Origin: Oscillospiraceae bacterium | GTDB lineage: Bacteria > Bacillota > Clostridia > Oscillospirales > Ruminococcaceae | Reading direction: 5' to 3' | Assembly (NCBI GenBank): GCA_016291435.1 | Contig: JAEEXH010000005.1 | Location: forward strand, 1 to 64,000 | DNA: 64,000 nucleotides | Shown here: positions 1-64,000 of the stretch, in pieces | Layout of the letters: every line of letters starts with the position of its first letter | Position numbering within the stretch: the stretch's first letter is position 1 | The notes under the pieces: generated by a model | Seen by the model: the letters and a program-made list of their open reading frames with translations, nothing else | Told to the model about the DNA's origin: nothing | Database searches by the model: none | Made by a program: the position numbers and the translations under genes

Positions 1-9
1 CCCCTGCCG

Positions 10-139
10 AGCTCCTAAAGTCAAGGGATTTCGCCGCCTGCGGGCGGCGACCAGAGGCTGCTCGCCTCTGGACTCTCGCAAGCCTTTGGAAAAGGCTTGA
101 GCGAAATTTTAATCATAGGCTCTTTGACTTTACGGAGCT
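10..139. repeat. Cloverleaf-like palindromic intergenic element: outer stem enclosing three perfect hairpins
   Basis: Outer stem AGCTCC-TAAAGTCAA (10-24) pairs with TTGACTTTA-c-GGAGCT (124-139, one bulged C). It encloses TCGCCGCC/GGCGGCGA (31-38/43-50), CCAGAGGC/GCCTCTGG (51-58/64-71) and CAAGCCTTT/AAAGGCTTG (79-87/91-99). Another perfect hairpin GCAGGATC-CGAA-GATCCTGC follows at 156-175. Confidence 0.75.
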
Positions 140-263
140 TTTTCGACAAGCTGAAGCAGGATCCGAAGATCCTGCCCGTTATCATGCATCCTCTGTGAGC
201 ACGCCTGCGCTCATTCGGAAGCGGCGGTCCGCATAGGCCGCAGCACCGATTCATGCGTCACAA

Positions 264-1118
264 TCAGCACTGCCGCCCGTGCGAGAGCAACGCCTCCGCA
301 TATGCGTTATCCGGCGCAGCATCGAAGCCCTCCGGGAGATATTCAGCGGGGATATAGCTCTGATAATCAAGATCATAGCTATAATTGCAGAAGATCAGCT
401 CGACATATGTGATCGTATTCTCCTGCCCCGGCGTCCCGATCGCGTAGACAAAGCCCTGATACGCATCTGCCGCCATCGCCAGCGGATCGCCCGCTCCCGC
501 AAAGCCTGTGACGCCGTAATAACCGATATAATCAGAAACGCCGAGTGCAGACAGCCGCGCGGTCTCTGCGGCATAATCCTCCGGCGAATAGTGCACGGTC
601 AGGTAACTCAGATACTGCGCATCCCACGGATCATAATAGACCATCTTGTATTCCTGCACATGCAGACCGGCAATCGGCGCAGACGGAAAAATGCGCTCAT
701 CCATGCCCCACTTGCTGCGATATTCCTCCTTTGCCTCCGCGCCCATATAATCTGCGTAATGCGCGGGGTCGGTATCCACAGAAGGCTCGCTCATGAGTCC
801 GCCGAGCCCCAGAAGCGTCATTGCGCCGCCCATCAGCATGAGGCGCAGGAGAAAGATTCCGCAAAGTGCAGCAGCCGTGATCGCGGCGGTCCTGACCGTC
901 AGCCTGCGCTTCTTCTTCTTTTCATACTTCGCGAATTCCTGTGCGGTATCCATACGGAACTGCACATCGGGTGTCTGCGCGGTCATCGCCTGCAATTCGG
1001 CACGGCAGCGCGCGCATTCGGCAAGATGTGTCTCCACAAAACCGCGGCTCTCTGCACTCACCAGATTCTCAGCATAGAGCGGCAGCAGATCGCGGATGAC
1101 TTCACACGGCAGATTCAT
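264..1118 (-). CDS. Anti-sigma factor with N-terminal zinc-finger (zf-HC2-like) and one TM segment
   Basis: N-term CEVIRDLLPLYAENLVS...HLAECARC; TM segment after KKKKRR; overlaps the upstream sigma factor. Confidence 0.8.
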   Translation of the reverse strand: MNLPCEVIRDLLPLYAENLVSAESRGFVETHLAECARCRAELQAMTAQTPDVQFRMDTAQEFAKYEKKKKRRLTVRTAAITAAALCGIFLLRLMLMGGAMTLLGLGGLMSEPSVDTDPAHYADYMGAEAKEEYRSKWGMDERIFPSAPIAGLHVQEYKMVYYDPWDAQYLSYLTVHYSPEDYAAETARLSALGVSDYIGYYGVTGFAGAGDPLAMAADAYQGFVYAIGTPGQENTITYVELIFCNYSYDLDYQSYIPAEYLPEGFDAAPDNAYAEALLSHGRQC

Positions 1119-1606
1119 TCCGATCCCTCCTTCATTTCAGCCTGTATCATAGATTTTGCGCGGTGAAATGTCACGCACGCCCAATGCTCCGATTTTTCAA
1201 AGAGCTCACCGATCTCGCGGAATGAAAGCTCCCCGAAAACGCGCAGAGAAAAGACCTCCTTATAGGGCTCACGCATCGCATGCAGCACGCGGTGAATGCG
1301 CCTTGCCGCCTCTTTGTCCGCGATCATGTCCGTCAGATCCGCATCGGGTGCGGGACAGGTCTCCGGAACCTCTCCGCCTGTCAGATGCTTTTGCTTCCGG
1401 CAGTGTGTCAGCCAGAGGTTCCGTGCAATGGAGCAAAGCCAGACGCGCAGCTCCGATTCGCCGCGGTACTGCCGGATCGCTTTCATCGCACGGAAAAAGG
1501 TTTCCTGCGTGAGCTCCTCGGCAAGGCTCTCATTTGCGGTCAGACCGCGCAGATAGCGGAACACAACATCGAAGTATTTGCGGTATGCCGCTTCAAACTC
1601 GTCCAT
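1115..1606 (-). CDS. ECF-type RNA polymerase sigma-70 factor
   Basis: MDEFEAAYRKYFDVVFRYLRGLTANESLAEELTQETFFRAM... with region 4 FGELSFREIGELF; start re-picked at MDEF behind an RBS. Confidence 0.9.
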   Translation of the reverse strand: MDEFEAAYRKYFDVVFRYLRGLTANESLAEELTQETFFRAMKAIRQYRGESELRVWLCSIARNLWLTHCRKQKHLTGGEVPETCPAPDADLTDMIADKEAARRIHRVLHAMREPYKEVFSLRVFGELSFREIGELFEKSEHWACVTFHRAKSMIQAEMKEGSE

Positions 1607-1751
1607 TGCTTTCCCTCCCTTCTGCTTATAAGACGCATGGCACAAAAAATAATCACAGGTTTTCTGAAAAAATTTTTTTTGCACGGGGATCGCCTGAATA
1701 TGAACAGTATAACACATCGGCTGCATGAAAATCAAGTATTCCTTCGGAGCG

Positions 1752-1780
1752 TTGACAAATATCAGAATATGTATTATAAT
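1752..1780 (+). promoter_or_regulatory. Consensus sigma-A promoter of the lipid-gene operon
   Basis: TTGACA (1752-1757), 17 nt, TATAAT (1775-1780). It lies inside the ORF-track 5' extension, so that start is wrong. Confidence 0.85.
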
Positions 1781-1805
1781 GTACTTTGTGAAACGGGGTG
1801 ATTAT

Positions 1806-2465
1806 TTGCATCACAAGCTGACTGCTTACCGCATACTCATGGGAATCGCAAGACCGCTCATGAGGCTGCTCTACCGCCCGCGCATCATCGGCGCGGAATA
1901 TATCCCCGCTGAGGGCGGCGCCGTCATCGCGGGCAACCATAAACACGCATTCGACCCGGTGCTTGTCAACACCGCAACGAAGCGCACGGTGCGCACACTT
2001 GCAAAAAAGGAGCTGCATGACGGCAGCTTCGGTTTTTTCTTCCGTGCGATTGCGTCGATCCCGGTCGATCTGCACGCAAAGCACAACCCTGCTGCGCTGG
2101 AAGCTGCGGTCGCCGCGCTGAAAGGCGGCTCGCTGATCAATGTTTCACCGGAAGCCGGACGGAACTATACCGATGAGCTGCTGCTTCCGTTCAAATACGG
2201 CGCGGTATCCATGTCTGCAAAAACCGGCGTACCGATCATTCCCTATGCGATCTCCGGCGACTACAAGCTCTTTGCAAAGCATCGCCTGACGATTCGGTTT
2301 TCCGCCCCGCTTTATGCAAAGGGCGAGGATCTCACCGATGCAAACGCCGCGCTCTATGACCGCATCGCAGAGCTGCTCCGCAGCATCACGGACGAGGAGA
2401 TCCTGCGGACAAAGCATTTCACCGAATTCAAGGATTGGAGTACAAAGCATGCACCGTCATCTTGA
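1806..2465 (+). CDS. 1-acyl-sn-glycerol-3-phosphate acyltransferase-like protein (PlsC family)
   Basis: AGNHKHAFDPV (HX4D-type motif) and INVSPEAGRN; probable TTG start at 1806 preceded by GGGGTG, downstream of the promoter. Confidence 0.85.
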   Translation: MHHKLTAYRILMGIARPLMRLLYRPRIIGAEYIPAEGGAVIAGNHKHAFDPVLVNTATKRTVRTLAKKELHDGSFGFFFRAIASIPVDLHAKHNPAALEAAVAALKGGSLINVSPEAGRNYTDELLLPFKYGAVSMSAKTGVPIIPYAISGDYKLFAKHRLTIRFSAPLYAKGEDLTDANAALYDRIAELLRSITDEEILRTKHFTEFKDWSTKHAPSS

Positions 2466-4083
2466 ATACCCGGAAGGGTCACTTTATGATTATCTTGCGG
2501 AGACTGCAAGGCAGTATCCGGCTTATACCGCGCTCAATTATTTCGGGCGGAAAATCCGCTTTTCTCAGCTCGTCAAAGAGATCGGCAGAACTGCTGCCGC
2601 GCTGAAGGCTGCGGGCGTGCAGAAGGGCGACAGCGTATCCGTCTGCCTGCCGAACATTCCCGAGGCGATCTTCCTTTTTTATGCGATCAATCAGATCGGC
2701 GCAGTCGCGAACATGATTCACCCGATGTCTGCGGAAAATGAGATCATCCGCTATCTTACGCTGACCGAAAGCAAATATCTCTTTGCCGTGGATCTCATTG
2801 CGGACAAGGTGCGGGCTGTCGCAAAGCAGGTGCCGCTCAGAGCAGCAGTCGGCGTGAGTGTCGCAGAAGGCATGCCGCTCATCACAAAGCTCGGCTACCG
2901 CATCACGCAGAAGCAGAAGCCCGATCTCACCGGGCTCATGCCGTGGAAGGCGTTTCTCGCAAAGGCATCTGCCTGCACCGGGGAAACCAACACGCACGCA
3001 GCCTCCGGAGATGTTGCTGCGATCCTTTACAGCGGCGGCACCACTGGCAAGCCGAAGGGCATCATGCTCACAAATTACAATTTCAACGCGCTTGCGGTTC
3101 ACAGCGTCGATGCCTGCGGCGGTCTTGCGCCCGGCGACAAGATGCTCTCCGTCATGCCGATCTTCCACGGCTTCGGGCTCGGCGTCTGCATCCATACGAT
3201 TCTGACGCTCGGCGGCACAGCAGTCATTCAGCCGAAATTCTCCGTGAAGAATTATCACAAGCTGCTGTTCAAATACCGCCCGGATATCATTGCCGGCGTC
3301 CCTGCGATCTATGAAAGCATGCTCGTGAGCCGCGCCTATGACGGAAAAGATCTCGGCTTCCTGAAATGTATCATCTCAGGCGGAGATTCCCTCTCGCCGA
3401 GCACAAAGCAGAAGCTCAATGCGATGCTCGCCGCACACGGCTGCAAAACGCATGTCCGCGAGGGCTACGGTCTTACGGAATGCGTCACGGGAAGCTGCCT
3501 GATGCCCGATCACTCGGACAATGTGCTGAGCGTCGGCCTGCCCTATGCGGATACATTCTACAAGATCATCAACAGCAAGACTGACGGGGAAATGCCCCTC
3601 GGCGAGACCGGCGAGATCATCCTGCGCGGTCCCTCCGTCATGAAGGGCTACTACAAGGAGCCGGAGGAGACCGCTGCCGTTCTGCGGAAGCGCGAAGACG
3701 GTCACACATGGCTCTATACCGGTGACCTCGGCTATATGGATGCCGACGGATTTGTCTACTTCAGGCAGCGGCTGAAGCGCATGATCGTCTCCGGCGGATA
3801 CAATATCTACCCGCAGAACATTGAGGAGATCATCAACCGCCACCCGCAGATCATCATGTGTGCGGTCGTCGGCGTGCCCGATCAGATTCTCGGCGAAAAG
3901 GTGCGTGCGTGCGCAGTCCCCGCAGAGGGTGCCGATACAGAAAAGCTGCATGACGAACTGATGGAGATGCTCCGCAAAGAAGTCGCTGTCTATGCGCTGC
4001 CGCGTGAGCTGCGGTTCGTGAAGGAGCTCCCGAAAACGCTGGTCGGCAAGATCGCATACAATGAGCTCAAGACGGAGGATTGA
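2449..4083 (+). CDS. AMP-dependent synthetase/ligase (acyl-CoA ligase-like)
   Basis: AMP-binding motif YSGGTTGKPKGIMLTN, YGLTE, YTGDLGYMD; start at MHRHLEYPEG overlaps the plsC-like 3' end. Confidence 0.9.
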   Translation: MHRHLEYPEGSLYDYLAETARQYPAYTALNYFGRKIRFSQLVKEIGRTAAALKAAGVQKGDSVSVCLPNIPEAIFLFYAINQIGAVANMIHPMSAENEIIRYLTLTESKYLFAVDLIADKVRAVAKQVPLRAAVGVSVAEGMPLITKLGYRITQKQKPDLTGLMPWKAFLAKASACTGETNTHAASGDVAAILYSGGTTGKPKGIMLTNYNFNALAVHSVDACGGLAPGDKMLSVMPIFHGFGLGVCIHTILTLGGTAVIQPKFSVKNYHKLLFKYRPDIIAGVPAIYESMLVSRAYDGKDLGFLKCIISGGDSLSPSTKQKLNAMLAAHGCKTHVREGYGLTECVTGSCLMPDHSDNVLSVGLPYADTFYKIINSKTDGEMPLGETGEIILRGPSVMKGYYKEPEETAAVLRKREDGHTWLYTGDLGYMDADGFVYFRQRLKRMIVSGGYNIYPQNIEEIINRHPQIIMCAVVGVPDQILGEKVRACAVPAEGADTEKLHDELMEMLRKEVAVYALPRELRFVKELPKTLVGKIAYNELKTED

Positions 4084-4084
4084 C

Positions 4085-5422
4085 ATGGGGGAGAACAGAT
4101 GCTTTCTTCTTGTGCATCCCGAGATCTCGCGCACGAAATACAATTTCGCGGGCATCATCGACAATGAACCGCTGGAGCTTGAATTTCTCTGGACTGTTTT
4201 GCAGAACGCAGGCTTTGCGCCGCATATCTGGGACGGGCAGGTCGAAACACAGTCCTTTGCAGAGCGGCTCGCCGAATTGCAGCCCGCATTTGTCTATATC
4301 TGCGGCAGAACCCGGCAGGAGGGCTTCATGCTCGAATACTGCAAGGCCGCAAAGGAGCAGGGCGCCGTCACGATGCTCGGCGGGCTCCACGCACAGCACA
4401 ATTTCAGGCGGCTCATGCAGCCGTATGTCGATTATATTTTCACGGGATTTGATCCCGATGCCGTGCGGCAGACTGCCTGCGGCGCATCGCCCGAGAACCT
4501 TGACGGCATCTGCTGGCAGGCGGGCGGCGAATGGGTCACCCGTGCGGGAAAGCCGTATGATATCCGCAGGCTCCCGCGTGCAGACCGCACGCAGTTTTAT
4601 GCGCACACAGACCGCTACCGCTATCTGGAGCTCAGCCCCTGCGCGCATGTCCGCACGGCGTACTGCTGCCCCTATCAATGCAGCTTCTGCTCCAGAAACC
4701 GGCTGAACTGCGGCGTCTACACCGCACGCGATATCGCCGATGTGGTCGATGAGATCGCAGAGATTCAGTGTGACAACATCTATATCATCGACGACGATTT
4801 TCTATTTGACGAGAAACGCATCCGCACATTCATCCGCCTTGTGCGTGAGCGCGGGATCAAAAAGCGCTATGTCTGCTACGGCAGAGCGGATTTTGTTGCA
4901 TCGCATGCAGCACTCATGCGGGAGCTCAAGGAGATCGGCTTCTACTACATTTTAACAGGTCTTGAAGCGACCGATGACGCACATCTGGACCGCTACAACA
5001 AGAAAACGGATCTTGCCGCGAATGCCGAAGCCGTGCGCATCCTGAACGAGACCGGCATTCACATCATGGGCATGTTCATCGTCGATCTGGATTTCACCGC
5101 CAAGGACTTCCGCGCCGTCGCAAAATGGATCCGCAGGCATCATGTGCGCAATGCCGCAATTTCGATCTACACGCCGGAGATGAGTTCGCCGCAGTTTGAG
5201 GAATACCGCAGCCGCCTCATCACGGAGGATCCCGCGCACTGGGATTATCTGCATGTGGTCGCACGGCCGGAGCACATGAGCGTGAAGCGGTACTATATGC
5301 ACTATCACCTCCTTGTCGTGCGGCTCTTTCTGCGTGCCTGGCGGCAGGGCGTCTATGATTTTCTCGACTACGGATTTTTCATCCGCTCGATGCTGAAAAA
5401 TCTGTTCAGATTCGGAGGATAA
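4085..5422 (+). CDS. B12-binding-domain radical SAM protein
   Basis: Rossmann-like N-term with LGGLHAQHN, then CPYQCSFC (CxxxCxxC) and downstream radical SAM barrel motifs. Confidence 0.85.
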   Translation: MGENRCFLLVHPEISRTKYNFAGIIDNEPLELEFLWTVLQNAGFAPHIWDGQVETQSFAERLAELQPAFVYICGRTRQEGFMLEYCKAAKEQGAVTMLGGLHAQHNFRRLMQPYVDYIFTGFDPDAVRQTACGASPENLDGICWQAGGEWVTRAGKPYDIRRLPRADRTQFYAHTDRYRYLELSPCAHVRTAYCCPYQCSFCSRNRLNCGVYTARDIADVVDEIAEIQCDNIYIIDDDFLFDEKRIRTFIRLVRERGIKKRYVCYGRADFVASHAALMRELKEIGFYYILTGLEATDDAHLDRYNKKTDLAANAEAVRILNETGIHIMGMFIVDLDFTAKDFRAVAKWIRRHHVRNAAISIYTPEMSSPQFEEYRSRLITEDPAHWDYLHVVARPEHMSVKRYYMHYHLLVVRLFLRAWRQGVYDFLDYGFFIRSMLKNLFRFGG

Positions 5423-5424
5423 CA

Positions 5425-6096
5425 ATGGCTGAACCGTATCAGAATCCCGTCAAAAAAATGATTCCCAGCAAGCTGGAGACCGGTTTCCAGCAGTTTCTCT
5501 ACAAGCATGCCGGAAAATATATCCCGAAGAATGCAACGCCGAATCAGGTGACAGCCGTCGGTGCGCTCGGCGGGTTGTTCGCCGTCATCATGACACTGCT
5601 GACGAACATCTCCCCGCTGTTTTTCATCGGCACGATCCTGGGTCTTGCGACACATCTGATCGCGGACGATCTCGACGGCTATGTCGCCAGAACGCGGCAG
5701 ATGTCCTCAAAGGCAGGCGCCTATTTCGACCTCATCACCGACGTGCTGTTCTCAACCTTCCTGCTGCTTGCCTTCGGTCTCACGCCCTATGTGCATCTTG
5801 CGCCCGCCGCATTTGCCGCACCGCTCTACGGCATCATGAATGTCACGATGATGAACTACATCATCTATTTCAATGAATTCCAGTTTCCGCGGCTCGGACC
5901 GATCGAAGCGCATCTCGGATACACCGCCTGCGCACTGATCGCAATGACCGTCCGCGACAGAGTGCTGTTCACGCTGTTCGGTTTGCCGGTCTTTGCATGC
6001 GATATTCTGATGGTGCTGGCGATGCTCCCGATGTATTATGAGATGATCCGGATGGCGATTGCGCTGTTCCGCCGTCTGAAAAAGGAAATATCATGA
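5425..6096 (+). CDS. CDP-alcohol phosphatidyltransferase family membrane protein
   Basis: DLDGYVARTRQMSSKAGAYFDLITD matches the DGxxAR(x8)GxxxDxxxD motif; multiple TM segments. Confidence 0.85.
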   Translation: MAEPYQNPVKKMIPSKLETGFQQFLYKHAGKYIPKNATPNQVTAVGALGGLFAVIMTLLTNISPLFFIGTILGLATHLIADDLDGYVARTRQMSSKAGAYFDLITDVLFSTFLLLAFGLTPYVHLAPAAFAAPLYGIMNVTMMNYIIYFNEFQFPRLGPIEAHLGYTACALIAMTVRDRVLFTLFGLPVFACDILMVLAMLPMYYEMIRMAIALFRRLKKEIS

Positions 6097-6722
6097 ACGA
6101 AATCTTCATCGTCCTCATCCGTGCGCATACAGGTCTCGGCAGCATTGCACGGCGCATCACAGGGTATCCCTATACGCACATCGCAGTGAGCCTCGACCGC
6201 TCCCTTACGGATTTTGTGAGCTTCTCGCGGCGGTATCACAGCTTTCCTTTCGATGCCGGATTCATGCACGAATACCGTGATTATTACGCATTCGGCGACC
6301 ACAGCGATTTTGAAGCAAAGATCTTTCGTCTGCCTGTGACCGATGCGCAATTGAGGCGCATCCGCGCATTTCTCCGCAAATGCGAATCTGACCGGGAGCT
6401 GCGGTTCAATCTCTTTTCGATGGCAACGATGCCGCTGCTCGGCGGTTTCCGCATCCCGAAAGCGGAAAACTGCATGTCCTTCACAGCGCAGATCATCCGC
6501 ATGAGCGGCTGCGTGCAGATGCAAAAGCACTACTGGCGGTATTCTATCAAGGATATGGACCGGCTGCTCGGCAATCACCTGTTCTTCGAGGGAAAGCTCC
6601 GGCGTCTCCCCTCTACGCAATATAAACGCTACATGCAGCCCTTCTGCATCATCAAATATCTCCGCGATGCCGCAGCGCTCAACGGAACGCTCGCCCGCAG
6701 AATGCTGACACACCGCGTATAG
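6093..6722 (+). CDS. Permuted papain-fold (NlpC/P60 / LRAT-like) protein, uncharacterised
   Basis: His in YTHIAVSLD followed by Cys in ENCMSFTAQII (His-before-Cys order); ATGA overlap with the preceding gene. Confidence 0.5.
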   Translation: MNEIFIVLIRAHTGLGSIARRITGYPYTHIAVSLDRSLTDFVSFSRRYHSFPFDAGFMHEYRDYYAFGDHSDFEAKIFRLPVTDAQLRRIRAFLRKCESDRELRFNLFSMATMPLLGGFRIPKAENCMSFTAQIIRMSGCVQMQKHYWRYSIKDMDRLLGNHLFFEGKLRRLPSTQYKRYMQPFCIIKYLRDAAALNGTLARRMLTHRV

Positions 6723-6759
6723 ATGCACTATGTTAAATATATGTGAAATTATGTGAAAT

Positions 6760-6782
6760 GCCGGGGAAAACCCGGCTTTTTT
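6760..6782 (+). terminator. Intrinsic terminator of the lipid operon
   Basis: GCCGGG-GAAAA-CCCGGC followed by TTTTTTC. Confidence 0.9.
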
Positions 6783-6783
6783 C

Positions 6784-6812
6784 TTGACTTTCCGGCATTT
6801 GCGCGCTATAAT
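6784..6812 (+). promoter_or_regulatory. Sigma-A promoter for the P-type ATPase
   Basis: TTGACT, 17 nt, TATAAT (6807-6812). Confidence 0.8.
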
Positions 6813-6861
6813 ATTATGGTTGACCCATCATTTTCCGACCGATAACGGAGGCATAAAAAAT

Positions 6862-9501
6862 ATGAAGCATTATCTCGAAACGGCGGACGCCGTACTGACA
6901 GAGCTGCACACATCCGAGGCAGGACTCACTGCATCTGAGGCGGCAGACCGTCTTGTGAAACAGGGCCCGAACCGGCTGGATGATCCCCCGAAGCCGACGC
7001 TGCTGGCACGCTTTCTCGAACAGTTCAGGAACCCGATGATTCTTGTGCTGCTGGCGGCTGCCGTGATCTCCGGCATCACGGGCGTGATTGAAGACGGCAG
7101 GCTGGATGCAGATGTGTTTATCATCCTGTTTGTTGTGCTCGCAAATGCCGTGCTCGGAGTCTATCAGGAGAACAAGGCAGAAGCCGCGATCGAAGCGCTT
7201 CAGGCAATGAGCGCCTCGCACAGCCGCGTGAAGCGCTCCGGCGAGGTGATTGTCGTTCCGAGCGCAGAGCTTGTCCCCGGTGATGTGATTGAGCTCGAAG
7301 CCGGCGACAATGTCCCCGCAGACTGCCGCCTGCTGACCGCCGCCGCACTCAAGGCAGAGGAATCGGCGCTGACAGGCGAAAGTGTCCCTGTCGATAAGGA
7401 TACCGCACAGCTCAGCGGCGGCGAGATCCCGCTCGGTGACCGCAGAAATATGCTCTATATGGGCAGCAGCATCGCCTACGGCAGAGCGGAGGCGGTTGTC
7501 ACCGCAACAGGCATGCAGACTGAAATGGGAAAGATCGCAGGCGCAATCGCAAATGCGGAGGATGACGAAACGCCGCTGCAAAAGAGTCTCTCGCAGCTCA
7601 GCAAGATCCTCTCCGTTGCAGTGCTCGTGATCTGTGTGCTGATCCTCGGCATCAGTGTTTTGCAGATGATCTCCGCACAGGGCAGAATCACGATGCCCGG
7701 CTTCCTCTCGTCCTTTATGATCGCCGTGAGCCTTGCAGTCGCCGCGATCCCGGAGGGTCTAGCAGCCGTTGTGACGGTCGTGCTCTCGATCGGCGTTACG
7801 AATATGTCAAAGCGCGGTGCGATTATCCGCAGACTCACCGCAGTCGAAGCACTCGGCTGTGCGCAGGTCATTTGCAGCGACAAGACCGGCACGCTCACAC
7901 AGAATAAGATGACCGTCGTGCAGGAGCGCACCGATGCACCCGCGCTGCTCGCAGAAGCTATGGCGCTTTGCTGTGATGCCGCGCTCAACACAGACGGCAG
8001 CGTCACGGGAGAACCGACCGAAGCGGCTCTGGTCGCTTACGCATATAAAAACGGGCTGAAAAAATATGAGCGCGAGGAAACCATGCCCCGCGTCGCGGAA
8101 GCACCGTTTGATTCACTCCGCAAGATGATGTCAACCGTTCATAAGAAGGACGGCGGATATGTGCAGTATACAAAGGGCGCACCGGATGAAGTGCTGCGCC
8201 GCTGCACGCAGATTCTGACAGAAAACGGCGTCCGCGAGATCACCACAGCGGACAAAGAGATCATCCTCACGCAGAATAAGGAAATGGCAGATCAGGCGCT
8301 GCGTGTGCTGATGGCAGCATACCGCACGATGGACAGCCTGCCGGAGGATACCTCACCTGCCGCACTCGAACATGATCTCATCTATATCGGCATGACCGGC
8401 ATGATCGACCCGGTGCGCCCGGAGGTCAAGGATGCGATCGGTCTCTGCCGCACGGCAGGCATCCGACCTGTGATGATCACCGGCGACCACCGTGACACGG
8501 CAGTTGCAATCGCGAAGGAGCTCGGAATTCTCGGCGAAGGGCAGAAGGCACTCACCGGCGCGGAGCTCAACGAAATCTCCGATGAGGAATTCGATGCACA
8601 TGTCGCGGATTACAGCGTCTATGCGCGTGTGCAGCCGGAGCATAAAGTGCGCATCGTCAATGCATGGCGCAAGCAGAACATGACAACCGCGATGACCGGC
8701 GACGGCGTCAACGATGCTCCCTCGATCAAGAGCGCCGATATCGGCGTCGGCATGGGCATCACCGGCACGGATGTCACGAAAAATGTTGCGGATATGGTGC
8801 TCACGGATGACAATTTCGCGACCATCGTCGGTGCAGTCGAGGAAGGCAGACGCATTTATGACAACATCCGCAAGGCAATCCAGTTCCTGCTCTCCAGCAA
8901 CCTCAGTGAGGTGCTCTGCATCTTCATCGCAACGCTCGGGCTCGGCAGCCTCACCAACGGCGCATTCCGTATTTTCAGCCCGGTGCACCTGCTCTGGATC
9001 AATCTCATCACCGACTGCTTCCCCGCTGCCGCACTCGGCATGGAGAAAGCAGAGGACGGCATCATGAAGCGGAAGCCCCGCAGCAGCAGCGCGCATATCT
9101 TCTCGGACGGCCTCGGCATCAACCTGCTCTGGCAGGGTATGCTGATTACCGCACTGACGCTCATCTCCTATGTGATCGGCGCAAAGACCTCGCCGGAAGC
9201 CGGCACGACAATGGCATTCATCACGCTCTCCTGCTGCGAGATGCTGCACTCTTGGAATATGCGCAGTCTCAAAGGCTCCGTCTTTACGATCAAACACCGC
9301 AATCCCGCGCTGCTCGGCTCCATTATGCTTTCCGTCGCGTTGACACTGCCGGTGCTGCTGATTCCCGCACTCCGCAATATCTTCTCTCTTGTGCCGCTGA
9401 CAGTTTCAGAATATCTCACTGCGGCAGGGCTTTCTGTCCTGATCCTGATTACTGTCGAGATTGTCAAGGCAATCACCCGCACAGCAAACAAACAGGCGTA
9501 A
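6862..9501 (+). CDS. Cation-transporting P-type ATPase (Ca2+-ATPase-like)
   Basis: DKTGTLTQNK phosphorylation motif, TGES, MTGDGVNDAPSIKSADIG; P2-type layout. Confidence 0.93.
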   Translation: MKHYLETADAVLTELHTSEAGLTASEAADRLVKQGPNRLDDPPKPTLLARFLEQFRNPMILVLLAAAVISGITGVIEDGRLDADVFIILFVVLANAVLGVYQENKAEAAIEALQAMSASHSRVKRSGEVIVVPSAELVPGDVIELEAGDNVPADCRLLTAAALKAEESALTGESVPVDKDTAQLSGGEIPLGDRRNMLYMGSSIAYGRAEAVVTATGMQTEMGKIAGAIANAEDDETPLQKSLSQLSKILSVAVLVICVLILGISVLQMISAQGRITMPGFLSSFMIAVSLAVAAIPEGLAAVVTVVLSIGVTNMSKRGAIIRRLTAVEALGCAQVICSDKTGTLTQNKMTVVQERTDAPALLAEAMALCCDAALNTDGSVTGEPTEAALVAYAYKNGLKKYEREETMPRVAEAPFDSLRKMMSTVHKKDGGYVQYTKGAPDEVLRRCTQILTENGVREITTADKEIILTQNKEMADQALRVLMAAYRTMDSLPEDTSPAALEHDLIYIGMTGMIDPVRPEVKDAIGLCRTAGIRPVMITGDHRDTAVAIAKELGILGEGQKALTGAELNEISDEEFDAHVADYSVYARVQPEHKVRIVNAWRKQNMTTAMTGDGVNDAPSIKSADIGVGMGITGTDVTKNVADMVLTDDNFATIVGAVEEGRRIYDNIRKAIQFLLSSNLSEVLCIFIATLGLGSLTNGAFRIFSPVHLLWINLITDCFPAAALGMEKAEDGIMKRKPRSSSAHIFSDGLGINLLWQGMLITALTLISYVIGAKTSPEAGTTMAFITLSCCEMLHSWNMRSLKGSVFTIKHRNPALLGSIMLSVALTLPVLLIPALRNIFSLVPLTVSEYLTAAGLSVLILITVEIVKAITRTANKQA

Positions 9502-9506
9502 CAGTT

Positions 9507-9540
9507 ACCGCCCGGACAAAGAATTGTCCGGGCGGTGCTT
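9507..9540 (+). terminator. Intrinsic terminator
   Basis: ACCGCCCGGACAA / TTGTCCGGGCGGT perfect 13-bp stem, then GCTTTTCT. Confidence 0.9.
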
Positions 9541-9606
9541 TTCTGTTTATAAACTAAATTTAATCCAAAATAACTTCAAAAGGCTTTATAAAATTTTGAA
9601 AAAGGG

Positions 9607-9634
9607 TTGATTTTTTTGTGATTTGTGCTATAAT
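9607..9634 (+). promoter_or_regulatory. Sigma-A promoter
   Basis: TTGATT, 16 nt, TATAAT. Confidence 0.7.
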
Positions 9635-9694
9635 ATAAAATAACAGAGTATGCGGAAGCACATCTATCCGCATCACGCAGACAGGGGTGGTTAC

Positions 9695-11620
9695 ATGAGT
9701 CAGGGCAGGATCCGGAATATCGCTGTGATGGTCGCCGGAACAGACGAAGAGTATCAGAGCAGCATTCTGAGCGGTATCAAGGAAGCAGCAAAGCTCTGCA
9801 ATTTCAATATCTCCGTGTTTGCCTGCTTCGGCGGGGTGCTCGCCAATGCAGAGTATGACAGCGGCGAATATGCGATTTATTCGCTGATCAATTATTCGCT
9901 TTTCGACGGCGCAATCCTGCTGACAAACACCATCGAGGATGCCGCATCCCGCGCACAGATTTTCAAGAATCTGCTGGATACCGGAATCCCGGCAGTCGTA
10001 TTTGACAGCAGCGAATATCCGGCGTTCTATAATATCCGGATCGACAATGCAGCCGCAATGCGGCAGATCGCCGAGCATGTGATCACGGTGCACGGCGCGA
10101 AGACCATTGACTATATCTCCGGCCCGCAGGATAACCCCGAGGCAAGGGAGCGCCTGGAAGCATTCCGTGAGGTGCTCACCGCACACGGAATCCCGTTGGA
10201 GGAAACACGCATTCACTCCGGCGACTTCCGCCCGACAGGCGGCAAGCTCGCTGCTGAGCAGATTCTCACGAGCGGTCTGCCGCTCCCGGATGCCGTCATC
10301 TCCGCGAATGACGCGATGGCACTGGAAGCCGTCAGCGTTTTGACCCGGAACGGCATCCGTGTGCCGGAGGATGTGATCGTCACCGGCTTCGACAACACCT
10401 ATCTCGCGCAGCATCACTATCCCGCCCTGACCACAGTCGGACGGCCGCTTGCAGAAGCAGGAAAGGCTGCCTGTGAACTGCTGAACCGTGTGTTCAGCGG
10501 CGAAAGCTGCGGGAAAACCGTCACGCTTCAAGCGTCTCCCGTCTATATGGAGAGCTGCGGCTGCAAGACAAGCGCAGACCTCGATATCAAGAGTTACAGA
10601 TCTGCGGCATACAGCACGATTCAGCGGTTCCGCGCAGACACCTCCATGCTGAGCCGCACAACGCTGGCACTCGCCCTCAATGAGACCCCCGAGGACAGCA
10701 TCCGCATTCTTGCGCAGTATCTGCATGAAATCGGCTGTGAGCAGTGCTGCATCTGTCTCTGCGAAAACTGGGAAAACGCTTTCTTTGACAACGGCGACGG
10801 TACGCATTCCGAAGCGGAAAACAATCAGACATACACGGAACACATGTCTGCGCCGCTGATCTGGATGGAGGGGCGCGTCCGCGATGTCCCGCAGTTCAAC
10901 CGCAGCGATATGTACCCGCTCCCGCTTGAGACCGGCGGCAATATCAGCTATTTCTTCCCGATGCATTTCCGCGACAGATGCCTTGGCTACTACATCTTCA
11001 CGAACACCGATTTTCCGACACAGAGCCTGCTCTGTCACATGCTGATGATCAATATCAGCCATTCCTTCGAGAACATCCGCAAGCTGATCAATCTGAATGA
11101 TGCCATCCGCGAGCTCGACCGGCTCTATGTCATGGATCCGCTCTGCGGCATCTATAACCGCAACGGCTTCCTGCGGCTTGCCGATATAATCTTCAGAGAA
11201 TGCTGTGAATCCGGCAAACCGCTGATGATCTCCTTCATCGACATGGACGGCCTCAAACTCATCAATGACAATTACGGACATGATGAGGGTGATTTTGCGC
11301 TGCGCAAGCTCGCCGCTACAATCTCGGAGAACTGCACCGGCAATCAGGTCTGCGCACGCTTCGGCGGTGATGAGTTCATTGTGATCGGCAGCGGCTTCAC
11401 CGCAGAGGAGGCAGAGCAGTTCGAGCAGCGGTTCCTGCGCCAGCTCTCCGATATTAACGGCGTCATCCGCAAGCCCTATGAGCTCGGCGCCAGCATCGGC
11501 ACCTACATCACAAAGGTCACGCCGGAGATGAAGCTCTTCCCGCTGATCTCAAAGGCGGATCAGATCATGTACGAGCAGAAAAAACGCAAGCGCACCTCGC
11601 GCTATCTCAGAAAAGTATAA
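9695..11620 (+). CDS. LacI-type periplasmic-binding-protein-like sensor fused to a GGDEF diguanylate cyclase
   Basis: N-term IAVMVAGTDEEYQSSILSGIKEAA...VIVTGFDNTYLAQHHYPALTTV (PBP-like); C-term ARFGGDEFIVIG; no obvious TM or HTH. Confidence 0.88.
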   Translation: MSQGRIRNIAVMVAGTDEEYQSSILSGIKEAAKLCNFNISVFACFGGVLANAEYDSGEYAIYSLINYSLFDGAILLTNTIEDAASRAQIFKNLLDTGIPAVVFDSSEYPAFYNIRIDNAAAMRQIAEHVITVHGAKTIDYISGPQDNPEARERLEAFREVLTAHGIPLEETRIHSGDFRPTGGKLAAEQILTSGLPLPDAVISANDAMALEAVSVLTRNGIRVPEDVIVTGFDNTYLAQHHYPALTTVGRPLAEAGKAACELLNRVFSGESCGKTVTLQASPVYMESCGCKTSADLDIKSYRSAAYSTIQRFRADTSMLSRTTLALALNETPEDSIRILAQYLHEIGCEQCCICLCENWENAFFDNGDGTHSEAENNQTYTEHMSAPLIWMEGRVRDVPQFNRSDMYPLPLETGGNISYFFPMHFRDRCLGYYIFTNTDFPTQSLLCHMLMINISHSFENIRKLINLNDAIRELDRLYVMDPLCGIYNRNGFLRLADIIFRECCESGKPLMISFIDMDGLKLINDNYGHDEGDFALRKLAATISENCTGNQVCARFGGDEFIVIGSGFTAEEAEQFEQRFLRQLSDINGVIRKPYELGASIGTYITKVTPEMKLFPLISKADQIMYEQKKRKRTSRYLRKV

Positions 11621-11627
11621 GCAGCAC

Positions 11628-11662
11628 AAAGCCCGCGGGATCTGCCGGATCCTGCGGGCTTT
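11628..11662. terminator. Bidirectional convergent terminator
   Basis: AAAGCCCGC ... GCGGGCTTT stem between convergent genes. Confidence 0.8.
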
Positions 11663-11668
11663 CCGTTC

Positions 11669-12460
11669 TTATTTGCAGAATGCGCGGTATTCGCTCGCCG
11701 TCATGCCGGTGCGCTCCTTGAACTGCCGCATCATGTGGAACTCATTGTGATAGCCGCTCTGCTCCGCAATCAGACGCAGCGGCAGATCCGTCGATGCAAG
11801 CAGAATCTTCGCCTTCTCCACACGCGACAGCACGATGTCGTGCGTGATATTCTCGCCGAACAGCGCCTTGTAGCTGTGCTGGAGCGAGGAGACGCTCATC
11901 GAGAGCTCTGCTGCAAGTTCACTGACGCTCCCGACCGATTCGATCTGATGGAAAATGCGCCAGCGCAGTGCGACAAGCTGATCGTGCTTGACACTCGCCT
12001 TCTGTGTGGCGCGCAGACGCGGTGCATGCACCTGCCGGCTGATCTGAATGAACAGGATCTTCATGTAAAGCTCGACAATGTCCACATGATAGAGCTTGGA
12101 ATTGTGATGCTCATAGTTCATCGTGCGCACGAGCGCAGAGCATTCCGCCGCATCCGAAAGCTGAAGCGGCGTATTCAGCGGAATATCCAGCTCGCGGAAG
12201 AGCACGGTATCCATCGGCTCAACCGTAAAATGGAACCAGTCATCCATATAATGCTCCTCGCATGCCGCATAATACTGCGGTGTCCCGGCAGAATAGATCA
12301 TGCAGCACCCCGCAGAAACCTGCACATTCTTCCCGCCGACGCGCACCGTCACGGGCGTGTGGAACAGCAGGAACAGCCAGCTCTGCCCGCATCCGTCTGG
12401 GCGGTCGATCGCAAAGCTGCTGTCATGGGCGTGATGATAGCCGATGCTGTGAATTTCCAT
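11669..12460 (-). CDS. AraC-family transcriptional regulator
   Basis: C-terminal double HTH: SVSELAAELSMSVSSLQHSYKALFGENI...LIAEQSGYHNEFHMMRQFKERTGMTASEYR. Confidence 0.9.
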   Translation of the reverse strand: MEIHSIGYHHAHDSSFAIDRPDGCGQSWLFLLFHTPVTVRVGGKNVQVSAGCCMIYSAGTPQYYAACEEHYMDDWFHFTVEPMDTVLFRELDIPLNTPLQLSDAAECSALVRTMNYEHHNSKLYHVDIVELYMKILFIQISRQVHAPRLRATQKASVKHDQLVALRWRIFHQIESVGSVSELAAELSMSVSSLQHSYKALFGENITHDIVLSRVEKAKILLASTDLPLRLIAEQSGYHNEFHMMRQFKERTGMTASEYRAFCK

Positions 12461-12664
12461 TCGGATCGCCTCCTTTGTCAGGCAGGTTTTCTTAAATCTA
12501 TTGTAACACATATTTGCAGATTTTGCAATATGGAATCCGCTGTGATTCAAACAAAGTTTTGGCTGATGTTTTGTTGGAATGCTACAAACAGATGCCGCAT
12601 CCTTGCATTTTTATGCCCGGTTTGGTATAATAATTCTGTATAGATATGAGGGAGGAACCGGAAA

Positions 12665-13693
12665 GTGAAACAGAGTGATACTTTCACACTGACCGCCGCG
12701 CTGACAAAGCTGCACGGCATCTCGGGAAGAGAGCGCGCAGTCGGCGAATTTGCAGCAGAGGCGCTCAGAAAATATATTCCTGATGCGGCATTCCGTGACG
12801 GCTCCGTGTCGGCGCATCTCGGCAGCGATCCGAACAAGCAGACGCTGCTCTTTTGCGCACATCTCGATCAGGTCGGTTTTCTTGTCACAGACATCACCGA
12901 TGACGGCTTTCTGCGCATCGGTGCAGTCGGCGGCATCGACCGTCGGCTGCTGCTCGGACAGCCTGTTATCATCGAAGGGAAAAAGACGCTCCGCGGCGTC
13001 ATCTCCATTCTGCCGCCCCATCTGCTGAAGGGAGAGCAGGCAGTCCCCGAGGATGCACAGCTCTGCATCGACCTCGGCGTTTCCTCGAAGGATGCGCTCA
13101 GCGGGAAGGTCAGCCGCGGCGATGCTGTATATTATGCGACGGGGCCGAAGATGCTCAGCGATGAGCAGATGACGGCACCCGCACTCGACAACCGCACCGG
13201 ATGTGCGGCCGTGATCCTTGCGGCAAAGGCGCTCGCCGAAGCGGGCGAGCTCCCCTGCAATGTTGTGTTTTACATGAGCGGGCAGGAGGAGCGCAGCGGC
13301 AGAGGTGCAAAGCTCTGTGCGGCGAACGAGCAGCCTGATTACGCCATTGCAGTCGATACGACCTTTGCGGTGCAGCATGATGACAGCGATGAATGCTATG
13401 AGATGGGCAAGGGCCCTGCGATCGGCATTTCCGCACTGCTTTCGCAGGAGCTCTCCGAGGCGCTGATCTCCGCTGCTGAGAAGGCCGGGATTCCTTATCA
13501 GACCGAGATCATGCCTGAGCACACCGGCACCGATGCGGACAACCTTGCACTTGCACCGGGCGGCTGTGCGGCAGGCACGGTTTCCATCCCGATCCGCTAT
13601 ATGCATACACCGATCGAAACGGTCGATCTCAGGGATGTCTCTGAGACCGCCAGACTGCTGGCAGAATTCGCAAAGGAGTGCGGCAAGGCATGA
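12665..13693 (+). CDS. M42-family metallopeptidase (glutamyl aminopeptidase-like)
   Basis: FCAHLDQVGFLV, ALDNRTGCAAVI, SGQEERSGRGA; upstream TTGCAT-17-TATAAT. Confidence 0.88.
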   Translation: MKQSDTFTLTAALTKLHGISGRERAVGEFAAEALRKYIPDAAFRDGSVSAHLGSDPNKQTLLFCAHLDQVGFLVTDITDDGFLRIGAVGGIDRRLLLGQPVIIEGKKTLRGVISILPPHLLKGEQAVPEDAQLCIDLGVSSKDALSGKVSRGDAVYYATGPKMLSDEQMTAPALDNRTGCAAVILAAKALAEAGELPCNVVFYMSGQEERSGRGAKLCAANEQPDYAIAVDTTFAVQHDDSDECYEMGKGPAIGISALLSQELSEALISAAEKAGIPYQTEIMPEHTGTDADNLALAPGGCAAGTVSIPIRYMHTPIETVDLRDVSETARLLAEFAKECGKA

Positions 13694-14745
13694 ATCTCAA
13701 TGAACTGAACAGGCTCTGCACCCTCTGCGGTACATCCGGCAGGGAGCATGCAGTGCGAAATTATATTCTCGGCGAACTGAAAAGCGCCGGCGTACCGGAA
13801 GATGCCGTCACGGTTGACAGGCTCGGCAATGTGCTTGTTCACATCACGGGGCTAAAGCGCCCTGTGCACAAAGTATTATTCACCGCGCATATGGACGAGG
13901 TCGCGCTGATGGTCACGGCGGTCAACGCTGACGGCACGCTCAGCTTTGACACGGTCGGCGGCATCCATGCAGGAGCGGTCATCGGGCGGCAGGTGCTGGT
14001 CGGCAAGGACATGCACCCCGGCGTCATCGGGACAAAGCCTGTGCATCATCTCAGCAAATCGGAGCGCACTGCTCCTGCGGAAATGTCTGCGCTTTACTGC
14101 GACATCGGCACCTGCACAAAGGAAGAATCCCTGAAAATCGTCCGCCCGGGCGACATCATCTATTTTGATACCGTGCCGCAGGTGTTCGGAGAAGATTCCT
14201 ATGCGGCAAAGGCGATCGACGACCGCTTCGGCTGCCTGATTCTGCTTGATCTCATCCGCGGCATGGCAGGTCACAATGCAGAGTTTGATGCAGACTTTGC
14301 ATTTGTTGTGCAGGAGGAGGTCGGACTGCGCGGCGCAGGTGTTGCGGCAGCGCAGGTTGATCCCGATATTGCTGTGATTTTTGAATCGACAACCGCTGCC
14401 GATCTGCCCGATTCGCACGGCACGGACCGTGTCTGTGAGCTCGGAAAAGGTGCTGTGATCTCGTTCATCGACGGCAGAACGATCTATGACAAGGCGCTCT
14501 ACGATCATGCTGTCGCATGCTGCGAGAAAAACCGCATTCCGTGGCAGACGAAAACGAAAATTGCAGGCGGCAATGATGCCGGTGCAATCCAGAATGCCGG
14601 CAGCGGCGTGCGTGTGCTTGCTGTTTCTGTACCGTGCAGGTATCTGCATGCGCCGGTCTCGGTGATTCGCCTTTCCGATGCGGAAGCCTGCGAAAAACTT
14701 GCAGAGCTGCTCATGCTGACGCTTCGGCTGGACTTCGAGGGCTGA
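13690..14745 (+). CDS. M42-family metallopeptidase, second tandem paralogue
   Basis: FTAHMDEVALMV, AIDDRFGCLILL, VQEEVGLRGAG; ATGA overlap with the previous gene. Confidence 0.9.
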   Translation: MNLNELNRLCTLCGTSGREHAVRNYILGELKSAGVPEDAVTVDRLGNVLVHITGLKRPVHKVLFTAHMDEVALMVTAVNADGTLSFDTVGGIHAGAVIGRQVLVGKDMHPGVIGTKPVHHLSKSERTAPAEMSALYCDIGTCTKEESLKIVRPGDIIYFDTVPQVFGEDSYAAKAIDDRFGCLILLDLIRGMAGHNAEFDADFAFVVQEEVGLRGAGVAAAQVDPDIAVIFESTTAADLPDSHGTDRVCELGKGAVISFIDGRTIYDKALYDHAVACCEKNRIPWQTKTKIAGGNDAGAIQNAGSGVRVLAVSVPCRYLHAPVSVIRLSDAEACEKLAELLMLTLRLDFEG

Positions 14746-14747
14746 TT

Positions 14748-15545
14748 ATGATTACACAGGTTACAGAACCGAAGCGGCTTGATCTGCAAATGCTTGCAAA
14801 ATGTCACTACGGACGCAAGATGCTCAGCAATCTCGCCGCTTACGGCACAGACTATGATTTCTGCCGCTTTTTCGCGCTGGAATCGCACGGGAAGACCGCA
14901 TGGCTCATGCTCCAGAACAGCACACTGCTCATCTCCACGCAGGAGGATTTCTCCGGCGACGCGGAAGCCGCGCAGGAGCTTTCCATCTTCGCAGAGATGC
15001 ATGCGCCGTTTCGCATTGAAGGGAGCGGCACACTGCTCAGGGGGCTCACACTGCGGAATTATACCGCGCTCCCCCGCTATGTCTTCGGGCTGAACCCGGC
15101 GCCCGTCTCACCGCTTTTCCGCGATGAGGAGGTCTGCCGAGACCCGAAGCTCGACGATGTGTATACCATCCTCTCGGAAGGCTTCCCGAATATCATTGCC
15201 TATGACATGTGGCTCACCGACACCTCCCATATGGTGCGGCGCGGGCTCAGGCATTGCTATACATATTTCGGCGTCACCGCCGCGACTGCGATCTACGACT
15301 ACGAGAACCATGTGCTGATCGGGCAGGTCGCGACAAGGCGTGCTGCACGCGGCAAGGGCTATGCACGCGATTTTCTGCACTGGATTGCAAACGATCTCAG
15401 CGCACGCGGCAAGGACAGCATTCTCTATGCACTCGATATCCGTAAGAGCTTTTATGAGGAGATCGGCTTCTCGCTGCTCGAATCGGAATTTGTCTGGGAG
15501 CGCGTCCACGAGGGCGACCCCGACGGCGGAAAGGGTATTTTGTAA
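14748..15545 (+). CDS. GNAT-family N-acetyltransferase
   Basis: IGQVATRRAARGKGYARDFLHWIANDL (motif A), then ALDIRKSFYEEIGF. Confidence 0.8.
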   Translation: MITQVTEPKRLDLQMLAKCHYGRKMLSNLAAYGTDYDFCRFFALESHGKTAWLMLQNSTLLISTQEDFSGDAEAAQELSIFAEMHAPFRIEGSGTLLRGLTLRNYTALPRYVFGLNPAPVSPLFRDEEVCRDPKLDDVYTILSEGFPNIIAYDMWLTDTSHMVRRGLRHCYTYFGVTAATAIYDYENHVLIGQVATRRAARGKGYARDFLHWIANDLSARGKDSILYALDIRKSFYEEIGFSLLESEFVWERVHEGDPDGGKGIL

Positions 15546-16039
15546 TGATCAGAACCATCGAAGAAGCACAGGCAAAGGTACGGGCGGCATGGAGCAAAGA
15601 GACGCTCTATATCGTCCTCTCGGAGTCGCAGTATCATGACGGCGTGTCGATCCCGCGGATTTTCAAGATCGCGGAGGATCATCTCTCGCTGAGCATTTTC
15701 TCCGCATACAGCGATGCGGCAGCCTTCTGCAAACAGGAGGGCTATTTGGCCGGCGGCGTCCCGCTCATCGGACGCATGGAAAGCAGCGACAAGCTGCGGG
15801 ATCTTTACAGCGTGCTGAATCTCGCGCTTGCACTCGGCGTCAACACAACCGATCTTGACTGCGGCACGGATGACGCGATTCATCTCGCGATCGGCGCCAT
15901 GCTCGAATGGGGCGGCAGAAAGCCCGAGGATGTCTCGGTGCTGCTCTCAAAGGAAGCGCTCGCAAAAGCAAGAATCACGGGAAAGTTCCCGCTGAAATTC
16001 AATGATATGCCGGTCTGTAAGCCGGAAGAGGAAGTGTAA
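15545..16039 (+). CDS. SseB-like domain protein
   Basis: Two-block SseB-like pattern ETLYIVLSES...LSIFSAYSDAAAF; operon overlap. Confidence 0.5.
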   Translation: MIRTIEEAQAKVRAAWSKETLYIVLSESQYHDGVSIPRIFKIAEDHLSLSIFSAYSDAAAFCKQEGYLAGGVPLIGRMESSDKLRDLYSVLNLALALGVNTTDLDCGTDDAIHLAIGAMLEWGGRKPEDVSVLLSKEALAKARITGKFPLKFNDMPVCKPEEEV

Positions 16040-16041
16040 TT

Positions 16042-17307
16042 TTGAAGGATGTATTTGATTTTGACCCGCGGCTGCTGAAGGCTGCTGCGGAAGCAGAAGC
16101 GGCAGCGGCGGCGCAGTTCCGTGAGATCGACATGATCTCGCAGCACGGCTCCGCAAAGGTGCTCGCTGCATTTCAGGCGGAGCATGTCTCTGCGGCATGC
16201 TTTGCAGGCGCAAACGGCTACGGCTATGACGATGTCGGGCGCGATAAGCTCGACAAGGTCTGGGCGCGTGTGTTTCACACAGAGGATGCCCTCGTGCGGC
16301 ATCAGTTTGTGTCCGGCACACATGCACTCTCGACGGCGCTCTTCGGCGTTCTGCGCACAGGCGACAAGATCGTAAGCGTCACCGGTGCGCCGTATGACAC
16401 GCTGGAGGAGGTCATCGGCATCCGCGGGAAGGGCAACGGCTCCCTCGCCGATTACGGCATCACCTACGGGCAGGTCGATCTGAATGCAGACGGCAGACCC
16501 GATCTTCCGGCGATTGCGGCGGGTGTCTCCGGCGCAAAGGTCGTCTATCTCCAGCGTTCACGCGGCTACTCGCTGCGCCCGGCGCTCTCTGTCGCAGACA
16601 TTGCGGAGATCGTCAAGACCGTCCGCGGCGTCAACCCGGATGCTGTCATCATGGTCGATAACTGCTACGGCGAATTTGTCGATTACGATGAGCCGACCGA
16701 TGCGGGCGCAGATCTCATCATCGGCTCGCTGATCAAGAATCCCGGCGGCGGCATCGCACAGACCGGCGGCTATATTGCCGGAAAGGCGGCGCTTGTCGAG
16801 CAGTGTGCCTACCGTCTCACATGCGTCGGCATGGGCAAGGAGGTCGGCTGCTCGCTGAATATGTGCCGTGAAATGTATCTCGGTCTTTTCTTTGCACCGG
16901 AAGTCGTTGCAAATGCACGCAAAACCGGCGTATTTGCAGCATCGCTGCTCGGCTCGCTCGGGTTTGAGTGTCTCCCGAAGGCGAGCGAAAAGGCAGGCGA
17001 CATCATTACCGTGCTGAAGCTCCGCTCGCCCGGCGCGATGGAAGCCTTCTGCGGCGGCATTCAGGCGGGCTCCCCGGTCGATTCCTATGTCACTCCGGAA
17101 GCATGGGATATGCCCGGATACGAAAGCAAGGTCATCATGGCAGCCGGAACCTTCACCGGCGGCGCCTCGATCGAGCTCTCTGCCGACGGCCCGATGCGTG
17201 AGCCCTATGCAGTTTACTTGCAGGGCGGTCTCACCTACGGCAGCGGCAAGCTCGGCATTCTCACAGCGGCACAGCATATGCTTGACCGCGGTCTGCTCAG
17301 TTTCTGA
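16042..17307 (+). CDS. Methionine gamma-lyase family (aluminium-resistance-like) PLP enzyme
   Basis: FVSGTHALSTALFGVLRTGDKIVSVTGAPYDTLEEVIG; GSLIKNPGGGIAQTGGYIAG; TTG start. Confidence 0.88.
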   Translation: MKDVFDFDPRLLKAAAEAEAAAAAQFREIDMISQHGSAKVLAAFQAEHVSAACFAGANGYGYDDVGRDKLDKVWARVFHTEDALVRHQFVSGTHALSTALFGVLRTGDKIVSVTGAPYDTLEEVIGIRGKGNGSLADYGITYGQVDLNADGRPDLPAIAAGVSGAKVVYLQRSRGYSLRPALSVADIAEIVKTVRGVNPDAVIMVDNCYGEFVDYDEPTDAGADLIIGSLIKNPGGGIAQTGGYIAGKAALVEQCAYRLTCVGMGKEVGCSLNMCREMYLGLFFAPEVVANARKTGVFAASLLGSLGFECLPKASEKAGDIITVLKLRSPGAMEAFCGGIQAGSPVDSYVTPEAWDMPGYESKVIMAAGTFTGGASIELSADGPMREPYAVYLQGGLTYGSGKLGILTAAQHMLDRGLLSF

Positions 17308-17332
17308 AATCATTTGAAAGGAAGTCAAAATC

Positions 17333-18142
17333 ATGGCAGATAAGAACGATACCCAGCAGATCTCCGCTTCTGAGGTCAATGACTACTACGAGGATGAACT
17401 CGCACGCGACAAGGAACCCAACAATCCCTTTGAAGTGAGCGAGCACAAGAGCGAGAAGCGTGAAAAGCACGAAAAGCATTCCGATGAAGAGGGCGGCAGA
17501 TTCAGCGCTCTGAAAAAGTGGATCCTGATGATCATTATCATTGCGGCGATTGTCGTCATCCTCTTCCTGCTGGTCACGATCTTCCGCCGCCGTAATGACG
17601 GCGCACGCTATGCAAGGAAGCTGGCAGAGGGTCTCGGCGGACAGCTCACGACAGCACAGAGCGGCGCAGAGATTCAGCTCAAGAATGAATCTGCCTACGC
17701 CTCGATCAATCAGGTCTACCCGGAGCATGCTGCAATGGCAGAGAGCAAGAAGACCTGCAAGGTCCTCGGCGTCAAGCTGCCGCAGTGGGCGATCATCTGC
17801 CACACAGAGGGCGATATTCTGAATACAGTCACATACTATGACTACACGCGCCTTGAGAGCAATCCCTTCGGCGCAGAGAAGAAGTCGTATATCGACCCCA
17901 ATGAGTTTACCGGACCGCTCTCCTCTGAGCAGATCTCCGAAAAGCTCAATATGGAGCCGTACAGCGTCACATACCAGAAGGACGGCTCTGTCCAGCGCAC
18001 CTATCGCTACTGCTACAAGGACGGCGAAACCGGCGGTCTGGTCTCCTATATCATCACGGCAGATTTCGACATGGCAGGCGCACTCCGCGGCATGTCCGAT
18101 GCACGCCCGAACTATGTCGCGACCCTTCTGAGCGATCAGTAA
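17333..18142 (+). CDS. Hypothetical single-pass membrane protein
   Basis: Lys/Glu-rich N-term, TM WILMIIIIAAIVVILFLLVTI, extracytoplasmic domain; RBS GGAAG. Confidence 0.7.
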   Translation: MADKNDTQQISASEVNDYYEDELARDKEPNNPFEVSEHKSEKREKHEKHSDEEGGRFSALKKWILMIIIIAAIVVILFLLVTIFRRRNDGARYARKLAEGLGGQLTTAQSGAEIQLKNESAYASINQVYPEHAAMAESKKTCKVLGVKLPQWAIICHTEGDILNTVTYYDYTRLESNPFGAEKKSYIDPNEFTGPLSSEQISEKLNMEPYSVTYQKDGSVQRTYRYCYKDGETGGLVSYIITADFDMAGALRGMSDARPNYVATLLSDQ

Positions 18143-18375
18143 CAGCAGGGTGAATGCTCTGGTGCCGCAAAGAATTACAGAATAGCTACAATTTGAAAGC
18201 AAAACGGAGTTTTCCGCGCAAAATCATTGACAACGCATGTATTTCCTGATAAAATAAATACAGTACAATGATTGCTTTTATCACCGCCTCCTAGCCTGCT
18301 GTGATCGGAGGCGCGTATTTCTGCGTATAGAACTATTACAGCTCTGACGGATAACGCAGACGGAAGGAGGAGCCA

Positions 18376-20484
18376 ATGCGTGAACTGAATCTGTGCTACG
18401 GCTGCATGGAACCGCTCGAAGACGGCGTGACAGTCTGCCCGCACTGCAAATATGATCAGAAAACGCCCTGTCTCGCAAACTATCTGAAACCGGGCACTGT
18501 GCTGCATGAGCGCTATCTCATCGGCAAGGCGCTCGAATCGAACGGTGAAGGCGTCACCTATATCGCCTATGATATCAATACCGACTGCAAGGTGCTTGTG
18601 CGCGAATATCTGCCCGAGCAGCTTTGCAGCAGAGTCCCGGAGAGCACCCTTGTGAATGTCGCCTACGATCATCTCGCGCAGTATAAGGCGCTGATGGCAG
18701 AGTATACCGAGCTCAACAAGGCGCTCGCAAGGCTCCGCAGCCTCAGCCACCTGAATCCTGCGCTGGATCTCGTATCCGAGAACAACACCACCTATGCGAT
18801 CTACGAGTATCTTGAGGGCAGAACCCTGCTCCAGTATCTGAAGGAGAACGCAGGCGAGCTGAGCTGGAATACCGTCAAGCGGATCTTCCCGCCGCTCTTT
18901 ACCTCGCTGAGCCTTCTGCACAACGCCGGTGTTCTGCACCGCGGCCTCAGCCCGGAGACGATTTTCGTGACGGAAAAGGGAGAGCTCAAGCTGACAAGAT
19001 TCTGCATCTCGGCAGTGCGAACCAATGACACCGAGCTCGATGCACAGCTCTTTGACGGCTATGCAGCTCCTGAGCAGTATTTCGCAGACCGGCAGCAGGG
19101 CACATGGACCGATGTTTACGGCATCTGCGCAGTGCTCTACCGCATCCTCACAGGATGCCGTGCAAGCGATGCGATCTCGCGGCAGGATTACGAAAATCTC
19201 ACGCCGCCCGCCGAGGTCAACCCGCATATCCCGGAGAAGGTCTCCGATGCGATCATGAAGGGCATGGCGCTCGACTGGAATCAGCGAGTCCACACGATCA
19301 CAGACCTCGTGACACTGCTCTTTGAGGAGTCCGCCGAGGAGACGCAGCCTGCAAAGCCTGCCGATCCGCCGCGCCGCGAGGAAGCAACCACCGTATTTAC
19401 GGCGCCGCAGCCCGAACCGCAGAAGCCTGTGCAGCAGAAGCAGAGCAATGTGCAGCCCGTGCGGAAAACCTCCGCAGCCGGCAGCCGCGCAAGGACACAG
19501 GCAGCAGAACCTTCTGTCATGGAACGGCTCCGCGGTCCGCTGCTGATCGCATTTCTCCTGCTCGCCATCGTCGTGCTCGTGATATTCGCCTTCTCCAAAA
19601 TCTTTAATACAAGGAAGCCCGATCCGCTTTCAAGCGGCGCGGAGTGGTCCTCCGAGGAAGACAATGTCGTTCCCGCACAAAATACAACCACCTCCACTGT
19701 GCATTACAACAGCATCATGCCAAATCTGGTCGGTATGAACTTCCCGATCAAGCAGCAGGAAATGGCAGGCTGGCTTGAGCTCGATCCTGAGTATATCTAC
19801 GATGAGAACATCAAGAAGGATCAGATCATCTGGCAGGAGCTCCCCGAGGGCGCTGAATTCCTGAGCGGCAGCACCGTCAAGGTGCGCGTCAGCCGCGGCA
19901 GCTCCAAGATTGAGATTCCGTCCTTCAGCGGCTACACGCTGGAGACCTATCTCGCGGAGCTCGAAGAGCTCGGGTTCGTCCCCGCACATGAAGTCGTTGT
20001 GACAACAGCGCCGCGCAACACATGGCGCCGTCAGCAGACTACCGAGACGACAACCACGACCGCTGTTTCCACCTATACTGCGCAGAACGGCTCCCCGCAG
20101 TCCGTCATCTACCAGGGAACGGTCAACTGGAATTTCGCAAACGGCAATGTCTGCTCTGTCTCGCCCGATCCCGGCACGAAGATTGATGTGCTGAAGGGCT
20201 ACGAAATCGTCATTTATTACGCGAACAACCCGACGCAGACCTCTGCACGCTGGACCACAACAAGCACTTCCGGCACGACCGGCTCGACAACAACCACCGC
20301 AAAGGCGGCGACAACGACCTCCGCCGCTGCAACAACAAAGGATGAGCCGGCTTCCACATCTGCACCTGATGTCACTACCGCGGCACCGCCGCCGGCTTCC
20401 ACAGAGCCGCCTCCCGTATCCACGGAGGCACCGCCTCCCCCGCCGCCTGTCACTACGGCAGCCCCCGATCCGGCAGCGGAGTGA
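18376..20484 (+). CDS. Zinc-ribbon / protein-kinase-like (predicted pseudokinase) / TM / PASTA-like receptor with Pro-Thr-rich tail
   Basis: CYGC...CPHC zinc ribbon; kinase fold with HRGLSPETIF replacing HRDxKxxN; TM LLIAFLLLAIVVLVIFAF; PASTA-like IMPNLVGMNFP... and IEIPSFSGYTLE... Confidence 0.85.
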   Translation: MRELNLCYGCMEPLEDGVTVCPHCKYDQKTPCLANYLKPGTVLHERYLIGKALESNGEGVTYIAYDINTDCKVLVREYLPEQLCSRVPESTLVNVAYDHLAQYKALMAEYTELNKALARLRSLSHLNPALDLVSENNTTYAIYEYLEGRTLLQYLKENAGELSWNTVKRIFPPLFTSLSLLHNAGVLHRGLSPETIFVTEKGELKLTRFCISAVRTNDTELDAQLFDGYAAPEQYFADRQQGTWTDVYGICAVLYRILTGCRASDAISRQDYENLTPPAEVNPHIPEKVSDAIMKGMALDWNQRVHTITDLVTLLFEESAEETQPAKPADPPRREEATTVFTAPQPEPQKPVQQKQSNVQPVRKTSAAGSRARTQAAEPSVMERLRGPLLIAFLLLAIVVLVIFAFSKIFNTRKPDPLSSGAEWSSEEDNVVPAQNTTTSTVHYNSIMPNLVGMNFPIKQQEMAGWLELDPEYIYDENIKKDQIIWQELPEGAEFLSGSTVKVRVSRGSSKIEIPSFSGYTLETYLAELEELGFVPAHEVVVTTAPRNTWRRQQTTETTTTTAVSTYTAQNGSPQSVIYQGTVNWNFANGNVCSVSPDPGTKIDVLKGYEIVIYYANNPTQTSARWTTTSTSGTTGSTTTTAKAATTTSAAATTKDEPASTSAPDVTTAAPPPASTEPPPVSTEAPPPPPPVTTAAPDPAAE

Positions 20485-20498
20485 TCCGATAACAGAAA

Positions 20499-20534
20499 AA
20501 GCCCCTGATACCGCACAAACGGAATCAGGGGCTT
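20499..20534. terminator. Bidirectional terminator between convergent genes
   Basis: AAGCCCCTGAT ... ATCAGGGGCTT. Confidence 0.85.
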
Positions 20535-20550
20535 CGCTTATTTACACCGG

Positions 20551-21642
20551 TCAGCCGGGGATCTGCTGCGTGATGCAGTGGATATTGCCGCCGCCCAGCA
20601 GAATCGAACGCGCCGGAATCGGCACGACCTCTCTCCCGCGGATGCAGCCGCGAAGAATCTCAATCGCACGCGCATCGTCCGCTGCGTATTCCCCGCCGAA
20701 CTGCGGCACCAGCGCGCAGTCGTTGCCGAAATAGAAGTTCACATAGGATGCGGCAAGCCGCTCGCCCGGCTCACGGGTGTCCTCACCCGCCGCAAAGGTG
20801 TAGCCTGCGCACTCCGCTTCCGTCACGCAAACGGGCTTGTGCGGCACCGGCAGCTTTGTCACGGTGAAATGCCGCCCCTTTGCGTCCGTCTCGCGCATCA
20901 GTACATCATATGCTTCATGCGACATCGCATACTGCGGGTCATTCTCATCGTCACACCATGCGAGCACGATCTCGCCGGGCGCCAGAAACGCCGCCATGTT
21001 GTCGATGTGCTCGTTGGTCTCATCGTTGTAGATCCCGTGCGGCAGCCAGATAACCTTATCTGCACCGAGATATTTGCAGAGCGTATCGGCGATCTCATCC
21101 TTCGTCATCTGCGGATTGCGCCCCGGGGACAGCAGACAGGCTTCTGTCACAAGCAGCGTGCCCTCGCCGTCGGTGTGAATCGCACCGCCCTCCAGCACAA
21201 AAGGTCTCGCGTCGATACACGGCACGCCGAGCGCCGCGCAGAATCTGTCTGCGGCTGCATCGTCATTCTCATAGTCTGTATAGAGCCCGTCGAAATCGCC
21301 GCCCCAGGCATTGAACTGCCACGAAATCCCCCGCAGCTCCCCTGCCGCATTCCGCACAAAGGTCGGCATCACATCGCGTGCCCAGGCGTCATCGGTGTCG
21401 ATGCGGACAAGCTGCACCGATGCAGGCAGCATTTCCCGTGCGATCGGCTCTGTGCGTGCGCTCACAAGCATATACATCTCCTCGCACTGTGCAAGCCGCG
21501 AGGCGATCTGTGCAAATGCGTGCTGCGCTTTGAGCGGGTCATTGCCCCAGGAGCCCGGACGCTCCGGGAAGATCATCACGGTGCCGCGGTGACGGCTGAA
21601 TTCCGCGGGCATCGTAAAGCTGTTTTCATTGAGATTCGGCAT
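20551..21642 (-). CDS. aguA: Agmatine deiminase
   Basis: TVMIFPERPGSWG, DDAWARDVMPTFV, NAWGGDFDGLY, LEGGAIHTDGEGTLL, GGGNIHCITQQIP: peptidylarginine-deiminase-family signature. Confidence 0.92.
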   Translation of the reverse strand: MPNLNENSFTMPAEFSRHRGTVMIFPERPGSWGNDPLKAQHAFAQIASRLAQCEEMYMLVSARTEPIAREMLPASVQLVRIDTDDAWARDVMPTFVRNAAGELRGISWQFNAWGGDFDGLYTDYENDDAAADRFCAALGVPCIDARPFVLEGGAIHTDGEGTLLVTEACLLSPGRNPQMTKDEIADTLCKYLGADKVIWLPHGIYNDETNEHIDNMAAFLAPGEIVLAWCDDENDPQYAMSHEAYDVLMRETDAKGRHFTVTKLPVPHKPVCVTEAECAGYTFAAGEDTREPGERLAASYVNFYFGNDCALVPQFGGEYAADDARAIEILRGCIRGREVVPIPARSILLGGGNIHCITQQIPG

Positions 21643-21729
21643 AAGCATCCCTCCTGAGATATACTTTATCATATTCAAAGAGAAATGTCAAGCAAAAGGC
21701 GGGCGCCGCGCACGGTACCCGCCTTCTCC

Positions 21730-22299
21730 TTATGTGAGAGATGCTTTGAGCAGCTTCTGCTCGATCCGCAGTGATGCCTCAAGAAAATACGCGTCCTCCG
21801 CCGCATTCAGCTTGCTTTCGTCAAGCGACGCAGCCTTCGTCGCAAAATCATTGTATTTCTGCATATATTCGAGATACTCATTCATCATCGGGAGCGGATC
21901 GTCCGCTGTGCTGTAACGCTGCATGAACGCGATATAGCTGTCGATGAACGCCTCATAGCTGTCTACCCATGCTTTGAAATCGGGGTCGATCACAGCGGGT
22001 GCCTGCGTTGTCTCAGCAGCGGTTGAGGCAGTCGCGGTGCGCGATGTTGTGCTGTTCGATGTCGTTGTTCTGACTGTGGTGGAGCGTTTTGTCGCGGAAG
22101 TTGCCGCGGTCTGTTCTGTTGTGACCGGCTGCTCCTCGGTGACAGAATCGGCCGGCTTCTCCGGTACCTGCTCCCGGCTGCCGCCGCAGCTTCGGAACAC
22201 CGCCGAGATCAGTGACAGTGCCAGAATGACCAGCACCGCGATCAGACAGCCGCGCTTTTTCTTCGGTTTCTGCTGCATTTCTCCATAGATCGGATCCAT
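21730..22299 (-). CDS. Hypothetical membrane-anchored protein with Thr-rich linker
   Basis: TM CLIAVLVILALSLISAVF, Thr/Ser-rich linker, C-term DFKAWVDSYEAFIDSYIAFMQRY. Confidence 0.65.
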   Translation of the reverse strand: MDPIYGEMQQKPKKKRGCLIAVLVILALSLISAVFRSCGGSREQVPEKPADSVTEEQPVTTEQTAATSATKRSTTVRTTTSNSTTSRTATASTAAETTQAPAVIDPDFKAWVDSYEAFIDSYIAFMQRYSTADDPLPMMNEYLEYMQKYNDFATKAASLDESKLNAAEDAYFLEASLRIEQKLLKASLT

Positions 22300-22344
22300 G
22301 TTTCACCCTCCGTGTCCGTTGTGACAGGCGGGTATCTGCGCCTG

Positions 22345-23115
22345 TCAGGTCTCCGCGGAATCCTCAGATTCCGCCTGCCGTGCGCACCATGCAGCGAGTG
22401 CCTCAGAAAAATAGACTGCCGCGCCTTCGCCGTAATCGAGGTCCAGCGACGCCGCCATCGCACCGTCTGACGCATATGCACGCACAAGAATGTGAAACAG
22501 GACAGGCGGTAATTTGCCGAAGACCTCCGTGCAGACGGCGTAGAAGCCGTCGATCTGCGCAAGCACCGCATCCGAATCGGGCGGCTCCGTCCCGCGCAGC
22601 GCACAGACTGCGGCGAGATGCACCTTGATCTGCGGGATCTTCTTCGGATGTATCTGCGGGAGCATCTCCTTCACCTTCTGCATAAGACGGGGCATGTTCC
22701 ATCTGCGCTCCATGATCTCCGGTTTCTCCGCTTCAGTCTCCCCGTCGTGCAGAAACTCGTCCGGCATGATGACACCTGTGAGCTGCACCATCTGCGCGAT
22801 GCCCGCTAGCTGCTCCGCATGGCGGATCTTCGCCTGCTGCACCTCATACTGCCCGGCGATCAGACGTTCTGCACTGAAATCGGGGTCATCGAGCGCCGCA
22901 CGGATCTCATCGACCGTGAAATCAAAATGCCGCAGCAGCAGGATATTCCGGATCCGCGCAATGTCCTCCGGGGAATACATCCGATAGCCCGCTTCTGTTC
23001 TGCGCGGCCGGATCAGCTTCTTTCGCTCGTAATACCGCAGTGCGGATTCCCGCACGCCGACCAGCTCTGCCGCCGCCTTGATCGTGATCTCCTCTGCCGG
23101 ATCCTTCTTATCCAT
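22345..23115 (-). CDS. MerR-family transcriptional regulator
   Basis: IKAAAELVGVRESALRYYERKKLIRPRRTEAGYRMYSPEDIARI. Confidence 0.92.
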   Translation of the reverse strand: MDKKDPAEEITIKAAAELVGVRESALRYYERKKLIRPRRTEAGYRMYSPEDIARIRNILLLRHFDFTVDEIRAALDDPDFSAERLIAGQYEVQQAKIRHAEQLAGIAQMVQLTGVIMPDEFLHDGETEAEKPEIMERRWNMPRLMQKVKEMLPQIHPKKIPQIKVHLAAVCALRGTEPPDSDAVLAQIDGFYAVCTEVFGKLPPVLFHILVRAYASDGAMAASLDLDYGEGAAVYFSEALAAWCARQAESEDSAET

Positions 23116-23239
23116 GCCGCGCTCCTTTCACATTCCATGTCTGCATTATAAGGGCTGAACCAAGTTTAAGGTCAAGGTTTCTTCTGAAAAAACGGCAGAT
23201 TCACCAAATTCCGCCTGATTTCTTTGTATGGTATGACAA

Positions 23240-23277
23240 AGCCCCAAGGAATCCGTCGGGATGACTCGGGGCTTTTG
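23240..23277. terminator. Intrinsic terminator
   Basis: AAAGCCCC ... GGGGCTTT. Confidence 0.7.
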
Positions 23278-23279
23278 GC

Positions 23280-23951
23280 TCAGATATAATTCTTCGTGCG
23301 GCGCATGTCTGTCTCCAGATCTGGATAATCCGCACGCAGGTTTTCCAGCAGCTTCGGCACCAGCGATCTGTCTGCCTTCACTGCCTGAAACTCCGCATCT
23401 GTGATGCCGACCAGCTGCAAAAACAGCAGCTCGCCGTAGATGGTCTGTCTGCCTGCAATCTCGGTGTCATTCGCAATCAGCAGCGCCGTGATTTTGCTCT
23501 CGGGGTCGCCGAGGTTGATCGACTGCGGATTCTGCGACGAACCGACATACTGCCCCGGCTCAAACCAGCGCTCGCTCTGGAAGGTGTAGCGCGCAAGATT
23601 TCCCATCATATTCATCGCCCAGACGGTGTCCGCAGGCGCAATGCCCTTCAGCTTGATCGTCATTTCATAGCCCCATTTGCTGTACTGCTTTCCGAGGCTC
23701 TCCTCGTCCGCATAGAGCTCGCTCATGCCGAAGGTCACGACATGGCTGTATCCCTTCGGAGACTGATACGCACTGTATCCGTCGAGATATTCAGGGCCGC
23801 CGAACATCGCGCGCTTGGTAATCACCGTGCCGAAATGCTGCGGCTCCTGATCGCCGTAGACTGCGCGGAATGCATCCTCGATCTCATCCCAGCCGGGTGC
23901 CCATTCCTTGTCCTGTGCCTTTTCTCTGAATTCTTCGAGTGTCATTTTCAT
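23280..23951 (-). CDS. Suppressor-of-fused (SUFU)-domain protein
   Basis: WDEIEDAFRAVYGDQEPQHFGTVI...GGPEYLDGYSAYQS...HVVTFGMSELY. Confidence 0.8.
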   Translation of the reverse strand: MKMTLEEFREKAQDKEWAPGWDEIEDAFRAVYGDQEPQHFGTVITKRAMFGGPEYLDGYSAYQSPKGYSHVVTFGMSELYADEESLGKQYSKWGYEMTIKLKGIAPADTVWAMNMMGNLARYTFQSERWFEPGQYVGSSQNPQSINLGDPESKITALLIANDTEIAGRQTIYGELLFLQLVGITDAEFQAVKADRSLVPKLLENLRADYPDLETDMRRTKNYI

Positions 23952-23961
23952 TCCTCCTATG

Positions 23962-24618
23962 TTAAGTAAGAATTGCACGCAAAATCGCAAATACGATCAG
24001 ACCGATCACTGCCAGCACCGCCAGCACAATCAGTCCAAGCAGCACAATCGTTGCCTTGACCCACTTCTTTTCCTTGAGCGCCAGCACCATCAGCGAGATC
24101 ACATCTGCCGTGAAAACAAACTGCAAGATTCCGGCAACTATGCACAGCGCCTTATGATGAATGCCCTCTCTGCCCGCTTTCACAAGATACGCGATCGAAT
24201 AGGGCGCCGCGCCTGCCATGATCAGCCAGCCTGCGACTGTGAGCACAGCCGCGAGCATCGGACCGACAAACACCATGATCACGACGGGCGTGAACATCAT
24301 CAGGATTGCAAGCACAATGCAGAGCCCGCCCGCAATGAAGACCGGGATCAGCGCATATTTGATCGCCAGCGCACAGTTCAGCATCTGTTCGCGGGTCGTG
24401 CGCTTCGACAGAATGAGCACCGCAAGCAGGTTGACGATGCCGAGCACAAACGGAATCGCCAGCGGAAAGTTCACGGCAGTTTCACTGTATTCCGCCTCCG
24501 ATGCCGCTGCCGCCGCGTCCTTGTTCAGCCAAAACCAGACAGGCAAAAATGCATACACGCCAATCATGTAAAGCGCTGAGAGCAGATAGAGCGGCGTAAA
24601 CTTCGTTTTCTGTTCCAT
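23962..24618 (-). CDS. Hypothetical multi-pass membrane protein
   Basis: About 6 predicted TM segments; start adjoins the stop of the upstream gene. Confidence 0.7.
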   Translation of the reverse strand: MEQKTKFTPLYLLSALYMIGVYAFLPVWFWLNKDAAAAASEAEYSETAVNFPLAIPFVLGIVNLLAVLILSKRTTREQMLNCALAIKYALIPVFIAGGLCIVLAILMMFTPVVIMVFVGPMLAAVLTVAGWLIMAGAAPYSIAYLVKAGREGIHHKALCIVAGILQFVFTADVISLMVLALKEKKWVKATIVLLGLIVLAVLAVIGLIVFAILRAILT

Positions 24619-25013
24619 TATTCGTCCTCCGGGATGAACCACGGATATGCGGGGCGCGCAAAGCCGCCCTTTGCCTTGACACGAAAGCGATAGGTCACTG
24701 CATCGCCGTCCTGCTCGCCGCTCCGCAGCGGCAGACGGTTGGAGAGAATGCCGTCCATCGTCACGGCATAGATCCCGGTGACCGCGTCGTCACATTCGAT
24801 CGTGACCGTTTCACCGCTGCGGATACATCTGCCGGCCTCATTGAGCGACTGAACCGGCAGCGTCGGGCGGGGGTATCCCGCAGCATCCAGCTGCACCTCA
24901 TCCACGGTCTGGAAATGTGTCGGGTACATCTCTGCAATCTGCGCGGGGATAATCCAGAACGGCACCCACGCCCCGGCAAATTTCTTTTCCCGCGTCACAA
25001 TGATCCGCTTCAT
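24618..25013 (-). CDS. Hypothetical protein
   Basis: ATGA overlap with the nspC-like gene; no recognised family. Confidence 0.65.
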   Translation of the reverse strand: MKRIIVTREKKFAGAWVPFWIIPAQIAEMYPTHFQTVDEVQLDAAGYPRPTLPVQSLNEAGRCIRSGETVTIECDDAVTGIYAVTMDGILSNRLPLRSGEQDGDAVTYRFRVKAKGGFARPAYPWFIPEDE

Positions 25014-26137
25014 GAGAGTCTCCCCTTGAAGTCCTCATACGAGAATTCTTTGATGATCTCGCAGTCGCCGTCTGCATGCTGCAAAACGATCGCAGGCAGC
25101 GGCATGCCGTTGAAGGTATTGTTCTTCACCATCGAATAGATCGCCATATCGCCGAAGGTCAGGCGGTCGCCGATTCTGATTTCGCGGTCAAAGCTGTAAT
25201 CGCCGATGATGTCCCCCGCAAGGCAGGTGCGTGACGAAAGCCGGTATTCATACGGCTTCTCGCCCCATTCACCGCTTTCACAGAGCGGCGGACGGTACGG
25301 CATCTCCAGCACATCGGGCATGTGACATGCAGCAGAGGTATCGAGAATCAGCGTTTTGATGCCGTTCTCCACAATATCCATGACAGTCGTGTCGAGCCAG
25401 CCGGCATTCAGCGCAATCGCCTCACCGGGCTCGAGATAAACGGTCACGCCGTATTTCTGACGGATTTCAAGGATCAGCTTTTTCAGTGCATCGACATCAT
25501 AGTCCTCGCGGGTGATGTGATGCCCGCCGCCGAGATTCAGCCACTTCATCTGCGGGAGGAATTCTCCGAATTTCTCCTCAAATGCACGGAATGTCGTGAT
25601 GAGATCATCGGCATTCTGCTCGCAGAGCGTGTGAAAATGCAGCCCTTCGACGCCGCGGAGCTGATCGGGACGAAAGTTTGCTCTTGTGACGCCGAGACGC
25701 GAGCCGGGCGCACAGGGGTCATAGATCGCGTGGTCACCCTGTGTCGAGCACTCAGGATTGACGCGGATGCCGACACTGACATCTGCCTGCTCCCAGACAG
25801 GTCTGTGCCGCCCGAGCTGCGCAAAGGAATTGAAGATGATATGATCGCATAAATTGCAGATCTGCGTAAATTCCGTATCGGTGAACGCAGGCTCGAAAAC
25901 ATGTGTCTCCTTGCCGAATTCAGTTCTGCCGAGCCGCGCCTCATAGAGCCCGCTGGCAGTTGTGCCGCTTAAGTATTCCGCGATCATCGGGTAAAGCGCA
26001 AAGCAGGAAAACGCCTTCTGTGCAAGCAAAATCCGGCAGCCGGTCTCCGTCTCGACATTGTGCAAAAGCTCCAGATTGCTCCGGAGCTTTGCCTCGTCAA
26101 TGATATAGCACGGAGTCGGCAGATCCTGCCGCCGCAT
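25010..26137 (-). CDS. nspC: Carboxynorspermidine decarboxylase
   Basis: PLP group IV decarboxylase pattern LLAQKAFSCFALYP, GLHFHTLCEQNADDL, LNLGGGHHIT, YLEPGEAI. Confidence 0.9.
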   Translation of the reverse strand: MRRQDLPTPCYIIDEAKLRSNLELLHNVETETGCRILLAQKAFSCFALYPMIAEYLSGTTASGLYEARLGRTEFGKETHVFEPAFTDTEFTQICNLCDHIIFNSFAQLGRHRPVWEQADVSVGIRVNPECSTQGDHAIYDPCAPGSRLGVTRANFRPDQLRGVEGLHFHTLCEQNADDLITTFRAFEEKFGEFLPQMKWLNLGGGHHITREDYDVDALKKLILEIRQKYGVTVYLEPGEAIALNAGWLDTTVMDIVENGIKTLILDTSAACHMPDVLEMPYRPPLCESGEWGEKPYEYRLSSRTCLAGDIIGDYSFDREIRIGDRLTFGDMAIYSMVKNNTFNGMPLPAIVLQHADGDCEIIKEFSYEDFKGRLS

Positions 26138-27402
26138 TATTCCACCGTCTGCGGGTGCTCATCGACCACCCACGGCAGACCCCATTTGTTCAGCATATCC
26201 ATAAACGAATCGGGATCGAATTCTTCAATCGTGCGCGCACCGGCATTGCGCCATGTGCCGTTTGCGACCAGTGCCGCACCGATCATCGCAGGCACGCCGG
26301 TCGTGTAGGAGATTGCCTGCGAGCCGAGCTCCTTGTAGCATTCCTGATGATCGCAGACATTGTAAATGTAGATCGTGCGCTCCTTGCCGTCCTTCACACC
26401 GGTGAAGATGCAGCCGATGTTCGTCTTGCCGACGGTGCGCGGCCCCAGAGATGCCGGATCCGGCAGCAGCGCCTTCAGGAACTGGATCGGTACGATCTCA
26501 GTGCCGTTGAAATTGATCGGCGTGGTGGAGAGCATGCCGACATTTTCCAGACACTTCATATGCGTCAGATAGCTCTGACCGAAGGTCATGAAGAAGCGAA
26601 TGCGCTTGACACCCGGGATATTCTTTGCCAGCGATTCGATCTCCTCATGGTGCAGCAGATACATGTCCTTCTGCCCGACCTCGGGGAAGTCGTAAACACG
26701 CTTGATTGCCATCGGCTCGGTCTCGACCCAGTGGCCGTCCTCCCAGTAGGAACCGTTTGCGGAGACCTCGCGGAGATTGATCTCCGGGTTGAAATTCGTC
26801 GCGAACGGATAGCCGTGATCGCCGCCGTTGCAGTCGAGAATGTCGATATAATGGATCTCATCGAAATAGTGCTTGAGCGCATAAGCCGTGAAGACAGAGG
26901 TCACGCCCGGATCAAAGCCGGAGCCGCAGAGTGCGGTGAGACCCGCCTTCTCAAATTTCTCCTGATATGCCCACTGCCACGAATAATCAAAATATGCCGT
27001 GAAGCCGAGCTCCTTGCAGCGCTTCTCATAGACCGCACGCCATGCAGGATCGTCAGTATCTTCGGGCTCGTAATTTGCAGTGTCGATGTAATGCACACCG
27101 CCTTCAAGACATGCTTCCATAATCGCAAGATCCTGATACGGCAGCGCAAGATTCAGCACGGCATCCGGCTTGTAGGAGCGGATGAGGGAAAGCACCTCAT
27201 CCTTCTTGTCCGCATCGACCTGCGCGGTGGTGATGACGGTCTTCGTTTTGCCCTCCGCCTCGATCTTTGCCTTCAGCGCGTCACACTTCGAGACCGTGCG
27301 GCTCGCGATGCAGATCTCGCTGAACTCCGCATCGTTCTGGCAGCATTTCTGGATTGCGACGGATGCCACACCGCCGCAGCCGATGATAAGTAATCTGCTC
27401 AT
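26137..27402 (-). CDS. Saccharopine dehydrogenase family protein / carboxynorspermidine synthase
   Basis: LLIIGCGGVASVAIQKC...; TAATG overlap with nspC, the canonical pair. Confidence 0.9.
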   Translation of the reverse strand: MSRLLIIGCGGVASVAIQKCCQNDAEFSEICIASRTVSKCDALKAKIEAEGKTKTVITTAQVDADKKDEVLSLIRSYKPDAVLNLALPYQDLAIMEACLEGGVHYIDTANYEPEDTDDPAWRAVYEKRCKELGFTAYFDYSWQWAYQEKFEKAGLTALCGSGFDPGVTSVFTAYALKHYFDEIHYIDILDCNGGDHGYPFATNFNPEINLREVSANGSYWEDGHWVETEPMAIKRVYDFPEVGQKDMYLLHHEEIESLAKNIPGVKRIRFFMTFGQSYLTHMKCLENVGMLSTTPINFNGTEIVPIQFLKALLPDPASLGPRTVGKTNIGCIFTGVKDGKERTIYIYNVCDHQECYKELGSQAISYTTGVPAMIGAALVANGTWRNAGARTIEEFDPDSFMDMLNKWGLPWVVDEHPQTVE

Positions 27403-27447
27403 GGTTCAATACCTCCTGATATGGATTCAGATTTGGATTTCTGCCGG

Positions 27448-28098
27448 TTACCCGATTTTCACCGCCTGCAAATAACTGACGCTGAGCTGCTCCGGCGGGA
27501 GAGGATCTCTGTGCAGCGCGGCCATTGCAATGCCGGCTGCCGACTGATTGCAGAGATGCGGCGGAGCGGAAATGAGGCAGTCGCAGCGCGCATGCAGCTT
27601 CTCATACCCGTTTCCGGCGCACATGATCTTTGCGCCGAAAGAGCAGCACTGTGCCGCGATCTCATCTGTTTTCAGCACGGCGTCTTCTGTCAGCCGCGTG
27701 ACAGTCTGCCCGTCGCTGCGGAAGAAAGCGCAGTAGCAGAGATCGGCTCTTGCATAGAGCGATGCACAGATGACACCGCAGAAGGGCGACACATTCCACG
27801 CAAGCCCTTCCAGTGAGGAAATACCCGCGCACTGCTTGCCGCCCGCGTAGCTGAGCGCCTGCATCGCCGCGATGCCGATGCGCAGCCCGGTATAAGAGCC
27901 GGGGCCGTTTGCCGCCGCAAAAACATCGACCTCCTGCACGGTATGCCCTGTGTCAGCAAGCATACCCTTCACTTCCGGCAGCAGGATCTGCGAATGCGCA
28001 CGCGCAGTGTAGATCATTCTCTGCCCGAGCAGCAAAGCGTCCTGCATCAGCGCACAGGATGCCGTATTGCCCGAGGTATCAACAGCCAGAATCAGCAA
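27448..28098 (-). CDS. tsaB: tRNA threonylcarbamoyladenosine biosynthesis protein TsaB
   Basis: LAVDTSGNTASCAL, ANGPGSYTGLRIGI; likely TTG start at 28098 overlapping the tsaE end. Confidence 0.88.
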   Translation of the reverse strand: MLILAVDTSGNTASCALMQDALLLGQRMIYTARAHSQILLPEVKGMLADTGHTVQEVDVFAAANGPGSYTGLRIGIAAMQALSYAGGKQCAGISSLEGLAWNVSPFCGVICASLYARADLCYCAFFRSDGQTVTRLTEDAVLKTDEIAAQCCSFGAKIMCAGNGYEKLHARCDCLISAPPHLCNQSAAGIAMAALHRDPLPPEQLSVSYLQAVKIG

Positions 28099-28525
28099 GC
28101 AGATCACTCCCTTCGATGCAGATATGCCGCGGTTCATCGCCGTTTCCGTCAATCGTAATGCGGACGCAGGGCTCCGGCAGCTCAGACGCGATATTCTCCG
28201 CCCACTCGATCACAAAGACCGATTCTTCCAGCGGATAATCCCAGAAGCCGGTCGTTTCGAGCGCTTCCGGCGAGGTCACGCGATACATATCAAAATGATA
28301 GACCGACACGCAGCCCGGCGCGTGGTATTCGTTCACCAGTGCAAAGGTCGGCGAGCTCACGATATCCGGGAGCCCGAGCCCTTCCGCGATGCCGCGCGTA
28401 AAGGTCGTTTTTCCGGCGCCCAAGCCTCCGAAGAAGGCAATGCAGGTGCCGGGGCGCACTGCCTTCCCGAGCCGCACCGCAAGCGCATGCGTCTCGGCGG
28501 GTGTATTTGTGATAAATTCAGCCAT
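28079..28525 (-). CDS. tsaE: tRNA threonylcarbamoyladenosine biosynthesis ATPase TsaE
   Basis: FFGGLGAGKTTFTRGIAEGLG Walker A, VSSPTFALVNEY, HFDMYR. Confidence 0.93.
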   Translation of the reverse strand: MAEFITNTPAETHALAVRLGKAVRPGTCIAFFGGLGAGKTTFTRGIAEGLGLPDIVSSPTFALVNEYHAPGCVSVYHFDMYRVTSPEALETTGFWDYPLEESVFVIEWAENIASELPEPCVRITIDGNGDEPRHICIEGSDLLADSGC

Positions 28526-28526
28526 G

Positions 28527-29240
28527 TTAATCTTCCATTTGCATATATGTCAGCCGCAGAACGGCAGATTGCTCCGTTTCATTCCGCAGAACGGAGAGCA
28601 CCTGCGAATCGCCGCAGTCCTCCTTCAGCAGATCATAGAGACGCGGCTTCAGAAGCTGCGCCATGCCGCAGATCTCATTGTCCCATTGCAGCGGATAGAG
28701 CCCGCATTTTTCATAGGGGATGCGCCAGATCTCCGTCGCGATCTCATCTGCGGTGAGCTTCATGCGGATCTGTGTGCGGTCCAGCGGCTTGCCGAACAGT
28801 GCGGCCGTGCGGATCTCATGCTTCCGCAGACGCCTGACGATCTCTCCTGTGAGCGCTTCGGTCTGTTCCTTCCACTCAGTCTCCAGCAGCGTACAGAATG
28901 TATAGCCGCCGTGCAGCCGCGCAAACTCCTCCGGCACCGAGATCACGGCATCGGTCTGCCGCACCGTCACGCGGGAATTCTCATCTCCCGCAGGCTGTGA
29001 TTCGGACACCTGCTTCTGCGGATACTTGATCTTGAGCTCCGGGCAGCGCTCCGCGAGCTTTTTGACCTCAGCCGCAGCATCCTGTATCTGTGCAGTCGAA
29101 TCAAGCATCCGTTCCTCTGTGCTGTCGCCGTTCTGCACAGTCTCCGTGCGGTACTGCCCGAGCGTCAGAGTCTCCGTGAACGCTTTGCCGTCCAGACAGC
29201 CGCGCATAATATTTGCATAGAGCTGATCTGCTTTCAGCAT
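28527..29240 (-). CDS. Hypothetical protein
   Basis: Long ORF with RBS, co-directional with tsaE; no recognised family. Confidence 0.6.
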   Translation of the reverse strand: MLKADQLYANIMRGCLDGKAFTETLTLGQYRTETVQNGDSTEERMLDSTAQIQDAAAEVKKLAERCPELKIKYPQKQVSESQPAGDENSRVTVRQTDAVISVPEEFARLHGGYTFCTLLETEWKEQTEALTGEIVRRLRKHEIRTAALFGKPLDRTQIRMKLTADEIATEIWRIPYEKCGLYPLQWDNEICGMAQLLKPRLYDLLKEDCGDSQVLSVLRNETEQSAVLRLTYMQMED

Positions 29241-29348
29241 GCTGCCGCCTCCTCTCGGGAATGTCAAAGGGCAGGCGCCGCAGAAAGATGCAGCCCTGCC
29301 CTTTTATTATAACAGATTGCAGTCAAAAAATCAAGACAAATACACAGA

Positions 29349-31862
29349 TTACATCACAATATGCAGCACCCAGCGAAGGAAGAATCTCCGAATTCTGCCG
29401 CTCTTCTCATAAAGCTGTGACGCAAGCCGCTCTGCCAGCGTGACGACCTGCTCTGCCTGCTCTGCGGTGATCCCGCCGCGGCTGAACACGACCTGCTGCT
29501 CCGTTTCAACGGCAAGCTGCATATCACCCTCTGCGAGCAGATCGCAGCGCTCCTCTGCGGCAAGCGCAAATTCGCCGTGCCCCAGCACGCCCTGCCGGAT
29601 GCCCTGCAGCTCCAGCAGCCGGATGATAAACTGGAATGCCGCATCTGCCGCAAGGCTCGGATTTTTCCTGTGCATCTTGCGGCTGCGGCGGTCAACAGAC
29701 GCCTTGTGCCACATGCGCCAGAGCATCACGAGCACCGCAATCAGAAGCAGAATCAGAAGCACGCGCAGAACCGTCTTGCCCGCTGTGCCCGCTCCGCCCT
29801 GCGGCTCTGTGGCGGCATCGCTGCTCTGCGCCGAAGACTGCGCCGTGGAAACCGTCTGATGTGCAGAAGGCTGCGTCGTCACATAGGAAATCGAAGTCTG
29901 CGCGGTCGTGGTCTCCGTCACATCCTTCTGCGGATCATTTCTGTGCCAGTCCTCCACAACGCCCTCAGTAAATTCATAGGGCATCCAGCCGTAGCTGTCC
30001 ACATAGATCTCCGCCCACGCATGCGCCTGATCGTCGGGCACTTCAAAGAGGAAGCTCCCGCTGCCCATGCTGCCTTTCAGATTGCTGTTTGTCATCACAT
30101 AACCCTGCACATACCGTGCGGGAATGCCGCACATCCGGCAGAGAAGCACAGCCGTTGTCGCATAATGCGCACAGAATCCGCGGCGGCTGCCGAACAGGAA
30201 GTGCTCTGCATAGTCCACGCCGCTCGGCGTCTTGCCGGGCGCTGTGTCATATTCACAGAGATCCCAGAGGAAATCACGGATGGTCTCCAGCTTCAGTTCC
30301 AGCGGAAGATTGCTGTATTGCTGTTCCGGATACTCCGAGCTGAGGTGCGTGTCAAGCCACTCGTCAAAGAGCGTTTCGATCTTCTGCATCGCTTCGGTAT
30401 CGGGCACTCTGCGGTAGACATCACGCACAAATTCCTCGTATTCGCGCACATCCGCACTCTCCGAAGGATGTGCCGTTTCCGTCATTTTCTTCCAGTCTGT
30501 CCGCAGAGAATTGAAGATCCAGTAGCTGTAATTCTTCCGGCTCTTGAATCCGATCTCGGTGTCATAGCGGTATTTCGACCCAGAATCGCACACCGACTGA
30601 TACGGGATATAGTTGACCGATTCGTCATAGACTGCCGAGACCTCACAGCTCATCACGGGGAATATCCCGGAAGGCAGCCGCATGCCCTCGGCATAATCGG
30701 AAATAAAGATCGTCTGCGGCATCCTGCCCGCCTTTGTCAGTCGGCGGAAGAGCGATTTGCCCGAAGCATAATCGACAGTCGGATTCGTCCAGCCGTGCCC
30801 GGTATATGCGCCGCGGACCATGCCGCGCAGATAGAGATCCTCCGGGAGCGTCTGTCCGCCGATCACGGCATCAAGTGCCGGTGCGCCGCTGAAATGCAGC
30901 CGGTCGATCTCGTCCAGCTCGATCTCCGTACCGCTGACATTGAACCCAAGCTCACTCGGAATGCGCCGGAGCACTTCAGTAAAATCACGGATCGACATAT
31001 GTTCCATTGTTGTGAGAATACGGTCGCGGCGGTCATCCATCGCCTTTGTGCGGACATGATGCCGTGTAAAGAGCAGGATCCCGCCCGAGAGCAGTACGGC
31101 TATACAGACCAGATATGCTGCACTGATCTCATTGCTCGTGAAGGTCTTGCGGCGGCGCTTCTTCTCATTGTGCTTCTCACGCGCCTCGCCCTTCGGCACG
31201 CGCACGCGCACAAGTGCCAGCGAAGCAATCCAGAATACGACCAGTGCAAAAACTGCCGGCGTATAGGTCTCGATGCCGAAGAAAAGCCCGCATTCCAGAA
31301 ACGGGAAGGTCACAAGAAAGCGTGTTACAAAGCCGCTGCGCCCGGAGCGTCTGCTCAGAAGCAGTACATCAGAATATTCCAGCAGTGCGGCAACGGCAAG
31401 CACCGTCAGATCAAACAGAAAGCGCAGATAATCGCCTTCGGTGATGTTTCCTGAAACAGCCGTACTCAGATCGACCGTACTCGGATCCTGATAATTCACA
31501 ACGGCGTTCATCACCCGCGAAAAGGCATAGACACCGACTACCGCGGCATCCTTGTGCCGCAGAAGCATTGCGGGAATCACGGTCAGCGAGATCAGCACGC
31601 CGACAAATGCGATACGGAGCGAAATCTGCCGCAGCAGCAGCATGATCAGGGAATAACCGGCAAACACTGCCAGCATGATTTTCCAGTCGTAATGAAAGCC
31701 GAAGAAGCCCTGAAAGCACATCATGGTCGCAAAGCCGCCGAGCACGGTGATCAGCGAATGCACAAGCAGCTCCGGAAAGCGGCTGCGCTCCCGCACGGAC
31801 ATCGCTACGCCTTCATGGATGAGCAGCATATCGGGAGAGCCGCGTTTCTTGCGGTGTTTCAC
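29349..31862 (-). CDS. Transglutaminase-like domain membrane protein
   Basis: RRGFCAHYATTAVLLCRMCGIPARYVQGYVM (Cys), QAHAWAEIYVDSYGWMPYE (His/Asp); N-terminal TM bundle. Confidence 0.9.
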   Translation of the reverse strand: MKHRKKRGSPDMLLIHEGVAMSVRERSRFPELLVHSLITVLGGFATMMCFQGFFGFHYDWKIMLAVFAGYSLIMLLLRQISLRIAFVGVLISLTVIPAMLLRHKDAAVVGVYAFSRVMNAVVNYQDPSTVDLSTAVSGNITEGDYLRFLFDLTVLAVAALLEYSDVLLLSRRSGRSGFVTRFLVTFPFLECGLFFGIETYTPAVFALVVFWIASLALVRVRVPKGEAREKHNEKKRRRKTFTSNEISAAYLVCIAVLLSGGILLFTRHHVRTKAMDDRRDRILTTMEHMSIRDFTEVLRRIPSELGFNVSGTEIELDEIDRLHFSGAPALDAVIGGQTLPEDLYLRGMVRGAYTGHGWTNPTVDYASGKSLFRRLTKAGRMPQTIFISDYAEGMRLPSGIFPVMSCEVSAVYDESVNYIPYQSVCDSGSKYRYDTEIGFKSRKNYSYWIFNSLRTDWKKMTETAHPSESADVREYEEFVRDVYRRVPDTEAMQKIETLFDEWLDTHLSSEYPEQQYSNLPLELKLETIRDFLWDLCEYDTAPGKTPSGVDYAEHFLFGSRRGFCAHYATTAVLLCRMCGIPARYVQGYVMTNSNLKGSMGSGSFLFEVPDDQAHAWAEIYVDSYGWMPYEFTEGVVEDWHRNDPQKDVTETTTAQTSISYVTTQPSAHQTVSTAQSSAQSSDAATEPQGGAGTAGKTVLRVLLILLLIAVLVMLWRMWHKASVDRRSRKMHRKNPSLAADAAFQFIIRLLELQGIRQGVLGHGEFALAAEERCDLLAEGDMQLAVETEQQVVFSRGGITAEQAEQVVTLAERLASQLYEKSGRIRRFFLRWVLHIVM

Positions 31863-33115
31863 TGTTCGCCACCTCCCCCGTCCGGATCGTAGTACATTTC
31901 CGCTTCCGTCAGCACGGTCACAGGATGCTGCTGCTCAGGCGCCGACGGTGCAGGCGAAACAGGCACCGTAATCCATTCAAACGGCAGCGCCTTCATCGGC
32001 TTCTCCGATTCGTCATCCCGCACGGCAAAGACCGTCAGATGCGACGGGTCCTGCAAGGATGCCAGCGAAGCGGCTGCATCATCCGAAAGCAGCGGCGTAA
32101 AAAACAGCAGATGATCGTGCATCATCGGATCCGTGAGCATTTCCATGATCTGCGAGATACAGACAGATTCTGCCTTATCCTCGGCAGGCTCCTCGCTGAA
32201 CAGCGCATAGAAATATTCGCCGACGGTCTCTGAGGCGTCGATCGTTCCTGTGCTGACAATGCCGTCACGCGGCGTCATCCGCAGCATGGAAAACGGGATC
32301 CCGCGCTCAAGCAGGAAGGACGCAGCATTGTGCATCGCGCCGAGCATCGCATCCAGACGGAGCGCTGCCTCCTGCGGATCGCCCGCCTGACGGAAATCGG
32401 GCAGCAGAAGAAGCTGTCCCGCAATCGGCAGGCTGTATTCCTTCACCAGAAGCTGATCGAGCTTTGCGCTCAGCTTCCAGTTGATGCGCGAAACGGAATC
32501 GCCCTCCCGGTAGCTGTGCATGTCAAAGATCTCAGAAGGATCATCGCCCTGCCTGTGCGGATCATAGGTATCCGAATCCTCGGAGATATGCTGGTGCAGC
32601 GCCCAGTCCTCCCCGATCTGCGGATCGGCGGCAGGCAGCACGAGCACGGAATCCGAGACATTGCTCATCACATCGCGGCGGAACAGATGCAGCGGATCAT
32701 AGATCCGCAGGCGCGTGACACGGAGCGTCTGTACGCCGCATGCCGCTGCGTGAAACCGAAAGAGCACGCGCTGCGTATTGCGCGGGAGCACGGGAAGCTG
32801 CACGCGGAGCTTCTGCACACCCGAAGAAAGGCTCGTCGAATATTCCAGCACGACCGTTGCATATGCCGCAGGAAAAATGCTGCGGTTGCGGATGGCAAGC
32901 ACCCATTCAAATGCCTTGCCGGTGCTGATCGGCTCCTGCGTGTGCTTCAGCGATACCGCCAATGCTCTGCGCAGTGCAAAGAGCATCAGCCAGAGCGGGA
33001 TCGGGAACAGCAGTCCGAAGAGCAGAAGCTGAAAGGACAGCGTCCCCCGGTAAAGGATCCAGAAGAAGAACAGAATGACAAGCAGAACAGCATAGAGCAG
33101 CTTTGCGCGGATCAT
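31859..33115 (-). CDS. DUF58 domain-containing protein
   Basis: DPHRQGDDPSEIFDMHSYREGDSVSRINWKLSAKLDQLLVKEY. Confidence 0.9.
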   Translation of the reverse strand: MIRAKLLYAVLLVILFFFWILYRGTLSFQLLLFGLLFPIPLWLMLFALRRALAVSLKHTQEPISTGKAFEWVLAIRNRSIFPAAYATVVLEYSTSLSSGVQKLRVQLPVLPRNTQRVLFRFHAAACGVQTLRVTRLRIYDPLHLFRRDVMSNVSDSVLVLPAADPQIGEDWALHQHISEDSDTYDPHRQGDDPSEIFDMHSYREGDSVSRINWKLSAKLDQLLVKEYSLPIAGQLLLLPDFRQAGDPQEAALRLDAMLGAMHNAASFLLERGIPFSMLRMTPRDGIVSTGTIDASETVGEYFYALFSEEPAEDKAESVCISQIMEMLTDPMMHDHLLFFTPLLSDDAAASLASLQDPSHLTVFAVRDDESEKPMKALPFEWITVPVSPAPSAPEQQHPVTVLTEAEMYYDPDGGGGEQ

Positions 33116-34092
33116 GATTCATGCTTCCTTTGCAGCTTCGGCTGCGGCACATTCTGCATGATCTCCTCGATCAGCGCATCTGCCGTGACATTTTCAATGC
33201 GGGCACGCGGCGCAAGGATCAGACGGTGCGCAAAGCATTCCCGCACGATCACGCGGATGTCATCCGGGACAACGTAATCCCTGCCGCGCACAAGCGCCGT
33301 CGCACGGGCACATGCACAGAGCGCCAGCGAGCCGCGGGGAGATACGCCCAGACGGATCATCTCATGGGAGCGGGTCGCGGCGGAAAGCTCTGCGATGTAG
33401 CGCATGACGGATTCATCCACATAGATCTGCGATGCAGCCGCCTGCATATGGAACAGCGTTTCCTTCGTAACAACGCGCTCGAGTCTGTCAAGCGGGTCGC
33501 CGTCCGCACGCGCCTGCATGATCTGCACCTCACTGTCAAGATCCGGGTAGCCCATGTGCAGACGGAGCATGAAGCGGTCAAGCTGCGATTCCGGTAGCAT
33601 CTGCGTGCCGACGGAGCCCGTCGGGTTCTGCGTTGCAAGCACAATATACGGCACGGGCAGCGGGTGCGTCACACCGTCTACGGTCACTGCATTTTCTTCC
33701 ATCAGCTCAAGCAGCGCAGACTGCGTTTTCGGGGAGGTACGGTTGATCTCATCCGCGAGCAGCAGATTGCAGAATGCCGCACCCTTCTTGAATTCCATCT
33801 GTGCGGTCTCCTTGTTGTAGACCGTGAAGCCGGTCACATCGCTCGGGAGCACATCCGGCGTAAACTGCACTCTGCGGTAGTCAAGATCAAGCACCTTTGC
33901 AAATGCCAGAGCCAGCGTGGTCTTACCGACGCCGGGCATGTCCTCCAGCAGCACATGTCCACCCGCCAGCACCGCCAGCAGCACCTTCAGAATGATCATA
34001 TTCTTGCCGACAATGACACTCTGTACCTGCTGCAGGACCTCCTGCGCACAGGCAGATGCTTCCTCGGCGGAAATCGCGTTGTTTCGTTCCAT
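33112..34092 (-). CDS. MoxR-family AAA ATPase
   Basis: LLEDMPGVGKTTLALAFAK, LLADEINRTSPKTQSALLELMEE; MoxR-DUF58-transglutaminase operon. Confidence 0.93.
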   Translation of the reverse strand: MERNNAISAEEASACAQEVLQQVQSVIVGKNMIILKVLLAVLAGGHVLLEDMPGVGKTTLALAFAKVLDLDYRRVQFTPDVLPSDVTGFTVYNKETAQMEFKKGAAFCNLLLADEINRTSPKTQSALLELMEENAVTVDGVTHPLPVPYIVLATQNPTGSVGTQMLPESQLDRFMLRLHMGYPDLDSEVQIMQARADGDPLDRLERVVTKETLFHMQAAASQIYVDESVMRYIAELSAATRSHEMIRLGVSPRGSLALCACARATALVRGRDYVVPDDIRVIVRECFAHRLILAPRARIENVTADALIEEIMQNVPQPKLQRKHES

Positions 34093-34489
34093 TTCTTTTC
34101 TCCTTATCCGCATGCGTCCCGCCGGTTTCTGCACGGGCGCACAGTATTCTCAGTATGATTATTATAGCACATCCCAAAACAAATTGCAACCGAGGACAAA
34201 ATGTGACAATTCTCCCGAAAATTCAGCGATGCGCACAAATTTCCCTTCCCGAGCGCGGCTGCATCAACGATTTTCCCGAAATTATCGTGAAATTGAAACC
34301 ATTTTTACAGAAAAGGCGTCTATATAAACCAGGCGTCCGAAAAGCAGATTTTGTCAGCACAAAAAATCGTCGGGGTGCACAAATTTGAATGCTCGATTTT
34401 GTGTGTTTCGCCGGACTGTGCTATACGTCAGAGATTTGGCGGAATTTGTCTGTTTCATTCTTCCGCACAATCTGATATACCGGAATCAA

Positions 34490-34556
34490 CACCGCATCGC
34501 AGGGGCAGCCCCGCCGCATGTCACGCACAGTGCAGCCGGTCAGCCCCGATGCGGTG
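34490..34556. other. Structured intergenic inverted-repeat element (possible ncRNA or mini-element)
   Basis: Perfect 10-bp stem CACCGCATCG (34490-34499) / CGATGCGGTG (34547-34556), extended by GGGC/GCCC across a small bulge. Confidence 0.5.
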
Positions 34557-34587
34557 CCGCCATATCCTGAAATCTTTGTGAATCCCC

Positions 34588-34616
34588 TTGCACTTTTCCG
34601 CAAATCGTGCTATACT
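34588..34616 (+). promoter_or_regulatory. Sigma-A promoter for fumarase alpha
   Basis: TTGCAC, 17 nt, TATACT. Confidence 0.75.
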
Positions 34617-34661
34617 GTAAGCAGCAATCCTCGGAAAATCTGAATGCAAAGGAGCACAATT

Positions 34662-35504
34662 ATGCGAGAGCTTCATGTTGATACAATCCGCGATACCGTC
34701 CGCCGCCTCTGCATCGAGGCAAATGCCGTTCTCCCGGAGGCACTGGAGCAGTGCATCCGCAGCGGTGCAGACCGCGAGACCTCTCCCGCCGGAAAGAGCG
34801 TCTTTGCCGATCTCTGCGCAAATCTCGACGCCGCCAGAGAGACAGGTCTCCCGATCTGTCAGGATACCGGCATGGCAGTCGTGTTTCTGACGCTCGGACA
34901 GGATGTTCACATCGTCGGCGGAAGCCTGCGCGATGCGGTCAATGCAGGTGTCGCCGCCGGTTATATCGACGGCTATCTGCGCTGTTCCGTTGTCGGTGAT
35001 CCGCTTGAGCGCGTCAACACGGGCAACAACACCCCTGCCGTGCTGCATCTGGATATTGCCGAAGGCGACAAGGTCACGATTGATGTCTGCCCCAAGGGCT
35101 TCGGCAGCGAGAATATGAGCGCACTGAAAATGTTTACCCCCGCTGCATCACAGGAAGATATCATCGGCTTCGTTGCAGATACCGTCAACAGAGCAGGCAG
35201 CAATCCCTGCCCGCCGATCGTGGTCGGTGTCGGCATCGGCGGCGACTTTGAGCAGTGTGCATTTCTTGCGAAGAAGGCGCTCTGCCGCGATGTTGCCGTT
35301 CGCAATGAAAAGCCGCTCTATGCCGGTCTCGAAGCACAGATGCTCGAAGCGGTCAACCGGCTCGGCATCGGTCCGCAGGGCTTCGGCGGCTCCGTGACTG
35401 CACTTGCGGTCAACATTGAACAGGCGCCGACCCACATCGCAGGTCTGCCTGTCGCCGTCAACATCGGCTGCCATGTCACACGGCATGCGCATGCGGAGAT
35501 TTGA
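34662..35504 (+). CDS. Class I fumarate hydratase / L(+)-tartrate dehydratase alpha subunit
   Basis: GLPICQDTGMAVVFL, RCSVVGDPLERVNTGNNTPAVLH, PKGFGSENMSALKM, VGVGIGGDFEQCAFLAKKAL. Confidence 0.92.
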   Translation: MRELHVDTIRDTVRRLCIEANAVLPEALEQCIRSGADRETSPAGKSVFADLCANLDAARETGLPICQDTGMAVVFLTLGQDVHIVGGSLRDAVNAGVAAGYIDGYLRCSVVGDPLERVNTGNNTPAVLHLDIAEGDKVTIDVCPKGFGSENMSALKMFTPAASQEDIIGFVADTVNRAGSNPCPPIVVGVGIGGDFEQCAFLAKKALCRDVAVRNEKPLYAGLEAQMLEAVNRLGIGPQGFGGSVTALAVNIEQAPTHIAGLPVAVNIGCHVTRHAHAEI

Positions 35505-35534
35505 TGAACTTATTGTGAAATATCAACAGATTGC

Positions 35535-35563
35535 TTGACACTATATGCAAATCGTGGTATAAT
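35535..35563 (+). promoter_or_regulatory. Sigma-A promoter
   Basis: TTGACA, 17 nt, TATAAT. Confidence 0.85.
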
Positions 35564-35585
35564 ATACACATGGGGAGGGGTACTT

Positions 35586-35957
35586 ATGCGAAAATATCTG
35601 TCTGATTATATGGCATGGCTCGAAGCGCTGCTGGAATCATCGGATCCGATTGATTATGCAGAGCTGGAGGAGCGTCATCTCACGATGACACATTTCATGC
35701 AGCATGAACGGCTCATTCATTTTCTTGTCACGATGCTGTTCGCAATCTGCTTCTTCATCGTGCTTGCTGTGTATCTCACTGCCGAAATGATCATGATGCT
35801 GCCGCTGATGATCCTCATTCTCGTACTGCTGATCCCCTATATTGCACATTATTATTTCATGGAGAACTCCGTGCAGAAGCTGTATTTTCTGTACGATCAG
35901 ATCCACAGCCGCCGTGTCCGGCAGCAGACCGCCGGCAAACAGAAGGAGGGAGACTGA
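35586..35957 (+). CDS. Hypothetical two-TM membrane protein
   Basis: Preceded by GGGGAGGGG; LIHFLVTMLFAICFFIVLAVYL and LPLMILILVLLIPYIAHYYF. Confidence 0.7.
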   Translation: MRKYLSDYMAWLEALLESSDPIDYAELEERHLTMTHFMQHERLIHFLVTMLFAICFFIVLAVYLTAEMIMMLPLMILILVLLIPYIAHYYFMENSVQKLYFLYDQIHSRRVRQQTAGKQKEGD

Positions 35958-36332
35958 ATGGAGCTTTACCGCCCGATCTCTGCGGAGGAATATGCCGCAA
36001 TCGAAGAAAAGAAATTCAAAGGATTCCCGCACCGCAGCGCGGAGCAGCCGCTCTTCACCGCACTGCTCTCGCAGGAGGGTGCAATCCAGATCGCACGCCG
36101 CCTGCGTGTGGATAAACAGACGGAAAGCGATATGGTCTATGTCGTCGGCTTCATCGCGGAGGATGCCTATATCCGGCAGTTCCCCGTGCAGCATGCTGAT
36201 GATCCCGAGCGCCGCGCACTCTGGATCCCCGCAGAGGAGATTGACATTCTCAACCAGCATCTCATCGGCAAAATCCGCGTGCTCGACAGCTTTGAGATCG
36301 ACCGCAGCATCGGTGATGTATTTTTCGCATGA
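35958..36332 (+). CDS. Hypothetical protein
   Basis: Directly abuts the preceding gene; RBS GAAGGAGGG. Confidence 0.65.
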   Translation: MELYRPISAEEYAAIEEKKFKGFPHRSAEQPLFTALLSQEGAIQIARRLRVDKQTESDMVYVVGFIAEDAYIRQFPVQHADDPERRALWIPAEEIDILNQHLIGKIRVLDSFEIDRSIGDVFFA

Positions 36333-36356
36333 AATGAAAGGAAGTCCTGATTCAAA

Positions 36357-36962
36357 ATGGCAATGACAATTCTGTATCCCGTCGGGGAGCATCTCTATGT
36401 GAACCTGACAAACCACTGTCCCTGTGCGTGCACCTTCTGCATCCGGCAGAACGGCGACGGCGCATACGGCTCCGATTCGCTCTGGCTGGAGCATGATCCC
36501 GATTTCGATGAGATCCGTGCGGCATTCGCTGCATGGGATCTCAGCCGGTTCACAGAACTGGTATTCTGCGGCTACGGCGAACCGACCGAGGCGCTGGAAA
36601 TGCTCTGCGCGGCGGCGGCATATGCTAAGACACTGCCCGGCTGTCCGCCGGTGAGACTGAATACAAACGGTCTCTCCGATCTCATTCACGGCAAAAAAAC
36701 CGCCCATCTGCTGAAAGGTCTGGTGGACACTGTCTCCATCTCGCTGAACGCGGGCACCAAACAGGAATATCTCGCGGTCACGCGCCCGAAATGGGACACC
36801 GCTTATGAAGCCTTGCAGGCATTTGCATCCGACTGCAAGCAATATGTGCCGAAGGTGATGTTCACCGTTGTCGATGTGATCCCGCCCGAGGAGATTGCCG
36901 CGGCACAGGCTGTCGCAGATTCGCTCGGCATCCCGCTGCGCGTGCGGAAATATGATTCGTAA
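36357..36962 (+). CDS. TatD-associated radical SAM protein (short, ~200 aa)
   Basis: YVNLTNHCPCACTFCIRQNGDGAYGSDSLWLEHDP; CxxxCxxC; FCGYGEPTE. Confidence 0.85.
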   Translation: MAMTILYPVGEHLYVNLTNHCPCACTFCIRQNGDGAYGSDSLWLEHDPDFDEIRAAFAAWDLSRFTELVFCGYGEPTEALEMLCAAAAYAKTLPGCPPVRLNTNGLSDLIHGKKTAHLLKGLVDTVSISLNAGTKQEYLAVTRPKWDTAYEALQAFASDCKQYVPKVMFTVVDVIPPEEIAAAQAVADSLGIPLRVRKYDS

Positions 36963-36978
36963 GGAAGGAGCAACATTC

Positions 36979-38163
36979 ATGCTGAGACCCCTTCTCCGTA
37001 AAATGGGCGCATGTCTGCTCGCAGGCGCAATGCTCACATGCAGCCTCAGTGCATGCGGCGATGCATCCTCTGCGGAAAGCAGTGATAAAATCGAATATTC
37101 TCAGCCTGCTGAAGAATCGCTCGCTGATGTTGAGCTTGTCAAATCGGACGGCACCGCAAAGGTGACGGTCGCCGACGGGCATTTTCAGGTCGGCGGCAAA
37201 CCGCTCTGGCTCTGCGGCACCAATACCCCCTGGGACAACTGGGACGATTTCGGCGGTCAGTTTGACGCCGCCTTCTGGGACGATCATTTTGCGCAGCTCC
37301 ATGACGCCGGCATCAATTCCTCCCGCGTCTGGATCCTGTGCAGCGGCGACCGCGGCATTCAGTTCGGAGAGGACGGCTCTGTCACCGGCATGACCGACAA
37401 ATTCTGGAACGATGTCGATCAGCTCATGTATATCGCCGCAAAGCACAAAATCTACATTATGGCGACCATGATGTCCTTTGACTGCTGCAAAACCGGCAAC
37501 CGCAACAACAAAAAGTTCCGTGCGATGATTCAGGATGATGCACTCACTGACAGCTATGTGCAGAACTACATCATTCCCTTCGCGGAGCGCTATGACAGCA
37601 ACGATTATCTGTTCAGCATCGACCTCTGCAATGAGCCCGACTGGATCCATGAAAACGAGGAGGAGGGCAGGATTGACTGGAAGCCGCTTGTCAAATTCTT
37701 CGCGAAATGCTCGCAGGGCATCCATCAGCACAGCGATATCCTCGTCACGACCGGCATGGGCTATATCCCGAACAATTCCGATGTACGCGGCACGAATATC
37801 GTCGGCGACTATCTGATGAAATCCTACGGTGACGAGACCGCCTGCATGGATTTCTATTCCGTGCATTTCTACGACTGGATGATTCAGTGGCACAAAAATC
37901 CGTTCCTGCTGACGCCGGAGGAATACGGGCTTGACACCTCCAAGCCGAATGTGATGGGTGAATGCTCCGCAAAGGGCTCTACAGATGACAACATCGACCT
38001 TGTGCAGGCGGCGCAGAATCTCTATGACAACGGCTGGGACGGCGTCTATCCGTGGACCTCGAACGGCTCCGACAACAACGGCGGCTTCAATGAAGTCACT
38101 GCGTATTCCAAAAATATGCTCGCGCAGATCGAAGAACTCATCTTCCCGCTCGGGAAGGACTGA
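36979..38163 (+). CDS. Secreted lipoprotein glycoside hydrolase, GH5 / beta-mannanase-like
   Basis: Lipobox LTCSLSAC; LCNEPDW (acid/base NEP) and VMGECSAKG (nucleophile E); TIM-barrel layout. Confidence 0.8.
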   Translation: MLRPLLRKMGACLLAGAMLTCSLSACGDASSAESSDKIEYSQPAEESLADVELVKSDGTAKVTVADGHFQVGGKPLWLCGTNTPWDNWDDFGGQFDAAFWDDHFAQLHDAGINSSRVWILCSGDRGIQFGEDGSVTGMTDKFWNDVDQLMYIAAKHKIYIMATMMSFDCCKTGNRNNKKFRAMIQDDALTDSYVQNYIIPFAERYDSNDYLFSIDLCNEPDWIHENEEEGRIDWKPLVKFFAKCSQGIHQHSDILVTTGMGYIPNNSDVRGTNIVGDYLMKSYGDETACMDFYSVHFYDWMIQWHKNPFLLTPEEYGLDTSKPNVMGECSAKGSTDDNIDLVQAAQNLYDNGWDGVYPWTSNGSDNNGGFNEVTAYSKNMLAQIEELIFPLGKD

Positions 38164-38170
38164 ACAAAAG

Positions 38171-38203
38171 GCAGCACAGGGATTATCCCCGTGCTGCTTT
38201 GTT
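38171..38203 (+). terminator. Intrinsic terminator
   Basis: GCAGCACaGGGA-tta-TCCCcGTGCTGC then TTTGTTTT. Confidence 0.8.
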
Positions 38204-40459
38204 TTACACACCGGATTCTGCCGCACAGACTGTCTCCGCCGTAAGCTGCCCCTCCCGCACGCAAAGCCGGATCGCGCCGCTGCAGCCGCGCAGGATCTGA
38301 TCGGCGAGCAGCGGCTCTGCAAGCTGCGTGACCGCCGTGCGCACGGCTCTGGCGCCGCCGTGTGCTGTGTCCGCATGATCTTTCAGCCAGCGCACAGCAC
38401 CCGCCTCCCAGGAGAGCACACAGCCCCGCGCCGCACTGCGTCCCCGGAGCGCTGCCAGCTGCATCTCCGTGATCTGCATATAGTCTGCATCGGTGAGCGT
38501 GCGGAAAACCACCGTCTCGTCAATGCGGCCGAGCAGCTCCGGGCGCATCCGCTTCCGCAGGGTATCCATCAGCCGCGTGCGCGCATCTGCATAGGCTGAT
38601 GCTGCGCCGGAAAAACCGAGCCCTGTGTGCTGCATCTCCTCTGCACCGATATTCGACGTGAGGATTACCATGCACTGCGAGAAATCTGCCTTTCTCCCCT
38701 GCCCGTCGGTCAGAGTGCCGTCCTCAAGAATTTGCAGCAGCAGCGTCAGGACATCGCCGTGCGCCTTCTCCAGTTCATCAAAGAGCACCACGCTGTACGG
38801 CTGCCTCCGCACACGCTCGACCAGTGAATTGCCGTCATCATAGCCGACATATCCGGGCGGCGCACCGATCAGACGCGCAGCATTGTGCTTCTCGGTGTAT
38901 TCGCTCATATCCATGCGGATGAGATGCCCGTCAAAGAGCACATCCGCGATGCACTGTGCAAGTGCCGTCTTTCCGACACCGGTTGCGCCGAGAAAGAGCA
39001 GTGAGCCGATGGGTCTGCCAGCGCCGGAAAGGCCCGCTCTGCTGCGGCGGATTGCCTGCGTGACGGCGGCTGTTGCTTCATCCTGACCGATGATCTTTTC
39101 CCGCAGAAGACGGTCAAGCCGCAGGAGCCTGTCGGTCTCCGATTCGGTCAGCGTGTCGGCAGGGATTCCTGTTTTCTCGGAAATCAGGTGCTGGATCTCC
39201 GCCGCAGAAACGGTCAGCTCCGATGCTGTTTCCGCATCGTCATGCATCGCCCGCAGACGCACCTTTGCGCACGCCTCATCAAGCAGATCAAACGCCTTAT
39301 CCGGCAGAGCACGGTCATGCAGATAGCGTGCAGAATACCGCACCGCCGCATGAATCGCGTCACCGCCGATCGTGACATTATGGAAATGCTCATACTGCTG
39401 CCGCAGACCGCGGAGCATCTGCTCTGCGCCCGCTTCATCGGGCTCTGCGACATATACCGGCTGAAAACGGCGTTCCAGCGCGGCATCCTTCTCGATGCTG
39501 CGGCGGTATTCGTCATCCGTTGTCGCACCGATCAGGCGGATCTCCCCGCGTGCCAGACGGGGCTTCAGCAGGTTTGCGGCATCCATCGCACCCTCTGCCG
39601 CACCGGCTCCTGTGATCGTGTGCAGCTCGTCAATGAATAAAATCATGCGCGGATCGTCCGCGGCTTCGTCGATACAGGCTTTCAGACGCTCTTCAAAGTC
39701 TCCGCGGTACCGCGCACCGGCAAGCAGCGCGGCAAGATCAAGACTCAGCAGCACGCGGTCGCGGAGCATCTCCGGCACCTCTCCGCGCAGAATCCGCTGC
39801 GCCAGCCCCTCAACGATCGCAGTCTTCCCGACGCCCGCTCTGCCGATCAGCACGGGATTGTTCTTCGTGCGCCGCAGAAGGATCTGCATGACCTCTGCGA
39901 TCTCGTGCTCTCTGCCGATGAGCGGATCCATGCGCTCTGCTGCGGCAGGATCTGTGAGATCAGCTGCGTATTTCGCGAGATTCGGGCACTGCTTTGCGTC
40001 AAAGCGCGGCTGCTCCGCCGGAACCGGGCTGCACTGCCGGCTGCATGCAGCGCGCAGGAGATTCAATGAGAGTCCCATGCTCCGGAAGAGCATCACCGCG
40101 CCGCACTGCTCCTCGTGCAGCACCGCTTCCAGCAGCCGCTCCGAGCTGACCAGCAGAGCATCGCTCCGCTTCTGCTCGGCACGGCGCAGAATCCGACGCA
40201 GGGCAGGCGTATACGCAGACGGCGTCAGACGGATCGGATCACCGCTGCCGACCTCGCGTACCAAAGCCTCCCGAAAGCGCTGCGGCGACACGCGGTTCGC
40301 ACGCAGGATCGCCGCACCGACATTGTTGCCGTCATGCAGCATCGCCAGCACAAGATGCTCGCTCCCGATGAATGTGTGCCCGAGCTGCTCCGCCTGACGC
40401 AGCATCTCCTCTTTGATCCTTGCAGCCTTTTCGGTATAGTTATCCTGATACAAGCGCAT
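38204..40459 (-). CDS. ClpC-like AAA+ ATPase with little or no M-domain
   Basis: Clp_N repeats (LGHTFIGSEHLVLAML), NBD1 GRAGVGKTAIVEG, NBD2 GATGVGKTALAQ, ClpP-loop-like GLGFS; NBD1-NBD2 linker too short for an M-domain. Confidence 0.9.
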   Translation of the reverse strand: MRLYQDNYTEKAARIKEEMLRQAEQLGHTFIGSEHLVLAMLHDGNNVGAAILRANRVSPQRFREALVREVGSGDPIRLTPSAYTPALRRILRRAEQKRSDALLVSSERLLEAVLHEEQCGAVMLFRSMGLSLNLLRAACSRQCSPVPAEQPRFDAKQCPNLAKYAADLTDPAAAERMDPLIGREHEIAEVMQILLRRTKNNPVLIGRAGVGKTAIVEGLAQRILRGEVPEMLRDRVLLSLDLAALLAGARYRGDFEERLKACIDEAADDPRMILFIDELHTITGAGAAEGAMDAANLLKPRLARGEIRLIGATTDDEYRRSIEKDAALERRFQPVYVAEPDEAGAEQMLRGLRQQYEHFHNVTIGGDAIHAAVRYSARYLHDRALPDKAFDLLDEACAKVRLRAMHDDAETASELTVSAAEIQHLISEKTGIPADTLTESETDRLLRLDRLLREKIIGQDEATAAVTQAIRRSRAGLSGAGRPIGSLLFLGATGVGKTALAQCIADVLFDGHLIRMDMSEYTEKHNAARLIGAPPGYVGYDDGNSLVERVRRQPYSVVLFDELEKAHGDVLTLLLQILEDGTLTDGQGRKADFSQCMVILTSNIGAEEMQHTGLGFSGAASAYADARTRLMDTLRKRMRPELLGRIDETVVFRTLTDADYMQITEMQLAALRGRSAARGCVLSWEAGAVRWLKDHADTAHGGARAVRTAVTQLAEPLLADQILRGCSGAIRLCVREGQLTAETVCAAESGV

Positions 40460-40650
40460 CCCTCCGTTACATTGTTACCATAGTATATGCATCACGCTGC
40501 TGTCTTACCCGCTGAGTATCGGCAGTTTTTCCGCGTTCATACAGCGCACGAAAAAATCTTTCTCACACATCTGCCCCGTGCGCATATCATGAGACTAGGA
40601 AGCGGAACACGCCGCTTCCGTCCGACTTACGATAAAAGGAGATATGTGTT

Positions 40651-40779
40651 ATGTGTGGTAACGACTGCAACTGCTGGTGGATCATCATTCTGATCGTTCT
40701 GTTCATGGTCATGTGCAACGGCTGCGGCAACAGCTGCGGCTGCGGCAGCAACGGCTGCAACAACGGCTGCGGCTGCTGA
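40651..40779 (+). CDS. 42-aa Cys-rich single-pass membrane micropeptide (absent from ORF track)
   Basis: AAAAGGAGA RBS then ATG; translation MCGNDCNCWWIIILIVLFMVMCNGCGNSCGCGSNGCNNGCGC*; followed by a terminator. Confidence 0.75.
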   Translation: MCGNDCNCWWIIILIVLFMVMCNGCGNSCGCGSNGCNNGCGC

Positions 40780-40805
40780 TCCGGGCGCTCCTCCGAAGAA
40801 TGCCA

Positions 40806-40849
40806 GCACCCGCACTCCGGACTTTCCGGGGCGCGGGTGCGCACTTTTT
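40806..40849 (+). terminator. Intrinsic terminator downstream of the micropeptide
   Basis: GCACCCGC (40806-40813) / GCGGGTGC (40833-40840) with inner CCGG/CCGG, then GCACTTTTT. Confidence 0.8.
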
Positions 40850-40852
40850 CAG

Positions 40853-40881
40853 TTGACAAGGTGCTGAAAGCGTGCTATAAT
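40853..40881 (+). promoter_or_regulatory. Consensus sigma-A promoter P1 upstream of the XRE-GH44 operon
   Basis: TTGACA, 17 nt, TATAAT. Confidence 0.88.
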
Positions 40882-40986
40882 GAAACCGGAACATACACCC
40901 GCTTCGGCGGCTTTCTTTTCGCTGTATTTCTCAACCGGAGGTTTATTAACGCAACCGCCGGTTGCTACCCTGCAAGATTTATTCCA

Positions 40987-41015
40987 TTGCACTCAACCGC
41001 ATATTGTGGTACAAT
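40987..41015 (+). promoter_or_regulatory. Second sigma-A-like promoter P2 upstream of the XRE-GH44 operon
   Basis: TTGCAC, 17 nt, TACAAT. Confidence 0.65.
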
Positions 41016-41105
41016 CAATATCAGGAAAGGAACGCCGGAGTCCCTCACCGCGCAGGCTTCTCCCCTTCACAGCCAGCGCTCGCACTCCGGCAAAAGGGCA
41101 CTGTC

Positions 41106-42032
41106 ATGAGCAAGCAGCAAAGCTTCCATTCCAATCTCGCAAAGCGCAGAAAGGCGCTGCATCTCACGCAGGAACAGCTTGCACAGAGAATGAATGTCTC
41201 CCCGCAGGCTGTGTCGAAATGGGAAAAAAGCAGCTACCCCGACGCCGAGCAGCTCCCGAAGCTCGCCGCAGCGCTGAACACATCACTGGACACACTCTTC
41301 GGTCTCCCCGCGCAAAACGCGGAGTCCGACCCCGTGCAGAGCATCAGTGCAGCGCTGCACAGCCTGCCGCCGGAGGAACGCCCGGAGCTCATCGAGCGGC
41401 TGTTTTATGCGATTATCTGCGCCTATCAGCCAGCCGCAGAATCCTACGGCGCAAAGCTCGGCAGGAGCTTTGAGCGCGAGACCTACGCACTTCTGCATAC
41501 CGATCATGAGATTGCGCTCTCGCGGCTCAATCCCGATCAGCGCTACTGCCTCTACATTGAGAAGCCGGTGCAGGGCATCGCTGCATATTTGCAGGATACC
41601 GTCGGCATCGTGCGGCTCATGCGCACACTCGGCGATGAGGATGCCATCCGCATCATCAAGTATATCGCCGGGCGCGGCAGAAACAAGCTGTTCTTTGTCT
41701 CACGGCTCGCAGAGCAGCTTCAGATTCCCGAGGAAAACGTACAGAAGGTCATGAACCGGCTCGACCGCTTCGGTCTTGTCTGGCGCATGGCTGCCGACAC
41801 GGGCGATGACGCAGAGATTATCTACGGCTACACCCACAGCCCCGCACTCGCAGGCATTCTCGTGCTTGCACAGTCCATCTGCAATTATCTGCAATTCTGC
41901 GATCCGATCGTCTCTCATTTCAACTGGGGCTCGATGCAGGACCGCACAAACGGCAATCCGGACCGTGTCCCGCAGGTCTCCGGCTGGGACACCGATGAAA
42001 TCTCAGAAGAAATCAGGGGGAACTCACAATGA
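41106..42032 (+). CDS. XRE-family HTH transcriptional regulator with C-terminal winged-helix-like region
   Basis: LAKRRKALHLTQEQLAQRMNVSPQAVSKWEKSSYPDAEQLPKLAAALNTSLDTLFGL. Confidence 0.9.
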   Translation: MSKQQSFHSNLAKRRKALHLTQEQLAQRMNVSPQAVSKWEKSSYPDAEQLPKLAAALNTSLDTLFGLPAQNAESDPVQSISAALHSLPPEERPELIERLFYAIICAYQPAAESYGAKLGRSFERETYALLHTDHEIALSRLNPDQRYCLYIEKPVQGIAAYLQDTVGIVRLMRTLGDEDAIRIIKYIAGRGRNKLFFVSRLAEQLQIPEENVQKVMNRLDRFGLVWRMAADTGDDAEIIYGYTHSPALAGILVLAQSICNYLQFCDPIVSHFNWGSMQDRTNGNPDRVPQVSGWDTDEISEEIRGNSQ

Positions 42033-44254
42033 AAATCATGAAGCAGTCCATCGCATTTCTGGCAGCGCTCGTGCTGGTCTCTTCGGCAACTCTGCCCGCA
42101 CTCCCGACCGCAGCAGCCGGCAGCTATGATATGGCTGTCACGGTCGATCTCTCCGGCAGCGGCAAACCGATCAGCCCGTATATCTACGGCATCAACGAAT
42201 ACGGGCATCAGGAGGATCTCAAGAACCTGCGCGTCAACGCGGTCCGTCAGGGCGGCAACCGCATGACCGGCTACAACTGGGAGAACAACGCCTCCAACGC
42301 CGGCGCCGACTGGAAGCACAGCTCCGACAACAACCTCTCGAAATCCGACGCACCCGCAGACTGCGTCCAGCAGCTCTCGAAAGAAGCGGAGAAATACGGC
42401 ATCGGCTACAAGATGACCACGCTCCAGCTCGCAGGCTATGTCTCCGCGGATAAGAACGGCAGTGTCTCTGAGGCGGAAGCTGCGCCCTCCGACCGCTGGA
42501 ACGAAGTAAAGGTCACAAAGGGCAGCGCCTTCGCCGATGAGCCCGATCTCACCGACGGCACCGTCTACATGGATGAATATGTCAACTACATCATCAACAA
42601 GCTCGGCGATTCGCAGTCGAAGACCGGCATTCAGGGCTATTCGCTCGACAACGAACCCGCGCTCTGGAGCGGCACGCATCCCCGCATTCATCCGCAGCCT
42701 GTCGGCATGAAGGAACTCAGCGACAAGTCTATTGAGGTCGCATCGGCCGTCAAGAAGCTCGACCCGAATGCAGAGATCTTCGGACCTGCACTCTACGGCT
42801 ACACCGCCTTTGATCACCTCGCAGACAATGACAGCAGCACCGAATGGGAGACGCTCAAATCTGCCGGCGGCTATCACTGGTATCTCGACTATTATCTTGA
42901 TACCATGAAGCAGGCATCCGACAAAGCGGGGGTCCGTCTGCTCGATGTACTCGATATCCACTATTATTCCGAATCCTGCCGCAACGGAACAGAGGACAGA
43001 CTCCAGTCCGTCCGCACGCTCTATGAAAAGGGCTTTGTCGAGAACAGCTGGATCGGACAGTGGTGCCAGACAAATATCCCGATCCTGCCGACTGTACAGA
43101 ACTCGATCGACACCTATTTCCCCGGCACGAAGCTCGCGATCACGGAATACAATTTCGGCGGCGAGGATGAGCCCTCCGGCGCCATCGCGCAGGCTGAGGC
43201 CCTCGGCTGCTATGCAGATGCCAATGTCTATTTCGCATCGCTCTGGGGCGGCAGCGAATACATCCTCTCCGGCATCAATCTCTATACAAATTACGACGGC
43301 AAGGGCGGCGCATTCGGCGAAACGCTGATGCCGACAACCACCGGGGATGTCTCGAAGTCTAGCGCATACGCGGCGCAGAACAAGGATGCCTCCACCGTCA
43401 CAGTCATGGTCACGAACAAGAGCCTGACAGACAGCGAAGCAGCCGTCATTTCGCTGAAGGGCGCGAAGAAATCCTACAAGAAGGCAGCAGTCTACGCCGT
43501 GACCGCAGGCTCGCCTGAGATCAAACTGATTGACACCGTTGATGTGAGCGGCGACAAGCTGACTGTCAATCTCCCGGCATACTGTGCGGCAATGGTTGTC
43601 ATCTCCGACGATGCGAACGCATTTGACGGCGCACAGCAGGAGGAAAAGGTCGAGAAGACCGCTGTCTACGATGATCCGATGAGCATGATCAACGAAAACG
43701 GCTATGTCGAGATCCCGATCACCGATCCTGAACACCTCAAGAAAATCGTCATCACCGGCGATGCGACATCCCGTCTCGGCTCCTCCTGGGGCAGTGCAGG
43801 CTGCGCGGTCTGCATCAATGCTGTTGCAGAGGACGGCACAAAGTTCTGGACGAGCAAGGGCTATTCGATCAAGCTCGGCAGCGGCTCCAGCGCGACAGTG
43901 AACTTCGACGGCACCCTCACCAATAAGGAGGAGGAAGTCAGTGCGGTCGTTGCGGACGGCAAGGTCGAGCTTCAGCAGTGGTGGGATTCCTCCGAGAAAA
44001 AGCAGGAGGGCGACGAGGAATACGATATCACCGTGAAATACACGAAGGTCGAGGTCATCTATGAGTATTCCGGCACATCGCTGCGCGGAGATGTCAATAA
44101 GGACGGCAGCTTCGATCTCGCGGATCTGGTCGCGATGCAGAAATACCTGCTCGCTTCCGGCACACTCGCAGACTGGGAAGCAGGCGATTTCTTGGGCGAC
44201 GGCAAGCTGAACGCAAAGGATCTGTCGATGATGAAGCGGGAACTGCTGAAATAA
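42029..44254 (+). CDS. Glycoside hydrolase family 44 enzyme with CBM-like module and C-terminal type I dockerin (cellulosomal)
   Basis: Signal peptide; ISPYIYGINEYG...LRVNAVRQGGNRMTGYNWENNASNAGADW; dockerin repeats GDVNKDGSFDLADLVAMQKYLL and GDFLGDGKLNAKDLSMMKRELL. Confidence 0.9.
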   Translation: MKIMKQSIAFLAALVLVSSATLPALPTAAAGSYDMAVTVDLSGSGKPISPYIYGINEYGHQEDLKNLRVNAVRQGGNRMTGYNWENNASNAGADWKHSSDNNLSKSDAPADCVQQLSKEAEKYGIGYKMTTLQLAGYVSADKNGSVSEAEAAPSDRWNEVKVTKGSAFADEPDLTDGTVYMDEYVNYIINKLGDSQSKTGIQGYSLDNEPALWSGTHPRIHPQPVGMKELSDKSIEVASAVKKLDPNAEIFGPALYGYTAFDHLADNDSSTEWETLKSAGGYHWYLDYYLDTMKQASDKAGVRLLDVLDIHYYSESCRNGTEDRLQSVRTLYEKGFVENSWIGQWCQTNIPILPTVQNSIDTYFPGTKLAITEYNFGGEDEPSGAIAQAEALGCYADANVYFASLWGGSEYILSGINLYTNYDGKGGAFGETLMPTTTGDVSKSSAYAAQNKDASTVTVMVTNKSLTDSEAAVISLKGAKKSYKKAAVYAVTAGSPEIKLIDTVDVSGDKLTVNLPAYCAAMVVISDDANAFDGAQQEEKVEKTAVYDDPMSMINENGYVEIPITDPEHLKKIVITGDATSRLGSSWGSAGCAVCINAVAEDGTKFWTSKGYSIKLGSGSSATVNFDGTLTNKEEEVSAVVADGKVELQQWWDSSEKKQEGDEEYDITVKYTKVEVIYEYSGTSLRGDVNKDGSFDLADLVAMQKYLLASGTLADWEAGDFLGDGKLNAKDLSMMKRELLK

Positions 44255-44267
44255 TACGCAGAAAGTG

Positions 44268-44310
44268 AAACGCAGCGGAGTATCGAGGGGATACTCCGCT
44301 GCGTTTTTGT
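44268..44310. terminator. Strong bidirectional terminator
   Basis: AAACGCAGCGGAGTATC / GATACTCCGCTGCGTTT perfect 17-bp stem. Confidence 0.9.
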
Positions 44311-46029
44311 TCAGTATGTCGGCTCCGGGAGCGGCTCCTCAGGCTCCCTGCGCTGTGCGGGTTCATTCCGCCAGCCGTATTGCTCATAGAGCGCGATCAG
44401 CTCCTCACGGCATTCCAGAAAGAGCGGCGCCAGCTTCGGATCAAAATGCGTGCCCGTGTCCTTCTCAATCACTGAAAATGCGTCATCATACGCAAAGGCA
44501 TCTTTGTAACAGCGTTTGCTTACCAGCGCGTCAAACACATCTGCAAGCGCCATGATGCGCGCCTCCAGCGGGATATTCTCCCCCGCAAGACGCCGCGGGT
44601 AACCGTTGCCGTCCCAGCGCTCGTGGTGATAATTCGCCACATGCACCGCAATCTCATAGAAGGCGCGGTCATCGACCTCATACAGAATCTGTGCAAGCAT
44701 CACAGCGCCCTCCGCCGGATGCTTTTTCATCTGCTCATATTCCGCAGGCGTGAAGCGCCCGGGCTTGCGCAGCACCCTGTCATCGACCGCGATCTTGCCG
44801 ATGTCGTGCATCGGCGCTGCCTTGATGACATGTGCCAGGAACTGATCGTCGATGCCGAATTCTGCCGCATGCTCGCTCAGCTTCTTTGCAAAGATGCGCA
44901 CCACATCGCTGGTACGCTTGATATGGCCGCCGGTGCTGTTGTCGCGGCTTTCAATGACGCCTGCCATGCCCGCCACGATGGAATCCTGCACAATCTGAAT
45001 ATGCCTTGTCTTCTCGCGCACCTCTTCCTGCAAGCGGTCGTTGAAATTGTGCATGAAGGTCTCGTCATCGAGAATCATCGCATAACCGATCACTGTACCA
45101 TGCTTTTTCAGCTCTGTGACCTTGACCTCATAGAAATGCCCGTTGTATTCCAGCTCATCGTCGCGCTCATTCTCCATCTCAAAGCGCTGACAAAGCACCT
45201 CCGGAAGCCGCTTGCCGACCTTGTAGTCTTTCAGCTCCGGGAAAATCTCCAGCGCGGCAGGATTCGCGTCAAGGAAGCCGTACATGCTGTCTGTGATGAA
45301 GTAGGCATCCTTCATCTGCGCGAAGATCTCCTGATTTGCGATGTCGGTGATGCCGAAGAAGCCGTCTGTCAGCATGCTCACGACAACAGAAAGCAGCGCG
45401 AGCGAGGAAGCCAGCGGGACAATATCGAACGGCAGGCGCTTCCAGATCATCAGGACAAGCGCTGCTGCCGTCAGAAGCTGCGCACCCGTCAGGCGTCCGC
45501 GGTTATAGCGCTCGGAATGCACCTTCGTTCGGAAGACCATCACCGCGTAATACACCATGCCGACGATCAGCAGGACAGCGAGAAAGCCGTGCCGCAGATA
45601 CCAGAGCCACGAGGTATCGTTCTGCGCCGCCATGATATTGAGACGCGGGTGATTGTAAAAGCCGAAGCTGTGGAAGATTACTGCGCGCGTCCTGTCAATC
45701 CAGAAAAGCACAACATACAGAAGCTCCAGAACGCCCCACGCGATAACTGCCGGCTTCGGCACTGTGATCCGCAGATAATCGAGCAGAAAGAGCACAAAGA
45801 AGAAGAAAAACACAGCACTGCCGGCTGCCGATGCCTTGAGCCCCAGCATACCGTTTGTTGCATCGGAGGAGATCGCGACCATCAGATTGCCGCTGTTCAT
45901 AATGAGGCAGCCGATGGTTGCAAGCATCAGCAGGAAGGCGCTGTCGCTGCGGTGTCTGCCCGCAACAAGCGCGAAAAGGCCTGCGAGCGGAATCAGAATG
46001 CCGATCAGCTGGACGATGGTAATAAGCAT
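44311..46029 (-). CDS. 7TM/PAS sensor with HD-GYP domain (putative c-di-GMP phosphodiesterase)
   Basis: MHDIGKIAVDDRVLRKPGRFTPAEYEQMKKHP; HHERWDGNGYPRRLAGENIPLEARIMALADVFDAL; N-terminal multi-TM region. Confidence 0.9.
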   Translation of the reverse strand: MLITIVQLIGILIPLAGLFALVAGRHRSDSAFLLMLATIGCLIMNSGNLMVAISSDATNGMLGLKASAAGSAVFFFFFVLFLLDYLRITVPKPAVIAWGVLELLYVVLFWIDRTRAVIFHSFGFYNHPRLNIMAAQNDTSWLWYLRHGFLAVLLIVGMVYYAVMVFRTKVHSERYNRGRLTGAQLLTAAALVLMIWKRLPFDIVPLASSLALLSVVVSMLTDGFFGITDIANQEIFAQMKDAYFITDSMYGFLDANPAALEIFPELKDYKVGKRLPEVLCQRFEMENERDDELEYNGHFYEVKVTELKKHGTVIGYAMILDDETFMHNFNDRLQEEVREKTRHIQIVQDSIVAGMAGVIESRDNSTGGHIKRTSDVVRIFAKKLSEHAAEFGIDDQFLAHVIKAAPMHDIGKIAVDDRVLRKPGRFTPAEYEQMKKHPAEGAVMLAQILYEVDDRAFYEIAVHVANYHHERWDGNGYPRRLAGENIPLEARIMALADVFDALVSKRCYKDAFAYDDAFSVIEKDTGTHFDPKLAPLFLECREELIALYEQYGWRNEPAQRREPEEPLPEPTY

Positions 46030-46315
46030 CCGAAACGCCCCTTTCATTTGAAAAAAATCATTTCTATTATATCACAGGTCCGTGCAAAATGCAAGCATTT
46101 CCGCGGTGTTTCAGCATCTTACACACGAACGCGCCGAAAAACACATTTCGGATTCTATATGAGAAAAAGCCATCATTGTAGATTCACACAAAGAGCATGC
46201 ACCGAAGCCCTTTGAAATAATCGGATTTGTGAATTTTCAAAAACTTTGGAAAAACACTTGCATTCCCGGGGTACTTTATGATATAATATCTAGTTAGAAG
46301 TGAGGTGTTCGCATT

Positions 46316-49300
46316 ATGCCAAAAAGAAATGATATTCACAAGGTTCTTATCATCGGTTCCGGCCCGATTATCATCGGGCAAGCGTGCGAATTCGACTATT
46401 CGGGCACGCAGGCGTGTAAGGCGCTCAGAAAGCTCGGATACGAAATCGTACTGGTCAACTCCAACCCGGCTACGATCATGACAGACCCGGATGTCGCGGA
46501 TGTCACCTACATCGAGCCGCTGAACTGCGCCCGTCTGACGGAGATCATCAAGAAGGAGCGCCCGGACGCACTCCTGCCGAACCTCGGCGGTCAGTCCGGT
46601 CTGAACCTCTGCTCTGAGCTCGACAAGGCAGGTGTGCTCAAGGAGTACAATGTGCAGGTCATCGGTGTTCAGGTCGATGCGATCGAGCGCGGTGAGGACC
46701 GCATCGAGTTCAAGGAGACAATGGAATCCATCGGCGTGGAAATGGCGCGCTCTGAGGTCGCCTATTCCGTCGAGGAGGCTGTCGCCATCGCTGAGAAGCT
46801 CGGCTACCCGGTCGTGCTCCGTCCGGCTTACACCATGGGCGGTGCAGGCGGCGGCATGGTCTACAATGTCGAGGAACTGAAGGTCGTCTGCGCAAGAGGT
46901 CTTCAGGCATCTCTCGTCGGACAGGTTCTTGTTGAGGAATGTGTCACCGGCTGGGAGGAGCTTGAGCTTGAGGTCGTCCGCGATGCAAAGGGCAACATGA
47001 TCACGGTCTGCTTCATCGAGAATATTGACCCGATGGGCGTTCACACCGGCGATTCCTTCTGCTCTGCGCCGATGCTCACCATCTCTGAGGATGTGCAGAA
47101 GCGTCTCCAGGAGCAGGCTTACCGCATCGTTGACAAGGTGCAGGTCATCGGCGGCTGCAACTGCCAGTTTGCACACGACCCGGTCTCTGACAGAATCATC
47201 GTCATCGAGATCAATCCGCGTACATCGCGTTCGTCCGCACTGGCTTCCAAGGCGACCGGCTTCCCGATCGCTCTGGTCTCTGCGATGCTCGCGACCGGCA
47301 TGACGCTCGATGAGATCGAGTGCGGCAAGTACGGCACGCTCGACAAGTATGTCCCTTCCGGCGATTATGTTGTCATCAAGTTTGCACGCTGGGCTTTCGA
47401 GAAGTTCAAGGGTGCAGAGGATAAGCTCGGCACACAGATGCGTGCGGTCGGTGAGGTCATGAGCATCGGCAAGACCTACAAGGAGGCATTCCAGAAGGCA
47501 ATCCGTTCTCTGGAAACCGGCAAGTACGGTCTCGGCTTCGCAAACGATTACAACGCAAAGAGCAAGGAAGAGCTGCTCTCCATGCTGGTATATCCGACCA
47601 GCAACCGTCAGTATATTATGTACGAGGCACTGCGCAAGGGCGCAACCGTCGAGGAGCTCTATAAGCTCACGAAGATCAAGCGCTGGTTCATTGAGCAGAT
47701 GCAGGAGCTCGTGGACGAGGAGAACGCACTTCTCTCCGGCAAGGGCAGCGTCCCCGCTCCGGGCGTGCTCCGTCAGGCAAAGCTCGACGGCTTCTCTGAC
47801 CGCTATCTCGCGAAGATCCTCGAGGTCTCCGAGGCGGATATCCGCAATGCACGCTATGCAGCAGGCATCCGTGAGGGCTGGGAAGGCGTCCATGTCTCCG
47901 GCACCAAGGACAGCGCTTACTACTACTCCTCCTATCATATCGAGAAGGACGAGAGCCCGTGCAGCACCGAGCGTCCGAAGATCATGATTCTCGGCGGCGG
48001 CCCGAACAGAATCGGTCAGGGCATCGAGTTCGACTACTGCTGCGTCCACGCGGCACTCGCCCTCAAGGATCTCGGCTTTGAGACGATCATCGTCAACTGC
48101 AACCCCGAGACCGTTTCCACTGACTACGATACCTCCGATAAGCTCTACTTCGAGCCGCTGACGCTTGAAGATGTGCTCCAGATCTACGAGAAGGAGAAAC
48201 CGGTCGGCGTCATCGCTCAGTTCGGCGGTCAGACTCCGCTGAATCTCGCGGCTGACCTCAAGAAGAACGGCGTCAAGATCCTCGGCACCTCTCCTGAGAC
48301 CATCGACCTTGCGGAGGACAGAGATCATTTCCGCGCCATGATGGAGAAGCTCGGCATCCCGATGCCGGAATCCGGCATGGCTGTCACTGTTGACGATGCA
48401 CTGGAGATCGCGAACCGCATCGGCTACCCGGTCATGGTTCGCCCGTCCTATGTGCTCGGCGGCAGAGGCATGGAGGTCGTTCACGATGACGAGATGATGC
48501 GCGTCTATATGTCCGCAGCCGTCGGCGTCACCCCGGACAGACCGATCCTTATCGACCGCTTCCTGCATCACGCAACTGAGTGTGAAGCAGATGCGATCTC
48601 TGACGGCACACATTGCTTTGTGCCGGCTGTGATGGAGCACATCGAGCTCGCAGGCGTCCACTCCGGCGACTCCGCATGCGTGTTGCCGTCCCTGAACCTC
48701 AGCGAAAAGCATGTTGAGACCATCAAGGAATACACCCGCAAGATCGCGGTCGAGATGGGTGTCTCCGGCCTCATGAACATGCAGTATGCGATTGAGGATG
48801 ACACGGTCTATGTGCTCGAAGCAAACCCGCGTGCATCGAGAACTGTTCCGCTGGTCTCCAAGGTCTGCGCGATCAACATGGTCCGCATCGCAACGCAGAT
48901 CATGACCACCGAGCTGACCGGCAAGCCGTCTCCCGTTCCGGCGCTGCATGACCGCAAGATTCCGCATCACGGCGTCAAGGAAGCGGTGTTCCCGTTCAAC
49001 ATGTTCCCGGAGGTTGACCCGCTGCTCGGACCGGAAATGCGTTCCACCGGTGAGGTGCTCGGCATTTCCCCGAACTTCGGCGAAGCATACTACAAGGCAC
49101 AGGAAGCAACCCAGACCAAGCTGCCGACCGGCGGCACTGTGCTGCTCTCTGTCTGCGATATGGATAAGCCGGAGCTGCTGCCCATCGCAAAGAAGTTCCA
49201 TGAGCTCGGCTTCAAGATCCTCGCAACCGGCAAGACCTACGATCTGATCGCAGAAGCAGGCATCCCGGCTGAGAAGATCAACAAGCTCTATGAGGGCAGA

Positions 49301-49543
49301 CCCAACATCACCGATGCGATGACGAACGGCAAGATCGACCTGATCATCAACACACCGGCAGGCGCCTCCAGCCACCACGATGACAGCTACATCCGCAAGG
49401 CTGCCATCAAGTACCGCATCCCGTACATCACGACGATGGCTGCGGCAATGGCTTCCGCAGAGGGCATCCGCGCTGTCAAGGAGCAGCAGGATAATCTCAG
49501 CGTCAAATCGCTGCAGGAATTCCACAGCGAGATCAAGGACTAA
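46316..49543 (+). CDS. carB: Carbamoyl-phosphate synthase large subunit
   Basis: VLIIGSGPIIIGQACEFDYSGTQACKALR; duplicated ATP-grasp halves; C-terminal MGS-like domain. Confidence 0.97.
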   Translation: MPKRNDIHKVLIIGSGPIIIGQACEFDYSGTQACKALRKLGYEIVLVNSNPATIMTDPDVADVTYIEPLNCARLTEIIKKERPDALLPNLGGQSGLNLCSELDKAGVLKEYNVQVIGVQVDAIERGEDRIEFKETMESIGVEMARSEVAYSVEEAVAIAEKLGYPVVLRPAYTMGGAGGGMVYNVEELKVVCARGLQASLVGQVLVEECVTGWEELELEVVRDAKGNMITVCFIENIDPMGVHTGDSFCSAPMLTISEDVQKRLQEQAYRIVDKVQVIGGCNCQFAHDPVSDRIIVIEINPRTSRSSALASKATGFPIALVSAMLATGMTLDEIECGKYGTLDKYVPSGDYVVIKFARWAFEKFKGAEDKLGTQMRAVGEVMSIGKTYKEAFQKAIRSLETGKYGLGFANDYNAKSKEELLSMLVYPTSNRQYIMYEALRKGATVEELYKLTKIKRWFIEQMQELVDEENALLSGKGSVPAPGVLRQAKLDGFSDRYLAKILEVSEADIRNARYAAGIREGWEGVHVSGTKDSAYYYSSYHIEKDESPCSTERPKIMILGGGPNRIGQGIEFDYCCVHAALALKDLGFETIIVNCNPETVSTDYDTSDKLYFEPLTLEDVLQIYEKEKPVGVIAQFGGQTPLNLAADLKKNGVKILGTSPETIDLAEDRDHFRAMMEKLGIPMPESGMAVTVDDALEIANRIGYPVMVRPSYVLGGRGMEVVHDDEMMRVYMSAAVGVTPDRPILIDRFLHHATECEADAISDGTHCFVPAVMEHIELAGVHSGDSACVLPSLNLSEKHVETIKEYTRKIAVEMGVSGLMNMQYAIEDDTVYVLEANPRASRTVPLVSKVCAINMVRIATQIMTTELTGKPSPVPALHDRKIPHHGVKEAVFPFNMFPEVDPLLGPEMRSTGEVLGISPNFGEAYYKAQEATQTKLPTGGTVLLSVCDMDKPELLPIAKKFHELGFKILATGKTYDLIAEAGIPAEKINKLYEGRPNITDAMTNGKIDLIINTPAGASSHHDDSYIRKAAIKYRIPYITTMAAAMASAEGIRAVKEQQDNLSVKSLQEFHSEIKD

Positions 49544-49556
49544 TCCGATCATGAAA

Positions 49557-49584
49557 AGGGAGCAGCGCAGAACCACTGCTCCCT
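49557..49584 (+). terminator. Intrinsic terminator-like hairpin after carB
   Basis: AGGGAGCAG / CTGCTCCCT, then CTTCCCGATTTTT. Confidence 0.6.
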
Positions 49585-49619
49585 CTTCCCGATTTTTCAC
49601 ACACAAGGAGGTTTTTCTC

Positions 49620-50123
49620 ATGGAGCAGGAATACAGAGAAAAAATGTCACAGCATCAGTATGACACACTGAATCAGAGACTCTCGGTTCTGAAGGGTGAG
49701 CGCCGTGAACAGGTCGCTGCCGCAATCGCAGAAGCGAGAAGCCACGGTGACCTTTCCGAAAACGCCGAATACGATGAGGCACGCAACGAGCAGGCACGTC
49801 TGGAGGCTGAGATCCAGCAGCTCGAATATACACTGGAGCATGCAGAGATCATCACTGTCATCTCCGCAGATACTGTCAGCACAGGATGTGTTGTCACGCT
49901 CTGCCGCAGCGAATTTCAGAATCAGCCGCAGAAGTATGAGCGGCTCCAGATCGTCGGCCGCTCCGAGGCTGACTATGACAAGCACAAGATCTCCGATGAC
50001 TCCCCCATCGGCAAGGCTGCGATCGGCAAGAAGGTCGGTGAGTCCTTCATCGTCGAGGCGCCGGTCGGCATTCTGAACTATACCATCATCGAGATCTCGA
50101 TCAACGGACTGGACGAGGAGTAA
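49620..50123 (+). CDS. greA: Transcription elongation factor GreA
   Basis: AAAIAEARSHGDLSENAEYDEARNEQARLEAEIQQLE; start re-picked behind AAGGAGG. Confidence 0.95.
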   Translation: MEQEYREKMSQHQYDTLNQRLSVLKGERREQVAAAIAEARSHGDLSENAEYDEARNEQARLEAEIQQLEYTLEHAEIITVISADTVSTGCVVTLCRSEFQNQPQKYERLQIVGRSEADYDKHKISDDSPIGKAAIGKKVGESFIVEAPVGILNYTIIEISINGLDEE

Positions 50124-50129
50124 TACCAC

Positions 50130-51731
50130 ATGAGTGAAAAGGAAAAGCAGAACGGGCAGGCACCTGAGCAGCAGACAGATCCCTCTGAGCAGCGCCAGGT
50201 GCGGCTTGATAAGCTGACAGACATGCAGGCAAACGGGCAGGATCCGTTTCAGATCACAAAGTTCGACGTCACCGCATCGACCGCCGACTGCCGGGAGATG
50301 TACGGCAAGGCTGAGGATGAGATGAACGCATCTCTTCCCGAAGATGCAGATGAGGATGCAAAAAAGGCTGCGAAGGAGCAGCTCGATGAGAAGTTCACTG
50401 TCACCGTCGCCGGCAGAATCATGAGCTGGCGCAAGATGGGCAAGGCGAACTTCCTCGATCTGCGCGACCGCTCCGGCAGAATCCAGGTCTATGTACGTAT
50501 GAATGACATCGGCGAAGAGGCGTTTCAGGCATTCCGCAAGAACGGCGACATCGGCGACATCATGGGCGTCACGGGCAAGCTCTTCCGCACCAGAACCGGC
50601 GAGCTTTCCGTCCACGCAACCGCCGTGACGCTGCTCTCGAAGTCTCTGAAACCGCTGCCTGAGAAGTGGCACGGTCTCACCGACCGCGATGCACGCTATC
50701 GCCAGCGCTATGTCGATCTCATCATGAACGAGGATGTGCGCGATACCTTCATCAAGCGCAGCCAGATCATCGCTGAGATCCGCAGCTTCCTCAATGCACA
50801 GGGCTTCCTGGAGGTCGAGACCCCGATGCTCGTTGCAAATGCGGGCGGCGCGGCAGCAAGACCCTTTGAGACCCATTACAACGCGCTCGACGAGGATGTC
50901 AAGCTGCGTATTTCCCTGGAGCTCTATCTCAAGCGCCTGATCGTCGGCGGTCTGGAGCGCGTCTATGAGATCGGCAGAGTCTTCCGCAATGAGGGTGTCG
51001 ATACCCGCCACAACCCGGAATTCACACTGATGGAGCTCTATCAGGCATATACGGACTATCACGGCATGATGGATCTCACCGAAAATATGTTCCGCCATGT
51101 TGCGCAGACTGTCTGCGGTACGACCTGCATCCCTTACGGCACCGATGAGAACGGCGATCCGGTCATGATCGACCTCGGCAAGCCTTTCGCCCGCATCACG
51201 ATGATCGACGCGGTGAAGCAGTATACCGGCGTAGACTTCGATCAGATCCCGGACACCGCCGCTGCAAAGAAGATTGCCGACGAAAAGGGCGTTCACTATG
51301 AAGACCGCCACGAAAAGGGCGATATCTTAAATCTCTTCTTCGAGGAATTCGTCGAGGAGCACCTCATTCAGCCGACCTTCGTCATGGATCATCCGGTTGA
51401 GATCTCGCCGCTCACCAAGCGCAAGCCGGATAAGCCCGACTATGTTGAGCGCTTCGAGCTCTTCATCACAGCACGCGAGATGTGCAACGCATACTCCGAG
51501 CTCAACGACCCGATCGACCAGCGCAAGCGCTTTGAAGCGCAGGAGGAGCTGATCAAGAAGGGCGATGAGGAAGCAAACCACATTGACGAGGACTTCATGA
51601 ATGCGCTTGAGATCGGCATGCCCCCGACCGGCGGCATCGGCTACGGCATCGACAGACTGGTCATGCTGCTGACAAACAGCGGCTCCATCCGCGATGTGCT
51701 GCTCTTCCCGACGATGAAGTCGGTGGAGTGA
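50130..51731 (+). CDS. lysS: Lysyl-tRNA synthetase (class II)
   Basis: OB fold VAGRIMSWRKMGKANFLDLRDRSGRIQVYV; class II motifs VYEIGRVFRNEGVDTRHNPEFTLMELYQAY and GYGIDRLVMLLTNSGSIRDVLLFP. Confidence 0.97.
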   Translation: MSEKEKQNGQAPEQQTDPSEQRQVRLDKLTDMQANGQDPFQITKFDVTASTADCREMYGKAEDEMNASLPEDADEDAKKAAKEQLDEKFTVTVAGRIMSWRKMGKANFLDLRDRSGRIQVYVRMNDIGEEAFQAFRKNGDIGDIMGVTGKLFRTRTGELSVHATAVTLLSKSLKPLPEKWHGLTDRDARYRQRYVDLIMNEDVRDTFIKRSQIIAEIRSFLNAQGFLEVETPMLVANAGGAAARPFETHYNALDEDVKLRISLELYLKRLIVGGLERVYEIGRVFRNEGVDTRHNPEFTLMELYQAYTDYHGMMDLTENMFRHVAQTVCGTTCIPYGTDENGDPVMIDLGKPFARITMIDAVKQYTGVDFDQIPDTAAAKKIADEKGVHYEDRHEKGDILNLFFEEFVEEHLIQPTFVMDHPVEISPLTKRKPDKPDYVERFELFITAREMCNAYSELNDPIDQRKRFEAQEELIKKGDEEANHIDEDFMNALEIGMPPTGGIGYGIDRLVMLLTNSGSIRDVLLFPTMKSVE

Positions 51732-51772
51732 AAAGCGGCGTAAATAAGTGGCTTTTTATTCAACACTTGTAT

Positions 51773-51791
51773 ATTTACCACTCATTTACCA
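51773..51791 (+). repeat. Paired ATTTACCA direct repeats (possible arm-type sites)
   Basis: ATTTACCA at 51773-51780 and 51784-51791, spaced 11 bp start to start. Confidence 0.45.
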
Positions 51792-51819
51792 ACAATTATC
51801 AGCATTTATAAATAAACTG

Positions 51820-51858
51820 ACCTCAGCCGTACAATCTCCGTGCGGCTGAGGTTTCTTA
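51820..51858 (+). terminator. Intrinsic terminator inside the island's left end
   Basis: ACCTCAGCCG / CGGCTGAGGT then TTCTTATT. Confidence 0.75.
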
Positions 51859-51964
51859 TTATCAAATATAAACAGGATGAATTGCTGCGCAACACACCAA
51901 TTTGTACTTGACATAAGTCGAAAACCATGCTATAATTGACATAAGTCAGAAAGGAGATGCAAAA

Positions 51965-52678
51965 ATGCCAAGACCACAGAAATCACGCCGTATCTGCTGT
52001 TATCCCGATTACTGGAGCTTTGCGCCCGATCAGGACAAGGCAACCGATACGCTTACAATGTCGCTTGACGAGTTTGAAACGATACGTCTGATAGATTATC
52101 AGTCAAAGACGCAGGAACAATGCGCTAAGGAGATGAACGTGGCGAGAACAACTGTCACGGCGATATATGACAGCGCAAGAAAAAAACTTGCTCAGGCTTT
52201 GGTCGAAGGCAGACGCATCGTAATTTCGGGCGGAAAATATACTCTTGATAACACGGTCTCCGAGGAGATCGCACGGAAAGGAAACGGTATTATGAGAATC
52301 GCAGTAACCTATGAAAACGGACAGATCTTTCAGCATTTCGGCAAGACCGAGCAGTTCAAGCTCTACGATGTTGCCGACGGCAAGATCATCAATGAACAGG
52401 TAGTCGGAACAATGGGCGCAGGACACGGCGCACTTGCAGGATTTCTGAAAAATGCTCAGGCAGATGTGCTGATCTGCGGAGGTATCGGCGGCGGCGCACA
52501 GATGGCTATGCAGGAGGCTGGCATAACCCTCTACGGCGGCAATTCAGGCAGTGCCGATGAAGCGGTACAGGCTTTCCTTGCGCAGTCGCTTGTACAGAAC
52601 TCTAACCCCACCTGCGACCACCACCACGAACACGGCGAAGGTCATTCTTGCGGAAGCCATAGCTGTGGTAACCACTGA
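51965..52678 (+). CDS. DUF134 HTH domain fused to NifX/NifB-type (dinitrogenase Fe-Mo cofactor) domain with His/Cys-rich tail
   Basis: MPRPQKSRRICCYPDYWSFAPDQ...LDEFETIRLIDYQSKTQEQCAKEMNVARTTVTAIYDSARKKLAQAL; MRIAVTYENGQIFQHFGKTEQFKLYDV...LICGGIGGGAQMAMQEAGITLYGG; CDHHHEHGEGHSCGSHSCGNH. Confidence 0.9.
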   Translation: MPRPQKSRRICCYPDYWSFAPDQDKATDTLTMSLDEFETIRLIDYQSKTQEQCAKEMNVARTTVTAIYDSARKKLAQALVEGRRIVISGGKYTLDNTVSEEIARKGNGIMRIAVTYENGQIFQHFGKTEQFKLYDVADGKIINEQVVGTMGAGHGALAGFLKNAQADVLICGGIGGGAQMAMQEAGITLYGGNSGSADEAVQAFLAQSLVQNSNPTCDHHHEHGEGHSCGSHSCGNH

Positions 52679-53487
52679 TGAAGGTTGTCACACTTGTAGA
52701 AAATTCCTGCGGAACTGAAAATTGTATCGCAGAGCATGGACTGAGCATCTATATCGAAACGGAAAAGCATAAACTCCTGCTGGACACAGGGCAGACGGAC
52801 GCAGTAGTGAAGAACGCTGAAGCATTGGAAATTGATCTGTCTGCTGTCGATACTGTGATACTGAGCCACGGTCACTACGACCATTCAGGCGGTATCTTGC
52901 CGTTTTCAATGCTGAACCATACCGCACAGATCGTAATGCAAAGATCAGCCGCCGAGCCGCATTACAATGGCGAGCGCAACATCGGCATTGATACGGATAT
53001 TCTCAAATTGCCGAATGTCCGGCTGATTGACGGTGATATGCAGCTTGACGATGAGTTGTTCCTGTTCAGCGGCATCACAGGCAGGCGGTGCTATCCGCAG
53101 GGAAACAGAAAGCTGTCCTGTCTGAAAGACGGTGTAAAAACCGCGGACGATTTTATGCATGAGCAGTGCCTTGTCATCACACAAAACGGCAAACGCTGGC
53201 TTCTGTCCGGCTGCGCTCACAATGGCATACTCAATATCCTTGACAGATACAAGGAGCTGTTTGACAGCTATCCCGACTTTGTTATCACGGGATTTCACAT
53301 GATGAAGCGTGAGGGAGAGCATACCGAGGAAGAAAAAGCTGTCATCATTCAGACGGCGCAGGAGCTTTCACAGCTTGATACCGTATTTTACAGCGGTCAC
53401 TGCACAGGCATTCCTGCATTTGAGCTGATGAAAGAGATCATGGGTGACAAACTCATAGCCCTGCACAGCGGCGAAACTGTCATATAA
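52678..53487 (+). CDS. MBL-fold metallo-hydrolase
   Basis: LLDTGQTDAVV, VILSHGHYDHSGGI, LSGCAHNGILNIL, FYSGHCTGIPAFE. Confidence 0.9.
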   Translation: MKVVTLVENSCGTENCIAEHGLSIYIETEKHKLLLDTGQTDAVVKNAEALEIDLSAVDTVILSHGHYDHSGGILPFSMLNHTAQIVMQRSAAEPHYNGERNIGIDTDILKLPNVRLIDGDMQLDDELFLFSGITGRRCYPQGNRKLSCLKDGVKTADDFMHEQCLVITQNGKRWLLSGCAHNGILNILDRYKELFDSYPDFVITGFHMMKREGEHTEEEKAVIIQTAQELSQLDTVFYSGHCTGIPAFELMKEIMGDKLIALHSGETVI

Positions 53488-53490
53488 CAT

Positions 53491-53525
53491 AAATTCCGTG
53501 AGCGAAAAACTCACGGAATTTTTTA
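53491..53525. terminator. Bidirectional terminator
   Basis: AAATTCCGTGAG / CTCACGGAATTT followed by TTTT. Confidence 0.9.
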
Positions 53526-53528
53526 TCA

Positions 53529-54095
53529 CTATAAACCAAGTGCATATCCTGCGATAATGCCGATAACAGCAGAAATACCTATGATCGCTATGGGGTGCAG
53601 CTTTTTGAACGCAAGCACAGCACCGAGGGAGAATATGCCGAGAGAGAGCCAAAAGCCTGCACCTGAGAAAACCGCAGTCTGTATGCCGTTTGGAAAGAAA
53701 ACCGTCATTCCCACAGACAGAAACGCAGCCCCGATCAGACCGATCACCGCTGGACGCAGACCGTACATTACGCCGTCAACGGCACGGCTTTTTCGGAATT
53801 TCTCATAGAACTTCGCTACAATCAATATGATCACAAAGGACGGCAGGACAACGCCGAGCGTTGCACTCACAGCCCCGAACACGCCGCCGGTGCGAATGCC
53901 GACAAATGTTGCCATATTGATCGCAAGCGGCCCCGGTGTGCTTTCGCTCACAGCAATGAAGTCCACTACCTCAGCCTGTGTGAGCCAGCCGTGATGCTCG
54001 ACTTCGCTTTGGATCAGAGGAAGCATTGCATAACCGCCGCCGAACGTGAACGTCCCGATCTTCAGAAAGGTCAGGAAAAGCTCGATCCATATCAT
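53529..54095 (-). CDS. Chromate transporter family (short-chain ChrA) protein
   Basis: LKIGTFTFGGGYAMLPLIQSEV...AVSESTPGPLAINMATFVGIRTGG. Confidence 0.9.
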   Translation of the reverse strand: MIWIELFLTFLKIGTFTFGGGYAMLPLIQSEVEHHGWLTQAEVVDFIAVSESTPGPLAINMATFVGIRTGGVFGAVSATLGVVLPSFVIILIVAKFYEKFRKSRAVDGVMYGLRPAVIGLIGAAFLSVGMTVFFPNGIQTAVFSGAGFWLSLGIFSLGAVLAFKKLHPIAIIGISAVIGIIAGYALGL

Positions 54096-54640
54096 AGCTT
54101 GTCCTCCTTCCTGAACAGCAGCGACCATACAAGCCCGAACACTGCACAGCCGATGATAACGAACACTGCATCTATTTTCAGAAAAGCCGTCAGCACCAGT
54201 GCCGCTGCCATGATAACATAGGAGACAGCGTGCTTTTTCGTTGCCATGAACATGGTATAGACCGCTTTGAGTATCAGGGCGAGAACGCCTGCACGGATAC
54301 CCATAAATGCGTACTGTACAGCTCTTGACTCCTGAAAGGCTTTCAGGATAAAAGAAATAAGCGAGATGATCAGGAATGACGGCAGCACCACACCCAGCGT
54401 TGCACAGACAGCACCGAACGTTCCGGCAGTGCGGCTGCCAACAAACGTAGCCGCATTGATCGCCACCGGGCCCGGTGTAGACTCTGCGATCGCCACGACC
54501 TCCAGTATATCGTCCTCATTCAGCCATTTTTTATTATCACAGACCTCACGCTGTATCAGCGGTATCATCGCATATCCACCGCCGAAAGTAAATGCGCCGA
54601 TCTTCATGAAGGTCAGGAACAGATCAAGTTGTTTGTTCAT
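54092..54640 (-). CDS. Chromate transporter family (short-chain ChrA) protein, paired paralogue
   Basis: MKIGAFTFGGGYAMIPLIQREV...AIAESTPGPVAINAATFVGSRTAG; overlaps its partner. Confidence 0.9.
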   Translation of the reverse strand: MNKQLDLFLTFMKIGAFTFGGGYAMIPLIQREVCDNKKWLNEDDILEVVAIAESTPGPVAINAATFVGSRTAGTFGAVCATLGVVLPSFLIISLISFILKAFQESRAVQYAFMGIRAGVLALILKAVYTMFMATKKHAVSYVIMAAALVLTAFLKIDAVFVIIGCAVFGLVWSLLFRKEDKL

Positions 54641-54775
54641 AGAGTCACCCTGATTATTATACCACAATGATAGATTCGTGTCAATCTTCAACTGCTTGCA
54701 AAGCAGACAGTTCTTATGCTTACTACCGCCCTCCTGATTATAGGACGAAGTCGGTGGAATAACCGAATCCATACA

Positions 54776-54812
54776 CAAAGCGTCCTGTTCACACGGGGCG
54801 CTTTGCTTTTTG
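54776..54812 (+). terminator. Terminator-like hairpin downstream of the right direct repeat (possible displaced lysS terminator)
   Basis: CAAAGCGTCC / GGGGCGCTTTG then CTTTTTG. Confidence 0.75.
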
Positions 54813-54895
54813 TTCAGAATGCCCGCTTCGCGCTTGCGTTTTTATGCAATATATGATATAATAAAGAGATGTTAAATTACGGAAGGAAGGATCAC

Positions 54896-56032
54896 ATGTC
54901 GGTCTATCTTGACAATGCGGCGACCACAAAGCCCTGCAAGGCATGCACAGACGCAATGCTCGCCGCCATGACCGAAAACTACGGCAACCCGTCGTCGCTG
55001 CACACGATGGGGCTGGATGCCGAACGCACAGTCGATACTGCAAGAAAACAAATCGCCGCGGCACTGCACTGCGATGCATCCGCGCTGACCTTTACCTCGG
55101 GCGCCACGGAGAGCAATCACCTTGCGCTGCGCGGGGCAGCCGCCGTTTACGGCAAACGCAAACGGCGCATTGTCGCAAGTGCGGTCGAGCACGCATGTGT
55201 CCGCGGAGCGCTCGCTCTGCTGGAAGAAGAGGGATTTGAGGTAATCCGCATCTCGCCGCGCGAAAACGGCGTCTTCGATCCCGCAGATTTCCTCGCCGCC
55301 GTCGATGACAACACATGTCTTGTCACGATGATGCTGGTCAACAACGAGACGGGTGCAATCCTGCCTGTCGGGGAGGTTTTCTCCGCAGTCAAGCGCGATC
55401 ATCCGCAGGTGATTACGCACACGGATGCCGTGCAGGGATTTCTGAAAATCCCGTTCACGCCGGAGAAGCTCTGCGCCGACCTGCTGACCGTCAGCGGGCA
55501 CAAGGTTCACGCATGCAAGGGTGTCGGCGCGCTGTATCACAAGAAGGGCATCCGCCTGAAACCGCTCCTCACGGGCGGCGAGCAGGAGGGCGGTCTCCGC
55601 GCCGGTACAGAATCCGTGCCGTTGATTGCGGGATTCGGCGCTGCTGCCGCATCTCTCAGCGCAACCGTTTCAGCGCGTACTGAGACCGTCCGTGCTCTGC
55701 GCACCGCCGCAATCGAACAGCTCAGCGCAGTCGGGGGCGTCACGATCCAGTCCCCGGAGGACGGCTCCCCCTATATCCTCAGCATCTCGGTGAAGGGGCT
55801 GCGCTCAGAGACCGTGCTGCACTTCCTCGCAGAACGCGGCATATTTGTCTCCAGCGGCTCGGCATGCTCCAAAGGGAAGCAGAGCGGTGTCTTACAGGAA
55901 TTCGGCATCCGGCAGAATGCGGCAGACAGCACGCTGCGGCTGAGCTTCTGCGCAGAGAATACCGCCGCGGACATTGCTGCACTTGCTGCGGGCATCCGGG
56001 ATGCGCAGGCAAGACTGGTACACAAAAGATAA
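54896..56032 (+). CDS. Cysteine desulfurase (NifS/IscS family)
   Basis: VYLDNAATTKPC, FTSGATESNHLAL, SGHKVHACKGVGALY, SSGSACSKGKQS. Confidence 0.93.
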   Translation: MSVYLDNAATTKPCKACTDAMLAAMTENYGNPSSLHTMGLDAERTVDTARKQIAAALHCDASALTFTSGATESNHLALRGAAAVYGKRKRRIVASAVEHACVRGALALLEEEGFEVIRISPRENGVFDPADFLAAVDDNTCLVTMMLVNNETGAILPVGEVFSAVKRDHPQVITHTDAVQGFLKIPFTPEKLCADLLTVSGHKVHACKGVGALYHKKGIRLKPLLTGGEQEGGLRAGTESVPLIAGFGAAAASLSATVSARTETVRALRTAAIEQLSAVGGVTIQSPEDGSPYILSISVKGLRSETVLHFLAERGIFVSSGSACSKGKQSGVLQEFGIRQNAADSTLRLSFCAENTAADIAALAAGIRDAQARLVHKR

Positions 56033-56074
56033 CTCACGCAGAATCGTATTTTTCAGAAAGGAAGTGATGCCCCC

Positions 56075-58654
56075 GTGAAACGGCTTACGCTCGGTCTCAT
56101 GGCGCATGTCGACTCCGGCAAAACCACACTTGCCGAAGCGCTGCTCTACCGCACCGGCGAGATCCGGAAGCTCGGCAGAGTGGATCGCGGCGATGCGTGG
56201 CTCGACACCGAAGCAATCGAAAAATCACGCGGCATCACGATATTTGCGCATCAGGCGCAGTTTCAGGCGGGCGAAACACAGTTCACGCTGCTGGATACTC
56301 CGGGACATGTAGACTTCTCCGCTGAGACTGAGCGCATCATGCAGGTGCTCGACTGCGCCGTGCTGGTCATCAGCGGCACCGACGGCGTGCAGAGCCACAC
56401 CCGCACACTCTGGCGGCTGCTCGAACGCTACGGCATCCCGGTCATCCTATTTGTCAATAAAATGGATCTTTCCGACCGCACCGAAACCGCGCTCATACAG
56501 GAATTGCAGGGAAGACTCTCTGCTTCCTGCGTGCAGTTCGACAGCAGCCGCGAAGCGCTCTGCGAAAACGCCGCAACCTGCTCCGAAGCGCTCATGAACG
56601 CCTATCTGGACGGTGCGGAGATCACCGATGACATGCTTGCGGAGGCGGTCATGCGGCGGGAAATCTTCCCCTGCTGCTTTGGCTCTGCACGCACGCTGGA
56701 CGGCATCGGCAGGCTGCTTGAGATTCTGGACGCATACACCGCAGAGCCCCAGCATCCCGCAGAATTCGGTGCGCGTGTCTTCAAAATTTCCGTGGATGCA
56801 AAAGGCAGCCGTCTCACCTATCTGAAAATCTGCGGCGGCACGCTGCATAACCGCGACGAGCTCACATATACCGGCGCCGACCGCCAGCCGCACACCGAAA
56901 AGGTCACCGGCATCCGCTTTTATTCCGGCGCAAAGTTTGTCCCCGCAGATGCCGCCGAAGCAGGCGCCGTCTGTGCAGTGACAGGTCTCACTGCTGCCTA
57001 TGCCGGTATGGGGCTCGGCATTACGCCGGATGCGGAGGATGCTATGCTCACGCCGGTCATGCGCTATCAGGTGCTGCTCCCGGAGGACATTGACGCGCCC
57101 GCCGCACTCGCACAGCTCCGTCAGCTCGAAGCGGAGGATCCGCAGCTCCATGTCACATGGGAAGCGCAGAGCCGCAGCATCTATGTGCAGCTCATGGGAG
57201 CCGTGCAGCTTGAGGTGCTGTCACAGCAGGTCGCCGACCGCTTCGGCTATGCGATCCGCTTTGACAGCGGCATTGTCACCTATCGCGAAACGATCCGCGA
57301 AGCCGTTGAAGGCATCGGGCACTATGAGCCCCTGCGCCACTACGCAGAGGTACATCTCATCCTGACGCCGCTCCCGCCCGGCAGCGGTCTGCAATTTGAT
57401 ACCAGATGCAGCGAGGATCTGCTCGACCGCAACTGGCAGCGGCTCATTCTCACGCATTTGCAGGAAAAAACACATATCGGCGCGCTGACAGGCTCTCCGA
57501 TCACCGACATGAAGATCACGCTGGCGAGCGGAAAAGCGCATATCAAGCATACCGAGGGCGGCGATTTCCGGCAGGCAACCTACCGCGCCGTGCGGCAGGG
57601 GCTGCGTTCTGCGGAGAGCGTGCTGCTGGAACCCTATTACAGCTTCACACTGGAGCTCCCCGCGGATGCCGTCGGCAGGGCGATGACCGACATCACGCAG
57701 CGTGCGGGCAGCTTCCAGCCCCCGGAGATCTTCGGCGAACATGCCGTAATCACCGGCAGTGCGCCGGTCGCGACGATGAACGACTATGCTGCCGAGGTTC
57801 TGAGCTACACGAAGGGGCGCGGCAGTCTGACGCTGTCCGTCAGCGGCTATCTACCCTGCCACAACGCGGAGGAGATTATCGCGCAGATCGGCTATGACGC
57901 AGACAGTGACCTTGAAAACAGCGCAGATTCGGTTTTCTGTGCGCACGGTGCAGGCTTTCTGGTCGGCTGGCAGGAAGTGCCGATGTATATGCATCTGCCT
58001 GCCGAGCTCCCGCACCGCTATGACTTTGAGGAAGCGGTCGAAGCGCCCGCAGAGCATGTGCGCCGCGGACCCATGCCCGATGCAAGCGACGAGGAGCTTA
58101 TGGCGATCTATGAGCGCACCTACGGCAGAATTGCGCGGGATGAGCGCAAGGCAATGCGCCGCAACAAGACCGCCGAATCGCTTGACAGCAGCCATGTCAA
58201 GGTTCCCGATGCGCCGAAAACAGAATATCTGCTGGTCGACGGCTACAACATCATTTTCGCCTGGGATTCCCTGAAAGCACTTGCGGCAGATTCTCTTGAT
58301 CATGCACGGGAACTGCTCATGCATCTGCTGATGAACTATCAGGGCTATAAACAGTGTGAGGTCATTCTGGTGTTCGATGCCTACAAATGCAAAGGGCACG
58401 GCGAGGAGACCGAGCAGCACGGCAACATCACTGTTGTCTACACGAGGGAGGCGGAGACCGCCGATTCCTATATCGAGCGCGTATCGAAGAAGCTCATCCG
58501 CGGCAACCGTGTGCGCGTTGCGACCTCGGATGCACTCGAGCAGCTCATCATTCTCGGCAACGGTGCCATGCGCATCTCCGCACGCGAATTTGAACTGGAA
58601 ATGCGCGCAGTCGAAGCAGAGATCCGGCAGCAAATCAACCGGACAGGACAATGA
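56075..58654 (+). CDS. Tet(M)-like ribosomal-protection/EF-G-like GTPase fused to C-terminal YacP/Rae1-like NYN domain
   Basis: G1 AHVDSGKT, RGIT, DTPGHVDF, NKMD; EF-G-like domains; C-term from ~58221: YLLVDGYNIIFAWDSLK...VILVFDAYKCKG...YTREAETADSYIERV...VRVATSDALEQLIILGNGAMRISAREFE. GTG start. Confidence 0.9.
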   Translation: MKRLTLGLMAHVDSGKTTLAEALLYRTGEIRKLGRVDRGDAWLDTEAIEKSRGITIFAHQAQFQAGETQFTLLDTPGHVDFSAETERIMQVLDCAVLVISGTDGVQSHTRTLWRLLERYGIPVILFVNKMDLSDRTETALIQELQGRLSASCVQFDSSREALCENAATCSEALMNAYLDGAEITDDMLAEAVMRREIFPCCFGSARTLDGIGRLLEILDAYTAEPQHPAEFGARVFKISVDAKGSRLTYLKICGGTLHNRDELTYTGADRQPHTEKVTGIRFYSGAKFVPADAAEAGAVCAVTGLTAAYAGMGLGITPDAEDAMLTPVMRYQVLLPEDIDAPAALAQLRQLEAEDPQLHVTWEAQSRSIYVQLMGAVQLEVLSQQVADRFGYAIRFDSGIVTYRETIREAVEGIGHYEPLRHYAEVHLILTPLPPGSGLQFDTRCSEDLLDRNWQRLILTHLQEKTHIGALTGSPITDMKITLASGKAHIKHTEGGDFRQATYRAVRQGLRSAESVLLEPYYSFTLELPADAVGRAMTDITQRAGSFQPPEIFGEHAVITGSAPVATMNDYAAEVLSYTKGRGSLTLSVSGYLPCHNAEEIIAQIGYDADSDLENSADSVFCAHGAGFLVGWQEVPMYMHLPAELPHRYDFEEAVEAPAEHVRRGPMPDASDEELMAIYERTYGRIARDERKAMRRNKTAESLDSSHVKVPDAPKTEYLLVDGYNIIFAWDSLKALAADSLDHARELLMHLLMNYQGYKQCEVILVFDAYKCKGHGEETEQHGNITVVYTREAETADSYIERVSKKLIRGNRVRVATSDALEQLIILGNGAMRISAREFELEMRAVEAEIRQQINRTGQ

Positions 58655-58668
58655 AGGAGGACAATCAA

Positions 58669-60411
58669 ATGAACACATTCTGGGGATCCATGCGCCATGT
58701 GATAAGCGGCTCCGATCCCGTGCATGCGGCATGGGCAGGGGCAATTCTGATCGCATTGATCATGCTGGCAGTGCTCCATCACATATGGAGAGAAGACGCA
58801 AAGAAGCTCACGCGCTGGCGCCTGCTCTGCCTGCTCCCTCTGCTGATCTGCGGCGCACATGCCTTCTTCTATATGCCGCACACTGCCGCGCTTGATTATA
58901 TCAGCAATTTTATGATGATGCTGATTCCCGCGGCGTTGGTGCTCATCCTGATCATCCTTGCAAAGCGGAAGATCGGGTACCGCATTGCGGCAGTGCTGAC
59001 CGGACTTGTCTCCGTGGTCTGCCTCACATATTTCATCGTCGCTGCACCGAACTTCTGGAACGAATCCCGGAAGAGCTACACCGATTCCTTCAAGGCGCTC
59101 GCACAGCGGATGGACCGCAACTATATCCTCAAGGAGTGGAAGGAAGCCGATTTCAGCGCGCTCGAAGCGAAGTATCTGCCGATGGTGCAGGAAGCCGAGC
59201 AGGAGCAGAACCCGGTGAAATTTGCCGATGCCGTGATGATGTTCGCCAATGAACTGCACGACGGTCATATTTCTGTTGCTGCTGCCATTGACGAAGAAAC
59301 GATCAAGCAATACCGTGATACATATACCTCTCCGTTTGACCGCCGTGAATACGGTATGGCAATGGTGCAGCTTGACAGCGGCGAGGTCATCGCTGTCTGC
59401 ACAAAGGACGAGGTGCACGCGCTCGGCATCGTGGACGGCACTGTGATCACAAAATGGAACGGCAAGCCTGTTTTGCAGGCTGCCGCAGAGGATGTGCCCG
59501 ATCACGGTTTCCCCGTCAAAGCAAACGCAGACCGCATCGCGGCAACGCAGCTCTCGGTAATCGGCGGTGATACCGTCGAAGTCACCTTCCTTGATCAGAA
59601 CGGCACGGAGCAGACGGTCACACTCTCCGATCTCGGCGAGTTGAAATCGGCTCAGGAAGCGATCATTGCTCTTATCCAGTTTCCGAAGGGCGGCTATGAA
59701 ACACTGATGGAGCAGAACGGCTCCTATAAGATGCTCGACGACAAATGCGGCTATCTGCGGCTCACAGCAGAGGATCCCGACCGCTACGATTCCGGCATAC
59801 TCGATTATCTGAAGGGCAGCATGCCCGGCGCGAAGGAGATCTTCCGGCAGGCGCTCAGCGACATGAAGCAGCAGGGCATGGAGTATCTGGTGGTCGATCT
59901 GCGCTGCAATATGGGCGGCTTTGATGAGATCGGCTGCGCACTCTGCGAGCTGCTGACAGACAAGGACTGGTACGGGCAGGGGCTCGGCATCCGCAAAAAC
60001 GGACAATACACCTGTGTCTCCGATCACGGCATTCACGGCACAGGCGAATTTGCCGATCTGAAGGTCGTTGCACTGACAAATTATGAGTGCGCCAGCGCCG
60101 GAGACGGCACCGCGCTCTATCTCTCGAAGCTGCCAAATGTCACGCTTGCGGGCATCACCGATCCCTGCGGCTGCAATCAGGAGACAGGCGGCAAATGTGT
60201 GCTGTCAGACGGTCTTGTCACGGTATATTTCCCCGTCGGTCTGGTGCTCGATGAAAACTGCGTACCGAATGTGGAAACCAAGCCCGACCGCATCAGCCGC
60301 AATCCCGTTGAGGAACGCATCCCGCTCGATTTCGATGCAGCCATGCGCATTTTCCGCGACAAAGAAGACTATGAGCTCGACTGGGCAATCAAATATCTGG
60401 AGGAACAGTAA
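58669..60411 (+). CDS. S41-family peptidase-like membrane protein
   Basis: N-terminal TM segments; MEYLVVDLRCNMGGFDEIG; LTNYECASAGDGTALYL. Confidence 0.8.
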   Translation: MNTFWGSMRHVISGSDPVHAAWAGAILIALIMLAVLHHIWREDAKKLTRWRLLCLLPLLICGAHAFFYMPHTAALDYISNFMMMLIPAALVLILIILAKRKIGYRIAAVLTGLVSVVCLTYFIVAAPNFWNESRKSYTDSFKALAQRMDRNYILKEWKEADFSALEAKYLPMVQEAEQEQNPVKFADAVMMFANELHDGHISVAAAIDEETIKQYRDTYTSPFDRREYGMAMVQLDSGEVIAVCTKDEVHALGIVDGTVITKWNGKPVLQAAAEDVPDHGFPVKANADRIAATQLSVIGGDTVEVTFLDQNGTEQTVTLSDLGELKSAQEAIIALIQFPKGGYETLMEQNGSYKMLDDKCGYLRLTAEDPDRYDSGILDYLKGSMPGAKEIFRQALSDMKQQGMEYLVVDLRCNMGGFDEIGCALCELLTDKDWYGQGLGIRKNGQYTCVSDHGIHGTGEFADLKVVALTNYECASAGDGTALYLSKLPNVTLAGITDPCGCNQETGGKCVLSDGLVTVYFPVGLVLDENCVPNVETKPDRISRNPVEERIPLDFDAAMRIFRDKEDYELDWAIKYLEEQ

Positions 60412-60413
60412 TC

Positions 60414-61625
60414 ATGCGTGAGATCATTCTTGCAAAATACGGCGAAATGGCGCTCAAGGGTGCCAACCGCATCACCTTTGAGGACGCGCTGCTGCGCAAT
60501 ATCCGATTCCGCTTAAAGCATATCGGAAAATTCAGCTATGCAAAGGCGCAGTCCACCATCTATATCATCCCGGAAACAGAGAGCGACGAGGAAGCGGGCG
60601 AACTCCTTGCAGCCGCAATGCCGCGTCTCAAAAAGATCTTCGGCATCGCAGCGCTTGCCCGTGCGATCACATGCGAAAAGGATTTTGCCGACATCTCCGC
60701 ACGCGCAGTCCCCTATCTGCATGATGCGCTGACTGCCGCAAAAACATTCAAGGTCGAGGCAAAGCGCGCAGACAAGGCATTTCCGATGAAGTCGCCGCAG
60801 ATCTGTGCAGAGCTCGGCGGCATCCTGCTCGAAGCCTATCCGCATCTGACGGTCAATGTGACCGAGCCGGATGTGACCGTCACCGTCGAGATCCGCGACA
60901 CAAATGCCTACGTACATGCCGCACGCGAAAAGGGCGCAGGCGGTCTGCCAGTCGGCACAGCGGGCAATGCCATGCTGCTGCTCTCGGGCGGCATCGACTC
61001 CCCGGTCGCGGCATACATGATGGCAAAGCGCGGTCTGCGCATCTCGGCGATCCATTTCGCCAGCCCGCCTTACACCTCTGAGCGCGCACTGATGAAGGTG
61101 CAGACGCTGGTCGAAAAGCTGACGCCCTGGTGCGGAAGCATCGCATTCTATGTCGTGCCGTTCACGGAAATCCAGGAGGTGCTTGAGAAGAACTGCCCCG
61201 AGGAATTCTTCACGATCCTCATGCGCCGCCTGATGATGGAAATTGCACAGCGCATCTCCGAACGCGATTCCTGTGCTGCGATCATCACGGGCGAGAGTCT
61301 TGGGCAGGTCGCGAGCCAGACAATCGGCGCGCTCGCCTGCACGGATGCCGTCGCGCATATGCCGGTGCTGCGTCCGCTGATCGGCATGGACAAGACGGAA
61401 ATTGTCGAAATCGCACGCAAAATCGACACATTTGAGACATCTATCCTGCCCTACGAGGATTGCTGCACCGTCTTCACGCCCCGTCACCCGAAGCTGAGGC
61501 CGCGCCTGGATGAGGTCGAACAGATCCAGGCTGAGGTCGATTTTGCACCGCTCGTCGAGAAGGCGATCGAGGGCACAACCAAGAAGATCTACGCACAGCA
61601 TGTTTCCGAATCTCAGACATTCTGA
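60414..61625 (+). CDS. thiI: tRNA 4-thiouridine synthase ThiI
   Basis: THUMP region; LLLSGGIDSPVAAYMMAKRG PP-loop; ITGESLGQVASQT. Confidence 0.95.
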   Translation: MREIILAKYGEMALKGANRITFEDALLRNIRFRLKHIGKFSYAKAQSTIYIIPETESDEEAGELLAAAMPRLKKIFGIAALARAITCEKDFADISARAVPYLHDALTAAKTFKVEAKRADKAFPMKSPQICAELGGILLEAYPHLTVNVTEPDVTVTVEIRDTNAYVHAAREKGAGGLPVGTAGNAMLLLSGGIDSPVAAYMMAKRGLRISAIHFASPPYTSERALMKVQTLVEKLTPWCGSIAFYVVPFTEIQEVLEKNCPEEFFTILMRRLMMEIAQRISERDSCAAIITGESLGQVASQTIGALACTDAVAHMPVLRPLIGMDKTEIVEIARKIDTFETSILPYEDCCTVFTPRHPKLRPRLDEVEQIQAEVDFAPLVEKAIEGTTKKIYAQHVSESQTF

Positions 61626-61638
61626 CAGGAGAATCATC

Positions 61639-63252
61639 ATGGATAACAAGACACAAACGGGCAGCGGTCTGTTTCGTACATTCCGGCAGCTCTTCTCGCT
61701 CCGCTGCACGACAAAGACCAATATGCTCATCTACGCGATCCGGCAGATCCCGCTGATCAAGCATCTGCTGCCCGGCGACCTCTACGCCGCAGAGGGCTTC
61801 AAGGTGATGGCGTATATCCTCGTGCTGATCTGGGAGGTTATCATGACCTTCCTCGTCAAGTTTCTCGCGTTCGGCGGCGCTGTCATGCTCCCGCTGATCC
61901 CGCTGACCGAAATCGCTAACGAAAAGAACGCCCTGCTCCTGCAAATGATTCTCTTCTATACGCTCTTCGGCGGCATTATCCGCACGAATTTCTTTATGAG
62001 CGACAACAAGGCGGAAGTCGCGATCAAGCTGCTGCGCATGGATGCGCGGGATTATACCCTTGCGACCTTCTTCTATTTCCTTCTGCGGCTCGCAGTCGGC
62101 TATCTCCCGCTCACGCTGATCTTCGGGCTGGTCGTGCATGTCCCGTGGTGGATCTGCCTGCTGCTGCCGTTTGCATTTGCAGGCACAAAGCTCGTGTTTG
62201 CCCGCCTTGAAATTGCGATGAACGAGACCGTCGGCATCACATTCAGCGACAAAAAGGCAACCTGGTTCACGCTGCCCGCGCTGGTGATCATGCTCGGCTG
62301 CGTCTATCTGCTGCCGATGTTCAAGCTCGTTCTGCCGATGTATGTCTCTGCCGGCATTCTGCTTGCGATGATCCCGCTCGGCGTGCTCTGCATAAAGCCG
62401 CTCCTCCGATACCGCGGCTACAAGGATGTCACCGTGCGGCTGATCGAGGTCACACAGAGCGTTGTCGAGCAAAACAAGAACATGCAGAAAAACGCCATGC
62501 GCAAGCAGATTTCGAAGGATGCTGCGAAAGCGACCAGCAACCGCTCCGGCTTTGAATACCTCAATGAGCTGTTCATCAAGCGGCACAAGAGCATTCTCTG
62601 GAGCGCCACGGTCAAGATCACGATCGCTGCACTGGTCGTTGCGGCACTGTGCATCATCCTCGTAATCCGTGTTCCTTCTTTCAGTGATAATATCAACGAA
62701 TGGATCATGCGCGGGCTGCCCGTGCTGCCGTTCGTCCTATACGGCATCAACCGCGGCACATCCTTCACACAGGCGCTTTTCATGAACTGTGACCACAGCC
62801 TGCTGACCTATCCCTTCTTCAAAAAGCCGAAATCCATTCTTGCCCTGTTCCGCATCCGGCTCCGTGAGATCATGAAGATCAATTCCGTGCCCGCTGCGGT
62901 ACTCGGCATCGGTCTGGCAGTGCTGCTTGCAATCACCGGCGGCACAGACAATCCGATCAATTATGCGGTTGTGCTGCTCTCGCCGATCGCCCTGAGCATG
63001 TTTTTCTCCGTGCATTATCTTATGCTCTACTATCTGCTCCAGCCCTACACGGCCGGCAGTGAGATGAAAAACGGTCTCTACGGCTTCATCACAGGCGCAA
63101 CCTATGCAGTCTGCTATTTCATGATGCGTTTGCAGCTCCCGACGCTCGCATTCGGCATCACCTGCATCGCGTTCTGCGTAATCTACTCTGTTGTCGCATG
63201 CGTGCTGGTCTACAAATTCGCTTACAAGACCTTCAAGCTGCGTGCTGGTTAA
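61639..63252 (+). CDS. Multi-pass membrane protein, ABC-2/ABC-transporter-permease-like
   Basis: About 12 hydrophobic segments; NFFMSDNKAEVAIKLLRMDARDYTLATF; no ATPase adjacent. Confidence 0.6.
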   Translation: MDNKTQTGSGLFRTFRQLFSLRCTTKTNMLIYAIRQIPLIKHLLPGDLYAAEGFKVMAYILVLIWEVIMTFLVKFLAFGGAVMLPLIPLTEIANEKNALLLQMILFYTLFGGIIRTNFFMSDNKAEVAIKLLRMDARDYTLATFFYFLLRLAVGYLPLTLIFGLVVHVPWWICLLLPFAFAGTKLVFARLEIAMNETVGITFSDKKATWFTLPALVIMLGCVYLLPMFKLVLPMYVSAGILLAMIPLGVLCIKPLLRYRGYKDVTVRLIEVTQSVVEQNKNMQKNAMRKQISKDAAKATSNRSGFEYLNELFIKRHKSILWSATVKITIAALVVAALCIILVIRVPSFSDNINEWIMRGLPVLPFVLYGINRGTSFTQALFMNCDHSLLTYPFFKKPKSILALFRIRLREIMKINSVPAAVLGIGLAVLLAITGGTDNPINYAVVLLSPIALSMFFSVHYLMLYYLLQPYTAGSEMKNGLYGFITGATYAVCYFMMRLQLPTLAFGITCIAFCVIYSVVACVLVYKFAYKTFKLRAG

Positions 63253-63272
63253 GCACAAAATCCGAGCATAAA

Positions 63273-63305
63273 ATGCCCCCGGTACTGTAATTGTACCGGG
63301 GGCAT
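63273..63305. terminator. Bidirectional terminator
   Basis: ATGCCCCCGGTAC / GTACCGGGGGCAT perfect 13-bp stem. Confidence 0.9.
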
Positions 63306-63320
63306 CGTGTTTTCTCATAG

Positions 63321-64000
63321 TTATGCGGGCATTGCGGGGATGGAATGTGCAGCGGCATATCCGGCTGCTTCTGCCGCCTTCAGCAGCGCGCTGCGCTCCG
63401 CAGAGGTGAGCACCGTCTGAATCAGGCAGGCATTATCCACAGCGAGCACAGACTCGTCTGCGTGCCCCATCTTCGCGAGAATATTCTGCATCGTCTCGCT
63501 CAGCTTATCAGCATCATGCAGTGCGCTGAAGCGGATGAACAGCCCCGCGCAGAGTGCATCTGCACCGGCGATGAAATCCTGATTTTCGGCAGCTTCCCAA
63601 TCCTGCGAGAACACTGTCTTATGATGCTTCACAGCCTCGATCACATCGCCCATGACCGCGCTGGCAGTCGGGAACTTGCCCGCGCCTCTGCCGGTGAAAT
63701 ACGCACGGTCGATTGCATCGCCGACGACCTCAACGCAGTTGAAGACGCCGTCCACGCGGGAGAGCAGATTCTCGTGCGGCACAAACATCGGCATGACGAG
63801 CGGAAGGATTTTGCCGTCATCCAGTCTGCGCACGGATGCGATCAGCTTGACTGCGCCGTCCAGTGCATCGGCAGCCGCAGCGTCCTCAAGCGAGATCTCA
63901 CGGATGCCCTCTGTGTGCACAGAAGCCGGATACACATGCTTTCCGAAGACCAGCGACGACAGAATGCAGATCTTGCGGCAGGCATCGTGACCGTCCACAT
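63321..64000 (-). CDS. hom: Homoserine dehydrogenase, C-terminal part (continues past window end)
   Basis: DGHDACRKICILSSLVFG; DRAYFTGRGAGKFPTASAVMGDVIEAV. Confidence 0.9.
   Translation of the reverse strand, partial: VDGHDACRKICILSSLVFGKHVYPASVHTEGIREISLEDAAAADALDGAVKLIASVRRLDDGKILPLVMPMFVPHENLLSRVDGVFNCVEVVGDAIDRAYFTGRGAGKFPTASAVMGDVIEAVKHHKTVFSQDWEAAENQDFIAGADALCAGLFIRFSALHDADKLSETMQNILAKMGHADESVLAVDNACLIQTVLTSAERSALLKAAEAAGYAAAHSIPAMPA

Follow-up and report, generated by a model that had tools for sequence, protein, structure and literature searches.

What might a single protein do that joins a GTPase resembling the tetracycline ribosomal protection proteins to a nuclease domain of the Rae1/YacP type? 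Such a protein is encoded at positions 56075-58654 (+) of the window, i.e., the stretch of 64,000 nucleotides from an Oscillospiraceae bacterium that we analyzed, and it brings together two questions: how Rae1 reaches the ribosomal A site, and what role chromosomal Tet-like GTPases have in gut Clostridia. The GTPase-NYN architecture as such has been known since 2015, when Atkinson 2015 described Tet proteins of ten clostridial species that had acquired a YacP-like NYN RNase domain, placed these fusions within Tet and proposed a resistance-related or rRNA-cleaving role for them (PMC4342817). The window protein is another member of this set, with the same two domains in one ORF, the same bacterial group and no structural difference that we could discern, but our results favor a subfamily of its own that does not consist of resistance proteins. 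One fusion bears the RefSeq name "translation factor GTPase family protein", and we found no biochemical or genetic characterization of any member in the searchable literature. New in our analysis are the findings that the fusion is widespread, that it has replaced free Rae1 almost exclusively, that its two active sites are invariant and that it stands apart from true Tet proteins, together with a likely origin of its nuclease from operonic Rae1.

Two conserved active sites in one reading frame

The gene is a single unbroken ORF of 859 codons (859 aa), supported by full-length homologues, with a GTG start, a TGA stop and a likely ribosome-binding site (GGAAG, 56060..56064) 10 bases upstream of the GTG; it and all of its domains lie on the + strand. 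The G domain (residues 4-222, 56084..56740; Pfam GTP_EFTU, 1.8e-49) carries the motifs AHVDSGKTT (G1), RGITI (G2), DTPGH (G3) and NKMD (G4), and is followed by domain II (residues 231-306, 56765..56992; EF-G_D2, 6.7e-07), domain III (residues 336-394, 57080..57256; EFG_III, 22 bits and thus under the cut-off of 27, with an EF-G fold in the structure model), domain IV (residues 401-513, 57275..57613; EFG_IV, 4.7e-18) and domain V (residues 516-597, 57620..57865; EFG_C, 2.6e-19). The tip loop of domain IV, GKAHIKHTEGGDFR, is delimited by alignments at residues 486-499 (57530..57571). An alignment also defines a family-specific extension, ...SVFCAHGAGFLVGWQEV..YMH, at residues 598-640 (57866..57994), after which a linker (residues 641-717, 57995..58225) leads to the Rae1/YacP NYN nuclease domain (residues 719-857, 58229..58645). 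The linker varies in length from 66 to 103 aa across 90 fusions and is poorly conserved except for one helix at residues 672-683 (58088-58123). The preliminary description, drawn up from the letters of the sequence, had read the gene as a translational GTPase joined to a YacP/Rae1-like NYN domain, and this two-domain claim holds: in addition to the Pfam domains of the GTPase half, the NYN_YacP profile scores 170 bits over residues 719-857 (Pfam cut-off, 24.6), and sequence searches returned TetM as the top solved relative of residues 2-592 (7.5e-74) and B. subtilis YacP/Rae1 as that of residues 718-856 (6.5e-27).

Judging from the alignments, both halves are under strict active-site conservation. 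The P-loop lysine K16 and the histidine of DTPGH, H78, are invariant among 90 aligned fusions, and for this reason GTP turnover probably matters to the protein as well. The candidate catalytic residues of the nuclease, D722, D768, D797 and D819, which had already been reported as intact acidic residues, align with D7, D53, D81 and D104 of Rae1 and are invariant in 90/90 fusions and in 27/27 free copies. We take Rae1 D7 and D81 to be the residues that were mutated in published work on that enzyme.

An AlphaFold2 model of the fusion, computed with an alignment of 46 fusion sequences as input, reached a mean pLDDT of 80.6. It shows a confident EF-G-like body, which Foldseek matches to EF-G structures, a linker that is mostly disordered between residues 648 and 713 apart from the conserved helix, and a separate NYN domain; the lowest-confidence spot of domain IV is at residues 491-495. 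With an overall pTM of 0.62 and the disordered linker, the mutual placement of GTPase and nuclease is not fixed by the model, and the nuclease modeled alone without an alignment reached a pLDDT of only 50.

A GTPase subfamily apart from Tet(M)

The GTPase half shares with Tet(M) and Tet(O) (PDB 3j9y, 4v6v) a five-domain EF-G-like body, about 29% identity and intact G motifs, but differs from them in its domain IV tip loop, in the 598-640 extension, in the added nuclease and in its score for the Tet family. Against the NCBIfam model tet_protect the fusion scores 404 bits, with a cut-off of 775 and 876 for a Tet(M) control, and its fused and unfused relatives fall between 381 and 450 bits. The extension is found in fused and unfused members of the family and is missing from Tet(M/O/S/W) and from EF-G. 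At the tip of domain IV, Tet proteins have YYSPVSTPADF where the fusion family has AHxKHTEGGDF, so that Pro509 of Tet(M) stands opposite K491, which is invariant in 46 aligned fusions. Domain IV of Tet(M) extends to the A-site tetracycline pocket (PMC7456112), and its Pro509 overlaps the tetracycline site (PMC7456112; PMC8161019). The GTPase half thus belongs to a separate subfamily, Tet-like but not Tet(M), and because its score is far under the cut-off and an invariant KHTEGGD loop stands where Tet(M) has Pro509, tetracycline resistance is an unlikely role for the fusion. These differences leave room for resistance by a route other than that of Tet(M). Of the earlier label "Tet(M)/EF-G-like", the G domain and domains II-V of EF-G/Tet type stand and the assignment to Tet(M) does not; the accompanying caution that the fusion need not confer tetracycline resistance is upheld by the score and by the exchange of Pro509 for K491.

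Unfused GTPases of about 650 aa in Clostridium and other genera (L123-L133) are 42-49% identical to the fusion over residues 2-642 in most cases and share its KHT.GGD loop and extension, but lack the nuclease. Several of their hosts have a free Rae1 and others have none; since some genomes with an unfused form (G207, G334, G029) have no YacP domain at all, the GTPase probably has a role of its own.

Distribution in the Clostridia and displacement of free Rae1

In a class sample of 391 Clostridia genomes, 164 encode the GTPase family at a threshold of E <= 1e-100, and in at least 129 of the 391, about a third, the fusion is present (130 of the matches listed continue into the NYN domain). A phylum sample of 399 genomes has the GTPase family in 30, of which approximately two thirds are fused. 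Among the matches listed from 584 confirmed relatives (one genome per species), at least 80 full-length fusions come from named records, with isolates such as Ruminococcus flavefaciens ND2009, R. callidus ATCC 27760, Intestinimonas butyriciproducens, Caproicibacter fermentans and Gemmiger gallinarum, and some fusions sit on single-contig chromosomes. These homologues and chromosomes rule out a frameshift artefact as well as the sequencing join that the preliminary description had named as a danger, and the phylogenetic spread that it had wished to see checked proves to be wide. The fusion is a common core gene of the Clostridia. In some lineages it is dispensable and can be lost, because two near-complete relatives from the family of the window genome (G142, G370) have neither a YacP domain nor a close relative of the GTPase.

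Candidates for carriage on mobile elements were considered and set aside. Two GenBank "Bacteriophage sp." metagenome records with the fusion (H41 and H42, loci L154 and L155) look like bacterial contigs, the fusion being flanked there by FeoB, MraW, a tRNA synthetase of Glu/Gln type and Sir2; the sole candidate for a plasmid-borne fusion is a 518-kb Monoglobus replicon with secA close by. A role in anti-phage defense was likewise dropped, as PADLOC gave no match.

A YacP domain is present in 249 of the 391 Clostridia genomes, and only five of these have two YacP matches. In three of the five the second match is sub-threshold, another encodes two fusions, and a single genome (G330) has both a fused and a free form. 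Fused and free Rae1 are therefore almost mutually exclusive. The best 150 YacP matches listed fall into 78 in frames of at least 840 aa, 63 in frames of at most 220 aa and nine in between, which we interpret as genes cut by the end of a contig or by a break in the frame. The window genome itself encodes exactly one YacP domain, that of the fusion, along with several other translational GTPases. Shared ancestry alone could account for much of this exclusivity, so that what is shown is replacement at the level of lineages and not repeated exclusion.

Rae1/YacP of B. subtilis (PDB 5mq8, 5mq9) resembles the window nuclease in its NYN domain, in its four aspartates and in the motifs that surround them. 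The window nuclease differs in being fused to a GTPase, in lacking the C-terminal tail of about 29 residues found in free Rae1, which is also absent from 56 of 90 fusions, and in lying outside the mrnC-rlmB-rae1-sigH operon. At the loci read, free rae1 copies mostly have rlmB-like and mrnC-like genes before them and a sigH-like gene after them, as in Bacillus (neighbors named by eye from their sequences). The fusions have left this operon, and no conserved neighbor was found for them, the largest cluster being ABC-transporter-like and present at scattered positions in 8 of 76 loci.

Ancestry of the fusion

Both trees that we built are quick searches without bootstrap. In the GTPase tree, which mostly tracks host taxonomy, all fused sequences fall in one clade (SH-aLRT 100), with the unfused relatives of about 650 residues from Clostridium and others outside it and Tet(M/O/S/W) on a long separate branch. 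In the NYN tree one change between free and fused forms suffices (branch support 83), and the free copies nearest to the fused ones are those of G243 and G160, the latter of which is still in an rlmB operon. These topologies are compatible with a single fusion origin, and the nuclease half likely descends from the operonic Rae1 lineage.

The fused GTPase clade includes one unfused gene, which lies on a megaplasmid of Ligilactobacillus salivarius (L148:7986-9920) and is assigned in its record to the TetM/TetW/TetO/TetS family; perhaps its nuclease was lost later. In G243 the free NYN gene (L024) is not part of an rlmB operon, and an unfused GTPase is encoded separately (L127); the other sampled members of its family are mostly fused, so that the pair is possibly a split fusion.

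A putative loader of Rae1 and its alternatives

Rae1 cuts mRNA in a manner that depends on translation (PMC10100781), and proteins of the Tet type bind the A-site region through domain IV and apparently need GTP hydrolysis in order to leave (PMC8161019). The reading that we favor, and hold to be somewhat more probable than not, is that the GTPase would bring Rae1 to the ribosome, where mRNA would be cleaved in the course of translation. In its favor are the domains and their fold, the alignment of the nuclease core to Rae1 with all four aspartates, the invariant active sites, the replacement of free Rae1, the grouping of the fused sequences in both trees, the lack of conserved neighbors and the reach of Tet(M) domain IV into the A-site pocket. 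It would bind the ribosomal factor site in the manner of EF-G and Tet(M) and hold the nuclease beside the A site. Because the A site should not have room for the tip of domain IV and the nuclease at once, these two would compete for it and act in turn, which a flexible linker of such length would permit: the GTPase would probe or clear the A site first, and GTP hydrolysis or release would then allow the tethered nuclease to move in and cleave the mRNA there, so that particular mRNAs begin to decay during translation. On this view the fusion would be a Rae1 that comes with its own loader under the control of GTP, and it would serve in housekeeping RNA decay instead of drug resistance. A GTP-driven factor that loads a nuclease onto stalled ribosomes had been suggested before; delivery of the nuclease to the ribosome is still the best reading, whereas "stalled ribosomes" and "rescue" find no specific support in the sequence. 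The loss of the Rae1 tail may be turned either way. As a speculation, it would fit ribosome binding having been taken over by the GTPase; on the other hand, Rae1 R166P behaved like a loss of function in B. subtilis (PMC6613710), and together with this effect the loss counts against the loader reading. Also against that reading, or at least against a strict partnership, are the unfused GTPases in genomes without a YacP domain, Bacillus Rae1, which to our knowledge functions without such a GTPase, the absence of the gene from G142 and G370, and the placement of the two halves, which the model leaves unfixed.

A broader proposal, which we make tentatively and at less than even odds, is a GTP-gated A-site ribonuclease, in which the hydrolysis cycle of the GTPase would set the moment when the tethered Rae1 nuclease can cut the mRNA. 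In many gut Clostridia this enzyme would be the usual factor that couples mRNA decay to translation, and in other Clostridia the unfused GTPase would be a separate partner of free Rae1.

It is also conceivable, if rather unlikely, that the GTPase merely anchors or positions the nuclease (or ensures its co-expression), with mRNA being cut outside the A site or the halves working independently. The long, disordered and, bar its helix, poorly conserved linker speaks for such an arrangement, as do unfused GTPases that occur with and without a separate Rae1; the almost complete displacement of free Rae1 by the fusion and the invariance of the GTPase active site speak against it. We give less credence still to the cutting of rRNA or tRNA in ribosome maturation or quality control, which was suggested for YacP-like NYN domains before the studies of Rae1 and for the fusions by Atkinson 2015, and which would suit the position of free Rae1 beside the rRNA enzymes rlmB and mrnC, since the closest characterized relative of the nuclease, Rae1 itself, has mRNA as its translation-dependent target. 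Quite improbable, in our estimate, is a ribosomal protection protein against tetracycline or another drug with an added RNase action: TetM is the best solved relative, a resistance role has been suggested (PMC4342817) and the unfused Ligilactobacillus plasmid relative carries a Tet name, but that gene too scores below the tet_protect cut-off (381 bits), as does the fusion, the Pro509 position is an invariant Lys, a long branch separates the family from Tet(M/O/S/W) in a tree ordered largely by host taxonomy, and the distribution is that of a chromosomal core gene without a mobile context. Homology can lead to such genes being labeled as tetracycline resistance; their role is probably a housekeeping one, and resistance counts in gut metagenomes should leave them out. 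The loader reading, for its part, predicts that a Tet-like GTPase is the loader of Rae1, which can be tested on one protein.

Genomic surroundings in the window

The fusion has a cysteine desulfurase gene before it (54869-56032) and a gene with an S41 peptidase domain after it, followed by thiI (60414-61625), in place of the mrnC-rlmB-rae1-sigH neighbors. The cysteine desulfurase and thiI look like a tRNA-thiolation pair, and the order cysteine desulfurase-fusion-S41-thiI was not found in other fusion loci. Further upstream, at 53529-54778 (-), are two adjoining chromate-transporter genes of the paired half-size type with one Chromate_transp domain each. A glycoside hydrolase 44 with a dockerin is encoded at 42029-44254 (+), suggesting a cellulosome-forming, Ruminococcus-like host.
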